Source: Arhodomonas aquaeolei DSM 8974 (lineage in GTDB: Bacteria > Pseudomonadota > Gammaproteobacteria > Nitrococcales > Nitrococcaceae). From it: a stretch of DNA of 64,000 bases. The translations under genes were made by a program, and so were the position numbers. Below the pieces are notes generated by a model that worked only from the letters and a program-made list of their open reading frames with translations, made no database searches and was not told the origin of the DNA. Shown piece by piece: positions 1 to 64,000 of the stretch. The stretch lies in the NCBI RefSeq assembly GCF_000374645.1, contig NZ_KB894801.1:186001-250000 (forward strand). The letters run 5' to 3'. Within the stretch, counting starts at the first letter, position 1. Every line of letters starts with the position of its first letter.

Positions 1-1178
1 ACGGCTACGAGGGTACCGGTGCAGGCTTTCGCGTGCGCTTTCTCGCCTCCCTCGACCGGCGTACACCGCAATGGCAGGAACACCGCCTGACCCAGCCCGT
101 GCGCTGGGCGGACGGCGACCCCCTGGAGGCACTGCTCTTCCGCGCCCTGCTCCTGGACGCCGAGCCCGCTGATCTCGCCGCCATGCCCGCGACCGGCCAG
201 ATCACCACCGGTCGTGAGCCGGCGGCCGCCCTGGCCCGGGATGAGAGCGCCCTGCGCGAGTTCTACGGACTACTGGTCGATGCCCACTACCAGACCCGCC
301 CGGACGATCTGCGGCGCAGCCTCGAGGCCCCGGGTGCGGGGCTGTGGGCCGCGCGGGACGACGACGGCCACATCGTCGCCGCCGCGGTAACCCTGGACGA
401 GGGCGAGCTCCCGCAGGCACTTCATACCGATATCCTCGCCGGGCGACGACGCCTGCAGGGTCACCTCCTGCCCCAGTCCCTCGCCGGCCACGGCGGCCTG
501 GGCCAGGCACTCGCCCTGCGTCACCGGCGCGTGCACCGTATCGCCGTCCACCCGGCACTGCGCGGGCATGGCACTGGGCAGCGGCTGATGGCGACCATGG
601 CGCGCGCTGCCCGGGAGGACGGGCTGGACACCCTGGGCACTGTCTTCGGCGCCACGCCCGCCCTGTTGCGCTTCTACCGGCGCTGCGGCCTGGCTGCCGT
701 ACAGCTCGGTCATCGCCGGGACGCGGCCAGTGCCAGCCACGCGGCGTTCATGCTCCGCCCTCTCTCCGGCGACGGCGCCACCCTGACCGAGACCGCCCGC
801 GCCCGCTTCGCCCGGGACATACCCTGGCGTCTTGCCGGGCCGCTCACGGCCCTCGATCCCGGCGTTGTGGCCGCCCTGATGCCGGGCCTCGACTTCGGCG
901 CAGCGGACGATGCCGACGGCACCACGATCGCCGCGTTCTCCCACGGCCACCGCGGCCCGGACGACGCCGGTCCAGCGGTACAGCGCAAGCTGCTGCACCA
1001 TCTCGCCGCGTCCTCCGGCAATGCCGACGACGATGACGGCGCACAGCTGCTGGTGGCGCGTTTCCTCCAGCATCGGCCGTGGGACGAGCTGGCGGCCCGG
1101 GCCGGCGTGAGCGGCCGACGCGCCGTCATCGGGGCACTGCGCGCCGCCGCGGCGGTGCTGATCGCCGCGGATACCTGA
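1..1178 (+). CDS. tmcA: tRNA(Met) cytidine acetyltransferase TmcA, C-terminal part (5' end outside window)
   Basis: TmcA uses acetyl-CoA and ATP to make N4-acetylcytidine at the wobble base of elongator tRNA-Met. The reading frame is open from position 3, so the gene starts upstream of the window and about 391 residues are visible. The first residues (GYEGTGAGFRVRF) match the conserved segment that follows the helicase-like ATPase module of TmcA. A GNAT acetyltransferase fold comes next, with its acetyl-CoA loop at HRIAVHPALRGHGTGQRL (about nt 535-590). The last ~120 residues correspond to the tRNA-binding tail. The N-terminal helicase and Walker A region cannot be checked. A stop at 1176-1178 ends the frame cleanly. 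The next gene lies 109 bp downstream. Confidence 0.9.
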   Translation, partial: GYEGTGAGFRVRFLASLDRRTPQWQEHRLTQPVRWADGDPLEALLFRALLLDAEPADLAAMPATGQITTGREPAAALARDESALREFYGLLVDAHYQTRPDDLRRSLEAPGAGLWAARDDDGHIVAAAVTLDEGELPQALHTDILAGRRRLQGHLLPQSLAGHGGLGQALALRHRRVHRIAVHPALRGHGTGQRLMATMARAAREDGLDTLGTVFGATPALLRFYRRCGLAAVQLGHRRDAASASHAAFMLRPLSGDGATLTETARARFARDIPWRLAGPLTALDPGVVAALMPGLDFGAADDADGTTIAAFSHGHRGPDDAGPAVQRKLLHHLAASSGNADDDDGAQLLVARFLQHRPWDELAARAGVSGRRAVIGALRAAAAVLIAADT

Positions 1179-1287
1179 ACGCGGCCGGACACTCGGCGCC
1201 CTCACCCGGCGCCCCGCGGGCCGAGGGTGGCGTTACCGGTCATCCGGTTAGTAAGCTCCCGCCACCCGGACCGGAGGAGACCGTCCC

Positions 1288-2940
1288 ATGAATGCCCGCC
1301 CCACCCTGTTCCGTATGCCGTCGCGCTACAACGCCTATGCGGCGAGTATCGCCGGGCTCGCGGTATCCCTGACCGGTCTGGTATTCAACCCGCTGTGGGG
1401 ATGGCCGGCCGCGGTGTTTGCCGCGCTCACGGCGCTCGGCACCTGGGATCTGCTGCAGCGCCGGCATACCGTGAGCCGCAACTACCCGGTCCTCGCCCAC
1501 CTGCGCTACTGCCTGGAGTCCATCGGCCCGGAGATCCGCCAGTACTTCATCCAGGCCGACACCGAGGAGCGGCCGTTCTCCCGCGAGCAGCGCGCGGTCG
1601 TCTACCAGCGCGCCAAGAACGTCCATGACAAGAAACCCTTCGGCTCCCTGCTCGACATGTACACCGAGGGCTATGAGTGGATCAGCCCCTCCCTCGCGCC
1701 TGCCCCGGTGGCGGACGGCGACTTCCGTATCACCGTCGGCGAGGACCGCGCGCAGCCTTACTCCGCGAGTGTCCTGAATATATCGGCGATGAGCTTCGGT
1801 GCGCTGTCCGCCAACGCCATCACCGCACTGAACGCCGGTGCCAGGGAGGGCGGCTTTTACCACGACACCGGCGAGGGCTCGATATCCCGCTACCACCTCA
1901 GCCACGGCGCGGACCTGGTCTGGGAAATCGGTTCCGGTTACTTCGGCTGCCGGACGGACGACGGCCGGTTCAACCCGGAGCGCTTCCGCGAGAACGCCCG
2001 CCGGGAATCGGTGCGGATGATCGAGATCAAGCTCTCCCAGGGCGCCAAGCCCGGGCACGGCGGTATCCTGCCTGCCGCCAAGGTAAGCCCCGAGATCGCC
2101 GCCGCACGGGAAGTCCCGGCCGGTCGGGACGTGGTCTCGCCCGCCGCGCACTCGGCGTTCCGCACCCCCCTGGAGATGATGGACTTCATCGCCACGCTCC
2201 GGCACCTCTGCGGTGATAAACCGGTGGGCATCAAGCTTGCTCTCGGACACCCGTGGGAGTGGTTCGCCATCGTCAAGGCGATGCTGGAGACCGGCGAGCG
2301 CCCGGACTTCGTGGTGGTGGACGGCGGCGAGGGCGGCACCGGCGCGGCCCCGCTGGAATTCGTCAACCGCCTTGGCATGCCGCTCACCGACGCCCTGCTG
2401 CTCGTGCACAACACCCTGGTCGGAACCGGCCTGCGTCCCCACATCCGGGTGGCCGCGGCCGGCAAGATCACCTCCGCATTCCACATCGCGCGCACCCTCG
2501 CCCTCGGTGCCGACTGGTGCAACGCGGCACGGGGATTCATGTTCTCGCTGGGCTGCATCCAGGCCCTGTCCTGCCATACCGACCGCTGCCCCAGCGGTGT
2601 GGCCACGCAGGACCCGCGCCGCGGCGCCAACCTGGATGTCACCGACAAGTCCCGGCGGGTGGCCCGCTTCCACCGCAACACACTCCATGCCCTCGCGGAG
2701 ATGATCGCGGCCACGGGCCTGCAAGACACCGCCGAGCTCGGCCCGGAGCATATCGTCCGGCGGATCTCGCGCAGCGAGGTGCGCTCGTACCGTGAACTCT
2801 ACCCGTTCATGGAACCCGGGGCGCTGCTCGACGGCGCGCCCGACGCGGCCGTGTTCGCCACGTACTGGCCGCAGGCGCGGGCGGATACGTTCCAGCCGCC
2901 GCCGGCGGACGCCGCGCTGCGCACGACGAAGCTGCGCTGA
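1288..2940 (+). CDS. FMN-binding glutamate synthase-family protein with N-terminal membrane anchor
   Basis: This 550-aa protein has two N-terminal hydrophobic segments (about residues 14-32 and 34-50), then a domain like the FMN/2-oxoglutarate barrel of glutamate synthase (GltB). The barrel carries glycine-rich segments such as GGEGGTGAAP. Cysteines 423, 429 and 434 (C-x5-C-x4-C) match the 3Fe-4S ligands of glutamate synthase. The glutamine amidotransferase domain is absent, so it is not a complete GltB. Such stand-alone proteins are widespread and poorly characterised; an FMN- and Fe-S-dependent oxidoreductase at the inner membrane is the inference. The ATG at 1288 has a strong ribosome site, GGAGGAG, at 1273-1279. 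No GltD-like partner is nearby. Confidence 0.85.
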   Translation: MNARPTLFRMPSRYNAYAASIAGLAVSLTGLVFNPLWGWPAAVFAALTALGTWDLLQRRHTVSRNYPVLAHLRYCLESIGPEIRQYFIQADTEERPFSREQRAVVYQRAKNVHDKKPFGSLLDMYTEGYEWISPSLAPAPVADGDFRITVGEDRAQPYSASVLNISAMSFGALSANAITALNAGAREGGFYHDTGEGSISRYHLSHGADLVWEIGSGYFGCRTDDGRFNPERFRENARRESVRMIEIKLSQGAKPGHGGILPAAKVSPEIAAAREVPAGRDVVSPAAHSAFRTPLEMMDFIATLRHLCGDKPVGIKLALGHPWEWFAIVKAMLETGERPDFVVVDGGEGGTGAAPLEFVNRLGMPLTDALLLVHNTLVGTGLRPHIRVAAAGKITSAFHIARTLALGADWCNAARGFMFSLGCIQALSCHTDRCPSGVATQDPRRGANLDVTDKSRRVARFHRNTLHALAEMIAATGLQDTAELGPEHIVRRISRSEVRSYRELYPFMEPGALLDGAPDAAVFATYWPQARADTFQPPPADAALRTTKLR

Positions 2941-2953
2941 CGGACGCCGGCGC

Positions 2954-4024
2954 CTACATCCAGTCGATGAGCATGATCCCGGCGCTCGCCCGGGTGGTGA
3001 TGTTGTCGTAGTTGATCAGCCCGTCACCGTAGCCGTGAAAGAGCTGTATGTAGCCCTTCATGCCCCCCCAGAACGGAAACGTATAGTCAAGCTGCAATGC
3101 ACCGCGCACCGGCTCCCCGCCTATACCGAGGTTGCTGCGCAGCATCACGGAATAGGTCTGATCGCCATCCTTGAGGTGCGCCCAGACCTGGGCGCGGCCG
3201 TAATAGTCGCTGATATTGGGGTTGTCGTCGTCGCCCTCGGATTCCGGCAGGCGCCACCATCCACGTGCGCGCAGCGCCCACTTGCCCTCGTCGAAGAGAA
3301 CACCGGCGGTCATGCGGTTCCAGCTTCGCGACTGCGGGTCCGAACGGCCGTTGGACATGTGGTTCACCCCCACGGTGAACAAACGCCCGTGGAGGCCGAA
3401 GAGGTTATATTTCGTGCGGTACGAGTAGATCAGCTCCGGCTCGTAGTTGGTCTCGCGGAACGGCGCGGATTCCTCGCTGTTGTAGGCCTGCCAGTAGGAC
3501 TGCTGCGTGTACGCCAGCCACAGGTCCCCCCGCCGCGTGCCGAGCTCCGGCCATATCTTGGTCTTGAAGCTGATCTGGAACTTGACCTCGGTGTGGTCCA
3601 CCGACTCCATGTCATCGCTACGGTAGGCTGCCTCGTTGGGATTGAAATCGTAGGAGAACGGCAACAGATAGGTCGGACGGTAAGGCGTCACCACGAACGG
3701 TCCGCGGTCCGCCTGGGCAACGAGTTCCCAGCGCTCGGCCAGTGCCGAGGGTGCCGGCGGCGGCGTCTTCTCGGCCACCTTCTCCTCCGGCGTCTTCGCC
3801 CGGTTCTCCGGCAACAGCTCATCGGCGGAGCGGCCGGTGGGCGTGCGTCCCAGCGTCGTGTCGTAACACGTGAGTCGTTCCTGGGCGCTCTTGAGCTCCA
3901 TGCAGCCTTGCAGCGCCTGGCCGGGCTCCACCGTGGCATTCGTTTCCGCGGCGCCGGCGCGGACCGCGACCAGACCGGCGCACAGGGCGATACTCAGGTG
4001 TCGGTGGGTCAACCGTCCCTCCAT
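2954..4024 (-). CDS. pldA: Outer membrane phospholipase A1 (PldA/OMPLA)
   Basis: PldA is a calcium-dependent beta-barrel phospholipase of the outer membrane that removes misplaced phospholipids. The 356-aa product has a signal peptide (cleavage near AGA/AE, about residue 25), a ~75-residue polar insert, then a barrel rich in aromatic and alternating residues. The catalytic triad is visible: H222, S224 and N236 in NHMSNGRSDPQSRSWNR, with the same +2 and +14 spacing as His142/Ser144/Asn156 of E. coli. Family motifs YWQAYN, RETNYEPE and GYGDGLINYD are also present. The gene is convergent with the preceding plus-strand gene, only 13 bp away. The N-terminal region before the barrel is longer than in E. 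coli PldA. Confidence 0.93.
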   Translation of the reverse strand: MEGRLTHRHLSIALCAGLVAVRAGAAETNATVEPGQALQGCMELKSAQERLTCYDTTLGRTPTGRSADELLPENRAKTPEEKVAEKTPPPAPSALAERWELVAQADRGPFVVTPYRPTYLLPFSYDFNPNEAAYRSDDMESVDHTEVKFQISFKTKIWPELGTRRGDLWLAYTQQSYWQAYNSEESAPFRETNYEPELIYSYRTKYNLFGLHGRLFTVGVNHMSNGRSDPQSRSWNRMTAGVLFDEGKWALRARGWWRLPESEGDDDNPNISDYYGRAQVWAHLKDGDQTYSVMLRSNLGIGGEPVRGALQLDYTFPFWGGMKGYIQLFHGYGDGLINYDNITTRASAGIMLIDWM

Positions 4025-4173
4025 GCGCGAGACGCTACCGCTTGCAGGATGGCGTAGTCTGCCCGACCGGCGTTATGCTCGCTACCCCGTCCCGCGAACC
4101 GCGGCCCGCCTGTGTGCCGGATGGCCGCGTGCCGCCCGTCCCCAACGAATCAGTGTGCCAGCGACACAGGCGG

Positions 4174-4803
4174 ATGGAACGAGAAGGCGTCATCAAATTC
4201 GATCTGTGCCACGAGCACGGCGCGCCCCCGGACGCGGCGTCGGTCGCGGTGCTGGATGCGTGGCGGGACGTGCTCCGCCGCCTCGGGCTGATCGGCCGAA
4301 GCCCCCGGCGTTACGGCGGCCTCGGCTTCGGCAACGTCAGCCACCGCGCCGCAGGCGGTGCATTCGTGGTATCCGGCAGCCAGACCGGCGGCCTGGATGC
4401 GCCGGGTCCCGCGGGCTACTGCGAGGTCACGGCGTGGGACGTGGAACACAACACGATCCGCTCCCGCGGACCGGTGCGGCCGTCATCGGAGTCCCTGACC
4501 CACGGCGCGGTGTATGCAGCCGACGACACCGTGGCCTGGGTCTTTCACGGCCATTCGCCCGAGATCTGGTCCCGGCGCCGTGTCCTCGGACTGCCGGAGA
4601 CACCCGCCGACGTCCCCTACGGGACACCGGCGATGGCCCGCGCGGTGGCCTTGCTGGTCCGGCGCGCCGGCCCCCAGGCGGTATTCGCCATGGCCGGCCA
4701 CCGTGACGGCGTCATCGCCTACGGCCGCGACAGCGACGCCACCGGCGGCGCGCTGGTCCGGACCCTGGCGGCGGCACTGGCCGCCGCCCACGCCGGCCGC
4801 TGA
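4174..4803 (+). CDS. Class II aldolase/adducin-family protein
   Basis: From the ATG at 4174 this encodes 209 aa. An in-frame ATG at 4042 would add 44 residues that look unlike a protein N-terminus and run into the pldA promoter area. The fold signature is a class II (zinc) aldolase/adducin: GFGNVSHR near residue 51, a phosphate-loop-like VSGSQTGGL, and H110, H125 and H127 in THGAVY...FHGHS, plus a third segment AGHRDGVIAYG. These histidines are the usual metal ligands, so an active lyase or epimerase is plausible. Substrate is not predictable: family members act on fuculose phosphate, ribulose phosphate, methylthioribulose phosphate and others. It lies 31 bp upstream of the double UvrA gene and may be cotranscribed with it. 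Confidence 0.72.
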   Translation: MEREGVIKFDLCHEHGAPPDAASVAVLDAWRDVLRRLGLIGRSPRRYGGLGFGNVSHRAAGGAFVVSGSQTGGLDAPGPAGYCEVTAWDVEHNTIRSRGPVRPSSESLTHGAVYAADDTVAWVFHGHSPEIWSRRRVLGLPETPADVPYGTPAMARAVALLVRRAGPQAVFAMAGHRDGVIAYGRDSDATGGALVRTLAAALAAAHAGR

Positions 4804-4834
4804 ATCCTGATTCCCCGACGGGAGAGACGACACT

Positions 4835-10354
<5,520 letters not shown>

Positions 10355-10366
10355 CACGGCCGCAAC

Positions 10367-10394
10367 CAAAAACGGCGGCCCCAGGGACCGCCGT
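10367..10394 (-). terminator. Rho-independent terminator of hsp20
   Basis: Read on the minus strand, a 7-bp GC-rich stem (ACGGCGG at 10372-10378 with CCGCCGT at 10388-10394) is followed directly by five T residues and a further TT. It lies between the convergent uvrA-like and hsp20 genes and suits termination of hsp20 transcription. Confidence 0.6.
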
Positions 10395-10437
10395 CGGGAT
10401 CGGGGTGACGTCGCCGGCGTCACCGTTCAGGGATGGC

Positions 10438-10887
10438 TCACTGCTCCACCGGGATCCGTCGGGACACGGCGGTCTCGCGCTTGCCGATCTCGATGCGGAG
10501 CACGCCCTGATCCCCGCGGGCGCGAACCGACTCCGGGTCGGCGCTGTCCGGCAGCGCGAAGCGCCGGTAGAACACCCCATAGGCGCGTTCCCTGCGGCGT
10601 ACGCCGCCCTCGTCGGTATCACGCTCGCTGGTCCGCTCACCCCGGATGGAGAGCACCCCGTTCTCCATGGTCACCTCGATATCCTCCGGCGTCACGCCGG
10701 GGATATCGGCCTCGACCACGAACTTGTCCTTCTCCTCGCGGATGTCCACCGCCGGGGTCCACTGACTGGTCTCCACGGTGGAAAAATCACGCACCGCATC
10801 GAGCAGCGGCGAAGAAGAGAAGAACCGGCTGAACTCGTCGCTCAGGTTGGCCACGCCACGGCCCGGGCGATAACGCGTCATGTCCAT
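10438..10887 (-). CDS. Small heat shock protein, Hsp20/alpha-crystallin family
   Basis: This encodes a ~149-aa ATP-independent holdase chaperone that binds unfolding proteins. The alpha-crystallin domain covers about residues 40-135. It has the family segments FVVEADIPGVTPEDIEV and VLSIRGERT, and the C-terminal I-P-V tail (RRIPVEQ) that docks between dimers in oligomers. Three ATGs cluster at the start (10893, 10887 and 10881). The one at 10887 is 8 nt from a strong GGAGG (10896-10900) and was chosen; the upstream ATG at 10893 would sit too close. A sigma-32-like promoter lies upstream (10954-10983). The gene is monocistronic and ends in a terminator. Confidence 0.92.
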   Translation of the reverse strand: MDMTRYRPGRGVANLSDEFSRFFSSSPLLDAVRDFSTVETSQWTPAVDIREEKDKFVVEADIPGVTPEDIEVTMENGVLSIRGERTSERDTDEGGVRRRERAYGVFYRRFALPDSADPESVRARGDQGVLRIEIGKRETAVSRRIPVEQ

Positions 10888-10953
10888 ATCCATCACCTCC
10901 CTGCATTGTTCCCGTATTTCCCGTCGCGGACGCACCGCGATCCTGCATTCCGG

Positions 10954-10983
10954 TATATCGGGAACATCGAGTTCAATTTCAAG
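10954..10983 (-). promoter_or_regulatory. Sigma-32 (heat shock) type promoter of hsp20
   Basis: On the minus strand there is CTTGAAA (10977-10983), a 14-nt spacer, then CCCGATATA (10954-10962). This fits the RpoH consensus of CTTGAAA and CCCCATnT with 11-16 nt between. The -10 element is about 67 nt upstream of the chosen hsp20 start, and no closer promoter candidate was seen. Confidence 0.7.
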
Positions 10984-11040
10984 TGATTGGGGGTTACTGT
11001 CGACAAACGGGACGAACGGAATTCGTACCGCCCGCCAACC

Positions 11041-11721
11041 CTACCCCTGGGTGACGCGGTTGCGCCGGTAGGTGGGCACGACATCCTCCGCAGCCACACC
11101 GCGCGCCCCCGCCGCCAGCCGCACCTCGGCCAGGGCGAGACAGTCCCGGGCGTCCGGCAGGCGTTCCGGATCGACCACCGTAACCGCCTCGCCTAGCCGT
11201 TCCGCGAGGACCTCGGCGTAGGCGCCGTAGCCCGTACCGCAACCGAGCCAGGCGTCGCCGGTGCCCGGCAGCACCACGGAATCCGGCGACACCACCGCCT
11301 CCTCCCCCGCGGTGACGACGCCCGCGCCACGGCGCCGATAGCAGCCCCAGTAAACCTCGCCCATGCGGGCGTCCATGGCGACTGCAACTGCCGCCGCACC
11401 GTGGGTGCGGCAGGCCCCCTGCGCCACGGTGGCCAGGGTGGACACCGGGATCACTGGCAGGTCCGCACCGAGGGCGAGCCCCTGGGTCACACCAATACCG
11501 ATCCGCACCCCGGTGAACGAACCCGGACCGCTGCAGCAGGCCAGCGCCCCGAGGTCGGTCATCTCCAGGCCCGCCTCGTCGAGGACCGCACGGACCATGG
11601 CGAGGACGGTCCGCGAATGCCCCTGCCCGACGGCCTCGTACCGGCACAGCACCGCCTTTCCGGCCCGTAGGGCGACCGAGCAGGCGGTGGTGGTCGTATC
11701 GATGGCGAGCAGCCCGCTCAT
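11041..11721 (-). CDS. tsaB: tRNA threonylcarbamoyladenosine biosynthesis protein TsaB
   Basis: TsaB (YeaZ) is the scaffold partner of TsaD and TsaE in making N6-threonylcarbamoyladenosine at position 37 of ANN-reading tRNAs. The 226-aa protein has the ASKHA-type N-terminus (LLAIDTTTTACSVAL), the GHSR segment near residue 34, and the family hallmark GPGSFTGVRIG near residue 66. Its length is normal. The ATG overlaps the stop of the upstream MFS gene by 4 bp (ATGA at 11718-11721), so the two are probably translationally coupled. That partner has no obvious link to tRNA modification. tsaD and tsaE are not in the window. Confidence 0.93.
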   Translation of the reverse strand: MSGLLAIDTTTTACSVALRAGKAVLCRYEAVGQGHSRTVLAMVRAVLDEAGLEMTDLGALACCSGPGSFTGVRIGIGVTQGLALGADLPVIPVSTLATVAQGACRTHGAAAVAVAMDARMGEVYWGCYRRRGAGVVTAGEEAVVSPDSVVLPGTGDAWLGCGTGYGAYAEVLAERLGEAVTVVDPERLPDARDCLALAEVRLAAGARGVAAEDVVPTYRRNRVTQG

Positions 11722-13049
11722 GACCGGTGGTCCCCCTCCCCTGGGCCGGCATCCGGGGCCGCCGCTTCCTCGTCGGCCGTCCCGGCGCCGTCGTCACCGT
11801 CGAAATCGAATTCCATCTGTATGCCACTCTCCGCGTAAGGATCGAAGGTACCCGTGTAAGGCGTGCTGCTCGGTCCCATCTGGTAACCGGAGGTCTCGCT
11901 GATCGACAGCGGCGGTCCGACACGCTGGCGCAGCAGCGCGAAACCGGCGAGCGCCAGCGCCGTGGCGCCCAGCGTCCAGAACAGTCCCGTCGGGCCGACC
12001 AGGCCCATGAGCTGCGACGTCGCCACGGGACCGGCGATCATCCCCGCACCGTGCACGAGAAGCAGGCCGGCGCTGGCACCGAGCATCCGGCTGGCGTCCA
12101 TGAAATCGTTGGTCAGCGATACCGACAGCGGGTAGAGCGTGAATGCGAGCCCGCCCCACAGGACCGACAACCCGACGACGGCCCCGGTACTGTGCGCGGT
12201 CAGCGCCACCATGGCGCCGCTGACGATCGCGACCGCCGCGGCGACCGTGGCGATCACGTCACGGCGATTGTACAGGTCCGACAGCCTGCCTATGGGATAC
12301 TGGAGCAGGAAACCGCCGACGATGGTCACGCCCATCAGGATCGCGATCATCGACTGGCTGAACCCGGCGCCCTTGGCATACACTGGCCCCATGCCCAGGA
12401 ACGAGCCGTTGATCACCCCCGCCGCCGCGCACCCCACAACCCCCAACGGCGACGCCGCGTAGAGCTCGCGCAGCCGCACCGGCACCACCTCGCGCAGCTC
12501 CGGGGAGGAGGTGCGGGTGATCGTCACCGGCACCAGCGCAAGGCCGATCAGCGCGGCGGACAGGCTGAACAGCTCGAATCCGGCGGGATCGGAGAACACC
12601 AGCAGGAACTGGCCGCCCCCGAGCCCCACGTAGGTCACGACGCTGTAGACGCCGAAAACCTGGCCCCGGTACTCCGGCGGCGTGCGGTCGTTGAGCCAGC
12701 TCTCCACCACCATGTACAGGCCGGCGATGGCGAAACCGTAGACCAGCCGCATGCCGCCCCACACCACCGGCTCGATGAAGATGGGGTACGCCAGCGTGCT
12801 GGTCGCCGCGATCACCGCCAGCGCGGCAAACGTCCGGATGTGGCCGACACGCGCGATCACCCGGCCGCATATGCGAGTGGCGAGCACGAAGCCGACCGAG
12901 TAGCTCGCCGCCACCAGACCGATAACCTGGGTCGGGAACCACTCCATCGTCATCCGCACGCCCACCAGCGTGCCCAACAGGCCCCCGCCGACGAGCAGCA
13001 GCCCGAACGACAGGAACAGCGCGACGAAGGGGGATACGATTCGGGTCAT
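11718..13049 (-). CDS. MFS transporter (YcaD-like)
   Basis: This is a 443-aa major facilitator with about 12 hydrophobic segments. It has the conserved inter-helix loop of MFS proteins after TM2 (CGRVIARVG) and a second copy between TM8 and TM9 (PIGRLSDLYNRRDV). The C-terminal ~55 residues are hydrophilic and acidic and lie in the cytosol. The reading frame is open further upstream, but the ATG at 13049 has AGGAGG (13057-13062) 7 nt away and the protein then begins in the first TM helix, so it was chosen. YcaD-type carriers have no firmly known substrate. The stop overlaps the tsaB start. Confidence 0.85.
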   Translation of the reverse strand: MTRIVSPFVALFLSFGLLLVGGGLLGTLVGVRMTMEWFPTQVIGLVAASYSVGFVLATRICGRVIARVGHIRTFAALAVIAATSTLAYPIFIEPVVWGGMRLVYGFAIAGLYMVVESWLNDRTPPEYRGQVFGVYSVVTYVGLGGGQFLLVFSDPAGFELFSLSAALIGLALVPVTITRTSSPELREVVPVRLRELYAASPLGVVGCAAAGVINGSFLGMGPVYAKGAGFSQSMIAILMGVTIVGGFLLQYPIGRLSDLYNRRDVIATVAAAVAIVSGAMVALTAHSTGAVVGLSVLWGGLAFTLYPLSVSLTNDFMDASRMLGASAGLLLVHGAGMIAGPVATSQLMGLVGPTGLFWTLGATALALAGFALLRQRVGPPLSISETSGYQMGPSSTPYTGTFDPYAESGIQMEFDFDGDDGAGTADEEAAAPDAGPGEGDHRS

Positions 13050-13718
13050 ACCGCCCCCTCCTTCCAGTAACGCGCCCGTCCTGCACCGCCGGCCGGGGTG
13101 CGCCTGCCGGCGGCCCCGCCGGGATCGCGGATGGGCACTGTCCGGACGGCCACGCGTCCAAGGCGGGCAACGCCATCCGGCGTCCACGGCCGGTGACGAT
13201 AACAGTCCCGCCGTCCACGCCGCGGCCCGCACTGGCCGCCGGCAGGGCCGTGCGCTGATGATCCGGATAGTAACGTCTGACGCATGGATGCCCGTGATGC
13301 GACCGGCCCGGAAGACCGGCCGGTTGATTGTTGTTCGGCGGTGGTGAGCATAGCCGAGATGCGGCGGACCTGACCATTCCACGACCGGGGTGAGTGCCGG
13401 CACCACCGCGGCCGGCGGGCCGCGTCACGCTTGACACGGACTATCGTGTAGTGCATTAATGATAGGCCAATCTAAACGACGGAGAAGAAATCCGTTGATG
13501 ATGGATTTCACCGCCTGCCGGATTATCCCCACGACCCCTGCATCCACCACCAGTCATGTCGCCGGGGCCTGAGAACACCCCATAACCGTGCCGCACACGA
13601 CACCATGCCTAGACCGTCACGAACCCGGAACGGGTACGTGTCAGACATGTCGTGTCCGGCGGTCCGGAAGGCGTGAACGCCGCACAGCGACCGAATAACC
13701 CTGAGCGAGGAGTGCGCA
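13050..13718. other. 669-bp intergenic region between the MFS gene and ectA
   Basis: No convincing gene is seen; the reading frames here lack ribosome sites and family features. It holds the divergent control regions of the MFS gene and ectA. Visible elements are a GC-rich hairpin at 13302-13324, the promoter and dyad at 13431-13460, a 7-bp-arm inverted repeat GAAATCC/GGATTTC (13487-13509), a small hairpin ACCCG-GAA-CGGGT near 13623-13635, and 8-bp arms ACACGACA (13595-13602) and TGTCGTGT (13648-13655). No ectR-type MarR regulator is encoded beside the cluster, unlike in some methylotrophs and halophiles. Confidence 0.6.
13431..13460 (+). promoter_or_regulatory. Putative ectABC promoter with internal dyad
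   Basis: A perfect -35 hexamer TTGACA (13431-13436) is followed after 18 nt by ATTAAT (13455-13460; 4 of 6 matches to TATAAT). Inside the spacer sits the inverted repeat ACTA-N5-TAGT (13440-13452), placed where a repressor would block the polymerase. This would give a ~250-nt leader before ectA. Promoters closer to ectA cannot be excluded. Confidence 0.45.
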
Positions 13719-14249
13719 ATGGCCAGCAGACCCAGTGAGGACGGCATCATTCTGAGACAGCCGGCGATCGCCGATGGTGGCGGCATGTGGCGGGTTGTCC
13801 GTGACGCCGGGGTGCTCGACGAGAACTCCAGCTACCTGTACCTGCTCATGGCCCGCGACTTCTCGGAGACCTGCGTGGTCGCGGAGCGCGACGGCCGCAC
13901 GATTGGCTTCGTCACCGGCTACCGCCGGCCACAGCGCCCGGACACCGCGTTCCTCTGGCAGGTGGGGCTGCTGCCCGAGGCTCAGGGCCTGGGTCTCGGC
14001 AAGCGCCTGGTCGCCGCCTTCCTGCGCGCCCCCGGGTGTCAGGGGGCAACCCGGCTGGAGACCACCATCACGCCGGATAACGCCGCATCGCGGGCGCTGT
14101 TCCGCGCCGTGGCCCGGGACCTGGGTGCCGAATGCGCCGTCAGCCCGTGCTTCACCGCCGCGGACTTCCCCGAGGCCGGGCATGATGACGAGGAACTCTT
14201 CTCTATCGGCCCGTTCACGGCGGACGCGCCGAACACACTCAACTACTAG
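13719..14249 (+). CDS. ectA: L-2,4-diaminobutyric acid acetyltransferase EctA
   Basis: EctA acetylates L-2,4-diaminobutyrate with acetyl-CoA, the second step of ectoine synthesis after EctB. The 176-aa product is a GNAT fold with the acetyl-CoA loop QGLGLGK at residues 89-95. It also has the family-typical start (RQPAIADGGGMWRVVRDAGVLDENS, split in the middle by a short turn) and the conserved TPDNA-like segment (TITPDNAASRALF). The ATG at 13719 follows GCGAGGAG (13705-13712). It is the first gene of ectA-ectB-ectC, 20 bp ahead of ectB. Confidence 0.96.
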   Translation: MASRPSEDGIILRQPAIADGGGMWRVVRDAGVLDENSSYLYLLMARDFSETCVVAERDGRTIGFVTGYRRPQRPDTAFLWQVGLLPEAQGLGLGKRLVAAFLRAPGCQGATRLETTITPDNAASRALFRAVARDLGAECAVSPCFTAADFPEAGHDDEELFSIGPFTADAPNTLNY

Positions 14250-14269
14250 ATCCAGAGAGGGAATCAGCC

Positions 14270-15544
14270 ATGGATTACATGGAGGCGATCAACCGGTACG
14301 AGTCCGAGGTGCGCAGCTACGTGCGCAGCTTCCCCACGGTCTTCGAGAAGGCGCGGGGCTCGTATCTCTACAACACCGAGGGGACCGCCTACCTGGACTT
14401 CTTCGCCGGGGCGAGCGTGATGAACTACGGTCACAATCACCCCGACATCAAGAAGGCCCTCACCGACTACATGGCGGATGACAACATCATCCACAGCCTG
14501 GACATGGCGAGCGTGGCGCGGGCGCAGTTCCTGCAGGCCTACCACGACATCATCCTCGCCCCGCGTGGCATGAACCACCGTATCCAGCTGCCCGGCCCGA
14601 CCGGCACCAACGCGGTGGAGAGCGCCCTGAAGATCGCGCGCAAGGCCAAGGGCCGCGAGGGATTCGTGGCGTTCACCAACGCCTTCCACGGCATGACCCT
14701 CGGTGCACTGTCGGTCACGGGTAACCAGTTCAAGCGCGACGGCGCCGGGGTGCCGCTGCTCAACACCGCCTCGATGCCGTACGACAGCTACTTCGGCGAC
14801 GAATTCGACACCATCGACTACTTCGAGAAGATGTTGGCCGACGGCGGCAGCGGTGTCGGCATCCCCGCCGGCGTGATCGTCGAGACGGTGCAGGCCGAGG
14901 GCGGCGTGCGCGTGGCGAGCGGCGAGTGGCTGCGCAAGCTGCAGGACCTGTGCCGCGAGCACGACATGCTGTTCATCATCGACGATATTCAGACCGGAAA
15001 CGGGCGCACCGGCAACTACTTCTCCTTCGAGGAGTTCGATCTCGATCCGGACGTCGTCACCGTCTCCAAGTCCCTGTCCGGTTTCGGCATGCCGCTGTCC
15101 ATCGTACTGGTCAAACCGGAATTCGATATCTGGGAGCCCGGCGAGCACAACGGCACCTTCCGCGGCTTCAACCCCGCACTGGTCACCGCGCGCCGCACCC
15201 TGGAACTGTTCTGGCAGGACGACGCCTTCGCCGGCGAGGTCAAGCGCAAGGGCGAGAAGATCCGCGAGTGGCTGCAGGGCCTCGCCGCGCGCCACCCGCA
15301 GGCCAAGGGCGAGGTCCGCGGCCGCGGCATGATGCAGGCGGTGGAGTTCGAGAATCAGGAGCTCGCCGGCAAGGTCTCCGAGAAGGCCTTCGGCCACCGA
15401 CTGATCATCGAGACCGCCGGTCCGAACGACGAGGTGCTCAAGCTCCTGCCGCCGCTGACCATCGAGGACGAGGTTCTCGACCAGGGCCTGGAGATCATCG
15501 AAAGGGCCCTCACCGAGGCCATGGCCGAACTCGGTATTGCGTGA
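14270..15544 (+). CDS. ectB: Diaminobutyrate--2-oxoglutarate transaminase EctB
   Basis: EctB is a class III PLP aminotransferase that converts aspartate 4-semialdehyde and glutamate to diaminobutyrate and 2-oxoglutarate, the entry step to ectoine. The 424-aa length is normal. The PLP lysine is K267 in TVSKSLSG. The aspartate that contacts the pyridine nitrogen lies in FIIDDIQTGNGRTG, and the cofactor phosphate site is near GPTGTNAVESALK. The ATG at 14270 has AGAGAGGGA just upstream. Its substrate comes from Asd, which is also encoded in this window (49302-50417). A hairpin pair separates it from ectC. Confidence 0.97.
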   Translation: MDYMEAINRYESEVRSYVRSFPTVFEKARGSYLYNTEGTAYLDFFAGASVMNYGHNHPDIKKALTDYMADDNIIHSLDMASVARAQFLQAYHDIILAPRGMNHRIQLPGPTGTNAVESALKIARKAKGREGFVAFTNAFHGMTLGALSVTGNQFKRDGAGVPLLNTASMPYDSYFGDEFDTIDYFEKMLADGGSGVGIPAGVIVETVQAEGGVRVASGEWLRKLQDLCREHDMLFIIDDIQTGNGRTGNYFSFEEFDLDPDVVTVSKSLSGFGMPLSIVLVKPEFDIWEPGEHNGTFRGFNPALVTARRTLELFWQDDAFAGEVKRKGEKIREWLQGLAARHPQAKGEVRGRGMMQAVEFENQELAGKVSEKAFGHRLIIETAGPNDEVLKLLPPLTIEDEVLDQGLEIIERALTEAMAELGIA

Positions 15545-15571
15545 GCCGTGTCGCGGCATGAATAATCGTTA

Positions 15572-15598
15572 GCGTCCCATCCGGTTCCGGATGGGCGC
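15572..15598 (+). repeat. Perfect inverted repeat in the ectB-ectC spacer
   Basis: CCCATCCGG (15576-15584) and CCGGATGGG (15587-15595) form a perfect dyad. Outer arms GCG and CGC extend it after one unpaired T. It begins 27 nt after the ectB stop and can fold in mRNA as a stable stem, possibly a 3' stabiliser of ectAB message or an operator-like site. Confidence 0.55.
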
Positions 15599-15612
15599 TG
15601 CGACCACGCCCG

Positions 15613-15641
15613 AGGGGCGGCCTCCCGCCCCTTTCGCTTTT
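15613..15641 (+). terminator. Intrinsic-terminator-like hairpin between ectB and ectC
   Basis: Stem AGGGGCGG (15613-15620) pairs perfectly with CCGCCCCT (15625-15632) around a CCTC loop. It is followed by TTCGCTTTT (15633-15641). It stops just short of the ectC ribosome site AAGGAGA (15643-15649). It could partly terminate readthrough from ectAB, or act as a processing and stability element that alters the EctC:EctAB ratio. Confidence 0.5.
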
Positions 15642-15656
15642 CAAGGAGACCAGCGG

Positions 15657-16046
15657 ATGAAGATCGTCAGGCTCGAAGAGATCATCGGGACCGACCGCGA
15701 CGTGGAGGGTCCGGACTGGAAGAGCCGCCGCCTGCTGCTGAAGAAGGACGGCATGGGTTTTTCCTTCCACGAAACCATCATCCCGGCCGGGACCGAACAC
15801 ACGTTCTGGTACAAGAACCACCTCGAGGCGGTGTATTGCGTGGCCGGTAACGGCACCATCGAGGACCTGGCCACCGGTGAGGTTCACGAGATCCGGGACG
15901 GCACGCTCTACGCCCTGGACAAGCATGACCGGCACGTGCTGCGCGGCGGCACAGAAGACATGCGCCTGGTCTGTGCCTTCAACCCACCGGTCACCGGCCG
16001 CGAGGTTCACGACGAGGACGGCTCGTACACCCTCGTCGAGGACTGA
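15657..16046 (+). CDS. ectC: L-ectoine synthase EctC
   Basis: EctC closes N-gamma-acetyl-diaminobutyrate to ectoine, losing water. From ATG 15657 the product is 129 aa, the usual family size. The frame runs open to 15591, but those 22 residues overlap the hairpin and have no ribosome site, whereas AAGGAGA lies 7 nt before 15657. It is a cupin fold with the metal ligands of characterised EctC proteins at the expected positions: E57 (LEAVY), Y85 (GTLYAL) and H93 (HDRHVL). It is the last gene of ectABC and is followed by a strong hairpin. ectD lies 303 bp further on. Confidence 0.96.
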
Positions 16047-16349
16047 CCCCGTCCCGGGCGCCCGGGTTGACGCCCGGGCGCCTGCATTCGTAACTTTCCC
16101 ACCACAACACAGGGTCTCCCCGCTGCAGGGGACGCCGGTGTTTCCTTTGCACGTCCGACCTTCCGGTGCCACCAGCACCGGTGCCCCGCATGGACGTGCC
16201 GGATAGTACGCACGGCATGTGCCGGTGCCGGGGCTCCGCCCGGCCCCGCGCCACGAGCCCGGCGACTGGCATGCACGGGTCGCGTGGCAGCGTTCGCTGC
16301 GCGCAGCAGGGTTCTTTCCGTATCGCTGGCGATTCAGGGAGGTGCCGAC
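16047..16349. other. Intergenic region ectC-ectD
   Basis: This 303-bp stretch holds the ectC hairpin (16057-16082) and then about 250 bp with no gene. The spacing suggests that ectD has its own promoter, which would allow separate control of hydroxyectoine formation. No clear -35/-10 pair could be singled out in the GC-rich part. Confidence 0.5.
16057..16082 (+). terminator. Hairpin downstream of ectC
   Basis: A 10-bp perfect GC stem (GGCGCCCGGG at 16057-16066 with CCCGGGCGCC at 16073-16082) lies 10 nt after the ectC stop. The T-run is missing, so it may be a weak or Rho-assisted terminator, or an mRNA 3' stabiliser. Confidence 0.5.
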
Positions 16350-17258
16350 ATGCTGAACAGCAAGGATCTCTATCCCACCCGCACCGAGGAACCCGTGGGC
16401 ATGATTCCGCGGCTCGACCCGGTGATCCATTCGGACGAGCACGGCCACTGGTCGGGCCCGCTGACCGACGAGGAGCTCCGAGGCTTCGAGCGCGACGGCT
16501 ATCTCTTCTTCGACGGGCTCTTCCCGCCGGAGGAAGTCGAAGCTTTCCGCGAGGAGCTGCGCCGCCTGGAGGCCGATCCAGATCTGAATGACTGGGACGG
16601 CATGATCCGCGAGCCCGAGAGCAACGAGGTGCGCTCGGTCTTCGGCATTCACCGCGCAGACATCTCCGACCGGTTCAACCGCCTGGCCCGGGACCCGCGC
16701 CTGCTCGACCGCGTCCGCCAGCTCCTGGCGAGCGAGGTCTACATCCACCAGTCCCGCATCAACTACAAGCCCGGCTTCCGTGGCACGGGCTTCAACTGGC
16801 ACTCGGACTTCGAAACCTGGCACGCCGAGGACGGCATGCCGCGGATGCGGGCCGTGAGCTGCTCGATCATCCTCACCGACAATCACGCCCTCAATGGGCC
16901 GCTAATGCTCATCCCCGGCTCGCACAAACACTTCGTCTCCTGCGTGGGGGCCACACCGGAAGACAACTACAGGCGTTCGCTCAAGGTCCAGGAGTTCGGC
17001 GTGCCCGACGAGGACGCGATCCGCACCCTCGCGCGGGAACGCGGTATCGACGCAGCCACCGGCCCGGCGGGCTCGCTGTTGATCTTTGAGTGCAATACCC
17101 TGCACGCCTCCAACGCCAATATGTCGCCGGACCCGCGCAGCAACGTGTTCTTCGTCTACAACAGCGTGCGCAACCGCCCGCAGCAGCCCTACGGCGCCCC
17201 CGGGGTGCGGCCCGCGTTCCTCGGCGAACGCGAGGACTTCACACCGCTGGAACGATAA
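16350..17258 (+). CDS. ectD: Ectoine hydroxylase EctD
   Basis: EctD is an Fe(II)/2-oxoglutarate dioxygenase that converts ectoine to 5S-hydroxyectoine. From ATG 16350 the product is 302 aa. CAGGGAGGTG (16336-16344) supports this start over the ATG at 16284. The family signature FNWHSDFETWHAEDGMP supplies two iron ligands, H151 and D153. The third is H252 in TLHASNAN. Their spacing matches characterised EctD enzymes. PldA-like or generic phytanoyl-CoA dioxygenases lack this signature, so the assignment is firm. It follows ectC at a distance and ends 18 bp from the convergent hslR. Confidence 0.96.
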   Translation: MLNSKDLYPTRTEEPVGMIPRLDPVIHSDEHGHWSGPLTDEELRGFERDGYLFFDGLFPPEEVEAFREELRRLEADPDLNDWDGMIREPESNEVRSVFGIHRADISDRFNRLARDPRLLDRVRQLLASEVYIHQSRINYKPGFRGTGFNWHSDFETWHAEDGMPRMRAVSCSIILTDNHALNGPLMLIPGSHKHFVSCVGATPEDNYRRSLKVQEFGVPDEDAIRTLARERGIDAATGPAGSLLIFECNTLHASNANMSPDPRSNVFFVYNSVRNRPQQPYGAPGVRPAFLGEREDFTPLER

Positions 17259-17276
17259 CGCGGCGCGACCGCCCCG

Positions 17277-17681
17277 TCAGCCGCCGCCGCGCTTGAACGC
17301 CGCAAGTTCGCGGCGGTTGCGCCGGTCCGGGCGATGATCGGGCCGCGGCGTCGCCGCGGCCACCGCGCGCCGTTCCACGCGCACTGCCTCGCGCCGTTCG
17401 ATGCTTTCCCCGGTTTCGGTGTAGAGGGTCTGCGCTTCGGTAGCCGGACCGCGTTTGTCCGAGAGATCGTCGACCGTGACCTCGAAGGTCACGGGCCCCT
17501 TGGTGATCGCGAGCCGCTGGCCGACGCGTACGTCGCGGGCGGGCTTCGCCCGCACCCCGTCCACCTCGACCTTGCCACCCTTGACCGCCTCTGCCGCGAG
17601 GCGCCGTGTCTTGAAAAATCGCGCCGCCCATAGCCACTTGTCCAGGCGCACGCCGTCCGCGTTGCGGGACCCATCGGTCAT
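17277..17681 (-). CDS. hslR: Ribosome-associated heat shock protein Hsp15 (HslR)
   Basis: Hsp15 binds free 50S subunits that carry a stalled nascent chain and helps recycle them. The 134-aa product has an N-terminal S4 RNA-binding domain (VRLDKWLWAARFFKTRRLA, then GGKVEVDG and AKPARDVRVGQRL). A highly basic, arginine-rich C-terminal extension follows (residues ~95-134). The domain order and length match E. coli HslR. It is convergent with ectD. The hairpin 17706-17731 separates it from the CBS gene upstream. Confidence 0.9.
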   Translation of the reverse strand: MTDGSRNADGVRLDKWLWAARFFKTRRLAAEAVKGGKVEVDGVRAKPARDVRVGQRLAITKGPVTFEVTVDDLSDKRGPATEAQTLYTETGESIERREAVRVERRAVAAATPRPDHRPDRRNRRELAAFKRGGG

Positions 17682-17705
17682 GCCGCGTCTCCCCGGCCGC
17701 CGTCC

Positions 17706-17731
17706 ACGGCCGCCGCCGGGGCGGCGGCCGT
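17706..17731 (-). terminator. GC hairpin after the CBS-domain gene
   Basis: A 12-bp perfect stem (ACGGCCGCCGCC at 17706-17717 with GGCGGCGGCCGT at 17720-17731) lies just downstream of the CBS gene stop on the minus strand. It has no T-run, so intrinsic termination is uncertain. Confidence 0.45.
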
Positions 17732-17741
17732 GCGACCGGCC

Positions 17742-18182
17742 TCAGTAACTGCCTGCAATATATCCGGTAAGATGCTGAATTTCCGTGTCACGATCCGCCA
17801 TGACCGCCGCTGTGAGGTCGCGTATGGAGATCATCCCGAGCAGCTGGCCACCCTCCATCACCGGCAAGTGCCGGCAGGCACGCTCGTTGACCATCGTCAG
17901 TGCCTCCTCGACGGAGGTGTCGGGCTCGATGTAGAAGACCTTGCGGGTCATCACCTGTTCGATAGGCGTACGGTCGTAGTCCAGGCGGCCGTCGATAACC
18001 CGGCGGAGGACGTCACGCTCGGTGAAAATACCGAGCAGCGCCTGCTCCGGGTCGACGACCAGTACCGCACCGATGTTGTGCCGGTTCATCATCTGCACGG
18101 CATCCGCCACCGAGGCGTCGGGACCGAGCACGTACATCTGAGAGCTCTTGCGATCGAGGATCCTGCGTACCGGTTGCCGCAT
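17742..18182 (-). CDS. CBS-pair domain protein
   Basis: This 146-aa protein is essentially a tandem CBS pair, a module that binds adenosyl nucleotides and senses energy status. Motifs of the two repeats are visible: VLGPDASVADAVQMM then GAVLVVDPEQALLGIFTERDVLRRVI, and YIEPDTSVEEALTMV then LPVMEGGQLLGMISIRDLTAAVM. No effector domain is attached, so it probably works through a partner or as a stand-alone sensor. The N-terminus (MRQPVRRILDRKSSQMYV) is typical of such proteins. It is a single gene with a hairpin after it. Confidence 0.88.
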   Translation of the reverse strand: MRQPVRRILDRKSSQMYVLGPDASVADAVQMMNRHNIGAVLVVDPEQALLGIFTERDVLRRVIDGRLDYDRTPIEQVMTRKVFYIEPDTSVEEALTMVNERACRHLPVMEGGQLLGMISIRDLTAAVMADRDTEIQHLTGYIAGSY

Positions 18183-18280
18183 GGCCGTTCCCTCCTCCAG
18201 GGCAGATCCGTTCCCTTCATTTCCGGTTTTATACCCGAAGAACCGCTTTGGGAAGGCACGCGAGGCGGCCGCGAAGTCCG

Positions 18281-18760
18281 TTAATCGAGGCGTTCGTCGG
18301 CCACCACGATGCCGTCCTCGTCCGCGTACAGCCAGTCCTCCGGACGGATGGTCACCCCCGCGAAACTCACGGGGATACCGCGCTCCCCTTCACCGCGTTT
18401 TTCACTGCGCCGCGGGTGAACGTTCAACGCCTTTACCCCGATATCCAGTCCGCCGATCTCGCCGGAATCGCGGATACAGCCGTAGACCACGATACCGCTC
18501 CAGCCGTTGTCCCGCGCCATCGCGGCGAGGTTGTCGCCAAGCAGCGCACAGCGCAGCGAGCCGCCGCCGTCGACCACCAGCACCCGCCCCTCCCCGGGCT
18601 CGGAGAGCGCATCCCGCACGAACGAGTTGTCCTCGAACACCTTGACCGTCAGGACCGGTCCGGAGAAACTCCGGCGACCGCCGTAGTCCGAGAAGATCGG
18701 CGTGAGGATGCGAAGACGTCCCTCGTGGGCATCGCACAGATCGGTGGTCGGCGTTGTCAT
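18281..18760 (-). CDS. rraA: RraA-family protein (RNase E regulator / HMG aldolase family)
   Basis: From ATG 18760 the product is 159 aa, the size of RraA, which binds RNase E and restrains RNA decay. Family segments include TTDLCDAHEG, FSGPVLTVKVFEDNS, GRVLVVDGGGSLRCALLGDNLA and GWSGIVVYGCIRD. The same fold includes 4-hydroxy-4-methyl-2-oxoglutarate aldolases, and the conserved GDNLA...R-D residues are shared, so enzyme activity cannot be ruled out by reading alone. The open frame upstream to 18871 lacks family similarity and was not used. It is divergent from lpxH. Confidence 0.85.
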   Translation of the reverse strand: MTTPTTDLCDAHEGRLRILTPIFSDYGGRRSFSGPVLTVKVFEDNSFVRDALSEPGEGRVLVVDGGGSLRCALLGDNLAAMARDNGWSGIVVYGCIRDSGEIGGLDIGVKALNVHPRRSEKRGEGERGIPVSFAGVTIRPEDWLYADEDGIVVADERLD

Positions 18761-18883
18761 TCCGTGTTCTCCGTGTGTGTCCGTCGGCGACGGCTGCCAA
18801 GTTAACCAGCCGCCAACGCGGAGACAAGAGAACCGGTCACGCGCCAGTACCCACGCGGTCGAAACCGGCAACAGAGGTCAAGC

Positions 18884-19639
18884 ATGACGCGGCCACAGCA
18901 CGACAGTCACGACGCGCCCATCCTGTTCATCTCCGATCTGCACCTGGATCCCGCACGGCCGGCAATCGTGCGCCTGTTCCTGGACTTCCTCGCGGGGGAG
19001 GCGCGCAACGCCGGGGCCCTCTACATCCTTGGCGACCTGTTCGAGGCCTGGATCGGGGATGACGCGGTCAGCGCCGACGAGCCGGTCATCGCGGCGATGC
19101 GCGCCCTGGTGGAACACCGCGTGCCAGTGCGGGTGATGCGCGGGAATCGTGACTTCCTCCTGGGCGAGACGTTCGCACGCATGACCGGTGCCGGAATGCT
19201 CGCAGACCCCTGCACGATCGAGATCGACGGCGAGCCGGTGCTCCTCGCCCATGGCGACGCCCTGTGCACGGATGACGCGGATTATCAGCGTTTCCGCGCC
19301 ATGGTCCGCGACCCAGAGTGGCAACGGCAGTTCCTCGCCCGCTCCATCGATGAGCGCAAGACCTACGCCGCGGAGGCGCGCTCGCAGAGCAGCGAGCGCA
19401 ACCAGCGCCTCGACGACACCATCATGGATGTCAACGACGCCGCCGTGGCCGCGACCATGCGGGATCATGGCGTACAGCGGCTGGTCCACGGCCATACTCA
19501 CCGGCCGGCAGTGCACCGCTTCGAGCTCGACGGCGCCCCTGCCGAACGCATCGTGCTCGGCGACTGGTTCGACCAGGGCAGCGTATTGCGCTGGCACCGG
19601 GGCGAGTACGCGCTAAGCGGGCTGCCCCTCAGCGAGTGA
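18884..19639 (+). CDS. lpxH: UDP-2,3-diacylglucosamine diphosphatase LpxH
   Basis: LpxH hydrolyses UDP-2,3-diacylglucosamine to lipid X and UMP at the inner membrane, step four of lipid A synthesis. The 251-aa calcineurin-like phosphoesterase shows all metal ligands: D18 and H20 (SDLHLD), D51 (GDLFEAWIGDD), N88 (RGNRD), H123 (LAHGD), and H202 and H204 (VHGHTH). These are offset by about +7 to +10 from E. coli. The C-terminal 27 bp overlap the convergent DUF349 gene. Confidence 0.95.
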   Translation: MTRPQHDSHDAPILFISDLHLDPARPAIVRLFLDFLAGEARNAGALYILGDLFEAWIGDDAVSADEPVIAAMRALVEHRVPVRVMRGNRDFLLGETFARMTGAGMLADPCTIEIDGEPVLLAHGDALCTDDADYQRFRAMVRDPEWQRQFLARSIDERKTYAAEARSQSSERNQRLDDTIMDVNDAAVAATMRDHGVQRLVHGHTHRPAVHRFELDGAPAERIVLGDWFDQGSVLRWHRGEYALSGLPLSE

Positions 19640-22363
19640 CCTGACCGCGGCCTCCGCCGCCCGGCGGAAGCGGGCCTGGAGCGCGGGATCCGTCGCCGGG
19701 CGCGCATACCACTCGGCGACCAGCGCCCAGATCCGCGCCTCTCGCGGACGCTCGTCCGTCCCCGCCCCGAAGCCGTCGGAGAGCCGCTCCACCTGGAGCT
19801 CCATGCGCCGGCGCCGATCCGCTTCCGGCGACCCCAGCCCCGCCAGGATCTCCATGCGCAGACACAGGTCACGCTGGGACGGGTCGTCGTGGGGTGCCGG
19901 CGGCTGCGGGGCCAGACGCCCGGCCACCGCCTCGCGCAACGGCTCCAGCAGCGGTTCGTCCTCCGGTAGTCCTTCCAGGGCGTCAGTGTGCCCGGTACCA
20001 TCCAGGACCGCCTCAAGCCGCGGCAGCAACGCAACGCGCGCCTGCGCCCGCTGCTCGCCGGCGAGGGCGTCGAGCGTCGCACAGGCCCGCTCGAAGCGGC
20101 GTCGCACACCGTGACCGCGACGGCTGTCCGGAAGACCGGCGGCCTCCAGCCGCGCGCGGGCATCCGCCACGGCGGCCGCGATTTCTCCGTCGGCGGGCCG
20201 CTCTCCCCCTTCGGACGGGATCAGTGCCTCCACCGCCTCGCAGACGCGCTCCCCCTGGGCAATCCGGTCGTCACCTTCCGCACGGCGCGTGCGGCGCGCG
20301 GCGTCCCGCCGCTCGAAGATCCGGTCACACGCGGCACGAAAGGCCCGCCAGAGCGCGCGCTCGTCCTTCGGCCGTGCCGATTCCGAGGCCTTCCACCGTT
20401 CCTGGAGGGCCTTGGCGTGCTCAGCGGCACGCTCGGGATCATCCGCCTCGGCCAAGGCTTCCGCCTCCGCGACGAGTGCCGTCTTCGCCTCGCGGGCCTG
20501 CTCGCGCCGCGCATCGATCCGCTCGGAGAGCGTGTTCATCAATCCCTCGAAACGGCGGGTCAGACCGCGGGTACCGCGGCGATCCACGGGCGCGAAGCCC
20601 CGCCAGTCATCACGGGCCGTTCGGCGGATCCGTTCCAGCTCCGCGAGTGCCAGCGTGTCCGTGTCGGTCTCGTCGAGGAACCGTTCGAGCTGGCCGCACA
20701 CCGTCTGCCGGCCTTCACGATTGGCCTCACGCCGTGCCGCTTCGGCCTCCTGCCATTCCCGGCAACTCTCCCGCGCCTGCTCCGCGGCGGTCTGAAAGCG
20801 CTGCCACAGCGCACGTGTGCCGGCGGAATCGGATCCCCCAGTGGCCTTCCATTCCTCGAACAGCTCGCCTATACGGGCCAGGCGCGCCTCCGGCTCCAGG
20901 CCGTCACCCTGACCGAGGGCTTCCATTGCCTCGCACAGGCCTTCCTGCTTGGGCGCGACCGCGAAGTGGCGCCAGTCGCGCAGCTCGGCCAGACGTGCCC
21001 GGACCCTTGCGACCCGGCGGTCGCGGCCGGGATCCAGCGACCCCGGAACGTCCTCGAGTGCGCGGCGGACCTGCCCCACCGCCCGGCGCGAACGACGCAG
21101 TTCACCGGCGGACAACGCCTCGTCGGCGGCGTCCAGCGCCGCGTCCAGGGCCTCCAGCGCGGCCGAGCGTTCGTTGTCCGCGCGCTCGTCCTTACGCGCC
21201 TCGTCCGCCGCCTGCCGGCGTTCCCGGATCGCCCCGTGCAGCGCCGTCACCTCCGGAGGTGACGGCAGCTCTTCCGGCCAATTCAGCCGCTCAGCCAGCT
21301 CGGTGAGCGAATGGAGGTCGCCGCCTGGATCGGAGAGCCGCTCGGCCAGCGTTACGTAACGCCGGCCGGCCTCGAGCCACAGGCGTGCCCGCCGGGCCTC
21401 GTCGCCGTCAGCGTATCGTCCTTCCCCGACCGCCCGTTCCAGGCGGTTGAGCCGTTCCATGGACGGCGCACCCGCGGCCTCCAGCTCCGCCATCACCTCG
21501 CCGGCACCCACCGCTGCCGGCGCGTTCGCCGCGGCCCCGGCAGGAGGCGCTTCCGCGTCGCCGGCGGCCGCCTCACGGCCCGCCCGCTCAAGCGCTTCGC
21601 CGATCGCCGCCCACGCCCGCTCAAAGCGCTCAATCAGATCGGGGACATCAAGCGGCGGCAGTGCGTCATAGCGGTTTCCGATACGCTCGCGCTCGGCGGC
21701 CGTTTCCCGTCCGGCCGGCACCTCGGCGAGCCCCTCCAGGCGCCGGCACAGGTCCTCCAGTACCGCGCGGGCATCCCGCTCGGCCTCCCGTGCCTCCATG
21801 ATTGCGTCCAGGCGCTGACGCGCCAGGCGCACTATGCGGCGGTCCAGCGCCCGGCCACGGTCGGCGATCTCACGGAGCGTGGGCTCGTCGTCGATCCGCT
21901 CCAGCGCCAGTTGGCGCAGGCGAGCGACCGGATCGTGGAGTGCCGCCTCCGCCAGCACGCCGGGGTCCGTCGTCCTTTCCAGGGCAAGACGCCGAAGACC
22001 TTCTTCACGCGCCCCGCGCGCCACGTGAGCGACGATCTGGGGATCCGCGCAGGCCTGCAGCGCGGACTCCCGGTGCGCCATGGACAGGGTGTCGCCCCCG
22101 GTCAGCAGCTGACAGTAGCGTGCCCGGGCGCATTCCCGCACCGGCGCCTCCGGGTCGCCATCAAGGGCGCGCTCGAGCAGCGCCAGGTCATCCAGTCGTC
22201 GCACCGCCGCGGCACGGACGCCCGCATCCGGATCGTCCTCCGCCAGACGGGCAAGCGTTCCGCCCTGTTCCTCATCCGCGATATCGAGCGCGATTACCGC
22301 CGCGCGGCGCACCTCCGGATCCCGGTGCGCCCAGCGGGGCCGTCGAAAGCGTTCAAACAGCAT
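19613..22363 (-). CDS. HEAT-repeat and DUF349 domain protein, 916 aa
   Basis: The N-terminal ~150 residues look like HEAT-type repeats (HRDPEVRRAAVIALDIAD, then DPDAGVRAAAVRRL and similar). The rest is a long, charged, helical and coiled-coil-rich region with repeated DUF349-type blocks. In these a conserved W is followed by aromatic/acid patterns, such as ELRDWRHFAVAPKQ, LFEEWKATGG, RALWQRF and DDWRGFAPVDRRGTRGL. DUF349 proteins occur in many Gammaproteobacteria. Their molecular role is not established as far as can be judged here. The composition is extremely Ala/Glu/Arg-rich. Its 3' end overlaps the convergent lpxH gene by 27 bp. Confidence 0.8.
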   Translation of the reverse strand: MLFERFRRPRWAHRDPEVRRAAVIALDIADEEQGGTLARLAEDDPDAGVRAAAVRRLDDLALLERALDGDPEAPVRECARARYCQLLTGGDTLSMAHRESALQACADPQIVAHVARGAREEGLRRLALERTTDPGVLAEAALHDPVARLRQLALERIDDEPTLREIADRGRALDRRIVRLARQRLDAIMEAREAERDARAVLEDLCRRLEGLAEVPAGRETAAERERIGNRYDALPPLDVPDLIERFERAWAAIGEALERAGREAAAGDAEAPPAGAAANAPAAVGAGEVMAELEAAGAPSMERLNRLERAVGEGRYADGDEARRARLWLEAGRRYVTLAERLSDPGGDLHSLTELAERLNWPEELPSPPEVTALHGAIRERRQAADEARKDERADNERSAALEALDAALDAADEALSAGELRRSRRAVGQVRRALEDVPGSLDPGRDRRVARVRARLAELRDWRHFAVAPKQEGLCEAMEALGQGDGLEPEARLARIGELFEEWKATGGSDSAGTRALWQRFQTAAEQARESCREWQEAEAARREANREGRQTVCGQLERFLDETDTDTLALAELERIRRTARDDWRGFAPVDRRGTRGLTRRFEGLMNTLSERIDARREQAREAKTALVAEAEALAEADDPERAAEHAKALQERWKASESARPKDERALWRAFRAACDRIFERRDAARRTRRAEGDDRIAQGERVCEAVEALIPSEGGERPADGEIAAAVADARARLEAAGLPDSRRGHGVRRRFERACATLDALAGEQRAQARVALLPRLEAVLDGTGHTDALEGLPEDEPLLEPLREAVAGRLAPQPPAPHDDPSQRDLCLRMEILAGLGSPEADRRRRMELQVERLSDGFGAGTDERPREARIWALVAEWYARPATDPALQARFRRAAEAAVRSLAEGQPA

Positions 22364-22425
22364 GCCGTCTCCTGTATTGCTGCGTCACAGCGCCGCCCCG
22401 TCATCCCCCGGCAGCCGGTCCGCAC

Positions 22426-22701
22426 TCACAGGCCGATGCTGAACATGCTCTCCAGGTCGTGACGGCTCTGGGCGCGGAAAGCGATCAGCGTCTCGGTCTC
22501 CTCGATGTCGGAGAGGGTCTGCATACGTTCGGTGACCAGTTCGGCAAGCGCCTCATTGCTGGGCACACGGATGATAACAACGAGATCGTAGCGGCCACCG
22601 ACGGAGTACACCTCGGAGATGCCGTCGATATCGGCAAGGGTGCCGGCGACCTCGTTGACACGACCACGGGCGGCGTTGAGCAGGACGATTGCGGTTACCA
22701 T
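22426..22701 (-). CDS. Stand-alone Lrp/AsnC ligand-binding (RAM) domain protein
   Basis: From ATG 22701 this is a 91-aa protein matching only the effector-binding domain of Lrp/AsnC regulators: VTAIVLLNAARGRVNEVAGTLADIDGISEVYSVGG, split by the beta-alpha-beta turn, then YDLVVIIRV and ETETLIAF. The helix-turn-helix part is absent. Upstream in-frame residues to 22785 are unlike a DNA-binding domain, so this is not a start error. Such proteins form oligomeric rings and may bind amino acids. The target is unknown. It lies between the DUF349 gene and the glycine betaine transport operon, all on the minus strand. Confidence 0.85.
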   Translation of the reverse strand: MVTAIVLLNAARGRVNEVAGTLADIDGISEVYSVGGRYDLVVIIRVPSNEALAELVTERMQTLSDIEETETLIAFRAQSRHDLESMFSIGL

Positions 22702-22811
22702 TGCCAGGTTCTCCCTGTTGGCTGGGGCCCTCCGCCCCGGAAAGCCGCATTCTAATGCGCGCTGGCGGGCGCCGCCTACCGTCATGACGGCGCGGACGGT
22801 GGCCGCACACG

Positions 22812-22840
22812 AAAAAACCCCCGCCCGAAGGCGGGGGTTT
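22812..22840 (-). terminator. Bidirectional-looking terminator after proX
   Basis: Stem CCCCCGCC (22818-22825) with GGCGGGGG (22830-22837) around a CGAA tetraloop, extended by A-T pairs. On the minus strand it ends in six T residues (22812-22817). This is a textbook intrinsic terminator for the proVWX operon. Confidence 0.9.
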
Positions 22841-22883
22841 ACAGCGGGCCCCGTCGCGCGGAGCCCTGCGGACCGGGACGTAC

Positions 22884-23768
22884 TTACTTGACGTCGCCGG
22901 TGACCCAGTAGTCGACCCGGGCCTTGTTGTTGTCGATGTACTTCTGCACCGCCTTCTCGTAGGAGGTCTGCTGCGCGTCGTACATCGCCGCCTCGAGCTC
23001 GTCCAGCGGGATCTGCATGCGCGAGAGGAACATCGCGACCTCGGGGTCACGCTGGTAGAAGCCCACGTTCGCGAACGCGTGGATCCGCTCGTAGCTGCCG
23101 AGCGTGCCCTTCGGGTCCTTCAGATAACGCATGTCGTAGGCGCCGAACAGCCAGTGCGGGCTCCAGGCGGTCACGACGATCCAGTTGTCACGCTTGACCG
23201 CGCGATCCAGGGCCGCGGTCATGCCGGCACCACTGGAGGTCTGCAGGTTGTAGTCATCGAGGCCGTAATCCTCGATCGTCTTCTTCGACAGGCGCGTCAG
23301 GCCGGCACCCGGGTCGATACCCGTGATGGTCCCGTCGAGCTTCTCGCGGACGCTGTCCTTCTTGAGATCCTCGATGGAGTTGAGCTCGCTCTTCGGGATG
23401 TAATTCGGCACCGCCCAGCCCAGACGCGCATAGCCGTACAGCAGACCCAGGTTGATCGCCTTGACGCCGTCGCTGTTGACCTTGTCCAGGTAGTCCGCGT
23501 GCGTGCCCGGCTGCCAGGACATGAGCATCACGTCGATATCGCCGTTGGCGACACCCTGGTACTGCGGGGCGATATCGGTCTGAACCAGCTCGACGTCGCG
23601 GTCGAGGCGATTCTCGATGAGGTTCGAGGCCAGCTTGGTCACGAACTCCGCGTCGGACCAGGCGGTCCAGCCGATGCGCACCGGCTCGTTGGACTGCGCC
23701 TGGGCGCCGGTAACCATGCCGAGTCCGAGGACTGCGGACAGTACGATTTTCGAGGTCTTTCCGAGCAT
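22884..23768 (-). CDS. proX: Glycine betaine/proline-type ABC transporter substrate-binding protein
   Basis: This 294-aa periplasmic binding protein has a cleavable signal (cleavage after GAQA near residue 24) and no lipobox, so it is soluble as in the ProU type. It belongs to the OpuAC/ProX family: VRIGWTAWSDAEF, VMLMSWQPGTHADYL and VVTAWSPHWLFGAYDM. These segments carry the tryptophans that usually form the aromatic cage for a quaternary ammonium ligand. Glycine betaine or proline betaine is therefore the likely ligand; choline cannot be excluded. It is the last gene of proV-proW-proX, preceded by an AGAGGAG site and followed by a strong terminator. Confidence 0.92.
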   Translation of the reverse strand: MLGKTSKIVLSAVLGLGMVTGAQAQSNEPVRIGWTAWSDAEFVTKLASNLIENRLDRDVELVQTDIAPQYQGVANGDIDVMLMSWQPGTHADYLDKVNSDGVKAINLGLLYGYARLGWAVPNYIPKSELNSIEDLKKDSVREKLDGTITGIDPGAGLTRLSKKTIEDYGLDDYNLQTSSGAGMTAALDRAVKRDNWIVVTAWSPHWLFGAYDMRYLKDPKGTLGSYERIHAFANVGFYQRDPEVAMFLSRMQIPLDELEAAMYDAQQTSYEKAVQKYIDNNKARVDYWVTGDVK

Positions 23769-23849
23769 GTTCTGCTCTCCTCTGTTGCTACATTAGTCGA
23801 CGCCTATTCGTACGAGCGAACGGCGCCGATTGCCGACTGGCGGCGCCCG

Positions 23850-24698
<849 letters not shown>

Positions 24699-24704
24699 GT
24701 CTGA

Positions 24705-25898
24705 TTACCCCGTCCGGTCCAGCGTCCGCAGAATGGAGGTCTTGGAGATGCTCCCAAGGTACTTGCCGTCAGCATCCACCACCGGCAGCGGCCAGCGGCT
24801 GCCCGCCACCTTGCCGACGACCTCCTGCATGGGCGTGTCGTCCGGTATGGGTTCGACCTCCTCGAGGAACGCGTCCGCGTACTCGGGCTCGCCACCCTTG
24901 TCGAGCAGGGCGTTCAGCGAGTCCATGCTCACCGTGCCCTGGTACTGGCGACCCCGGTCGATCACGACCGCGACGTCGCGGTCGTGCTGGCGCATGCGCT
25001 CCAGCGCCGCATTGACGCTCATCCCCGGGCGCTCGATGACCGTGACCTGCTTACGGTTGGCGATGTCGCCGGCGGTGTAGACCTGGCTGACGTCCACCCC
25101 ATAGAAGAACGAGCGGACGTAGTCGTTTGCCGGGTTGCTCACGATCTCCTCGGGGGTGCCGACCTGCACCACGAAGCCGCCCTGCATGATGGCGATGCGA
25201 TCACCGATGCGCATGGCCTCATCCAGGTCGTGGGAGATGAACACCACGGTGCGCTTGTGCTTCTGCTGCAGCGCCAGCAGCTCGTCCTGCATCTCCGTGC
25301 GGATCAGCGGGTCGAGTGCCGAGAACGCCTCGTCCATGAGCATGATCGACGGCCCCACGGCCAGCGCGCGGGCAAGGCCAACGCGCTGCTGCATGCCGCC
25401 GGAGAGCTCGTCCGGGTAGCTGTTGGCGTTGGCCTTCAGGCCCACCTGCTCGAGCGCCTCCAGCGCCTTGTTCTCGCGCTCGCCACGCTCGGTACCCGCA
25501 ACCTCCAGGCCGAAGGCGGCGTTCTCGAGGACAGTCCGGTGCGGCATCAGCGCGAAAGACTGGAACACCATGCTCATGTCATGGCGGCGCAGGTTGATCA
25601 GCTCCGACTTGCTCATCGACGTCACGTCCTGGCCGTCTATGTAGACACTGCCCCGCGTGGGCTCGATGAGGCGGTTGAGCATGCGCACCATGGTCGACTT
25701 GCCCGAACCGGACAGCCCCATAATCACGAATATCTCACCTTCCTGGATAGAGAAGCTGGCCTGCTGGACGCCGACCGTGTTGCCGGTTTTTTCGAAGATC
25801 TCGTCCTTGTTGAGCCCCTGCTCCAGAAGGCGTAGCGCCTCATCCGGATCGGGGCCGAAGACCTTGTAGAGATCCTCGACGACTATCTTGTCAGTCAT
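24705..25898 (-). CDS. proV: Glycine betaine ABC transporter ATPase ProV with CBS domains
   Basis: The 397-aa ATPase energises ProW/ProX. It has Walker [11 protein letters not shown]-loop [11 protein letters not shown], signature LSGGMQQRV, Walker [13 protein letters not shown] and the switch histidine in [11 protein letters not shown]. Two CBS repeats fill residues ~285-395 ([19 protein letters not shown], then [17 protein letters not shown]). In OpuA-type systems these sense ionic strength, or cyclic di-AMP in Gram-positives. It is the first gene of the operon, and the upstream region holds a palindrome at 25935-25944 and a long dyad at 26013-26077. Confidence 0.95.
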
Positions 25899-26228
25899 GC
25901 GGAGTGTAGCCCTTCGTCTGCTTTCAGTTCATCTTGATCGATCAGCACGCAAGCGCGTCCGGATAACCGCCGCAAAGCGACCGCGGCCGGGCCGGACGTG
26001 GGAAATCCCGTTAGTTTTCATCCTCCGCCTATCGTGATCTTGCCCCGTCCACGCAATAGGCGGCATCTATGAAAACTCAGGAAAACCTTAAGGCCCACTT
26101 ATTTCAACCTACCATGCCATGCCGCGACTGGCTAGTCGGCGCCCGTTCCGGGCCACGCGACTGGTATAGTCACGCACCGGCCGATTCGCAACACGGGCGC
26201 GTCTCCAACCCGTCTTCACAGGGACAGA
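25899..26228. other. Divergent control region between proV and rlmKL
   Basis: These 330 bp contain no credible gene. The frame starting at 26069 crosses into rlmKL and lacks family features. Seen are a perfect 10-bp palindrome TGATCGATCA (25935-25944) 37 bp before proV and the long interrupted inverted repeat 26013-26077. The stretch is more AT-rich than its surroundings, as expected for promoters. Confidence 0.6.
26013..26077. repeat. Long interrupted inverted repeat upstream of proV/rlmKL
   Basis: Two pairs of arms are nested. AGTTTTCAT (26013-26021) pairs with ATGAAAACT (26069-26077), and CCGCCTAT (26025-26032) pairs with ATAGGCGG (26056-26063). The inner spacers are 3 and 5 nt and the loop is 23 nt. 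That makes 17 bp of perfect pairing. It may be a double operator or a structured RNA element in the divergent region. Confidence 0.6.
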
Positions 26229-28382
26229 ATGAGCGATACAGATCACGCTTTTTTCGCCGCCGTTCCCCGCAATCTCGAGGGCCTTCTCCGCGACGAGCTG
26301 ACCGCGCTCGGTGTCGTCGGTGCCCGCGAGACCCGTGCCGGCGTGACCTGGCAGGGCGACGTCGCCACGGCGTTGCGGGCGTGTCTGTGGTCGCGTCTCG
26401 CCTCGCGGGTATTGCTGACTCTCGGCAGCGGCGACGCGGCGGACGAGCAGGCCCTGCTCGCGTGCGTGCGCGCCCTGCCCTGGGAAGCGCACCTCACGGC
26501 GGACACGCCTTTCGTGGTGGACTTCACCGGCCATAACGCCTCGCTGCGCGACAGCCGGCACAGCGCCCGCGTGACCAAGGATGGCATACGTGCGCGCTTT
26601 CACGACCTCGGCCTCGAGGCACCGACGGCGAACCCCGGCGGTGAAGCCCTGCGCTGCAACGTCCGCTTGTCCGGGTCCCACGCGAGCGTCTACATCGATA
26701 TCGGCGGTGGCGCACTGCACCGCCGCGGATACCGTCGCGCCGCCCGCGAGGCGCCGCTCAAGGAGAACCTCGCCGCCGCGCTGCTCGTGCGCGCGGGCTG
26801 GCCTGCCGTCGCGGAGCGCGGCGGCGCCTTCGCCGACCCGTTCTGCGGGGCCGGCACACTGGTGGTCGAGGCGGCCATGATGGCCGCGGACATCGCCCCC
26901 GGGCTTCATCGCGAGCCCTCTGGCACCCGCTTCTGGCGGGGGTTCCCAGCGGACACCTGGCGGGCCCTGCTCGAGGAAGCGCGGGAGCGCGCCCGCGACG
27001 GCCTTCACCGTCTGCCGCCGCTTTTTGCCGGAGACATCGATCCGGAGGCGATCCGGGTCGCCCGCGAGAACGCCGTTCGTGCCGGCCTCGAGGGCCGCAT
27101 CACGTTCCGCACCGGCGATGTGCAGGACTGGGCTGGCCCCGGCGACGTGACGGCCGGCCTGCTGATCACCAATCCGCCCTGGGGCCAGCGCCTGGAGACC
27201 AACCGGCCGGTGGAACGGCTGTACATGGCCCTGGGGGACTGGGCGCGCACCGCCGTTCCGGGATGGCGGATGGCGGTGTTCACCGGCCACTCCCAGCTGC
27301 TTGCCGCCCTGGGCCTGCGGGCGGACCGGGTCTATCGCTTTCACAACGCACGGCTGCCGGCGCGGCTCGGCCTCTATACCCTCGCGGCCGAGCCGGCGGC
27401 GCCACAACGGACGGCGACCGCGGACGCCCCCGCGGACCTCGTCAACCGGCTGCGCAAGAACCTCCGTCACCGCCGCCGCTGGGCGCGGCGCGAGGGCGTC
27501 GACGCGTTTCGCGTTTACGACGCCGACCTGCCCGAGTACGCCTTCGCAGTGGATGTCTACAACGGCGAGGAAGGCGTCTGCGCCCACGTCGCGGAATACG
27601 CGCCGCCGGAGAAGATCGCCCCGCGCAAGGCCGAGCGGCGGCGGCGTGCCGCAATCGCCGCTGTCGCCGAGGTGCTGGAACTCGCCCCGGAGGCGGTCGT
27701 ACTCAAGATCCGGCGGCGCCGGCGCACGGGCAGTCAGTACGAGCGCCAGGGCGAGCACGCGCTGGAGCGTATCGTTCACGAAGGCGGTGCCCGGCTGCGG
27801 GTGAACCTGACAGAGCGCCTCGACACGGGGCTGTTCCTGGACTCCCGCGGGATCCGCCGCCGCCTCGCGGACGGCGCAGACGGCCTGCAGGTGCTGAACC
27901 TCTACTGCTATACGGGCAGCGCCACCGTGCAGGCCGCGATGGCCGGTGCTCACACCACCAGCGTGGACCTGTCACGCACGTACCTTGCCTGGCTACGCGG
28001 CAACATGGGTCTCAACGGTATCGATCCTGCCTCCCACCGGATCTTCCGGGCCGACTGCAGGGAATGGCTCACCGAGGCGGCCGAGCGCGGCGAGCGCTTC
28101 GACCGCGTCCTGCTGGATCCGCCGTCGGTCTCACGTTCACGCCACGGCGGCACGTCCCTCGACATCCAGCGGGACCACGTCGAGCTGATCGAGGCCGCGT
28201 CGGCGTTGCTCGCCCCCGCGGGAGTGCTGTACTTCGTCACCAACCGCGTCCGCTTCAGCCTGGACGGGCCACGGCTCGGGACGCTCGGCCTCGTGACCCG
28301 CGAGATCACCTCCGAGACCGTTCCGGCCGACTTCCCGCGCCGCCCGCCTCCCCACCGGAGCTGGCTGGTCAGCCGCGCCTGA
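26229..28382 (+). CDS. rlmL: 23S rRNA (guanine-N2)/(guanine-N7) bifunctional methyltransferase RlmKL
   Basis: This 717-aa fused enzyme methylates G2445 (N2) and G2069 (N7) of 23S rRNA with S-adenosylmethionine. Order: N-terminal ferredoxin-like and THUMP domain (about 1-155), the RlmL methyltransferase with its catalytic NPPWGQR motif at N315, then the RlmK methyltransferase with SAM site VLNLYCYTGSATVQAAMAG and the LDPPSVSRS motif at D630. The length matches the fused gammaproteobacterial form. ATG 26229 follows CAGGGACAG. It is divergent from proV. A weak hairpin GCGTGGC/GCCACGC (28460-28480) lies downstream. Confidence 0.95.
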   Translation: MSDTDHAFFAAVPRNLEGLLRDELTALGVVGARETRAGVTWQGDVATALRACLWSRLASRVLLTLGSGDAADEQALLACVRALPWEAHLTADTPFVVDFTGHNASLRDSRHSARVTKDGIRARFHDLGLEAPTANPGGEALRCNVRLSGSHASVYIDIGGGALHRRGYRRAAREAPLKENLAAALLVRAGWPAVAERGGAFADPFCGAGTLVVEAAMMAADIAPGLHREPSGTRFWRGFPADTWRALLEEARERARDGLHRLPPLFAGDIDPEAIRVARENAVRAGLEGRITFRTGDVQDWAGPGDVTAGLLITNPPWGQRLETNRPVERLYMALGDWARTAVPGWRMAVFTGHSQLLAALGLRADRVYRFHNARLPARLGLYTLAAEPAAPQRTATADAPADLVNRLRKNLRHRRRWARREGVDAFRVYDADLPEYAFAVDVYNGEEGVCAHVAEYAPPEKIAPRKAERRRRAAIAAVAEVLELAPEAVVLKIRRRRRTGSQYERQGEHALERIVHEGGARLRVNLTERLDTGLFLDSRGIRRRLADGADGLQVLNLYCYTGSATVQAAMAGAHTTSVDLSRTYLAWLRGNMGLNGIDPASHRIFRADCREWLTEAAERGERFDRVLLDPPSVSRSRHGGTSLDIQRDHVELIEAASALLAPAGVLYFVTNRVRFSLDGPRLGTLGLVTREITSETVPADFPRRPPPHRSWLVSRA

Positions 28383-28613
28383 CCGCCTGTCCGGCGCGCC
28401 GGCATTGGGCTGCGGCGCGTCTGTCTGTAGACTCCGCGCGACGTACGGTGATGCCGCACGCGTGGCACTTCGCGCCACGCCAAGGTACCGTGACGAGAAA
28501 AAGAAGAGGCAGGCCCTCCAAAAAGCCGGGGGCCGACGGCCCTGCCGACTCCGAGCCGGGCCGGCTCCAGGCGCTTGCAATACAGTCGAAAGCAGCACTG
28601 GGAGACAGGCAGA

Positions 28614-29045
28614 ATGTACTCGAAGATCATGGTGCCGGTGGACCTGGCACACCTGGAAGTCCTACAACCCGCACTCAAGACGGCCTCGGATCTGGCGCGT
28701 CACTATGGCGCCGAAGTCTGCTACGTGGGCGTGACTGCCACCACACCCGGCAGCGTGGCCCGCACGCCCGAGGAGTACCAGCAGAAGCTCGAGGCGTTCG
28801 CACGGGAACAGGCCGGTGATCACGGCCAGCGGGCGAGCGCACGCATGATCACCTCACCGGATCCGATCGCCGATCTCGACGACGTCCTTCTCCAGGCGAT
28901 CGAGGACACCGGCGCGGACCTGGTGGTCATGGCCACTCACCTGCCGCGTCATCTCGACGCCGTCATGCCCTCCCACGGCGACAGGATCGCCGCGCACACG
29001 GAACAGTCGGTGTTCCTCGTACGCGTACACAACCGCGACGGATAA
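28614..29045 (+). CDS. Universal stress protein (UspA family)
   Basis: This 143-aa protein with the Usp alpha/beta fold begins MYSKIMVPVDLAHLE, including the conserved VPVD strand. In-frame codons reach 28575, but ATG 28614 has GGGAGACA at a suitable distance. The usual nucleotide loop G-x2-G-x9-G-S is not intact (ATHLPRHLDAVMPSHGD), so ATP binding may be lost or changed. It is 46 bp upstream of a BCCT carrier in the same direction. In Halomonas elongata the Usp protein TeaD sits with the ectoine TRAP transporter TeaABC and dampens its uptake. A similar regulatory role for this carrier is an inference from position. Confidence 0.88.
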   Translation: MYSKIMVPVDLAHLEVLQPALKTASDLARHYGAEVCYVGVTATTPGSVARTPEEYQQKLEAFAREQAGDHGQRASARMITSPDPIADLDDVLLQAIEDTGADLVVMATHLPRHLDAVMPSHGDRIAAHTEQSVFLVRVHNRDG

Positions 29046-29091
29046 CCGACGGCCCACACCCACTCCAATTTCTCCGAAAGGGGTCACTACC

Positions 29092-30735
29092 GTGGATAAG
29101 CAGTCAAACGACAACAACGCACAGGAGCCGGACAACGGCTCGGTCGGCGTGCCCGCACCGGAGGGGCCGGCCAATCTCATCGATACCGATTACGTCATCG
29201 GGCAGGACAACGTCGCCACCACCAAGTTCGGCCTGGAAATCGACCTGCACGGCAAGGTGTTCAGCATCTCCGCGCTGATCATCCTGTTCTTCGTAATCAT
29301 CACGCTCGCGCTGCAGGACCAGGTCGGCCCGGCATTCACGGCGCTGCGGCCGTGGCTGACCAACAACATGGCGTGGTTCTTCCTGTTCTCCGCGAACATC
29401 TTCGTCCTACTCGCCGTAGTGCTGATATTCACGCCCCTCGGGCGGGTCCGACTGGGCGGCATGCACGCGAAGCCCGACTTCAGCTACATGGGCTGGTTCG
29501 CGATGCTCTTCGCCGCCGGCATGGGCATCGGCCTGATGTTCTACGGCGTGGCCGAGCCCATGACGCACTTCGGCACGTCGCTGAGCGGCAGTGACTGGGC
29601 CCCGCTGGGCGGTGCACCGGGCAACGAGCAGGCAGCTCTGAACCTCGGCATGGCGGCCACGATCTTCCATTGGGGCCTGCACCCCTGGGGTATCTACGCC
29701 ATCGTCGCCCTCGCTCTGGCGTTGTTCTCGTTCAACAAGGGCCTGCCGCTGACGATGCGCTCCATCTTCTACCCGATCCTCGGCGAGCGGGTCTGGGGCT
29801 GGCCCGGGCACGTTATCGACATCGTCGCGGTGTTCGCCACTCTGTTCGGTCTCGCCACCTCCCTCGGTCTCGGCGCCAAACAGGCGGCCGCCGGCCTGGA
29901 GTACCTGTTCGGCATCCCGGGTGGCGAGGTGACGATGGTGCTGCTGATCACCGGCATCACCTGCGTCGCGCTGACCTCCGTGCTGCTCGGCGTGGACAAG
30001 GGCGTGCAGCGGCTCTCGCAGATCAACATGGTGCTTGCCGCCCTGCTGCTGCTGTTCATCATCATCGTCGGGCCGACCATGCTGATCCTTTCCGGGTTCT
30101 TCGAGAACCTGTGGAACTACGCCGCGGACCTGCCGGCACTGGCGAATCCGTTCGGCCGCCAGGATTCGAACTTCATGGAGGGCTGGACCTCCTTCTACTG
30201 GGCCTGGTGGATCTCCTGGTCGCCCTTCGTCGGCATGTTCATCGCGCGCGTAAGCCGCGGCCGCACCGTGCGCGAGTTCATCATCGCCGTCCTGCTCGTG
30301 CCGACCGTGATCTCGGTGCTGTGGATGACGGCCTTCGGTGGCGCGGCGATTGACCAGTTCGTCAGCAATGGCTTCCAGGGCGTGAAGGAGGCGGCTCTGG
30401 AGCTTAAGCTGTTCGCGATGCTGGGGCAGATGCCGCTGACCACCATCACCTCCTTCATCGGCATCGTCCTGGTGATCGTGTTCTTCGTGACGTCCTCGGA
30501 CTCCGGCTCGCTCGTGATCGACTCCATCACCGCCGGTGGCAAGGTGGACGCGCCCAAGCCCCAGCGTGTGTTCTGGGCGGTCATCGAGGGCGCCATCGCC
30601 ATCGCACTGCTCGTCGGTGGCGGGGCCGAGGCCCTGCAGGCCATGGTGATCTCCACCGGCCTGCCGTTCACACTGGTCCTGCTCGCGGCGTGCTACGCCA
30701 TCATCGTAGGCCTCAAGGACGAGCCCAGGGGCTGA
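29092..30735 (+). CDS. BCCT-family transporter (betaine/choline/carnitine or ectoine uptake)
   Basis: This 547-aa sodium- or proton-coupled carrier has 12 predicted membrane helices. BCCT signatures are clear: the glycine-rich GMGIGLMFYGVAEPM in the TM3 region, and the tryptophan-rich WTSFYWAWWISWSPFVGMFIARVSRGRT (residues around 363-390, given here as two adjoining stretches WTSFYWAWWISW and SPFVGMFIARVSRG). The N-terminal tail (about 45 residues) is acidic. The gene starts at GTG 29092 after GAAAGGGG. The substrate cannot be read directly; glycine betaine, choline and ectoine are the candidates given the adjacent osmoprotection genes. A 12-bp hairpin ends the unit. Confidence 0.93.
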   Translation: MDKQSNDNNAQEPDNGSVGVPAPEGPANLIDTDYVIGQDNVATTKFGLEIDLHGKVFSISALIILFFVIITLALQDQVGPAFTALRPWLTNNMAWFFLFSANIFVLLAVVLIFTPLGRVRLGGMHAKPDFSYMGWFAMLFAAGMGIGLMFYGVAEPMTHFGTSLSGSDWAPLGGAPGNEQAALNLGMAATIFHWGLHPWGIYAIVALALALFSFNKGLPLTMRSIFYPILGERVWGWPGHVIDIVAVFATLFGLATSLGLGAKQAAAGLEYLFGIPGGEVTMVLLITGITCVALTSVLLGVDKGVQRLSQINMVLAALLLLFIIIVGPTMLILSGFFENLWNYAADLPALANPFGRQDSNFMEGWTSFYWAWWISWSPFVGMFIARVSRGRTVREFIIAVLLVPTVISVLWMTAFGGAAIDQFVSNGFQGVKEAALELKLFAMLGQMPLTTITSFIGIVLVIVFFVTSSDSGSLVIDSITAGGKVDAPKPQRVFWAVIEGAIAIALLVGGGAEALQAMVISTGLPFTLVLLAACYAIIVGLKDEPRG

Positions 30736-30746
30736 CGCCCCGAACC

Positions 30747-30773
30747 GCAGGGGGCGCCGCCGGCGCCCCCTGC
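30747..30773 (+). terminator. Strong hairpin after the BCCT gene
   Basis: A perfect 12-bp stem (GCAGGGGGCGCC at 30747-30758 with GGCGCCCCCTGC at 30762-30773) begins 11 nt after the stop. There is no T-run. It lies between convergent transcription units. Confidence 0.6.
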
Positions 30774-30844
30774 GCCCTCCCCACCGTTATCCCGTTCCCG
30801 GAAAACCATCGCTCCACCGGTGGTGACCGGAGTGGCCGTCCTGC

Positions 30845-31573
30845 CTAGCTCCAGAGTCGACCCACGGGCATGTCCCGCCGGAGGTGGGTGGCCACCTGCG
30901 CCTGGAACAACTCCGCGGTGGCGAGCGCGTCCACCAGAGCGTGGTGCCCCTGGTAAACCGGCAGGCCGTAACGCTGGCGACTGTCATTGAGGCGTATGGA
31001 CACCGGCGGGTGGCCCAGCCACCGCCGGAAACGGGCCCACAGGGACAGCCGGTGGCGATGGGCCTCGATGGCCATCGTGTCGACCACGGGGAACAACAGG
31101 TGCTCGCCGACTCGGGCCTTCGCCGCAGCGTCCAGGAACGAGCGCTCGATGTTGCGGTAGTGCACGACCACCACGCGGCCGGCCATCGCCTCCAGCAGTG
31201 ACGGGAGCACCTCCACGAAATCCGGCGCGTTCTCGATATCCGTGTGGGTAATGTGGTGGAAGGTAACGGAGAGGCTGCTCAACGCCCGGGGCGGATGCAC
31301 CACCCAGTAGTGGCGGTCTGCCAGGCGGATGCGGTCGAGATCGAAAGGCACGACCCCGACGCTCACGATGGCGTGGCGGGCCTCGTCCAGGCCGGTGGTT
31401 TCGATATCCAGGGCCAGGAAGGACACCTCCCCGATCGGCGTGTCCGCCGACGGCAGGCCGGCGCCATAGTACCGCGCCAGGGCCGGGACCCGGGACCCGG
31501 CGGCGCGGGCGGCGATGTACGGCCCCCACTGGTTCGCCCCGGAGCGGCTATGTGACCGCCAGCGCCCGCGCAC
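30845..31573 (-). CDS. DEDDh 3'-5' exonuclease (DNA polymerase III epsilon-like)
   Basis: This 242-aa protein is of the RNase T/DnaQ fold. The DEDDh catalytic set is visible: D56 and E58 in LALDIETTGL, an aspartate in the HYRNIERSFLD segment, and the His/Asp pair in QGHHALVDALAT. It starts with GTG at 31573, 3 bp after the stop of the upstream cNMP/CBS/DUF294 gene, so the two form an operon. The same pairing is common in Proteobacteria. It lacks the tau/theta-binding tail of true DnaQ, so a role outside the replicative polymerase is likely. Confidence 0.88.
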   Translation of the reverse strand: MRGRWRSHSRSGANQWGPYIAARAAGSRVPALARYYGAGLPSADTPIGEVSFLALDIETTGLDEARHAIVSVGVVPFDLDRIRLADRHYWVVHPPRALSSLSVTFHHITHTDIENAPDFVEVLPSLLEAMAGRVVVVHYRNIERSFLDAAAKARVGEHLLFPVVDTMAIEAHRHRLSLWARFRRWLGHPPVSIRLNDSRQRYGLPVYQGHHALVDALATAELFQAQVATHLRRDMPVGRLWS

Positions 31574-31576
31574 GGG

Positions 31577-33481
31577 TTAACGCCCCCGCGTCGGCGCCGG
31601 GTAGCGGAACTTCAGGAACTTCTGGGCATTGCTCAGGGCCTGGAAGGCCTCCTTGAGATTGTGGCGCTCGCTGTCCGGGACGTTTTCCGGCTCGATGTTG
31701 TTGTCCGGCTCGCGCTCCTGCTCGAGGTCGATCACCTGGTGGCGAATGCGCGACATCGTCAGGAACTCCAGCGCGTAACGCAGCCGGTCCGCCACGCCCG
31801 GACCCAGAAGCTGGGTACGCCCGATCTGATCCAGTCGGTCAAAGGAGTTCTGCGCGCGGGCGCCGCACGCGAGCGCGTGGACGCGGATGAGGTCCACCAG
31901 TGGCGCTGTTCCGCGGCGCTTGAGGTTGATGGAGTTGTTGTGGCGGCCGTCGTGTTCCATGACGAAGTTGCGGAAGAAACCGAGTGGCGGCGTGCGATTG
32001 AGCGCGTTTCGCGCCATCGCCGCGAGGAAGCGTTCGTTGCCCTTCGCGCGTTCCGCGACGAGGTCCTGTAGTGCCTCCACGAACCGGTTCTCACCGTACA
32101 CCGCGTCCAGGTCGAAAAAGATGGAGCTGTGCAGCAGGCGCTCCGGCGTCGGCTCGTCGATCCAGTTCCGGAAGTACGCCTTCCACTGCGACAGGGGCTG
32201 GCGCCAGCGCGGGTTGGTCGCCATGATGTCGCCCTTGCAGTAGCTGTAGCCGCAGGCGGCCAGACCGTCGCTCACGTAGCGCGCCAACGCCTCGAAATAG
32301 GCGTCGTGACTGTCCGGATCGAAGTCGTCGCTCAGCACCAGGGCATTGTCCTGATCGCTGACGATGGTCTGCTCGTCACGGGCCATCGAGCCCATGACCA
32401 TGAAGCAGTAAGGCACGGGCGGCGGCCCGAGCACCTGTTCTGCGAGCTCCAGCAGCCGCCGGGTGAAGCTGCGACCGATCGTCGACAGGGCGCTACCGAT
32501 CATTCGCGAGTCCGCGCCATCGTTGACCATGCGTACCAGCGCCGCGCGCACGTCCGGCAACAGCCGCGCGAGTCCCACGGGCGTGGGCTGATTGAAGATG
32601 CTGTCGACCAGGTAGAGGCTGCTCTGGGTCTCGTAGCGGATGATGTCCGAGAGGTGAACAATGCCTACGGGACGCCGGCGGTGCACGACCGGCAGATGGT
32701 GGACGTTATTGCGGAGCATGCACAGCATCGCCTCGTAGACGGACTCGTCCGACTGGATCGCGATCAGCCGGTCGCCGACCACCTCGCCCACCGGGGTGTC
32801 CGGCGAGCGCCCCTCCGCCACCACCCGGGTACGGAAATCGCTGTCGGTGAGGATGCCGCGGACCTGCCACTGCTGGCCCTCACGGTCGGTGTAGGTATAG
32901 CGCGGGTCCGCGACGGCGGCGTCCACCACCAGCACCGCCGAGGCCTGGGAGGCGGTGATCCGCTGCGCCGCCTGCTGTACGGACACGGTCGACTCGACCA
33001 TCTGCGGCGCCCGGGTCAGGAGCTTGCGGACCCGGGTGACCATCATCTCGTTGTTCTTGCGCTGCTCCTCCACCGCCGCCTCCAGACGGGGCCGGCCCAG
33101 CTCGACGAAGTCGGCGAACTGGTCGTCGGATTCGCACAGCCGCCAGAACGCTGTCTCGGGGATGAAGTAGATCAGGCTGTCTTCCAGGGCGGTCGCCGGG
33201 AAGCGCACGCGGTGATTGCGCAACAGGCTGAAGTGCCCGAAGACGTCGCCCTCGCCGAGGCGGTCGAACAGGGTCCCGCTGCGGCGGTAGACTTCCACCG
33301 CGCCGCTGCGCACGTAGCAGAGACGCTCGATCGGCTGATCGAGCTCCAGGATGGGCGTACCCGCCTTGTAGTAGGCGACCTCGACCTGCCCGGCCACTTC
33401 GTCCAGGAGGTCGTCGGAGATCCGGTCGAACGGGGGGAAACGCCCCATGTGCTGGCGGATCTCGAGGAGTTCAACGTCCAT
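31577..33481 (-). CDS. cNMP-binding / CBS-pair / DUF294 nucleotidyltransferase-like protein
   Basis: From ATG 33481 the protein has 634 aa. The frame runs further upstream, but that part is not protein-like. Domain order: cyclic nucleotide-binding domain (about 10-125; YYKAGTPILELDQP, then FGHFSLL), a CBS pair (~155-290; GILTDSDFRTRVV and GIVHLSDIIRYE), then a DUF294 nucleotidyltransferase-like domain with GSMARDEQ at residue ~364 and the D-x-D of SDQDNALV. A DUF294 C-terminal helical domain follows to ~620. The G-S and D-x-D residues are those of the GlnD/KNTase superfamily, so it may transfer nucleotidyl groups. It shares an operon with the exonuclease downstream. Confidence 0.88.
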   Translation of the reverse strand: MDVELLEIRQHMGRFPPFDRISDDLLDEVAGQVEVAYYKAGTPILELDQPIERLCYVRSGAVEVYRRSGTLFDRLGEGDVFGHFSLLRNHRVRFPATALEDSLIYFIPETAFWRLCESDDQFADFVELGRPRLEAAVEEQRKNNEMMVTRVRKLLTRAPQMVESTVSVQQAAQRITASQASAVLVVDAAVADPRYTYTDREGQQWQVRGILTDSDFRTRVVAEGRSPDTPVGEVVGDRLIAIQSDESVYEAMLCMLRNNVHHLPVVHRRRPVGIVHLSDIIRYETQSSLYLVDSIFNQPTPVGLARLLPDVRAALVRMVNDGADSRMIGSALSTIGRSFTRRLLELAEQVLGPPPVPYCFMVMGSMARDEQTIVSDQDNALVLSDDFDPDSHDAYFEALARYVSDGLAACGYSYCKGDIMATNPRWRQPLSQWKAYFRNWIDEPTPERLLHSSIFFDLDAVYGENRFVEALQDLVAERAKGNERFLAAMARNALNRTPPLGFFRNFVMEHDGRHNNSINLKRRGTAPLVDLIRVHALACGARAQNSFDRLDQIGRTQLLGPGVADRLRYALEFLTMSRIRHQVIDLEQEREPDNNIEPENVPDSERHNLKEAFQALSNAQKFLKFRYPAPTRGR

Positions 33482-33584
33482 GGCTAGCGCTCCCGTGTCG
33501 CCTGCTCCCGCGCGGGCGCCGCCGGCCGATGACGGCGCCCGCCGACTGTAGCATCCCGCCGCACCCCCCTGGGCAGACGCCCCG

Positions 33585-34415
33585 CTATGCGCGGCCCCGC
33601 GCCGCGTCAGCATCGCGTTCCAGGGCCTCGATCTCCCGGTCGGAGAACCCCGCAGCCCGGCGTGCGTCGACATTGAACGGGCCGCGGAGAGCACCGCGCA
33701 TGTAGGTGTCCAGCAGCTCGGGGAAAAGCGCCTCGGCATCGAGCCCGCGCCCCGCACAGGCCCAGGTGAACCAGCGGGACCCGATCGCCACATGGGCGAC
33801 CTCCTCGTCCAGGATCGTCCGCAGGATGTCGGCCGAGACGGTATCGCCGGCCTGCTCCAGACGGTCGATCATGCCGGGCGTGACGTCCAGGCCGCGCGCC
33901 TCCAGCACCCGGGGCACCAGCGCCATGCGCACCATGACGTCGTGGGCGGTCTTCTCCGCCATCTCCCAGAGGCCGTTGTGTGCGGGGAAATCGCCGTAGC
34001 CGTAGCCCAGATCGCCGAGGCGGTTCGCGACCATCCGGAAGTGCCGTGCCTCATCCGCGGCGACACGCAGCCAGTCGCCGTAGTAATCCGCCGGCATGCC
34101 CCGGAAACGGTAGGCGGCATCCAGGGCCAGGTTGATGGCGTTGAATTCGATGTGTGCCACCGCATGAAGCAATGCCGCGCGGCCGGCGGCACTGCCCAGC
34201 CGCCGTCTCGGCACGTCGGCCGGCGAAACCAGCTGCGGGCGTGGCGGCCTTCCCGGCGCGGCGATGGGCCCCGGCGTGCTGTCATCCGGCGGCGCCAGCC
34301 GCCCACCTTCCCAGTCGGCGTGAAGCACCTTCGCCGCCTCGGCCTTCATTCCGGGATCAGACTCATCGAGGCACGCCCGCAGCCGGCGGGCCGTATCCGC
34401 AGACCGCGCCGTCAT
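33585..34415 (-). CDS. DUF455 ferritin-like protein
   Basis: This 276-aa helical protein of the DUF455 family is distantly related to ferritin-like di-iron proteins such as MiaE. Carboxylate/histidine pairs that could bind metal are visible: HIEFNAI (~residue 88), DEARHFRM (~residue 119) and DEEVAHVAIG (~residue 203). The function is not established. Its ATG overlaps the glycerate kinase-type gene stop by 4 bp (34412-34415), so it belongs to the metZ-ttuD-DUF455 unit. Confidence 0.85.
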   Translation of the reverse strand: MTARSADTARRLRACLDESDPGMKAEAAKVLHADWEGGRLAPPDDSTPGPIAAPGRPPRPQLVSPADVPRRRLGSAAGRAALLHAVAHIEFNAINLALDAAYRFRGMPADYYGDWLRVAADEARHFRMVANRLGDLGYGYGDFPAHNGLWEMAEKTAHDVMVRMALVPRVLEARGLDVTPGMIDRLEQAGDTVSADILRTILDEEVAHVAIGSRWFTWACAGRGLDAEALFPELLDTYMRGALRGPFNVDARRAAGFSDREIEALERDADAARGRA

Positions 34416-35641
34416 TCCGCCTCGCGCAACCCGATCACCAGGTCCATGACGTTCGTGCCCGTCGGCCCGGTCTCGATGAGATCACCGCTGCAGGAGAGAA
34501 AGCCGCCCGCGTCCGCCCGCCTCAGCGCCGTCTCGGCATCGGCCCCGTAAGCCGCACCCCGCCTGAGCGTGCCCCCGTCGACCAGGGCGCCGGCCGCCTC
34601 CGACGCGCCGTCCGCGCCGTCCGTGCCGCCGGCTAGCAGGCCTGTCCCGGCACTGCCGGCCAGCTCACAGGCCGCCGCTAGCGCGAGCGCCTGCATACGC
34701 CCGCCCCGGCCGGGATTCTCAGGCAATACCACGGTGGGCTCACCACCGCGCAGATGGACGCCGGGCGGCGCATCGCGCAGGCCCGCACCGATACGGTGAC
34801 CGAGCGCGACCGCATCCCCTTCGAGGGGGTCGTCGGCATGATCGTGCACCGCGTAGCCGAGCCGGCGCGCCTCGGCGGCCGCCGCCTCCACCGCGTGGCG
34901 ATTGGTCGCGACCAGATGGGTGTCGAGCCCGCCGAGTCCGGGGTCATCCGGCGTCGGCGACGGGTCAGCCACCGGCATGAGCTCGTCGTAGCCCTCGGGC
35001 AGCGCGCCGGCGTCGGACGCCGGCGCCGCGACGAAAGGACCGGAGCCGATCACCGCCGGGTCGTCCCCGGGGACATCGGAGATGATCAGCTGGCAGGCCG
35101 TTCGCCCGGCGAGTCGGACACCGAGCCGCCCCCCTTTTACCGTGGAGAAGCGCCGGCGGATCCGGTTCATGTCGCCGATGGCGAGCCCGCCCGCCAGCAT
35201 GCGGCGGTTGAGGGCCGCAAGCTCCGCCTCGCCGGCGCCGCCGGGCAGGCGCTCCATCAGTGCCGAGGCACCGCCCGAGATCAGCACGAGGAAGCGGGCG
35301 TCCGCCGGCGCCTCCTCCAGCAGCGTCACCGCGGCGTCACCGGCGGCGAGGCTACGCGCATCCGGCACGGGATGGGCGGAACTGATCATGCGCAGCCCCG
35401 GCACACCGTCCAGCGCCGGATCTTCATAGCCTTCCCGGGTGATGACCAGCCCGCCGAGCAGGCGCTCACCGAGAACGTCCCTTGCACCCAGGGTCATGGC
35501 GGCGGCGGCCTTGCCGACCGCGATGAGGTGCCACTGGCCGGACAGCGGGTGGGCCCGCAGCCATTCGCGCACGGCGGGCCGGCCGGCGACGGCCCTGATA
35601 CCGGCACGGTACATCGCCTCCAGGTCCCCGCATGCACTCAT
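34412..35641 (-). CDS. ttuD: Glycerate 2-kinase / TtuD (MOFRL family)
   Basis: The 409-aa MOFRL-family protein is long called hydroxypyruvate reductase TtuD but is now mostly considered a glycerate 2-kinase making 2-phosphoglycerate. Features: N-terminal VGKAAAAMTLGA, the VLISGGASALME nucleotide loop near residue 122, LIISDVPGDDPAVIGSGP, and the C-terminal GTDGADG...EAAGALVD motif. It overlaps metZ upstream by 4 bp (35638-35641) and DUF455 downstream by 4 bp. The connection between a sulfhydrylase and glycerate metabolism is not obvious; serine-glycine metabolism is a possible link. Confidence 0.87.
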   Translation of the reverse strand: MSACGDLEAMYRAGIRAVAGRPAVREWLRAHPLSGQWHLIAVGKAAAAMTLGARDVLGERLLGGLVITREGYEDPALDGVPGLRMISSAHPVPDARSLAAGDAAVTLLEEAPADARFLVLISGGASALMERLPGGAGEAELAALNRRMLAGGLAIGDMNRIRRRFSTVKGGRLGVRLAGRTACQLIISDVPGDDPAVIGSGPFVAAPASDAGALPEGYDELMPVADPSPTPDDPGLGGLDTHLVATNRHAVEAAAAEARRLGYAVHDHADDPLEGDAVALGHRIGAGLRDAPPGVHLRGGEPTVVLPENPGRGGRMQALALAAACELAGSAGTGLLAGGTDGADGASEAAGALVDGGTLRRGAAYGADAETALRRADAGGFLSCSGDLIETGPTGTNVMDLVIGLREAE

Positions 35642-36837
35642 GTCCGCCCCCCGGCGGAGAGCCCGCGATCCAGGTCCGCCCTGATGTCGTCAACGTCCTC
35701 CAGGCCCACCGACATCCGCAGCAGGCCGTCGCCGATGCCCGCGACGTCCCGCTGGGCCTGGGTATTTCGGCCATGGGTGGTGGTCGCCGGGTGGGTGATG
35801 GTCGAGCGGGTATCGCCCAGGTTGGCGGTAATGGAAAGCAGCCGCGTGGCATCGACCACTCGCCACGCCGCCTCGCGTCCACCGACCACGTCGAACGAGA
35901 CAATTCCGCCGAAACCCCGCTGTTGACGGGCGGCAAGCGCATGCTGGGAATGCCCGGGAAGCCCCGGATAGTACACGTGTGCCACCGCCGGGTGCGCGTC
36001 CAGCCACTCTGCAACCGCCTGGGCGGCCTCGCAGTGCGCGCGCATGCGGACCGCCAGTGTTTCCAGGCCCTTCAGGAAGACCCAGGCGTTGAACGGGCTC
36101 ATCGACGGCCCGGCAGTGCGCAGGAACCCGTGCACCTTGCGGCCGACCCGTTCGGAATCGCCGACGACCGCGCCGCCCACACAGCGGCCCTGGCCATCGA
36201 GATACTTGGTCGCCGAGTGCACGACGATGTCCGCCCCCAGGTCGAGCGGTCGCTGGAGCGCCGGTGTACAGAAGCAGTTGTCCACCACCAGAACGGCGTG
36301 ATTGGCGTGGGCGATCTCCGCCACGGCGGGGATGTCGGCAAGCTCCGTGAGCGGGTTGGAGGGCGTCTCCAGGAAGAACATCCGCGTGTTGGACTGGACC
36401 GCGGCGGCCCAGGCCTCAGTATCCGCGAGGGGGACGAAGGTGGTCTCGATGCCGAACCGCGCCAGGTGGTTGGTAAGCAGCGAGACGGTGGAGCCGAACA
36501 GGCTGTCCGAGGCGACGATGTGATCCCCGCTGTCCAGCAGCGACATGACCGTGGACAGGATGGCCGCCATGCCGGAGGCCGTGCCACGCGCGCACTCGCC
36601 GCCCTCCATCGCCGCGAGGCGGCGCTCGAAGGTTCGGACGGTGGGGTTGGTGAAGCGCGAATAGATATTGCCGGGCTCACGCTCGGCGAACTTCTCGGCG
36701 GCCTCCGCCGCGCTGGAGAACACGAAACTCGAGGTCGGGAAAATCGCCTCGGCGTGCTCCTGCTCGGGAGTCCGGTCGTGACCGGCGCGAACGCCCAGGG
36801 TGGCAAGCCCCCAGGCGTCGGTGTCGCTGTCGCTCAT
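35638..36837 (-). CDS. metZ: O-succinylhomoserine sulfhydrylase MetZ
   Basis: MetZ combines O-succinylhomoserine and sulfide to homocysteine in direct-sulfhydrylation methionine synthesis. From ATG 36837 the product is 399 aa. It is a Cys/Met metabolism PLP enzyme with the cofactor lysine at K211 in SATKYLDGQGR, the phosphate site around SGMAAILS, and the FLETPSNPL and VDNCFCTPALQ segments typical of MetZ. Its position after purF is the one seen in Pseudomonas. The leader upstream carries a SAM-II class riboswitch, and a possible promoter overlaps the purF stop. The downstream genes ttuD and DUF455 overlap it. Confidence 0.93.
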   Translation of the reverse strand: MSDSDTDAWGLATLGVRAGHDRTPEQEHAEAIFPTSSFVFSSAAEAAEKFAEREPGNIYSRFTNPTVRTFERRLAAMEGGECARGTASGMAAILSTVMSLLDSGDHIVASDSLFGSTVSLLTNHLARFGIETTFVPLADTEAWAAAVQSNTRMFFLETPSNPLTELADIPAVAEIAHANHAVLVVDNCFCTPALQRPLDLGADIVVHSATKYLDGQGRCVGGAVVGDSERVGRKVHGFLRTAGPSMSPFNAWVFLKGLETLAVRMRAHCEAAQAVAEWLDAHPAVAHVYYPGLPGHSQHALAARQQRGFGGIVSFDVVGGREAAWRVVDATRLLSITANLGDTRSTITHPATTTHGRNTQAQRDVAGIGDGLLRMSVGLEDVDDIRADLDRGLSAGGRT

Positions 36838-36898
36838 AGCGCCCTCTTCAACTGGATTTCGACGGGGCGGGCGGAGGGAGACGAGCGAACCAGGCCGC

Positions 36899-36995
36899 TG
36901 CTCCACGCTTTAGCCGTATTTGCTGACCGGTCTCCGAAGAAGGCCGGCACGCGGCGCCCGCAAGCTGGGGATCAAATCGGCGCCCCAATCCGCGG
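36899..36995 (-). promoter_or_regulatory. SAM-II class (S-adenosylmethionine) riboswitch before metZ
   Basis: Minus-strand leader RNA shows the SAM-II pattern. P1 is formed by GGCGCC (36979-36984) and GGCGCC (36953-36958). The P1 loop begins with GATTTGA (36972-36978) and ends CTTGC (36960-36964). A downstream GCTAAA (36909-36914) is the conserved element that folds back as a pseudoknot: loop CCCCAGC can pair with GCT and GTGG of GCTAAAGCGTGG. A CCGG-stem insert lies between P1 and GCTAAA, as in the long-loop variant of the class. The element lies about 70 nt before metZ. Binding would shut metZ down when SAM is abundant. Confidence 0.75.
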
Positions 36996-37025
36996 CCACA
37001 GTGGCGGCAGATTGACGTGACGTTA

Positions 37026-37048
37026 TGTCCCGGCCCCGGGCATGTCAA
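37026..37048 (-). promoter_or_regulatory. Possible metZ promoter
   Basis: On the minus strand a perfect TTGACA (37043-37048) overlaps the purF stop codon. CATAAC or TAACGT lies 15-17 nt downstream. It would start transcription just ahead of the riboswitch. The -10 match is weak, so this is tentative. Confidence 0.35.
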
Positions 37049-38565
37049 TCCGCGTTGCCGAGGACCCGGTCCAGGTTGGCGGCCGCGCCCTGGCCCTCGG
37101 TGGCCGCCTTGGCCTCGTCCGAGCGCGCGTTCTCGAGGTCCTGGAGATAGCCCTCGGTGACGTCACCCGTGACGTAGCGGCCGTCGAAGCAGGAGCAGTC
37201 GAAGCCCGTAAGCGCGGGATTGCCCTCGCGCACGGCGGTCGCGAGGTCTTCCAGATCCTGGTAGATCACCCCGTCCGCCCCGATCACCCGCGCGATCTCG
37301 TCCTCGTCGCGGTTATGGGCAAGGAGCTCGTGGGCGGCCGGCATATCGATGCCATAGACGTTCGGGTAGCGCACCGGCGGCGCCGCGGAGGCAAAATAGA
37401 CCTTGTTCGCGCCGACCTCGCGGGTCATCTGGATGATCTGCTGGCTGGTCGTGCCGCGCACCACCGAGTCGTCCACGAGCAGGACGTTCTTGCCGTGAAA
37501 CTCCAGTTCGATGGGGTTCAGCTTCTGGCGCACGGACTTCTGGCGCACCGCCTGGCCCGGCATGATGAACGTCCGGCCGATGTAACGGTTCTTGATGAAG
37601 CCCTCGCGGTAGGTCAGGCCGAGCTCATTGGCCATATCCAGCGCTGCCGTGCGGCTGGTGTCCGGCACCGGGATGACCACGTCGATGTCATGATCGGGCC
37701 ACTCGCGCATGATCTTGTGGGCAAGCATCCGCCCCATGCGCAGACGCGACTTGTACACCGAGACGTCGTCGATGATCGAATCCGGGCGCGCCAGGTAGAC
37801 GTACTCGAAGATGCACGGGTTGAGCTGCGGGTTCTCCGCGCACTGCCGACTGTGGAGCTGCCCTTCGAGGTCGATGAACACCGCCTCGCCGGGGGCGACG
37901 TCACGTACCCGCTCGAAGCCCAGCACGCTCAGGGCGACGCTCTCGGAGGCGATCATGTACTCCGTGCCCGCCTCCGTCTCCCGGCGACCGAAGCACAACG
38001 GCCGGATGCCGTAGGGATCGCGGAACCCGAGCACGCCGTAGCCATTGATCATCGCCACTGCGGCGAAGCCGCCGCGGCAACGGCGCTGGATGCCCGCGAC
38101 GGCGTCGAAGATCTCGTCCGGCCCGATGCGCAGCTTGCGCATCTCGCCGAGCTCGTGGGCGAAGACGTTGAGCAGGATCTCCGAGTCGGAGTTGGTGTTG
38201 ATGTGGCGCAGATCCTGGAGATAGAGATCGCGCTTGATCTCCTCGGCGTTGGTGAGGTTGCCGTTATGGGCAAGGCTGATCCCGTAGGGGGAATTCACGT
38301 AGAACGGCTGCGCCTCCGCCGAGCTCGAACACCCCGCGGTGGGATAGCGCACGTGCCCGATGCCCACGTTGCCCTGGAGCTGGAGCATGTGCCGGGTCCG
38401 GAAGACGTCGCGCACCAGGCCATTGCTCTTGCGCAGGAACAGACGTCCCTGGTCATAGGTCATGATGCCCGCGGCGTCCTGGCCCCGGTGCTGGAGCACG
38501 GTCAGGCCGTCGTAGAGCGCCTGGTTGACCGGGCCGCAGCCGACCATGCCGATCACACCGCACAT
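37045..38565 (-). CDS. purF: Amidophosphoribosyltransferase PurF
   Basis: PurF makes 5-phosphoribosylamine from PRPP and glutamine, the first step of purine synthesis. The 506-aa protein starts MCGVIGMVG, so after Met removal Cys is the N-terminal nucleophile of the glutaminase domain (~1-235). The phosphoribosyltransferase domain carries the PRPP motif [14 protein letters not shown] near residue 358. Its length equals the gammaproteobacterial enzyme. A GGAGG site precedes ATG 38565, and the cvpA stop is 16 bp upstream. Confidence 0.96.
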
Positions 38566-38581
38566 TGTTTCCTACCTCCGA

Positions 38582-39196
38582 TTACTCGATGACACCGCCG
38601 TCCGCACCGGCCGCCAGCCCCTCCGTGGAGCGGCGGACCAGCGTTGGACGCCGGCAGAACTCGTCCCAGTAGCGCGACAGCCGCTCGCCCCGCTCGCCGG
38701 CGCCGGTCCCGGGGACCCGCAGCCGGAAGTCCTCCAGCCAGCCCTCGACGCCGAGCGAACACACCCGCGGCGTCATCCAGGCCGCAATCACGGAGCGCTG
38801 CCACCAGCCCTCCCGTGGCAGTGTCGTCAGTCCGGCAGCGAGGATGAGCGCAGCGATGATCACCGCCCCGCGGGCGGCGCCGAAGACCGCCCCCAGGGTG
38901 CGGTCCGTGCCGCTCAGACCGGTGCGCCCGACAAGCTGGCGGGCAAGGTGGTTGAGGAGCCCGCCGGCGAGCAGGACCGCCACGAACAGCGCGCCGAAGG
39001 CCACGGCCATGCGCACCGTCGGCGAGGCGATCAGTCCATCCAGCCATACCGCCACCGGCGCGGTGAACCGCACCGCCGCCCAGATTGCCGCAATCCAGGT
39101 GACGATGGAGAGACACTCGCGCACGAACCCGCGCACGAGGCTGATGATCACCGATATGGCGATCACCGACAGGAAAACAATATCGAGCCAGCTCAA
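38582..39196 (-). CDS. cvpA: CvpA family inner membrane protein
   Basis: The 204-aa membrane protein has four hydrophobic segments in its first ~125 residues. It opens with LDIVFLSVIAISVIISLVRGFVRE, which is the CvpA hallmark (written here in two parts: LDIVFLSVIAISVIISL and VRGFVRE). CvpA is linked to colicin V production and, more generally, to envelope stability. The exact job is not known. It sits directly before purF as in E. coli and Pseudomonas. Confidence 0.92.
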   Translation of the reverse strand: MSWLDIVFLSVIAISVIISLVRGFVRECLSIVTWIAAIWAAVRFTAPVAVWLDGLIASPTVRMAVAFGALFVAVLLAGGLLNHLARQLVGRTGLSGTDRTLGAVFGAARGAVIIAALILAAGLTTLPREGWWQRSVIAAWMTPRVCSLGVEGWLEDFRLRVPGTGAGERGERLSRYWDEFCRRPTLVRRSTEGLAAGADGGVIE

Positions 39197-39240
39197 GTTG
39201 ACGGCACCGGATCAGCGACGGTGAGTCGGGCGCGCACAGG

Positions 39241-39861
39241 CTAGCGGGAGACCACGAGCACGGGCAAACCCTCCTTCCCGGAGAGTTCCTTCGCGAGGCT
39301 GTCGGCACGTTCCCGGGACGCCACGGGGCCGACACGCACCCGGAATATCGCATTGCCGTCGGCCTCCGCCTCGGCGACGTAGACATCGTAACCCTTACTG
39401 CGCAGGCGGTCGCGTACCGCGACCGCGTTGGCGCGCTCGCTGAACCCACCCACCTGCACGGCCCAGCCCCCCTCCTGCGGGGCCGCGGACTCGGCCGGGG
39501 CCCCGTCGGCGGCGGGCTCCGGGCTGGACGGCGTCTGATCCGCCGCCGTAGCGGACGCCGACGGCTGCGTCTCCGCGGAGCCGGTGGCACCGGTATCCGT
39601 CTCCCCGGCGCCGGCTCCGTCGTTCGCCGGCATCTCCGGCTCCGGCACGGCCTCCTGGTCCGCACCGGGATCCGGCGCCTCTGCGACGCCCTTGTCCGGC
39701 AAGCCCGCGTCCGGCGCTTCCTCGCCGGCCGGCGGCACGTCCATGGGCACGTCGATCCGCCGCTCCTTCACGGGCCCTTCCAGCAGCATGGGCAGGAAGA
39801 TCACCACGAGGGCGACGATGATGGTGGCTCCGGCCAGACGGTGCTTGAGTCGCGTATCCAC
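39241..39861 (-). CDS. dedD: SPOR-domain cell-division protein (DedD-like)
   Basis: Starting at GTG 39861 (GGGGG a few bases before it) the protein has 206 aa and begins VDTRLKHRLAGA, like DedD. A TTG at 39879 would add six residues. One N-terminal membrane helix (LAGATIIVALVVIFLPMLL) is followed by the conserved EGPV, a long Pro/Glu/Ala-rich low-complexity linker, and a C-terminal SPOR domain (about 130-206; WAVQVGGFSERANAVAVRDRL and a FRVRVGP strand). SPOR domains bind denuded septal peptidoglycan. The linker is markedly acidic, as often in halophiles. Confidence 0.88.
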   Translation of the reverse strand: MDTRLKHRLAGATIIVALVVIFLPMLLEGPVKERRIDVPMDVPPAGEEAPDAGLPDKGVAEAPDPGADQEAVPEPEMPANDGAGAGETDTGATGSAETQPSASATAADQTPSSPEPAADGAPAESAAPQEGGWAVQVGGFSERANAVAVRDRLRSKGYDVYVAEAEADGNAIFRVRVGPVASRERADSLAKELSGKEGLPVLVVSR

Positions 39862-39930
39862 GCCATCCCCCAAGATCAAGATGCAGTCCCAGGCATCACC
39901 GCGGTGCGGGCCGGCACCGCTTGCTCCGCC

Positions 39931-41208
39931 CTATGGTAGCAGCCTCCGGTGCGCACGGAGCACGTCCTCCGCCACACGGAACGAGCCGAAGGCGATGACC
40001 CGGTCGCCGGGCCCCAGGCTGCCGTCGAGCTCCCGCATCAGCGTATCCACCGGCGCGCAGCGTCCGACGCGGCCACCGGCCTCGCGGATCAGGGCGATGA
40101 GGTCCTCACTGCGCCGCGCCGACGGATCGTCCAGTGCGAGCACGTGCCAGACGTCGACCGCGTCGTGTAGCGCCGCGACGACACCCCCCGCATCCTTGCG
40201 GGACATGATCGCGAACACGGCATGGGTACGGCCCGGGCCGGCTCCCGCGCGCAACCGCTCGCCCAGAGCACGGGCGCCGTCGTGATTATGGGCAACATCC
40301 ACGTACCACGGCACCGCCCGCTCCAGGCGCTGGAACCGGGCCGGCGCCGTGGCGGCGCCGAGCACGGCCGCCGCGGTGGCGGTGTCCGGCAGCCAGCTGT
40401 CACCGAGCCGGCGCAGCGCAGCGACGGCCGCCGCCGGGTTCGCGAGCAGCGCCGCCGGCATGCAGTCCGGCCGCGGGATGGCGTCAAGCGCGCCGGAGGC
40501 GTCCTCGTAACGCCAGTGGTCGGCGCCCGGAGTGGCCGTCACGGCACGGAAGGTCTCTCCGATGCGCTCCACCGGGCAGTCCTGCGCCGCGGCGGCGGCC
40601 AGCACGCTCGTCGGCGGGTCCGGGTCGGCGAGCACGAGCGGCGTGCCCGGTCGGAGGATGCCCGCCTTCTCGGTGCCGATCGCCTCGCGGTCTTCGCCGA
40701 GCCACTCCGTGTGATCTAGGCCCACGCTGGTGATCACCGCTACCGTCGGGGCCAGGACGTTGGTCGCATCCAGGCGCCCGCCGAGGCCGACTTCGAGGAC
40801 CCACAGGTCACAGCCCGCCTCGCGGAAGCACCATAGCGCCGCCAGGGTCGCGAACTCGAAGTAGCTCAGGGTGACCTCGCCGCGTGCGCGGTCTATCGCA
40901 TCAAAGGCGGCCAGCAGGCGGTCATCCGATACCGGCTCGCCGTCGATGGCGATACGCTCGTTGAACGCCAGCAGGTGGGGCGAGGTATACGCCCCCGTGC
41001 TGTGCCCCGCCGCGCCGGCCAGCGCCGTGACGGCCGCCACGGTGCTGCCCTTGCCGTTGGTCCCGGCGACGGTGACCACGGGCACCGGCGGCCGGTTGAG
41101 GCCCATGCGTGCCGCCACCTCGCCGATACGCTCGAGTCCCGGATCGATCGCCCGGGGATGCAGTGTCTCCAGCCATGCAAGCCAGTCGTCGACCCGTTGG
41201 AAGCGCAA
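39931..41208 (-). CDS. folC: Bifunctional folylpolyglutamate synthase / dihydrofolate synthase FolC
   Basis: FolC adds glutamate to dihydropteroate and to reduced folates, using ATP. From TTG 41208 the product is 425 aa and begins MRFQRVDDWLAWLETLHPR, the usual family N-terminus. The longer open frame upstream is only the shadow of accD. The P-loop VAGTNGKGST lies near residue 45, and the Mur-ligase signature segments GLGGRLDATN and ITSVGLDHTEWLG are present. It follows the accD stop by 7 bp. The weak TTG start and distant GAGGG suggest translational coupling to accD. Confidence 0.92.
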   Translation of the reverse strand: MRFQRVDDWLAWLETLHPRAIDPGLERIGEVAARMGLNRPPVPVVTVAGTNGKGSTVAAVTALAGAAGHSTGAYTSPHLLAFNERIAIDGEPVSDDRLLAAFDAIDRARGEVTLSYFEFATLAALWCFREAGCDLWVLEVGLGGRLDATNVLAPTVAVITSVGLDHTEWLGEDREAIGTEKAGILRPGTPLVLADPDPPTSVLAAAAAQDCPVERIGETFRAVTATPGADHWRYEDASGALDAIPRPDCMPAALLANPAAAVAALRRLGDSWLPDTATAAAVLGAATAPARFQRLERAVPWYVDVAHNHDGARALGERLRAGAGPGRTHAVFAIMSRKDAGGVVAALHDAVDVWHVLALDDPSARRSEDLIALIREAGGRVGRCAPVDTLMRELDGSLGPGDRVIAFGSFRVAEDVLRAHRRLLP

Positions 41209-41215
41209 CGTCAGC

Positions 41216-42112
41216 TCAGCCCTCGATCGCGGCCTGGGGCTGGACCGCCGGTGCCGCCCGTCCGTTGAGCATGGCGATGATACGGGCCAGGCGCTCGCGC
41301 ATATCACGGCGGTCGATGATGGCATCCACCACGCCGTGCTCCAGCAGGAACTCGGAGCGCTGGAAGCCCTCCGGCAGGGTCTCACGCACCGTCTGCTCGA
41401 TGACCCGCGGCCCCGCAAAGCCGATGAGGGCCTTGGGCTCGGCGACGTTGACGTCTCCCAGCATGGCAAAGCTCGCGGACACCCCACCGGTGGTCGGGTC
41501 GGTGAGCACGGAGATGAACGGCACCCCGGCCTCGCGCAGGCGCGCCAGCACGGCACTGGTCTTGGCCATCTGCATTAGCGAGAACAGCGCCTCCTGCATC
41601 CGCGCGCCGCCACTGGCGGTAAAGCACACCAGCGCACTGCGCGACTCGAGCGCAGCGTTGGCGGCGCGCACGAACCGCTCGCCCACCACGGAGCCCATGG
41701 AGCCGCCCATGAACGAGAACTCGAAGGCCGCGGCCACCACCGGCACCTCGTGAACGGTGCCGGACATGGCGATCAGCGCATCCTTCTCGCCGGTGTTCTT
41801 CTGTGCCTGGACCAGGCGGTCCTTGTACTTCTTGCTGTCGCGAAAACGCAGGATGTCCACCGGCGTCACGTCCGTGCCGATCTCGCTGCCGGAGTCCTCG
41901 TCGAGGAACCACTCCAGCCGCCGGCGGGCGCCGATGCGCATATGGTGGCCGCACTTCGGGCAGACCTCGAGGTGGCGCTCGAGCTCCGGGCGGTACAGCA
42001 CCGCGGTACACTCCTCGCACTTCGTCCACAGCCCCTCGGGAATGCTGCGCGTGCGGCTCCCCCCCGCTTCGGTACGGATACGCGAAGGCATCAGTTTCTC
42101 GAACCAGCTCAT
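41216..42112 (-). CDS. accD: Acetyl-CoA carboxylase carboxyltransferase subunit beta AccD
   Basis: AccD with AccA transfers the carboxyl group from biotin to acetyl-CoA in fatty acid synthesis. From ATG 42112 (GAGGAG upstream) the product is 298 aa. The N-terminal zinc ribbon C-E-E-C and C-P-K-C is complete (around residues 32-54). The crotonase-like carboxyltransferase core carries [19 protein letters not shown] and [19 protein letters not shown]. The start is 10 bp after the trpA stop. The C-terminus is slightly extended past NGRAAP. Confidence 0.95.
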
Positions 42113-42122
42113 CGAAATCTCC

Positions 42123-42944
42123 TCAAGCCGTCGCCTGGCTCCGGACGTCCATGGCCTCGCGCATGCCCCGCACGAGGTCTGCCACCGCCTTGCGACCGGC
42201 GGCCGGATCGTCGGCATGCTCGCCGACCAGGCGGACGATGGCACTGCCGACCACGACCGCATCCGAGACGGCAGCGACCCGCGCCGCGGTCGCGGCGTCG
42301 CGGATGCCGAAACCGACACCCACCGGCAGTGCGGTGAGGCCCCGGATCGTGTCCACGTGTTCGGCGACATCGTCCACGTCCAGGGTGTCGGCCCCGGTCA
42401 CGCCCTTGAGCGAGACGTAGTAGACGTAGCCCCGCGCCACGTCGCAGATCGCGGTGATCCGCTCCCGGCGGGTAGTCGGCGCGATCAGCCAGATCGGGGC
42501 CAGGCCGGCCTTGCCGAGCACGTCAACGAGGTCGTGACTCTCCTCCGGCGGCAGGTCGACGCAGAGCACACCATCCACACCCGCGTCCCGCGCCTCCGCG
42601 GCAAAGGTCTCGTAACCGAGCTGCTCGATGGGATTGAGATACCCCATAAGCACCACCGGGGTGTGCGCGTCCCGTTCCCGGAACCGGCGCACGGCGGCCA
42701 GTACGTCGCGCACCGTCGTACCGTGTGCCAGCGCCCGCTCACAGGCAGCCTGGATCACGGGGCCATCCGCCATCGGGTCGGAGAACGGCATCCCAACCTC
42801 GATGAGATCCGCGCCGGCATCCACCAGCGTGTGCATCAGCGCAGCGGTCTCCGCCGGCGCCGGATCGCCGCCGGTGATGTAGGGAATCAGGAGCTTGCGC
42901 CCGGCCTCCCGCGCGCTCGTGAAACACTGCTCGATACGGCTCAT
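42123..42944 (-). CDS. trpA: Tryptophan synthase alpha subunit TrpA
   Basis: TrpA cleaves indole-3-glycerol phosphate and passes indole through a tunnel to TrpB. From ATG 42944 there are 273 aa forming a TIM barrel. The catalytic Glu lies in [17 protein letters not shown] (with the second catalytic Asp in VDLPPEE). LKGVTGAD and VGFGIRD form the phosphate-binding loops. The ATG overlaps the trpB stop by 4 bp (ATGA), a common coupling that keeps the subunits equimolar. Confidence 0.96.
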
Positions 42945-44173
42945 AGCTCCATCCCCTGCAGCGCCGCCACGGTGTTGATGTCCTTGTCGCCGCGGCCGGA
43001 GAGGTTCACCACGATGTGCCGGTCGCGCTCCATGCCGGCGGCGAGCTCGCGGGCATACGCGAGTGCGTGGGCCGTCTCCAGCGCCGGCATGATGCCCTCG
43101 GTGCGGGTCACCTCGTGGAAGGCATCGATCGCCTGCCCGTCCGTGGCGGAGACGTACTCGGCGCGGCCGGTATCCCGCAGCCACGAATGCTCCGGCCCGA
43201 CACCCGGGTAGTCCAGGCCGGCGGAGACGGAGTGAGTGCCGAGGATCTGGCCGTCCTCGGTCTCCATGAGATACGTGCGGTTGCCGTGGAGCACGCCCGG
43301 CCGGCCGGCCGACAGCGGCGCCGCATGGCGACCCGTGTCGACGCCCTCGCCGCCGGCCTCGACGCCGACGATGCGCACATCGGAATCGCCCAGGAACGGA
43401 TGAAACAGCCCGATGGCGTTGGACCCACCGCCAACGCAGGCCACCAGTGCGTCCGGCAGCCGGCCCACACGCTCGAGCATCTGCTCCCGGGTCTCGCGCC
43501 CGATCACCGACTGGAAATCCCGCACCATGAGCGGATACGGATGCGGCCCGGCCACGGTGCCGATGATGTAGAACGTATCGTCGACGTTCGCGGCCCAGTC
43601 CCTGAACGCCTCGTTGAGCGCGTCCTTGAGCGTACGCGAACCGGATTCCACCGGTACCACGCGCGCGCCCAGCAAACGCATTCGGTAAACGTTCACGGAC
43701 TGGCGGCGCACGTCCTCGGCCCCCATGTAGACGACGCACTCCAGCCCCAGGCGGGCGGCCACCGTCGCCGACGCAACGCCGTGCTGGCCCGCGCCCGTCT
43801 CCGCAACGATCCGGCGCTTGCCCATACGCGCGGCGAGCAGCGCCTGGCCCATGGTGTTGTTGATCTTGTGAGCACCCGTGTGATTGAGGTCCTCGCGCTT
43901 GAACCAGATCCGCGCGCCGCCGATCCGGTCACTCCACCGCTCGGCCAGGTACAGCGGCGACGGGCGCCCCACGTAGTCACGCAGGTCGCGGTGGAGCTCC
44001 TCCTGGAAGGAGGGGTCCTCGCGGTAACGCAGATAGGCCTCGGTGAGCTCCTCGAGCGGGGCCATGAGCAGTTCCGGCACGAAACGGCCGCCGAAACGGC
44101 CGAAGTGCCCGGTGCTGTCCGGGAATCCCGCGTAATCAGCGGCGCGCTCACCCGCCTTATTGGTATCGGACAC
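42941..44173 (-). CDS. trpB: Tryptophan synthase beta subunit TrpB
   Basis: TrpB is the PLP subunit that joins indole and serine. It starts at GTG 44173 (GAGAGG upstream) inside the 3' end of trpF and gives 410 aa. The PLP lysine is K103 in HTGAHKINN. The cofactor phosphate site GGGSNAIG and the monovalent-cation region near the C-terminus are present. The N-terminus, from the GTG to [11 protein letters not shown], is about 15 residues longer than in E. coli. It is the conserved trpB1 type, not the thermophile trpB2 type. Confidence 0.96.
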
Positions 44174-44786
44174 GTTCAACCTCTCTGACGAATGCCTCGA
44201 TGCGGGCGTGATCCTTGATGCCGGGCGCGCTCTCCACGCCGCTGCTGACGTCCACCGCCCACGGCTGCGTGCGCTCGATGGCCTCGGCGACATTACCGGG
44301 GTGCAGGCCACCGGCGAGCACCAGCGGCCTGCCGATGTCACCGGGATAAAGCCCCCAGTCGAACGCGGTACCGGTCCCGCCGGCACCGCCCAGGGCGTGA
44401 CTGTCCAGGAGAAAGCCGCTGGCGGCGGGATGCCGCGCGGCCTGCGACACGGGATCGGGCTCGCCTTCGGCCATCGCCAGCGCCTTGATGTAGCGCCGCC
44501 CGTATCCCTCGCAGTCCACCGCCGGCTCCCGGCCGTGAAACTGGAGCATATCCACCGGCACCGTCTCCAGCACCCGCTCGATATCCGCCCTGGCTGCGTC
44601 CAGGAAGAGCGCGACGACGGTGACGAACGGCGGGAGCACCCGGCAGATCGCCGCAGCCGTCTCCGCGCCCACTGCACGCGGGCTGGGCGGATAGAACACC
44701 AGACCGATCGCGTCGGCGCCGCTCGCGGCGGCTGCCGCCGCGTCCTCCGCACGGGTGATGCCACAAACCTTGACGCGTGTACGCAC
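44157..44786 (-). CDS. trpF: Phosphoribosylanthranilate isomerase TrpF
   Basis: TrpF isomerises phosphoribosylanthranilate in tryptophan synthesis. From GTG 44786 the product is 209 aa and starts [16 protein letters not shown], with the catalytic Cys of KVCGIT. The catalytic Asp is in the [10 protein letters not shown] segment, which also holds the phosphate-binding loop. An ATG further upstream (44819) would add 11 residues but has no better ribosome site. The 3' end overlaps trpB by 17 bp. trpE, trpG, trpD and trpC are not here. Confidence 0.93.
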
Positions 44787-44860
44787 TATCCGGCCGCCGT
44801 GACGGGACCCGCCCGACATCAGTATGGGAAAGCCTTGAATGTTAACCCGCGGCGAACGGA

Positions 44861-45646
44861 TCACGCAAAAGCGGGCAGCGCCCCCAGCGGTGGCAGCGCG
44901 TACACCTGCGGATAGCGGACCCCCACCAGGTAAAGCCCGCCCGCCGGCGCTGTCATACCCCCGCAGCGCCGGTCCCGCGCGGCCAGCACCTCCGCCGCCC
45001 AGTCTGGCGGACGATCGCCGCTGCCGACCGCCATGAGCACGCCGGCGATATTGCGGACCATGTGGTGAAGAAACGCATTCGCCTCGATGTCCACGTAGAC
45101 GAAGCCATCCCCGCCGGAGACCGTCAGCTCATGGATCCGGCGCACCGGGTGCTTCGCCTGGCAGGCGACGGCACGAAACGAGGTGAAATCGTGCTCGCCC
45201 ACCAGGTGCGCCGCGGCCAAGCGCATCGGTTCGATAGACAGCGCCCGCCAGGTCCAGGAGACACGATCGCGGAGCAGCACCGGGCGCAGCGGGTCCGTGC
45301 GAATGACGTAGCGGTAACGCCTGGCCCGCGCCGAGAAACGCGCGTGGAAATCCTGCGCGACCGGGCGCATCCAGCGCACCCCGATCGCGGCGGGCAGGTT
45401 GGACGTCACCCCGCGGACCCAGGCGCGTTCCGGGCGTGGCACCGGCGGGTCGAGGTGAACCACCTGGTGGGTGGCATGTACCCCGGCATCCGTCCGCCCG
45501 GCACAGGTCACGGTAACCGGCGCGTCCGCGACCCGCGCCAGCGCCGCCTCCAGATCCGCCTGAACCGAGGGTGCGTGGTCCTGTCGCTGCCAACCGCTGT
45601 ACGCGCTACCGTCGTATTCGATCCCCAGTGCGATCCGCAATGCCAT
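44861..45646 (-). CDS. truA: tRNA pseudouridine(38-40) synthase TruA
   Basis: TruA converts uridines 38-40 of the anticodon arm to pseudouridine. From ATG 45646 the product is 261 aa beginning MALRIALGIEYDGSAYSGWQ. The catalytic aspartate is in CAGRTDAGVHA (~residue 51). RRYRYVI and FLHHMVRNIAG are conserved RNA-contact segments. The GGAGG is directly against this ATG, so an upstream in-frame start cannot be fully excluded, although the family N-terminus supports 45646. Confidence 0.94.
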   Translation of the reverse strand: MALRIALGIEYDGSAYSGWQRQDHAPSVQADLEAALARVADAPVTVTCAGRTDAGVHATHQVVHLDPPVPRPERAWVRGVTSNLPAAIGVRWMRPVAQDFHARFSARARRYRYVIRTDPLRPVLLRDRVSWTWRALSIEPMRLAAAHLVGEHDFTSFRAVACQAKHPVRRIHELTVSGGDGFVYVDIEANAFLHHMVRNIAGVLMAVGSGDRPPDWAAEVLAARDRRCGGMTAPAGGLYLVGVRYPQVYALPPLGALPAFA

Positions 45647-45706
45647 CCTCCGCCTGATTGCCGCCGCCATCGGGGTGCGCGACGCCACACCGCCCGCCGC
45701 CCCGGC

Positions 45707-46345
45707 TCACCCCAGCCACAGCGCCGCGGCGACCGCGCATGCTACCAGCCAGTCCCGTGCGGGTGGCGGTGACATCGACGGCAGCGTCAGCTCCGGCAGC
45801 GGCTCGTTCTCTGCGCGCTTCAGGGCGTAATCAAGCGGGCCGGCAACCGCCGCGGCAATACGCCGCCAGCGCGAGCCGCCGCCGCGGGGCGGGCGCCATG
45901 CGCCGAGCACGGCGAGACGGTCGAACACCAGGACCAGCCGCACGGCGAAGCGCTGCACGGGCAGCCCGATCCGTGCCAGTGGTGCCACGAGCCAGAGCAG
46001 GGCCGCCGCGGTCCGCTCGCGTGCGAGCCCGCCCAGGAGCCTGCGCGCCCCCAGCGCCATGACCAGAAGGATCGCCGCCCGCCGCGCCCCCTCCGAGAGG
46101 GCTGCCGCATCCGGCAGCCAGTGGAATGTCGCAGTCGAGAACCAGCCGTAGAAAACGGCAATGGAGAGGAGCAGCCAGCGCAATCGCCGCGCCGAATGAA
46201 GGACGCCGGCAAGCGGCCCGGCCGGATCCGAGCCGGCCATGAACACGACAACCAGGCCGACCACGACGGCCGCCCAGTCACCGGCCGCCATGCCCGCCGC
46301 CAGCGCGACGAGCACGACGATTCGTACCGACGGATGCAGGTTCAA
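45707..46345 (-). CDS. Uncharacterised inner membrane protein (CbiQ/EcfT-like pattern)
   Basis: This 212-aa protein has about four to five hydrophobic helices (starting around residues 8, 26, 58, 88 and a C-terminal one near 198). The middle part, PLARIGLPVQRFAVRLVLVFDRLAVL, resembles the coupling region of energy-coupling-factor T components (CbiQ/EcfT), shown here as two stretches PLARIGLPVQRF and AVRLVLVFDRLAVL. No ABC ATPase or S-component lies nearby, so the similarity is only a hint. It occupies the gap between fimV and truA on the same strand and is 9 bp from the fimV stop. Confidence 0.6.
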   Translation of the reverse strand: MNLHPSVRIVVLVALAAGMAAGDWAAVVVGLVVVFMAGSDPAGPLAGVLHSARRLRWLLLSIAVFYGWFSTATFHWLPDAAALSEGARRAAILLVMALGARRLLGGLARERTAAALLWLVAPLARIGLPVQRFAVRLVLVFDRLAVLGAWRPPRGGGSRWRRIAAAVAGPLDYALKRAENEPLPELTLPSMSPPPARDWLVACAVAAALWLG

Positions 46346-46354
46346 CCCGCGCCG

Positions 46355-49069
46355 TCAGCCACCGGAGGCGCGCAGGGAGCGGGCCTGCTCGCGCTGCGCG
46401 TCGTCGCCCTCCGCCATGACCTCATCGAGCAGGGCCTCCGCGCCTTCGGCGTCCCCCATCTCGATGTAGGCGCGGGCCAGGTCCAGTTTGGTCGCGACCT
46501 CGTCCTCCGGCTCCGCGTCCCAATCGTCGTTGTCGCCGAAATCGAATCCACCGCCGATATCGCCGTCATCCACGGACGCCGTATCGGCCCCGGTCGCGGG
46601 GGCGTCGTCACCGGCCTGATAACCTTCGTCGCCGCCGAAGTCGAGATCCCCGAGCTCCAGGTCCTCGGCCTCGAAACCGGGGGAGTCCGGCTCGCCCGGC
46701 CCCCGCTCTGCCGACGCCGCGGGCGTCCCTTCCTCCGCGGGTCCGTCCGGCGGTGTCGGGAGCTCGAACTCCAGGCCCGGGTCATCGTCAGATGGGGCGG
46801 GCACCTCGCTGTCCGACGCCTCGTCCCCGTTCCCGGACGGGGCCAACGAGCCGTCGAACTCCAGCGGTTCCAGGCTGTCCTCCACCGGATACTGACCTTC
46901 CCGGGTCGGGTCGGTGCTCGTGAAGGCGTCATCGCCGGCCTGAGTACCGCCCTCCCCCGGATCGAGATCGAATTCCAGCTCCGTACCACCCGCCGGCTCC
47001 GGTGCGGCCTGCCCGTCGTCGGCCACCGTCACGCCGGAATCCCCGCCCCCCGTCGAGGCTTCTTCCACACCAGCGGCGGTGCCCGCCGCGTGCGCATACG
47101 CCTGCCTCAACGCCTCGCTGGCGCTCTGCTCGCGATCACCGTTACCGGCCACCGGCCCGTCCTCAGCCGCCGACGTGGCCGGAGCCTGTGCCGCGGCCCC
47201 CTGCTCGCTTCCGGCAAACAGCGGATTGTCCGGCGCCACGTCCGCGGCCAGCGCGCAGACACGCCGCCATTCGGCGGAGTCCGTATCCTGTATCCGTGCC
47301 CGGAGCGCATGGGCCTCGGACTCGAAAGCGGGGCGGTCATCACGGCGCGCCAGCACCTCGAGCAGCTTGACGCGAAGCTGGGTGTTGTCCGGGTCGTCGT
47401 CCAGCGCCTTGTCCAGGACCTCCTGGGCGCTGTCGTAGCGGCCGTAGGCGATGAAGAAGTCGGCCTGCTCAGCCGGATCGCCCTCCTCCTCGATGATCTC
47501 CGGACCCTCGTTCCTGATGGTGGCGCGCTGGCTGCGGCGGCGCTCCGCCGCCGCCTGCGCCAGGCTGCGCTCGGTCTCGCCCTCGCTGCGGCGGCGACGC
47601 ATTACCAGCAGCAGCAGCACGAGCAGGAGGACCAGTCCGCCCGCCCCCGCCAGCAGGAGACGGTTCGCAAGCAGCGTATCCAGCGTCCGCTCCACCAGCC
47701 CGGTGACACTCGCCGTCTGTGCCGGTACCTCGTTGCCGTCCTGCGCGCCGGCACCCTTGTCGTTGCCGGCCACGCCGCCCCCGGTGTCCGCCTTGTCCCC
47801 GGCGTTTCCAGTGTTTCCGGTGTCACCGCCGGCCGCCTCCCGGGCGGCGGAATCCGCCGCCGTCTCGACGGCCGCCTGCCCGGAGGCGTCCCCGTTACCG
47901 GCGGGCACGGCACCATCGGCCTCGACGTTGATCGCGCTCTCGAGCCGCGCAAGACGCTGATTCAGCGAATCCAGCTCCTCGGATAGATCCTCGTTCTCCG
48001 CGCGGAGGCTAGCCCGGCTTTCCCGGGCGGCCGCCAGCTCGTTCTGCAGGCGCCGGATGTTCTCGGGGCTTGCCGCGAGATCCGCGCTGGCGAGATCCGC
48101 CGTGGCCACGCCGGTACCCGTCGGGGCGACCACGCGGAGCTCGCCGCCGGCGCTACCCGGCGACGCCTTCCCGGACTGCCCCTCGGTGGCTGCCTTGTCC
48201 CCGGACTCCGGCGCCTTCCCGGACTGAGCGTCATCCTCGCCCGCAGAGGCGGCGGAATCCGGCGCGGATGCCGTCTCCCCGGACGTCGTCTTCGCCGCGT
48301 TGCCGTTCCGCCAGGCTGCCATCTGGCGATTGAACTCCCGGCGCGCCTCGGCACGCGAGAGCGCGGTGATGGCCCCCGTCTCCGGAACCTCGAGCACCGC
48401 ACCGCGGCGCAGACTGTTGATGTTGCCGTTGACGAAGGCCTGCGGGTTCGCCTCGCGCAGAGCGATCATGGTCTGATAGACCCCCGCGCCCTCGGGACGC
48501 ACGGACTGCGCGACGCTCCAGAGCGTATCGCCGGCACCGACCGGCCCATAGGAGCCCGGTGCCGTGCCGGATGCGGGCGCCACCGCTGAAGACGGTGCGG
48601 GCTCCGCCTCCGTTTCCGCCGCGCCGCCGGGCTGCGTCGTCGCCGGTTCGGCGCTCGTCCCCCCGGAGCTGGCGTAGACGGGCGGATCCAGCAACACGGT
48701 AAACTCGCGCACCAGACTGCCCCGCGGCCACTCGACGGTGACCACGAAATCGAGGAACGGCTCCTGGATCGGCCGCTGGCTGGTGACGGCGATATAAGGC
48801 TGACCGTCGTCGCCGTCGCGGACCTCGAAATTCAGACGGGTGAGATAGAAGGGCCTGGGGACCCCGGCACGTTCGAACTGCTTCTGGCTGGCGAGCCGGA
48901 CCTCGACCTGATCCGCGTTCGCGGTATCCATGGAAAGCAGCGGAATCCGGGCATCGAATCGCTCGTTGAGGGCCGACCCCGCCTCGATGCGGCCCAGCCC
49001 GATCGCCGAGATATTCGCGGAGACCCCCGTCAGCGCAACGAACGTCGCGATCGCGATTCTACGTCGCAT
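46355..49069 (-). CDS. fimV: FimV-type pilus/polar hub protein
   Basis: From ATG 49069 (AAGGGA upstream) the product has 904 aa. Order: a signal-like N-terminus (MRRRIAIATFVALTGVSA), the FimV N-terminal domain (~25-150; GLGRIEAGSALNERFDARI and the VTVEWPRG segment), and a LysM peptidoglycan-binding motif (~173-220; PVGAGDTLWSVAQSV). A coiled coil follows near 340-385, then one membrane helix (LAGAGGLVLLLVLLLL, ~480), then a very acidic cytoplasmic region with TPR-like repeats. The FimV C-terminal domain ends the protein (KLDLARAYIEMGDAEGA). FimV organises type IV pili and polar signalling. The acidic part is unusually Asp/Glu-rich. Confidence 0.92.
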   Translation of the reverse strand: MRRRIAIATFVALTGVSANISAIGLGRIEAGSALNERFDARIPLLSMDTANADQVEVRLASQKQFERAGVPRPFYLTRLNFEVRDGDDGQPYIAVTSQRPIQEPFLDFVVTVEWPRGSLVREFTVLLDPPVYASSGGTSAEPATTQPGGAAETEAEPAPSSAVAPASGTAPGSYGPVGAGDTLWSVAQSVRPEGAGVYQTMIALREANPQAFVNGNINSLRRGAVLEVPETGAITALSRAEARREFNRQMAAWRNGNAAKTTSGETASAPDSAASAGEDDAQSGKAPESGDKAATEGQSGKASPGSAGGELRVVAPTGTGVATADLASADLAASPENIRRLQNELAAARESRASLRAENEDLSEELDSLNQRLARLESAINVEADGAVPAGNGDASGQAAVETAADSAAREAAGGDTGNTGNAGDKADTGGGVAGNDKGAGAQDGNEVPAQTASVTGLVERTLDTLLANRLLLAGAGGLVLLLVLLLLVMRRRRSEGETERSLAQAAAERRRSQRATIRNEGPEIIEEEGDPAEQADFFIAYGRYDSAQEVLDKALDDDPDNTQLRVKLLEVLARRDDRPAFESEAHALRARIQDTDSAEWRRVCALAADVAPDNPLFAGSEQGAAAQAPATSAAEDGPVAGNGDREQSASEALRQAYAHAAGTAAGVEEASTGGGDSGVTVADDGQAAPEPAGGTELEFDLDPGEGGTQAGDDAFTSTDPTREGQYPVEDSLEPLEFDGSLAPSGNGDEASDSEVPAPSDDDPGLEFELPTPPDGPAEEGTPAASAERGPGEPDSPGFEAEDLELGDLDFGGDEGYQAGDDAPATGADTASVDDGDIGGGFDFGDNDDWDAEPEDEVATKLDLARAYIEMGDAEGAEALLDEVMAEGDDAQREQARSLRASGG

Positions 49070-49262
49070 AATGTCCCTTGTTGTTGTCACAGCACCCCGG
49101 CTCTCCCGCCGGCCCCCGAACGCTGCCCGCTGACCCGGGCCCCCGTCGTGCGCGGCAGCCCCCTCGGTGGGCGCGCATCGGGTGATGCGAATGCACACGG
49201 ACGTTGGTCCCGGTTTTATCGACTGACCGCGATGGCGTCAACCGCAGACGTCACATCACGAG

Positions 49263-49295
49263 CCCTCCGCACCGCAGCCTGCACGGCACGGAGGG
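49263..49295 (-). terminator. Hairpin after asd
   Basis: CCCTCCG (49263-49269) and CGGAGGG (49289-49295) close a stem that continues inward with wobble pairs. It is just downstream of the asd stop on the minus strand and has no T-run. The remaining ~170 bp to fimV hold no gene and should include the fimV promoter. Confidence 0.4.
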
Positions 49296-49301
49296 GCCCG
49301 G

Positions 49302-50417
49302 CTAGCCTTCCAGCACGATACGGAGCATCCGCCGCAGCGGCTCCGCCGCGCCCCACAGGAGCTGGTCGCCGACGGTGAACGCGGACAGATACTCGCCGCC
49401 CATCGCCAGCTTGCGCAGCCGCCCGACCGGCGTGCGCAGGGTGCCGGAAACCGCCGCGGGGGTCAGACCCTGCTTGCTCGCCTCCGGCTCGTTGGGCACG
49501 ACGCTCGCCCACTCGTTGTCCTCGGCGATCATGGACTCGATCTCGTCCAGCGGGGCGTCGCGCGTGAGCTTCACCGTCAGCGCCTGGGCGTGGGAGCGCA
49601 TCGCGCCGATGCGCACGCAGATCCCGTCGATCGGGATGGGATTGTTGCTGCGCCCGAGGATCTTGTTGGTCTCGACCTGCGCCTTCCACTCCTCCTTGCT
49701 CTGGCCGGAGGGCATGGGCTTGTCGATCCACGGGATCAGGCTGCCCGCCAGCGGCACGCCGAAGTGCTCCGCCGGGTAGCCGTCGCCGGCCAGCGCCTCG
49801 TTGACGCGCCGGTCGATGTCCAGGATCGCGCTCGCCGGATCCGCCAGCGCCTCGCCGGCGGCGTCGCGGAGATAGCCCATCTGCGCGACGAGCTCGCGCA
49901 TGTTCTGGGCGCCGGCGCCGGAGGCGGCCTGGTAGGTCATGGGGCTGATCCACTCCACCAGGCCGCTGCGGAACAGCCCGGCCATGCCCATGAGCATGAG
50001 ACTGACCGTGCAGTTGCCGCCGACGAAGGTGCGCGTGCCGTTGTCCAGGCCCTGGCGGATGACGTCGAGGTTCACCGGATCGAGGACGATGATGCTGTCG
50101 TCGGCCATGCGCAGGGTCGACGCCGCGTCGATCCAGTAGCCCTGCCAGCCGGCGTTACGGAGCTTCTCGTAGACCTCACCCGTGTAGTCGCCGCCCTGGG
50201 TGGTGACGATGGCGTCCATCGCCTTCAGCGCCTCGATGTCGCGCGCGTCGCCCAGTGGCGCGGCCCCCTTGCCCACGTCCGGGCCGGGCTGGCCTGCCTG
50301 GGAGGTGGAGAAGAACACCGGCTCGGGGATGTCGGCGAAGTCGCCTTCGGCGCGCATGCGCTCCATGAGTACGGAGCCGACCATGCCCCGCCAGCCGACG
50401 AAACCGATTCGTTTCAT
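49302..50417 (-). CDS. asd: Aspartate-semialdehyde dehydrogenase Asd
   Basis: Asd reduces aspartyl phosphate to aspartate 4-semialdehyde, the branch point for lysine/diaminopimelate, threonine, methionine and, in this organism, ectoine. From ATG 50417 (AGAGG upstream) the product is 371 aa, beginning [17 protein letters not shown] with the NADP-binding glycine loop. The catalytic cysteine is C136 in GNCTVSLM, as in E. coli (C135). [16 protein letters not shown] holds the catalytic-His region. It follows leuB on the same strand, 108 bp apart with a hairpin between. Confidence 0.95.
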
Positions 50418-50447
50418 GTCTACCTCTTCTGAATGGCTTGTCACTGG

Positions 50448-50475
50448 GGCGGCGCGGGCCCGAAGGCGCGCCGCC
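50448..50475 (-). terminator. Hairpin between leuB and asd
   Basis: GGCGGCGCG (50448-50456) pairs with CGCGCCGCC (50467-50475), a perfect 9-bp stem downstream of the leuB stop. It lacks a T-run, so termination would need Rho or be partial. Confidence 0.4.
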
Positions 50476-50525
50476 GGACGCCCCCATGATACACGTCTGC
50501 CCCGGGGCGTCGCCGCCGGGCCGGC

Positions 50526-51608
50526 TCAGGCCCCGGCGCGCAGGGCCGCAACCACGGCATCGCCCATGGCGGCGGTGCCCACGGCCCGGCCGCCGTCGGT
50601 GTGGATGTCCGGGGTGCGCAGCCCCTGATCGAGCACCTGCCCGACCGCGGTCTCCACACGGGCCGCCAGCTCGCCCTCGCCGAGGCTGTAGCGCAGCAGC
50701 ATCGCCAGCGAGAGGATCGTCGCCAGCGGGTTGGCACGGTCCTGGCCGGCGATGTCCGGCGCGGAGCCGTGTACCGGCTCATAAAGCCCCCGGGAATGCT
50801 CGTCCAGCGAGGCGGACGGCAGCATGCCGATGGAGCCGGTGAGCATCGCCGCACAGTCGGAGAGGATGTCGCCGAACATGTTGCCGGTGACCACCACGTC
50901 GAACTGCTTGGGGGCGCGCACGAGCTGCATGGCGGCGTTGTCCACGTACATGTGGTCCAGGGCCACGCCGGGATAGTCCGTGGCCACGCCGTTGACCACC
51001 TCGCGCCAGAGCTCGCTGACCTCGAGCACGTTCGCCTTGTCCACCGAGGTGAGCCGGCCCTGGCGCTTGGCGGCGATGTCGAATGCGACCCGCGCGATGC
51101 GCCCGATCTCGTCCTCGCCGTATACCAGGGTGTTGTAGCCCCGGCGCTGCCCGGGCTCGCCCTCGATGCCCCGGGGCTCGCCGAAGTAGATGCCTCCGGT
51201 GAGCTCGCGCACGATCATGATGTCGAGCCCGGAGACCACCTCCGGACGGAGCGCGGAGGCACCGGCGAGCTGCGGGTAGAGGATCGCCGGGCGCAGGTTC
51301 GCGAACAGCCCCAGCTCCGAGCGGATGGCGAGCAGGCCGCGCTCCGGGCGCAGGGCACGCTCGATGCCGTCCCACCGGGGGCCACCCACCGCGCCGAGGA
51401 GCACGGCATCCGCCGAGCGCGCGAGCGAGAGCGTCTCCGCCGGCAGCGGGCTGCCGCTGGCGTCGGTGGCGGCACCGCCGATGAGCCCGCGTTCCAGCTC
51501 AACCGCCAGGCCGAAGTCGTCGCGGAGCACCGCGAGCACCTTCTCCGCTTCAGCCACAATCTCGGGGCCGATACCGTCGCCGGGGAGTACGAGGATCCTG
51601 CTGGTCAT
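50526..51608 (-). CDS. leuB: 3-isopropylmalate dehydrogenase LeuB
   Basis: LeuB oxidatively decarboxylates 3-isopropylmalate with NAD+, the third step specific to leucine. From ATG 51608 (AGGAG upstream) the product is 360 aa starting [18 protein letters not shown]. The metal and substrate loop includes [31 protein letters not shown] (read as [13 protein letters not shown] then [13 protein letters not shown]), and [12 protein letters not shown] contacts NAD. It starts 31 bp after the leuD stop, in the leuCDB operon. Confidence 0.96.
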
Positions 51609-51639
51609 GGTCGCTCCTGTCGTCGGGTTGGCTGGCGGC

Positions 51640-52290
51640 TCACGCGCCGGACCGGGTGAACAGCCACGGCGCCTCCCTGGCGCGCCGGGCCTCGTAGGCC
51701 CGGATCTCGTCGGCGTGCTCCAGGGTAAGGCCGATCTCGTCGAGGCCGTTGAGCAGCGCGTGCCGCCGGAAGGCATCGATATCGAAGCCGAACCCCTCGC
51801 CGGACGGCGTGGTCACCGTCTGCGACGGCAGGTCGACCGTGAGCCGGTAGCCCGGCTCCGCCGCCGTCTCCTCGAACAGCTTCTGCACCGTTTCCTCAGG
51901 GAGAACAACCGGGAGGATGCCATTCTTCGTGCAGTTATTGAAGAAGATGTCCGCGAAGCTCGGCGCGATGACCACCCGGAAGCCGTAGTCGAACAGCGCC
52001 CAGGGGGCGTGCTCCCGGGAACTGCCGCAGCCGAAATTGCGCCGCGCCAGCAGGATGCTCGCGCCCTCGTAGCGCGGCTGGTTGAGCACGAAGTCCGGAT
52101 TCAGCGGGCGCTGGCTGTGGTCCTGCCCCGGCTCGCCGTGGTCGAGATAGCGCCATTCGTCGAACAGGTTCGGTCCGAAGCCCGTGCGCTTGATGGACTT
52201 CAGGAACTGCTTCGGGATGATGGCGTCGGTGTCCACGTTCGCGCGGTCCAGGGGCGCGACGATCCCGTCGATCTGCTTGAGCGGCTCCAT
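51640..52290 (-). CDS. leuD: 3-isopropylmalate dehydratase small subunit LeuD
   Basis: LeuD is the swivelling small subunit of isopropylmalate isomerase, 216 aa. It has the [16 protein letters not shown] segment near the N-terminus and the [14 protein letters not shown] substrate loop near residue 80, both diagnostic. It begins 2 bp after the leuC stop, so the two subunits are cotranslated. Confidence 0.96.
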
Positions 52291-52292
52291 GA

Positions 52293-53696
52293 TCAGAGGC
52301 TCCTCACGTCGGTGAATCGGCCGGCAATGGCGGCGGCGGCGGCCATGGCGGGGCTGACCAGGTGCGTACGTCCGCCCTGCCCCTGACGGCCCTCGAAGTT
52401 TCGATTGGAGGTGGCGGCGCAGCGCTCACCGGGCTCGAGGCGGTCGGCGTTCATGGCCAGGCACATGGAGCAGCCCGGCTCACGCCACTCGAAGCCGGCC
52501 TCCACGAACACCCGGTCGAGGCCCTCGGCCTCGGCCTGCTGCTTCACCAACCCGGAGCCCGGCACTACCATCGCCAGGGTGATGCCGTCGGCGACCCGGT
52601 GCCCGCGCACCACGTCCGCGGCGGCGCGCAGGTCCTCGATGCGGGAGTTCGTGCACGAGCCGATAAAGATCTTGTCCGGGCGGATGTCGCCGATCGGCAT
52701 GCCCGCCTCCAGTCCCATGTACGCCAGCGCCCGCGCGATACCCTCACGGCGGGTCTCGTCCGCCTCCTCCGCCGGGTCCGGCACACGGCCGTCCACCGGT
52801 GCGACCATCTCCGGCGAGGTGCCCCAGCTGACCTGCGGGCGGATGTCCGCCGCATCGATGGTGACAACACGGTCGAACTCCGCGTCCGGGTCCGTGTGCA
52901 GGGTCCGCCAGTAGGCAACCGCCTGATCCCAGAGATCTCCCTGGGGCGCGAACGGCCGGCCGCGCATGTATTCGATGGTGGCGTCGTCCACCGCGACCAT
53001 GCCGCAGCGCGCACCGGCCTCGATGGACATGTTGCACACCGTCATGCGCCCCTCGACGGACAGCGAGCGGATGGTATCGCCGCCGAATTCGATCGCGTAG
53101 CCCGTGCCGCCGGCGGTGCCGATCCGGCCGATGACGTGCAGGACGATGTCCTTCGCCGTCACCCCGGGCGGCAGTGTGCCGTTCACCTCGACCAGCATCC
53201 GCCGGCTCTTCGCCTGAATGAGCGTCTGCGTGGCCAGCGCATGCTCCACCTCGGAGGTACCGATGCCGAACGCAAGCGCCCCGAGCGCCCCGTGGGTGGA
53301 CGTGTGGGAGTCGCCGCAAACGACCGTCATGCCGGGCTGCGTGGCGCCCTGCTCGGGGCCGATGACATGGACGATGCCCTGGCGCGGGTCGTTCATGGCG
53401 AACTCGGTAATCCCGTACGCCGCACAGTTCTCGTCCAGGGTGTCCACCTGCAACCGCGAGACCGGGTCGGCGATCCCCCCGCGGCGGTCCGTGGTGGGCA
53501 CATTATGGTCCGCCACCGCGAGATTGGCGTCGGTGCGCCACGGCCGGCGCCCGGCCATTCGCAGGCCCTCGAAGGCCTGCGGCGAGGTGACCTCGTGAAC
53601 GAGCTGCCGGTCGATATAGAGCAACGCCGTGCCGTCCTCGTTCTCGCGCACTACGTGGGCGTCCCAGAGCTTGTCATAGAGCGTTCGGCCCGCCAT
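52293..53696 (-). CDS. leuC: 3-isopropylmalate dehydratase large subunit LeuC
   Basis: LeuC carries the 4Fe-4S cluster of isopropylmalate isomerase, 467 aa. The aconitase-family cysteines are in [13 protein letters not shown] (~residue 347) and [11 protein letters not shown] (~residues 407-410). The substrate-side motif is [23 protein letters not shown] site precedes ATG 53696. It is the first gene of leuCDB and is transcribed away from a LysR regulator. The shared AT-rich control region lies at 53697-53825. Confidence 0.97.
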
Positions 53697-53761
53697 GAGC
53701 AGTTCTCCCCAGATTCCGGATGCGGCGCCCCCGGGGCGCCAGGACTTAGTCAGCGGGATTG

Positions 53762-53791
53762 AGTCTAGTGGCCGACAAAGAATAAAATCAA
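53762..53791 (-). promoter_or_regulatory. Candidate leuC promoter
   Basis: Minus strand TTGATT (53786-53791), an 18-nt spacer, then TAGACT (53762-53767). It lies in the conspicuously AT-rich patch between leuC and the lysR-type gene. Tentative, but the only good pair seen. Confidence 0.4.
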
Positions 53792-53812
53792 TTCATCATT
53801 TTTATTATTTGG

Positions 53813-53827
53813 ATTCCATATTGGAAT
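53813..53827. promoter_or_regulatory. Inverted repeat overlapping the lysR-type start (likely LTTR operator)
   Basis: A perfect palindrome ATTCCA-TAT-TGGAAT spans 53813-53827, so it overlaps the ATG at 53826. It has the T-N11-A form of LysR-type binding sites. Binding here would repress the regulator's own gene and could activate leuCDB on the other strand. Confidence 0.55.
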
Positions 53828-54719
53828 GGATATGGACACCCAGAACCTTGCTGCCTTCGTCGCCGCCGCCGAATATGGCTCGTTCTCCCGCGCTGCCGAG
53901 GCCCTGGAACTCACTCAACCCGCGGTGAGCAAGCGCATCTCCGGTCTGGAGGACCGCATCGGCGCCCGCCTGTTCGACCGGGTCGGCCGCCGCGTCGCCC
54001 TCACCGAGGCCGGGGAGACCCTCCTTCCCCGGGCCCGGGCCCTACTGGTGATGGTCGACGACACCCGCCGGGCGCTGGACAGTCTCAGCCATGACGTCAC
54101 CGGGCGGCTCACACTGGCGACGAGCCACCACGTCGGGCTGCACCGGCTGCCGGCGGTGTTGCGGGCATTCACCCGCCACTACCCCGCCGCCGGTCTGGAC
54201 CTGCGCTTTCTGGACTCCGAGCAGGCGTACCAGGGGGTGCTCGACGGCGCGCTGGAGCTCGCGGTGGTCACCCTGGCCCCGACTCCGGACCCGGCGCTGT
54301 CCGTCGTCCCGGTCTGGGTGGACGACCTGCGCTTCGTCTGCGGCCCGGAGCATCCACTCGCCGGCGCCGGGCGCATCGATCTCGCCACGCTGGGGCGCCA
54401 TGAGGGCGTGCTCCCCGGCAGCCGCACCTTCACCCGCGGCCTGATCGAGGAGCGCTTCGCCCGCGCCGGGGTGACACCGACGATCGCACTGGCAACGAAC
54501 TACCTGGAGACGCTGAAGATGATGGCGAGCATCGGCCTGGGCTGGAGCGTGCTGCCGGAGACGCTGCTGGACGGGACCCTGCACGTCATCGACGTCGACG
54601 AGCCCCCGATCCGGCGGCCCCTCGGCTATCTCTATCACCGCAGCCGCACGCTCTCCAACGCCGCGCGTGCGATGATCGCCGAGCTGGAAACGGTGCGTAC
54701 CGCCGACACGCGCACTTAG
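53826..54719 (+). CDS. LysR-family transcriptional regulator
   Basis: This 297-aa LysR-type regulator has a winged helix-turn-helix at residues ~4-65 (FVAAAEYGSFSRAAEAL, then LTQPAVSKRISGLEDRIGARLF). The effector-binding domain fills residues ~90-290. Its position is divergent from leuCDB, with the acnX-type gene downstream in the same direction. The effector is not readable. In other bacteria LysR regulators beside leu genes, such as LeuO or LeuR-type, sense leucine-pathway intermediates, so alpha-isopropylmalate is a reasonable guess. The start codon lies within a dyad. Confidence 0.9.
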   Translation: MDMDTQNLAAFVAAAEYGSFSRAAEALELTQPAVSKRISGLEDRIGARLFDRVGRRVALTEAGETLLPRARALLVMVDDTRRALDSLSHDVTGRLTLATSHHVGLHRLPAVLRAFTRHYPAAGLDLRFLDSEQAYQGVLDGALELAVVTLAPTPDPALSVVPVWVDDLRFVCGPEHPLAGAGRIDLATLGRHEGVLPGSRTFTRGLIEERFARAGVTPTIALATNYLETLKMMASIGLGWSVLPETLLDGTLHVIDVDEPPIRRPLGYLYHRSRTLSNAARAMIAELETVRTADTRT

Positions 54720-54864
54720 CACCACGTCGGTGGACGCCGGCCGACGCGGCACGATTTCCCTGCGTTGGGGGCGCCCGTTGCAGTAAGGTAACGGGCCGGC
54801 CCCGGGCGAGGCCCGGGTCATTAAACGCCGCGGTAACCCCGTCGGCCGCAACAGGAGGTGGAGA

Positions 54865-56538
54865 ATGTCACGCAGCGCCATCGGCGGCGTTGCCCGGGGC
54901 CCGGTCCTCGCCAGCGACGAGGGGCTAAGCTTCTGGGGCGGCGTCGATCCCGCAACAGGGACCATCATAGACGCCCATCACCCGCTGTGTGGCGAGAGCG
55001 TCGCGGGCACCGTGCTCGCGCTGCCGACGAGCCGGGGGTCGTGCACCGGCAGCGGGGTGCTCCTGGAGCTGATCCGGAACGGCCACGCGCCGGCGGCGCT
55101 GGTCTTCCGCGAGCCGGAGGGCGTGCTCACCCTCGGGGCGCTGGTCTCGCGCCATGTCTTCGACGCCACCATCCCCGTGCTGCAGCTCGACGGCGATGAC
55201 TTCGTCACGCTGGCCGCGGCGGAACATGCCGTCATCGACGGAGCCCGCGTAGAGGCCCCCGGACTTGCGCTAACCCTCCCGACGGTGGATCCGGACTCCG
55301 TGGCGCTCTCTCCGGACGACCGCGCCATGCTCGACGGCCGCGACGGCACCGCCGTGCAGGTGGCGATGCGCATCGTGCGCGACATCGCCGCCATCGACGG
55401 CGCCAGATGCCTCATCGAGGTCAGCCAGGTGCACATCGACGGCTGCATCTACGCCAGTCCGGCCATCCTCCGGTTCGCCGAGGTCTTCGCGGGGATGCAG
55501 GCGCGGGTACGCGTGCCCACGACCACGAACGCAATCTCGGTTGACCACGCGCACTGGCGCGAACAGGGCGTGCCAGAGGCGTTCGGCGACCCGGCCAGCC
55601 GGCTCGCCGATGCCTACGTGCAGATGGGGGCGAGGGCGAGCTTCACCTGCGCACCGTACCTCCTGGACAGCGCGCCCAAGGCCCACGACGTCATCGCATG
55701 GGCGGAGTCCAACGCGGTGATCTACGCCAACAGCGTGCTCGGCGCCCGCACCGCCAAGCACCCCGACTTCCTCGACCTGTGCATCGCGCTGACCGGCCGG
55801 GCGCCGGATTATGACGTCTATCTCGATGAGAACCGCGCCGCGCGGCGGGTACTCGAGATAGACACGCCCGCGGGCTGCGACGACGCCCTGTGGCCGATGC
55901 TGGGCTATCTCGCGGGGCTACATGCGCCGGATCGCATCCCGCTGCTGAGGGGGCTTGCAAGCCTGTCCCCGGGCGAGGACGACCTCAAGGCCCTGTGCGC
56001 GGCCTTCGGCACGACCTCGGCGGCGCCGATGCTCCACGTCGAGGGCGTGACCCCGGAAGCGGGGCATGTCTCCGCGGACGCGGACACGGTAAGACTCACC
56101 CGGGAGGACCTCGCACGGGCCTGGCGGCAGCTCAATGCCGGCCCGGTCGGGATCGATCTGGTCGCCTTCGGCAGTCCCCACTTTTCCCTCGGCGAGTGCC
56201 GTGCCCTGGCCGCGGAAATGGCAGGCCAGCACTGTGCCGGGGGCGTGACCGCCATCGTCACGCTGGGGCACGACACCCTCGCCGCCGCCCGCGCCGAGGG
56301 CCTGGTCGACCAGCTGGAGGAGGCCGGCGTGCGCATCTACGCCGACATCTGCTGGTGCTCGATCTCCGAGCCGGTATTCCCGCCGGAGGCACGGACCCTG
56401 ATGACAAACTCCGGGAAGTACGCCCACTACGCCCCCGGGCTCAGCGGCCGTTCCGTGCGTTTCGGCAGCCTCGCGGACTGCGCCCTCGCCGCGCGCACGG
56501 GCCGCGCGCCGGACACCCCGCCGGCCTGGCTGGGGTAG
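54865..56538 (+). CDS. Fused aconitase X (AcnX) family hydro-lyase
   Basis: This 557-aa protein joins two parts: an N-terminal swivel domain (DUF126-like, about 1-135, with [23 protein letters not shown] read as [15 protein letters not shown] plus SGVLLELI) and a large DUF521-type catalytic domain (~150-555). Conserved cysteine and substrate segments are visible: [35 protein letters not shown] and [15 protein letters not shown]. Characterised members include cis-3-hydroxy-L-proline dehydratases and mevalonate 5-phosphate dehydratases of archaea. A bacterial fused member most likely acts on hydroxyproline or a similar hydroxy acid. AGGAGGTG precedes ATG 54865. No other hydroxyproline genes are adjacent. 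Confidence 0.88.
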
Positions 56539-56546
56539 GCGGGGCG

Positions 56547-57653
56547 CTATTCCGGCGGGGCCGCCGGCGGGATCACCGGCGTGTCGGTGTGCACGTCGGC
56601 GTTCTGGGCGCGGTGGCGGAGGTAGTGGTCCATCAGGGTCAGCGCCGTCATAGCCTCCGCGATCGGGGTGGCGCGCACACCGACGCAGGGGTCGTGGCGG
56701 CCGGTGGTCACGACCTCGTCCGGCGCACCGGTCACGTCCACGGATCGGCCCGGCACACGGATGCTCGAGGTCGGCTTGAGGGCGATGCGGGCGACGATGT
56801 CCTGGCCGGTGGAGATCCCGCCGAGCACGCCGCCGGCGTTGTTCGACAGGAAGCCGGCGGGCGTGATCTCGTCGCGGTGCTCGGAGCCGCGCTGGGTCAC
56901 CGCCTCGAAGCCGGCCCCGAACTCCACGCCCTTGACCGCGTTGATGCCCATCAGCGCCCGCGCCAGTTCGGCGTCGAGACGGTCGAAGACCGGTTCGCCA
57001 AGCCCCACCGGCAGCCCCTCGGCCACCACCGTCACGGCGGCACCGGCGGAGTCGCCGTCGCGGCGGAGCTGGTCCATGTAGGCCTCGAGCTCCGGCACAC
57101 GGTCCGGGTCCGCGCAGAAGAACGGGTTCGTCTCCACGGCGGGCCAGTCCACCAGGCCCAGCTCGAAGGGCCCGAGCGCGCTCAGGTAGCCGCGTACGGA
57201 CACCCCCAGGTGCTCCGCGAGGTAGCGCCGGGCGATGGCGCCGGCGGCCACGCGCATCGCCGTCTCCCGCGCCGACGAGCGCCCGCCGCCGCGGTAATCG
57301 CGGATGCCGTACTTCTGATGATAGGTGTAATCCGCATGGCCGGGCCGGAAGCTGTCCTTGATGCGCCCGTAGTCCCGGGAACGCTGGTCGGCGTTCTCGA
57401 TCAGCAGCCCAATGGGCGTGCCGGTGGTCACCCCCTCGAACACCCCGGAGAGGATGCGCACGCGGTCTGGCTCGCGGCGCTGGGAGGTATAGCGCGAGCG
57501 CCCCGGCGCACGGCGGTCGAGGTCGTGCTGGAGGTCCGCCTCGGTGATCGCCAGCCCCGGCGGGCAGCCGTCGACGATCGCGCCCAGGGCCTCGCCGTGG
57601 GACTCGCCGAAGGTGGTGACGGTAAACAGTTTTCCGAAGGTATTCCCGGACAT
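56547..57653 (-). CDS. aroC: Chorismate synthase AroC
   Basis: AroC converts EPSP to chorismate using reduced FMN, ending the shikimate pathway and feeding tryptophan synthesis. The 368-aa protein starts [20 protein letters not shown] and has [23 protein letters not shown]-like substrate loops and the [15 protein letters not shown] tail. It follows prmB by 5 bp on the minus strand and is convergent with the acnX gene. Confidence 0.96.
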
Positions 57654-57658
57654 ACGCG

Positions 57659-58600
57659 TCAGACCGAAGATTCAGGGTTGAGATGGCCGGCGGCCAGCGC
57701 CGCGCGCAGTGCCGCCGCCGTGACCACGAACACGCCCACGCCGCCGCGCTCGAAGGCGAGCCAGGTGAGCGGAAGATCCGGATACGCCGCCTCCATCGCC
57801 GGGGCGCTGTGCCCGACCTCGCAGACCAGCACGCCGTCGTCGGTGAGCCGTGCGGTGGCCTCCACGAGCAGGCGGTGGACATAGTCGAGGCCATCCTCCC
57901 CCGCCGCCAGCGCCATGCGCGGCTCGTGGCGGTATTCCTCCGGCAGCGCGTCCATCGCGGGTGCGTCCACGTACGGCGGGTTGGCCACGATCACGTCGTA
58001 GGCCGGCTCCGCAGGAGGCCCGGCGAGAAGATCGGAGGCGCGCACGTGCACCCGCTCGCGCACGCCATGACGGTCCGCGTTGATGCGGGCCACCGCGAGG
58101 GCGTCCTCGGAGATATCCAGCGCGTCCACCTCGCAGCCCGGCAGGGCCAGGGCGCAGGCGATGGCGATGCAGCCGCTGCCCGTGCCCACGTCCGCGATGC
58201 GGGTGACCTCGTCGGGATCCGCCCAGGGCTGGAAGCCCGCCTCGATCAGCTCCGCCACCGGGGAGCGCGGGATCAGCACGCGCTCGTCGACATAGAACGC
58301 CAGCCCCGCGAACCAGGCCTCGTGGGTGATGTAGGGCAACGGCAGGCGCTGCTCGACGCGCTGGTGGACCCGGGCGACGATCGCCGCCTTCTCCTCACCG
58401 GTCAGGCGGCAGCCGAGGTAGGCGTCGTGGGTGTCCGGCGGCAGGTGCAGCGTGTGCAGCACCAGCGCGGCCGCCTCGTCGATGGCGTTGTCCGTGCCGT
58501 GGCCGTAGCACACGCCCGCCGCCTCGAAGCGCGAGGCGCCCCAGCGCACGAAATCGGCGATGGTCTCCAGCTCCGGCGGGACACGGTTGGCGTCGCTCAT
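57659..58600 (-). CDS. prmB: Ribosomal protein L3 glutamine methyltransferase PrmB
   Basis: PrmB methylates the glutamine of ribosomal protein L3 with SAM. The 313-aa protein has the SAM-binding [16 protein letters not shown] and the substrate-glutamine motif VANPPYVD. It resembles the release-factor methyltransferase PrmC, but the N-terminal domain ([15 protein letters not shown]) and the position immediately upstream of aroC point to PrmB. It is divergent from psd. Confidence 0.93.
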
Positions 58601-58726
58601 GATCGGCTCCTGCTCTCGCGAGCGGGGATACTAACCCGAGCGGTGCCCCGCTGTCCGCTCCGGGCTTCCGCCGCCGCGCCGATCCGCGGATAATGCCCGT
58701 CCCCGAGCCAGCCGGAAGCGAGCGCG

Positions 58727-59599
58727 ATGAGCCGAGACCAGCCCGCGGGCGCGATGGACCGCGTGAAATCCCTCGCCCTCTATCCCCTGCCGCACCACGC
58801 GGTATCGCGGCTGGTCGGCCGGGTCACGCGGATGCGCACCCGCTGGGTGCGGGACGTGTTGATCCGCACCTTCGTGCGCGCCTTCGGCGTGGACCTCGCC
58901 GACGCCGAGGGCGATGTCCCCGGCGACTGGCCGGACTTCAACGCCTTCTTCACCCGCGCCCTGCGCCCCGGGACCCGGCCGCTGCCGGACGACGGCGCCG
59001 CCATCGCCTCGCCGGTGGACGGCACCGTCAGCGAGGCCGGGCACATCGCCGCCGGCGAGCTGATCCAGGCCAAGGGCCAGCGCTTCGGGCTGCGCGCGCT
59101 CCTCGGCGGCGACGCCGAGCTCGCGGAGCGCTTCCGCGATGGCGCCTGGGCCACGCTCTACCTCTCACCGCGGGACTACCACCGCGTCCACATGCCCGGG
59201 GACGGCCGCCCGAGCGCCATGATCCACGTACCCGGGCGGCTGTTCAGCGTCGCCCCGCACACGGTCCGCGCGGTCCCCGGTCTGTTCGCGCGCAACGAGC
59301 GCGTGGTGTGCCTGTTCGACGGCGCGGACGGCCCCTTCGCCGTGATCCTTGTCGGCGCGATCTGCGTCGCCAGCATCGAGACCGTCTGGCACGGCGTGGT
59401 GACGCCGCCGGCGGGCCGGCGCGTGCGCGCCTGGCACTACCGCAACGCCGCCCTGCTGGAACGCGGTGCGGAGATGGGCCGGTTCAACATGGGCTCCACC
59501 GCGATCCTGCTCTACCCGCGCGGCCGCGTGGACTGGGCGACGGATCTCCGGCCCGGCCGGCACCTGCGCATGGGCGAGGCCATCGGCCGGCACCTCTAA
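58727..59599 (+). CDS. psd: Phosphatidylserine decarboxylase (proenzyme)
   Basis: Psd makes phosphatidylethanolamine in the inner membrane. The 290-aa proenzyme cleaves itself between G256 and S257 in NMGSTAIL, giving the pyruvoyl cofactor from the serine. The usual motif is LGST, and here the first residue is Met. Residues HxxHxP-type YHRVHMPGDG and SPVDGTVSE carry the catalytic His and Asp. ATG 58727 is chosen. An internal ATG (MDRVKSLALYPL, nt 58754) is possible and gives the classical N-terminus. Confidence 0.94.
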   Translation: MSRDQPAGAMDRVKSLALYPLPHHAVSRLVGRVTRMRTRWVRDVLIRTFVRAFGVDLADAEGDVPGDWPDFNAFFTRALRPGTRPLPDDGAAIASPVDGTVSEAGHIAAGELIQAKGQRFGLRALLGGDAELAERFRDGAWATLYLSPRDYHRVHMPGDGRPSAMIHVPGRLFSVAPHTVRAVPGLFARNERVVCLFDGADGPFAVILVGAICVASIETVWHGVVTPPAGRRVRAWHYRNAALLERGAEMGRFNMGSTAILLYPRGRVDWATDLRPGRHLRMGEAIGRHL

Positions 59600-59609
59600 C
59601 GGGCCGCGG

Positions 59610-60584
59610 TCAGGCCCGCTCCACCGGGAAGGCGATGACCCCGTCGATCCGCGTGGCTCCCAGGGCGACCATGAACAGCCGGTCGAGCCCCAGGGCCACA
59701 CCGGCACAGTCGGGCAGCCCCGCCTCCAGCGCGGCGAGCAGGCGCTCGTCGATCAGCGGCACGGGCTGCCCGGCCGCCACACGGTGCTCGCGATCCGCCT
59801 CGAACCGGCGACGCTGCTCCGCGGCATTGGTGAGTTCGTGGAAGCCGTTGGCGATCTCCAGGCCGTCGATGAAAAGCTCGAAGCGCTCGGCCACCCGTGG
59901 ATCGCGCGGAGACAGCCGGGCGAGCGCGGCCTGTGAGGCGGGAAAGTCGGTGACGAAGTCGAAGGCGTCCTGCCCCAGCACTGGGGCGATGCGGGCACCG
60001 AAGAGCAGATCGAGGCCGTCGTCGCGGTCGAGCCCCGCGACCGTCGTGCCGGGAACGGCGGCGGCGACGCACTCGCGTACCTCGTCGGCAGCCGCGGTGA
60101 GCGGGTCCAGGCCCAGGTGCGTGCGGAACAGTGCCGCGTAGGCGTGCCGGCGCACGGGGCGGGGGCCCGCGATCCGCGCGGCCAGCTCCGCCACCTCCGC
60201 CATCAGGTCCTCGTGGTCGAGGCCCGGGCGGTACCACTCCAGCAGGGTGAACTCGGGATTGTGCCGGGCGCCACGCTCGCCGGCACGGAAGGCGCGTGCG
60301 ACCTGGTAGATCGCGCCCATGCCGGCGGCGAGCAGCCGTTTCATGGCGTATTCGGGGGAGGTCTGCAGCCAGAGGCGGCCGGAGGGCGGCGCCCCGGGGC
60401 CGTCGTAGTTCACCCCGAGGCCGTCGAGGTGTACGTCCGTGACCCCGGCGGCGGCAAGGCTCGGGGTCTCGACCTCGACCACGCCGCGCTCCGCGAAGAA
60501 GGCGCGGACGTCGGCGAGCAGCGCGGCCCGGCGACGCAGCGTCTCCGGGCTCGCGCTCGGGCGCCAGTCAGTGGCGTCGATCAC
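59610..60584 (-). CDS. epmA: EF-P--(R)-beta-lysine ligase EpmA
   Basis: EpmA (PoxA/GenX) attaches (R)-beta-lysine to EF-P. The 324-aa protein is a lysyl-tRNA-synthetase-like core without an anticodon-binding domain. Class II motifs are [43 protein letters not shown] (read as [18 protein letters not shown] plus TLLEWYR) and the last motif [11 protein letters not shown]. It overlaps efp by 4 bp (60581-60584), a direct sign of joint expression with its substrate. Confidence 0.95.
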
Positions 60585-61150
60585 TCCTTGGCGCGGGAGA
60601 TATAGGCGCCATTACGGGTGTCCACCTTGAGGACCTCGCCCTCCTCGATGAACAGCGGCACCTGGACCACCGCGCCGGTCTCGAGGGTGGCGGGCTTGCT
60701 GCCGCCGCTGGAGGTGTCGCCGCGCAGGCCGGGATCCGTCTGCACCACCTTGAGCTGGACGTGCGGCGGCGCCTCCACGGACAGCGGCTCACCGTTGTAG
60801 AGGGTGATGTTGCACACGTCCTGCTCCTTGAGCCACTTGGCGGCATCGCCCACGGCGGCCTCGTTCGCCGCGTGCTGCTCGAAGGTCTCCGGGTCCATGA
60901 AGTACCAGAACTCGCCGTCGGAGTAGAGATACTGCATCTCCGTCTCCATGACGTCGGCGGCCTCGACGGTGTCCCCGGACTTGAAGGTGCGGTCGATGAC
61001 CTTGCCGGTCTTGAGGTTGCGGACCTTCACACGGTTGAAGGCCTGGCCCTTGCCCGGCTTGACGAATTCGTTGTCGACGATGGCATAGGGATCGCCGTCG
61101 AGCATGATCTTGAGGCCGGACTTGAACTGGTTGGTGCTGAAGCTCGCCAT
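60581..61150 (-). CDS. efp: Translation elongation factor P
   Basis: EF-P relieves ribosomes stalled at polyproline stretches. The 189-aa protein has three beta-barrel domains. The modification site is K34 in VKPGKGQAF, the lysine that EpmA modifies with beta-lysine. It begins [15 protein letters not shown] and is slightly shorter at the C-terminus only in the usual ISRAKE ending. The epmA gene follows with an overlap, and epmB is divergent 117 bp away. Confidence 0.97.
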
Positions 61151-61267
61151 GGATTACCCCGGATTGACGACCCCCGAGCGGGGGCGGTGATTCACTCCCG
61201 CGGGTGCGCTACCATCGCCCCGCGAACAACGCCGCGAATGCTAACGGAAAAGCGCCGACTATAGAAC

Positions 61268-62305
61268 ATGGTGAACGCCCAGGCCGCCTCCACGACCACC
61301 CGGAGCGAACCGCCGGCGTGGCAACGCGCCCTCGCGGAAGCGATCCGCGACCCACGGGAGCTGCTGGACACGCTGGCACTACCGCACACGCTGCTCGACG
61401 GCGCCCGCACCGGTGCGGCGCTGTTCCCGCTGCGCGTGCCGCGGGGCTACGCCGCGCGCATGCGCCGCGGCGACCCGGACGACCCGCTGCTTCGCCAGGT
61501 CCTGCCGGTGGCCGCGGAGGCTCGGTCCACACCGGGATTTGTCGACGACCCGGTGGGCGACCTCGACGTCGTGCGCCCCGGCGGCATCCTGCACAAGTAC
61601 CGCGGCCGGGCGCTGATCGTCGCCACCGGCGCGTGCGCTGTGAACTGCCGCTACTGCTTCCGCCGCGCGTTCCCCTACAGTGAGCACCAGGCCGCACCGC
61701 ACCAGTGGCGTGAGGCGCTGGACACCCTCCGCGGCGACCCGTCGATCGAAGAGGTCATCCTGAGCGGCGGCGACCCGCTGAGCCTCTCCGACCGCCGCCT
61801 CGCCGCCCTCGCCGAGGGCCTCGCCGGGATCGGTCATGTGCGGCGGCTGCGCGTACATACCCGGTTACCGGTGGTGCTGCCCGAGCGTGTCGACGACGGT
61901 CTGCTGGACTGGCTCGCCGGGACCCGCCTGGCCCCGGTGATGGTCATCCACGCCAACCACCCCGCGGAGCTCGACGGCGACGTGGCCGCGGCCCTCGCGC
62001 GCCTGCGGGAAAACGGCGTCACGCTGCTCAACCAGACGGTGCTGCTGCGCGGGATCAATGACGCGGTGGCGACGCTCGCAGCGCTCTCCGAGCGGCTGTT
62101 CGAGCAGGGGGTGATGCCGTACTACCTGCACCTGCTCGATCCGGTGCGCGGCGCCGGCCACTTCGATGTGGACGAGCGGGAGGCCGCCGGCCTGATGCGC
62201 GGGCTCGCCGATCGCCTGCCCGGCTACCTGGTACCCCGGCTCGTCCGCGAGGTTCCCGGGCGCAGCGCCAAGACCCACATTGCCTGGGACACGGCCCCGC
62301 CGTAA
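61268..62305 (+). CDS. epmB: EF-P beta-lysylation protein EpmB (lysine 2,3-aminomutase family)
   Basis: EpmB converts lysine to (R)-beta-lysine for EF-P modification. The 345-aa radical SAM enzyme has the cluster cysteines C123, C127 and C130 in CAVNCRYCF, the GGDPLSLSD segment that binds SAM, and the RLRVHTRLPVVLP barrel strand. KamA-type enzymes carry a conserved lysine for PLP near the C-terminus (within RSAKTHI here). It is divergent from efp, so both EF-P-modifying enzymes and their substrate are in one place. Confidence 0.95.
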   Translation: MVNAQAASTTTRSEPPAWQRALAEAIRDPRELLDTLALPHTLLDGARTGAALFPLRVPRGYAARMRRGDPDDPLLRQVLPVAAEARSTPGFVDDPVGDLDVVRPGGILHKYRGRALIVATGACAVNCRYCFRRAFPYSEHQAAPHQWREALDTLRGDPSIEEVILSGGDPLSLSDRRLAALAEGLAGIGHVRRLRVHTRLPVVLPERVDDGLLDWLAGTRLAPVMVIHANHPAELDGDVAAALARLRENGVTLLNQTVLLRGINDAVATLAALSERLFEQGVMPYYLHLLDPVRGAGHFDVDEREAAGLMRGLADRLPGYLVPRLVREVPGRSAKTHIAWDTAPP

Positions 62306-62476
62306 GGCGAACGATTCGACATACCGCGAAACCGCCGGTTGTCGCGATGGCGCAACTCGCCCACTATAGCCTCCCGGGGCCGCCTCCGGCGGGGCGCACC
62401 GCTCTCCGGGGCGGCGGCAGCGCTCCGCCGCAGCAGCCACGGCAAAGGAATCCGTGACGATAACAGCCGAGAGCTC

Positions 62477-64000
62477 ATGCCCAGCGACCACACACTGCGC
62501 CTGCTGATCGCCGAGGACTCCCTCAACGACGCCGAACGTCTCGTCAGCGTCCTGCGCAATGTCGGCTACGCCGTGCGCCCGACCCGTACCGACGACGGCG
62601 AGGCATTGCAGGCGGCGCTGCACGGCCAGGCTCAGGATATCCTGATCTGCGCCCCGGGGCTGACGGACCTGCCGCTGGACGAGGCGCTGCGGGTCATACA
62701 GCAGTCGGGGCACGACCTGGGGGTGCTCGTACTCACCGAGGCGGAGGATCCGGAGCTGCGCCGCGAGGTGATGGCCATGGGGGTGGCCGACCTCGTGACC
62801 AAGGCCGATCCCGACCATTTCCGGTACGTGATGGACCGCGAGTTCGCGGCGCTGCAGGCGCGTCGTGCCCAGCGCCGGCTGGAGGCCGCGCTCAGCGAGA
62901 GCGAGCGCCGCTGCGAGAATCTGCTGGAGAGCTCCCGCGACGCCATCGCGTACGTCCACGACGGCATGCACATCTACGCCAATCACGCCTACGCCGAGCG
63001 CTTCGGCCTGGACGACCGCGAGGAGGTGGAGGGCATGCCCCTGCTCGACCTCATCGCACCGACCGAGCAGGCGGCCTTCCGTGAGCGCTTCCGGGCCTAT
63101 GCCCGCGACGGCGAGACCTCCGCGGAGATCGCCACGCGGCTGCGCGACGCCAACGGTGAGGAACGCGACGCCCACGTCGTGCTGACCGAGGGCAGCTGGG
63201 ACGGCGAGCATGCCACCCAGATCCTCATCCGGGGCCAGCAGCAGAATGACGACGCCCTGGCCGAGCGCCTGGAGCATCTCTCGCGCCAGGACATGCTCAC
63301 CGGCCTGCTCAACCGCAACCACTTCCTCACCCATTTGGGCAAGCGGCTCACCAGCAACCATGCCGAGGAGGCCGGCACCCAGCACGGCCTGCTCTATCTG
63401 CGCATCGACCGCAGCGATACCATTCAGCACAACCTCGGCATCGGCGCCCTCGACCAGGTGATAGCGGACACCGCGGACTGCCTCGAGGCCCAGCTCCCGG
63501 AGGGGGCCGCCCCCGCGCGTTACGCGGACACCGCCTTCGTCGCACTGCTCCCCGGCGCCAACGTCCACGACGCCCTCGCCGTCGCCGAATCCGTGCGCGA
63601 GGCCGCCTCACGTCAGACCAGCGATGTCGACGGCCATACCGTGAACAAGACGGTGAGCGTGGGCATCGCCATGATCGGCGACAACGTCGCGACCGCGGAG
63701 CAGGCGGTCAACCTCGCCGCCGAGGCCATGGACCAGGCCGCCCGCGAGGGCGGCGACCGCGTCCACCTCCACCAGGGCGCCGCCGAGGCCGGCGACGATA
63801 CCAGCGCCCTCGGTCCGCGGCTGGAAAAGGCCTTGTCCGACGGCCTGATCGAGTGCCTCTACCAGCCGGTGGTCGGACTGGGCGACGATGCCCCGGCGCG
63901 TTACCAGCTCCATTACCGCCTCAGCGACGACGACGGCCTGGTCGACCAGGCCACGCTGAGCAAGGCGGCCGCCGAGGCCGGACTGGCGGCGGCGCTGGAC
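62477..64000 (+). CDS. fimX: FimX-like REC-PAS-GGDEF-EAL protein with degenerate active sites (truncated by window end)
   Basis: About 508 residues are visible and the frame is still open at the window end. Order: receiver domain (~5-125), PAS (~155-275), GGDEF (~285-435) and the beginning of EAL. The receiver keeps acidic D14 but has A59 where the phosphoacceptor Asp should be (ILICAPGL). The GGDEF motif is ADTAF at residues 350-354. The EAL motif region reads YQLHYRL, with Q477 where Glu is expected. This combination is what is known for FimX, a type IV pilus regulator that binds c-di-GMP through a degenerate EAL domain. The c-di-GMP-binding part cannot be checked here. Confidence 0.82.
   Translation, partial: MPSDHTLRLLIAEDSLNDAERLVSVLRNVGYAVRPTRTDDGEALQAALHGQAQDILICAPGLTDLPLDEALRVIQQSGHDLGVLVLTEAEDPELRREVMAMGVADLVTKADPDHFRYVMDREFAALQARRAQRRLEAALSESERRCENLLESSRDAIAYVHDGMHIYANHAYAERFGLDDREEVEGMPLLDLIAPTEQAAFRERFRAYARDGETSAEIATRLRDANGEERDAHVVLTEGSWDGEHATQILIRGQQQNDDALAERLEHLSRQDMLTGLLNRNHFLTHLGKRLTSNHAEEAGTQHGLLYLRIDRSDTIQHNLGIGALDQVIADTADCLEAQLPEGAAPARYADTAFVALLPGANVHDALAVAESVREAASRQTSDVDGHTVNKTVSVGIAMIGDNVATAEQAVNLAAEAMDQAAREGGDRVHLHQGAAEAGDDTSALGPRLEKALSDGLIECLYQPVVGLGDDAPARYQLHYRLSDDDGLVDQATLSKAAAEAGLAAALD

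Follow-up and report, generated by a model that had tools for sequence, protein, structure and literature searches.

The metZ gene of Arhodomonas aquaeolei DSM 8974 is located at 35638-36837 on the minus strand of the window, i.e. the whole stretch of 64,000 nt that was analysed. It encodes an O-succinylhomoserine sulfhydrylase, which was identified with NF006003 (686.9 bits, cut-off 522) and TIGR01325 (574.6 bits, cut-off 510.05). Its upstream neighbour on the same strand is purF at 37045-38565 (TIGR01134, 527.3 bits, cut-off 350). The nearest MetZ and PurF proteins, with 68.7% and 74.7% identity, were found in assemblies labelled Gammaproteobacteria among the named matches listed from the pattern scan described below. 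The gammaproteobacterial setting that an earlier note had proposed from the sequence is supported, and such a host is no surprise, since SAM-II riboswitches had already been published from Beta- and Gammaproteobacteria (PMC2258182 and PMC2704228, in their accessible parts). A search for the regulator MetJ gave no match in the genome of A. aquaeolei. The same genome contains one match to the SAH riboswitch (G000:C1:226038-226125, 59.8 bits, cut-off 37).

A likely sigma-70 promoter is found at the end of purF. Its -35 element TTGACA (37043-37048, minus strand) overlaps the purF stop codon (37045-37047) and is followed after a 17-nt spacer by the -10-like TAACGT (37020-37025), which was assigned by resemblance to the consensus. 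TTGAC occurs 41-99 nt upstream of the conserved motif in 12 out of 12 anchored leaders from the window and its relatives. Fifteen leaders had been given, and three of them (L166-L168) were not anchored by the script although TTGACA is present in these as well. The metZ leader is thus probably transcribed from a promoter of its own. The gene starts with the ATG at 36837, and the likely Shine-Dalgarno stretch GAAGAGGG precedes it at 36842-36849.

Between the promoter and the start codon, the leader carries a complete SAM-II-type aptamer at 36984-36906 on the minus strand, 68 nt before the ATG. A SAM-II riboswitch controlling metZ had been placed at 36899-36995 by the earlier note, which proved right about both the position and the gene. 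Stem P1 consists of 6 bp in the window and is formed by the two GGCGCC strands at 36979-36984 (5' strand) and 36953-36958 (3' strand). The loop between them (36959-36978) starts with GATTTGA (36978-36972), which contains U10-U12 of the ligand pocket, continues with TCCC and ends with CAGCTTGCG (36967-36959). This last stretch is the 5' strand of P2 and holds U20, U21, G22 and C23.

Downstream of P1, the minus strand reads in the order hairpin insert, AAATAC, GGCTAAAGCG, 68 nt and ATG. The inserted hairpin (GCCGG...CCGGT, about 36926-36948) is a predicted fold that was obtained without a shuffled control and belongs to an insert of 27 nt in L3. The L3 segment comprises 38 nt in the window; among 125 pattern loci from the matches listed, 95 have an L3 segment of 11 nt. 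It reaches at least 28 nt in 15 of these 125 loci, each with a hairpin predicted likewise without shuffled control. Behind the insert, the A-rich part of L3 that adjoins GCUAAA is kept with its AAAT (36918-36921), the stretch expected in the minor groove of P1. The 3' strand of P2, GCTAAAGCG at 36906-36914, provides G42, C43, U44, A45, A46 and A47 of the pocket and ends with GCG. According to the accessible part of PMC3764141, the SAM-II pocket is wholly conserved with U10-12, U20, U21, G22, C23, G42, C43, U44 and A45-47, and its crystal register pairs C23 with G42, U21 with A45 and U20 with A46. All 13 of the 13 invariant ligand-site nucleotides in this survey list (GAUUU, UUGC, GCUAAA) are present in the window.

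Covariance models, covariation and spread

At the gathering cut-offs, Rfam reported no family in the window. When the Rfam models, suggested as a check by the earlier note, were run with permissive filters, SAM_alpha (RF00521) gave 13.9 bits at the locus against a cut-off of 36 and aligned with the P1 part only; the long-loop model RF01726 gave nothing. RF00521 had no match in the own genome at E <= 0.001 either. In four relatives without the insert (L003, L004, L005 and L007), SAM_alpha aligned over its full length with 22.8-28.3 bits, still below the cut-off. The aptamer of the window is missed by Rfam because it is divergent, split by the L3 insert and faced with a strict cut-off. This cut-off is a database threshold and not part of the structural definition of SAM-II.

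Three models were used in addition, and their E-values are rough according to the tool's own note. Model R1 was made from 22 canonical aptamers among the Rfam SAM_alpha matches. At E <= 0.01, it recovered 68 of 88 sources and missed the window; without filters it scored 11.2 bits on the P1 part of the window only. Model R2 comprises 36 sequences of the new group, several of them from Alphaproteobacteria, and includes the window, whose match to R2 is thus by construction. Out of 30 Rfam SAM_alpha loci, R2 recovered 29 at the correct position, with E <= 0.002 in 25 cases; L033 was missed, and two off-site matches had E 0.61. Model R3 was built from 32 sequences, two of them canonical SAM_alpha, and excludes the window as well as the loci retrieved for the window's family and order, though some of its gammaproteobacterial assemblies may still belong to the window's order. 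R3 scored the window with 49.2 bits, corresponding to E = 9.8e-11 in the 64 kb and E = 6.1e-9 in the 3.96-Mb genome. The next-best match in the genome had E = 5.94; the copy in the window is single and the only good match. In the R3 alignment, the insert was handled as an insertion, with AAAU and GCUAAAGCG aligned behind it. All 21 offered loci of the window and its relatives were recovered with one off-site match at E 0.39. A plasmid BLAST with the leader gave no match.

P1 is strongly supported by covariation. In an alignment of 113 sequences, four of the five modelled pairs change on both sides and 99.8% of the cells are paired. Two-sided changes amounted to 31 compared to 1.7 in shuffles, and none of 500 shuffles reached 31; the alignment was fitted to P1, which favours this outcome, and the shuffle tests for P1 as well as P2 ignore kinship, so that related sequences can exceed such shuffles. 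The inner four P2 pairs are present and invariant. Support for the outer P2 is moderate: covariation is seen, with many exceptions, at the outer pairs belonging to the crystal register (69 cells versus 30.6 in shuffles, score 0.311 versus 0.149, each reached by 0 of 500 shuffles). The best of them is found as UA (47), UG (17), CG (12), AU (10), GC (5) and GU (2), and is unpaired in 20 sequences. At pairs 20-127 and 21-126, 33 of 73 and 60 of 112 sequences, respectively, show no pairing. In the window itself, pair 22-125 is broken with a C opposite U, and the next two pairs are C-G. The register of the pseudoknot in the earlier note (AGC with GCT, CC with GG) differs from the crystal register, with whose outer pairs the covariation goes. 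As the inner P2 pairs never vary, the comparison cannot choose between the two registers.

All eight leaders of the first retrieval, one of them from the window, carry the same core before metZ. When the leader DNA was used as query, eight of 59 genomes matched, and R2 at E <= 0.05 matched 22 of these 59 relatives, the own genome being counted in both. The class Gammaproteobacteria in the wide sense of GTDB takes in the Burkholderiales. Within 273 genomes of this class, R2 matched 135 at E <= 0.01, SAM_alpha matched 105 at the same E-value and only 24 over its cut-off; 111 of the 119 listed SAM_alpha places coincide with listed R2 places. SAM-II is thus far commoner in the class than the Rfam cut-off suggests. 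A pattern scan of named genomes found at least 117 stretches in Beta-, Gamma- and Alphaproteobacteria, and among the matches listed also three in assemblies labelled Acidimicrobiia and one labelled Pirellulaceae. Since much of the motif is preset by the pattern and the insert length is capped, conservation inside it proves nothing for the 125 loci taken from the matches listed.

Group members stand in leader position before methionine and SAM genes, as does the window's copy before metZ. Among the 125 pattern loci from the matches listed, MetZ is encoded within 700 nt downstream in 49 and MetX in 24, with neither of them in 52, and 38 have the order purF - motif - metZ. Elsewhere, single loci lie before metK, metF, a betaine-homocysteine methyltransferase gene, a homoserine dehydrogenase gene and cysH, and further ones precede genes for a sulfonate-binding protein or a MetN-like ATPase (below its cut-off).

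Seven out of 17 group loci given to Rfam passed the SAM_alpha cut-off, namely L069 (Zeimonas, 52.0 bits), L059, L077, L093, L042, L149 and L058. Conversely, R2 scored highest at the canonical loci L027 and L031, whose sequences are intermediate. The new group and SAM-II form one continuum. Given the overlap of the group model with SAM_alpha, the pocket, the covariation and the link to metZ, the aptamer is therefore a SAM-II aptamer. The class assignment of the earlier note is borne out by the complete pocket, the R3 match in the genome and the covariation of P1.

Several further observations were made during the searches. A second SAM-II-like subtype with GATTTAA or GAGTTAA, CAACTTGC and GCTAAAGCG was found at ten loci: L075 (3275-3337), L128 (4173-4235), L114 (2530-2592), L099 (595-657), L095 (241-303), L126 (7727-7788), L149 (6870-6933), L170 (1501-1563), L180 (1163-1226) and L062 (1200-1261). 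It lies 48-122 nt behind a first aptamer in seven of them and alone in the others. Downstream, metK (L114), a MoxR-like AAA ATPase gene (L180) and genes for proteins without Pfam match (L099, L149, L062) are located; most genes of this subtype are not obviously methionine genes, and the GAGTT forms (L062, L099, L095, L126) alter U10 of the pocket. SAM-II doublets as such are already published (PMC9481103, accessible part). Weak second R2 matches in the relatives L181 and L182 lack GCTAAA and were not used. Genome G535 (5.1 Mb, same class) has ten R2 matches, two of them about 100 nt apart, which by their sequences would make up a large SAM-II regulon. The aptamers in the assemblies labelled Acidimicrobiia (Actinobacteria; L059, L068, L111) include one with 44.3 bits, over the SAM_alpha cut-off, before a betaine-homocysteine S-methyltransferase gene (L059); transfer or contamination could account for these copies.

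Expression platform and proposed regulation

The expression platform of metZ (36838-36905, minus strand) is rich in YC. No intrinsic terminator was called in the window's leader and its longest T-run is 2 nt. This differs from many relatives, where an intrinsic terminator was called within 130 nt downstream of the aptamer in at least 115 of 160 leaders. The corresponding number was 5.05 in shuffles (maximum 11), and among 152 stretches that begin 500 nt farther downstream, only one had a terminator. The survey covered 161 of 170 regex matches after nine exact repeats had been removed, and in 160 of the 161 the downstream DNA was long enough; some second copies are included, near relatives were kept, and the regex match in L008 ended too early, at a GCTAAA within the insert. 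Forty-six of the 161 distinct matches were without terminator call, one of which was too short for the test. As the strict score threshold misses terminators that are visible by eye (e.g. L081 and L089), 115 is a minimum, and the leaders without call form a mixed group.

In 40 of the 115 terminators, the 5' arm with the loop contains at least 6 nt complementary to the 3' strand of P2, compared to 5.1% of shuffles. Complements to the 5' strand of P2 were found in three of 115 terminators, about as often as in shuffles (2.4%). The pairing of the P2 3' strand with terminators in the relatives is the classic OFF-switch arrangement by antitermination. Such an arrangement with terminators has been described for SAM-II (PMC1273637, PMC2258182) and predicted for metZ of S. 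meliloti (PMC9373788), in the accessible parts of these sources. Transcriptional control, at which the earlier note had hinted because of the distance between aptamer and start codon, has good support in many relatives. For the copy in the window, this reading found no backing, as there is no terminator and the complements are no better than shuffled: the one to the Shine-Dalgarno stretch comprises 5 nt and was reached by 1316 of 2000 shuffles, and the one to the P2 strand comprises 4 nt and was reached by 1962 of 2000. The leader was also folded freely, under a constraint that keeps the aptamer, and with another three bases blocked in addition. The mean unpaired probability of the Shine-Dalgarno stretch was 0.289, 0.292 and 0.289, respectively; it is equally paired in all three folds and no translation switch is thus predicted.

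Since no terminator was found in the window, translation control or Rho-dependent termination remain. The platform contains 17 YC per 70 nt, which is in the top 3% of minus-strand windows and would be in keeping with Rho, if only weakly so. Leaders without terminator call are generally richer in YC than those with one (12.3 versus 8.7 per 70 nt), a difference confounded by G+C content and missed terminators. Tentatively, the lineage may have lost the usual intrinsic terminator, and SAM-II might act via Rho, with the C-rich stretch behind P2 serving for the loading of Rho once the P2 strand is held by SAM; this is conceivable and rather doubtful.

Two small genomes of the window's family offer a different picture. 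In L178 and L179 (1501-1568 in both), P1 is GGGGG/CCCCC, and the GCTAAA strand is directly followed by GGAGG at a distance of 4 nt from a small ORF, which in L178 has no Pfam match. This looks like translation control of a gene other than metZ, judged from the arrangement of the letters.

The lack of a terminator and of any alternative pairing above chance would also fit a decayed former riboswitch, in which the aptamer remains and the regulation was lost with the expression platform. It is unlikely, given that P1 and all pocket nucleotides are intact and that AAAT was kept after an insert of 27 nt. Other leaders (the 46 of 161 mentioned above) keep the aptamer without terminator call as well, though L081 and L089 show one by eye.

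Very probably, a SAM-II class aptamer is present in the metZ leader, likely behind a promoter of its own at the purF end, and its SAM-bound state would lower metZ expression. In this OFF switch, plentiful S-adenosylmethionine would bind between L1 and the P2 pseudoknot and hold GCUAAAGCG in P2, and metZ expression would drop as long as P2 is held. In many relatives, an intrinsic terminator comes next, in some of them with the 3' strand of P2 as a possible antiterminator. A likely controller of metZ can thus be named in a genome where MetJ gave no match.

Known RNA families compared

SAM-II long loops (RF01726) is a variant of SAM-II, by its name with longer loops, and the sequences from which it was described are of Bacteroidetes and marine origin (PMC2864571, accessible part). 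The earlier note had likened the window's copy to it because of the inserted CCGG stem. This assignment was dropped, as RF01726 matched nothing at E <= 10 in 36800-37060 and its best match in the genome lies on another contig with 18.1 bits (cut-off 44).

A closer likeness is the metXZ element of Betaproteobacteria. According to the accessible part of PMC4239095, it lies in metX or metZ leaders and has six conserved regions, with a pseudoknot of regions 1-4 and 2-6, and a terminator hairpin with poly-U. In Nitrosospira and Methylophilales it was reported to precede metZ, as the aptamer does here in L044 and L089. The terminator is absent in the window and was called in at least 115 of 160 group leaders. 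The group appears to be this orphan element of 2014; the two agree in text description, genes and taxa, and have a predicted pseudoknot and, in most group leaders, a terminator in common. A published link between the metXZ element and SAM-II was not found in the literature covered, of which supplements and most subscription papers were no part.

The element might be a separate RNA class that merely resembles SAM-II and senses another methionine metabolite. The description by Leyn et al. in 2014 makes no link with SAM-II and reports SAM_alpha from Rhizobiales and Rhodobacterales only (PMC4239095, accessible part); furthermore, P1 reads GCGCC instead of CGTGG and the outer P2 is different. However, the pocket nucleotides are identical to those of SAM-II, and the intermediate loci L027 and L031, the seven out of 17 loci above the SAM_alpha cut-off and the 111 of 119 shared places connect both groups. 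A separate class is quite improbable, and the SAM-II reading offers a ligand for the orphan metXZ element.

The other orphan entry is Bp2_287 (RF02424), an annotated Burkholderia sRNA, whose model matches the strand opposite the aptamer. It reached 196.9 bits at L129 (6466-6639, plus strand), opposite a SAM-II leader of metZ, and matched more weakly in several other loci. The source of RF02424 had already proposed a cis-acting methionine element (PMC3521395, accessible part). An antisense small RNA of this type on the plus strand, with the minus-strand resemblance as a by-product, is hardly credible in the window: the 16.7 bits of RF02424 at 36866-36979 exceed the 13.9 bits of SAM_alpha but are far below the cut-off of 70, the strong match in Burkholderia is antisense to a purF - aptamer - metZ leader, and promoter, terminators, pocket motif and gene order all fit the metZ strand. 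RF02424 is probably a wrong-strand family, i.e. the reverse strand of a SAM-II leader, and is suggested to be the riboswitch read from the other side.

With SAM-II (RF00521) itself, the element of the window shares P1 and a predicted pseudoknot, the GAUUU/UUGC/GCUAAA pocket and the position upstream of methionine genes. It differs in its P1 sequence GGCGCC, the changed outer P2, the 27-nt hairpin insert in L3 and a score below the Rfam cut-off, and it is without the terminator that often follows SAM-II (PMC1273637, PMC2258182, accessible parts). Both the class and its presence in Gammaproteobacteria were already known; the aptamer before metZ is an ordinary SAM-II, useful for the understanding of two orphan entries.
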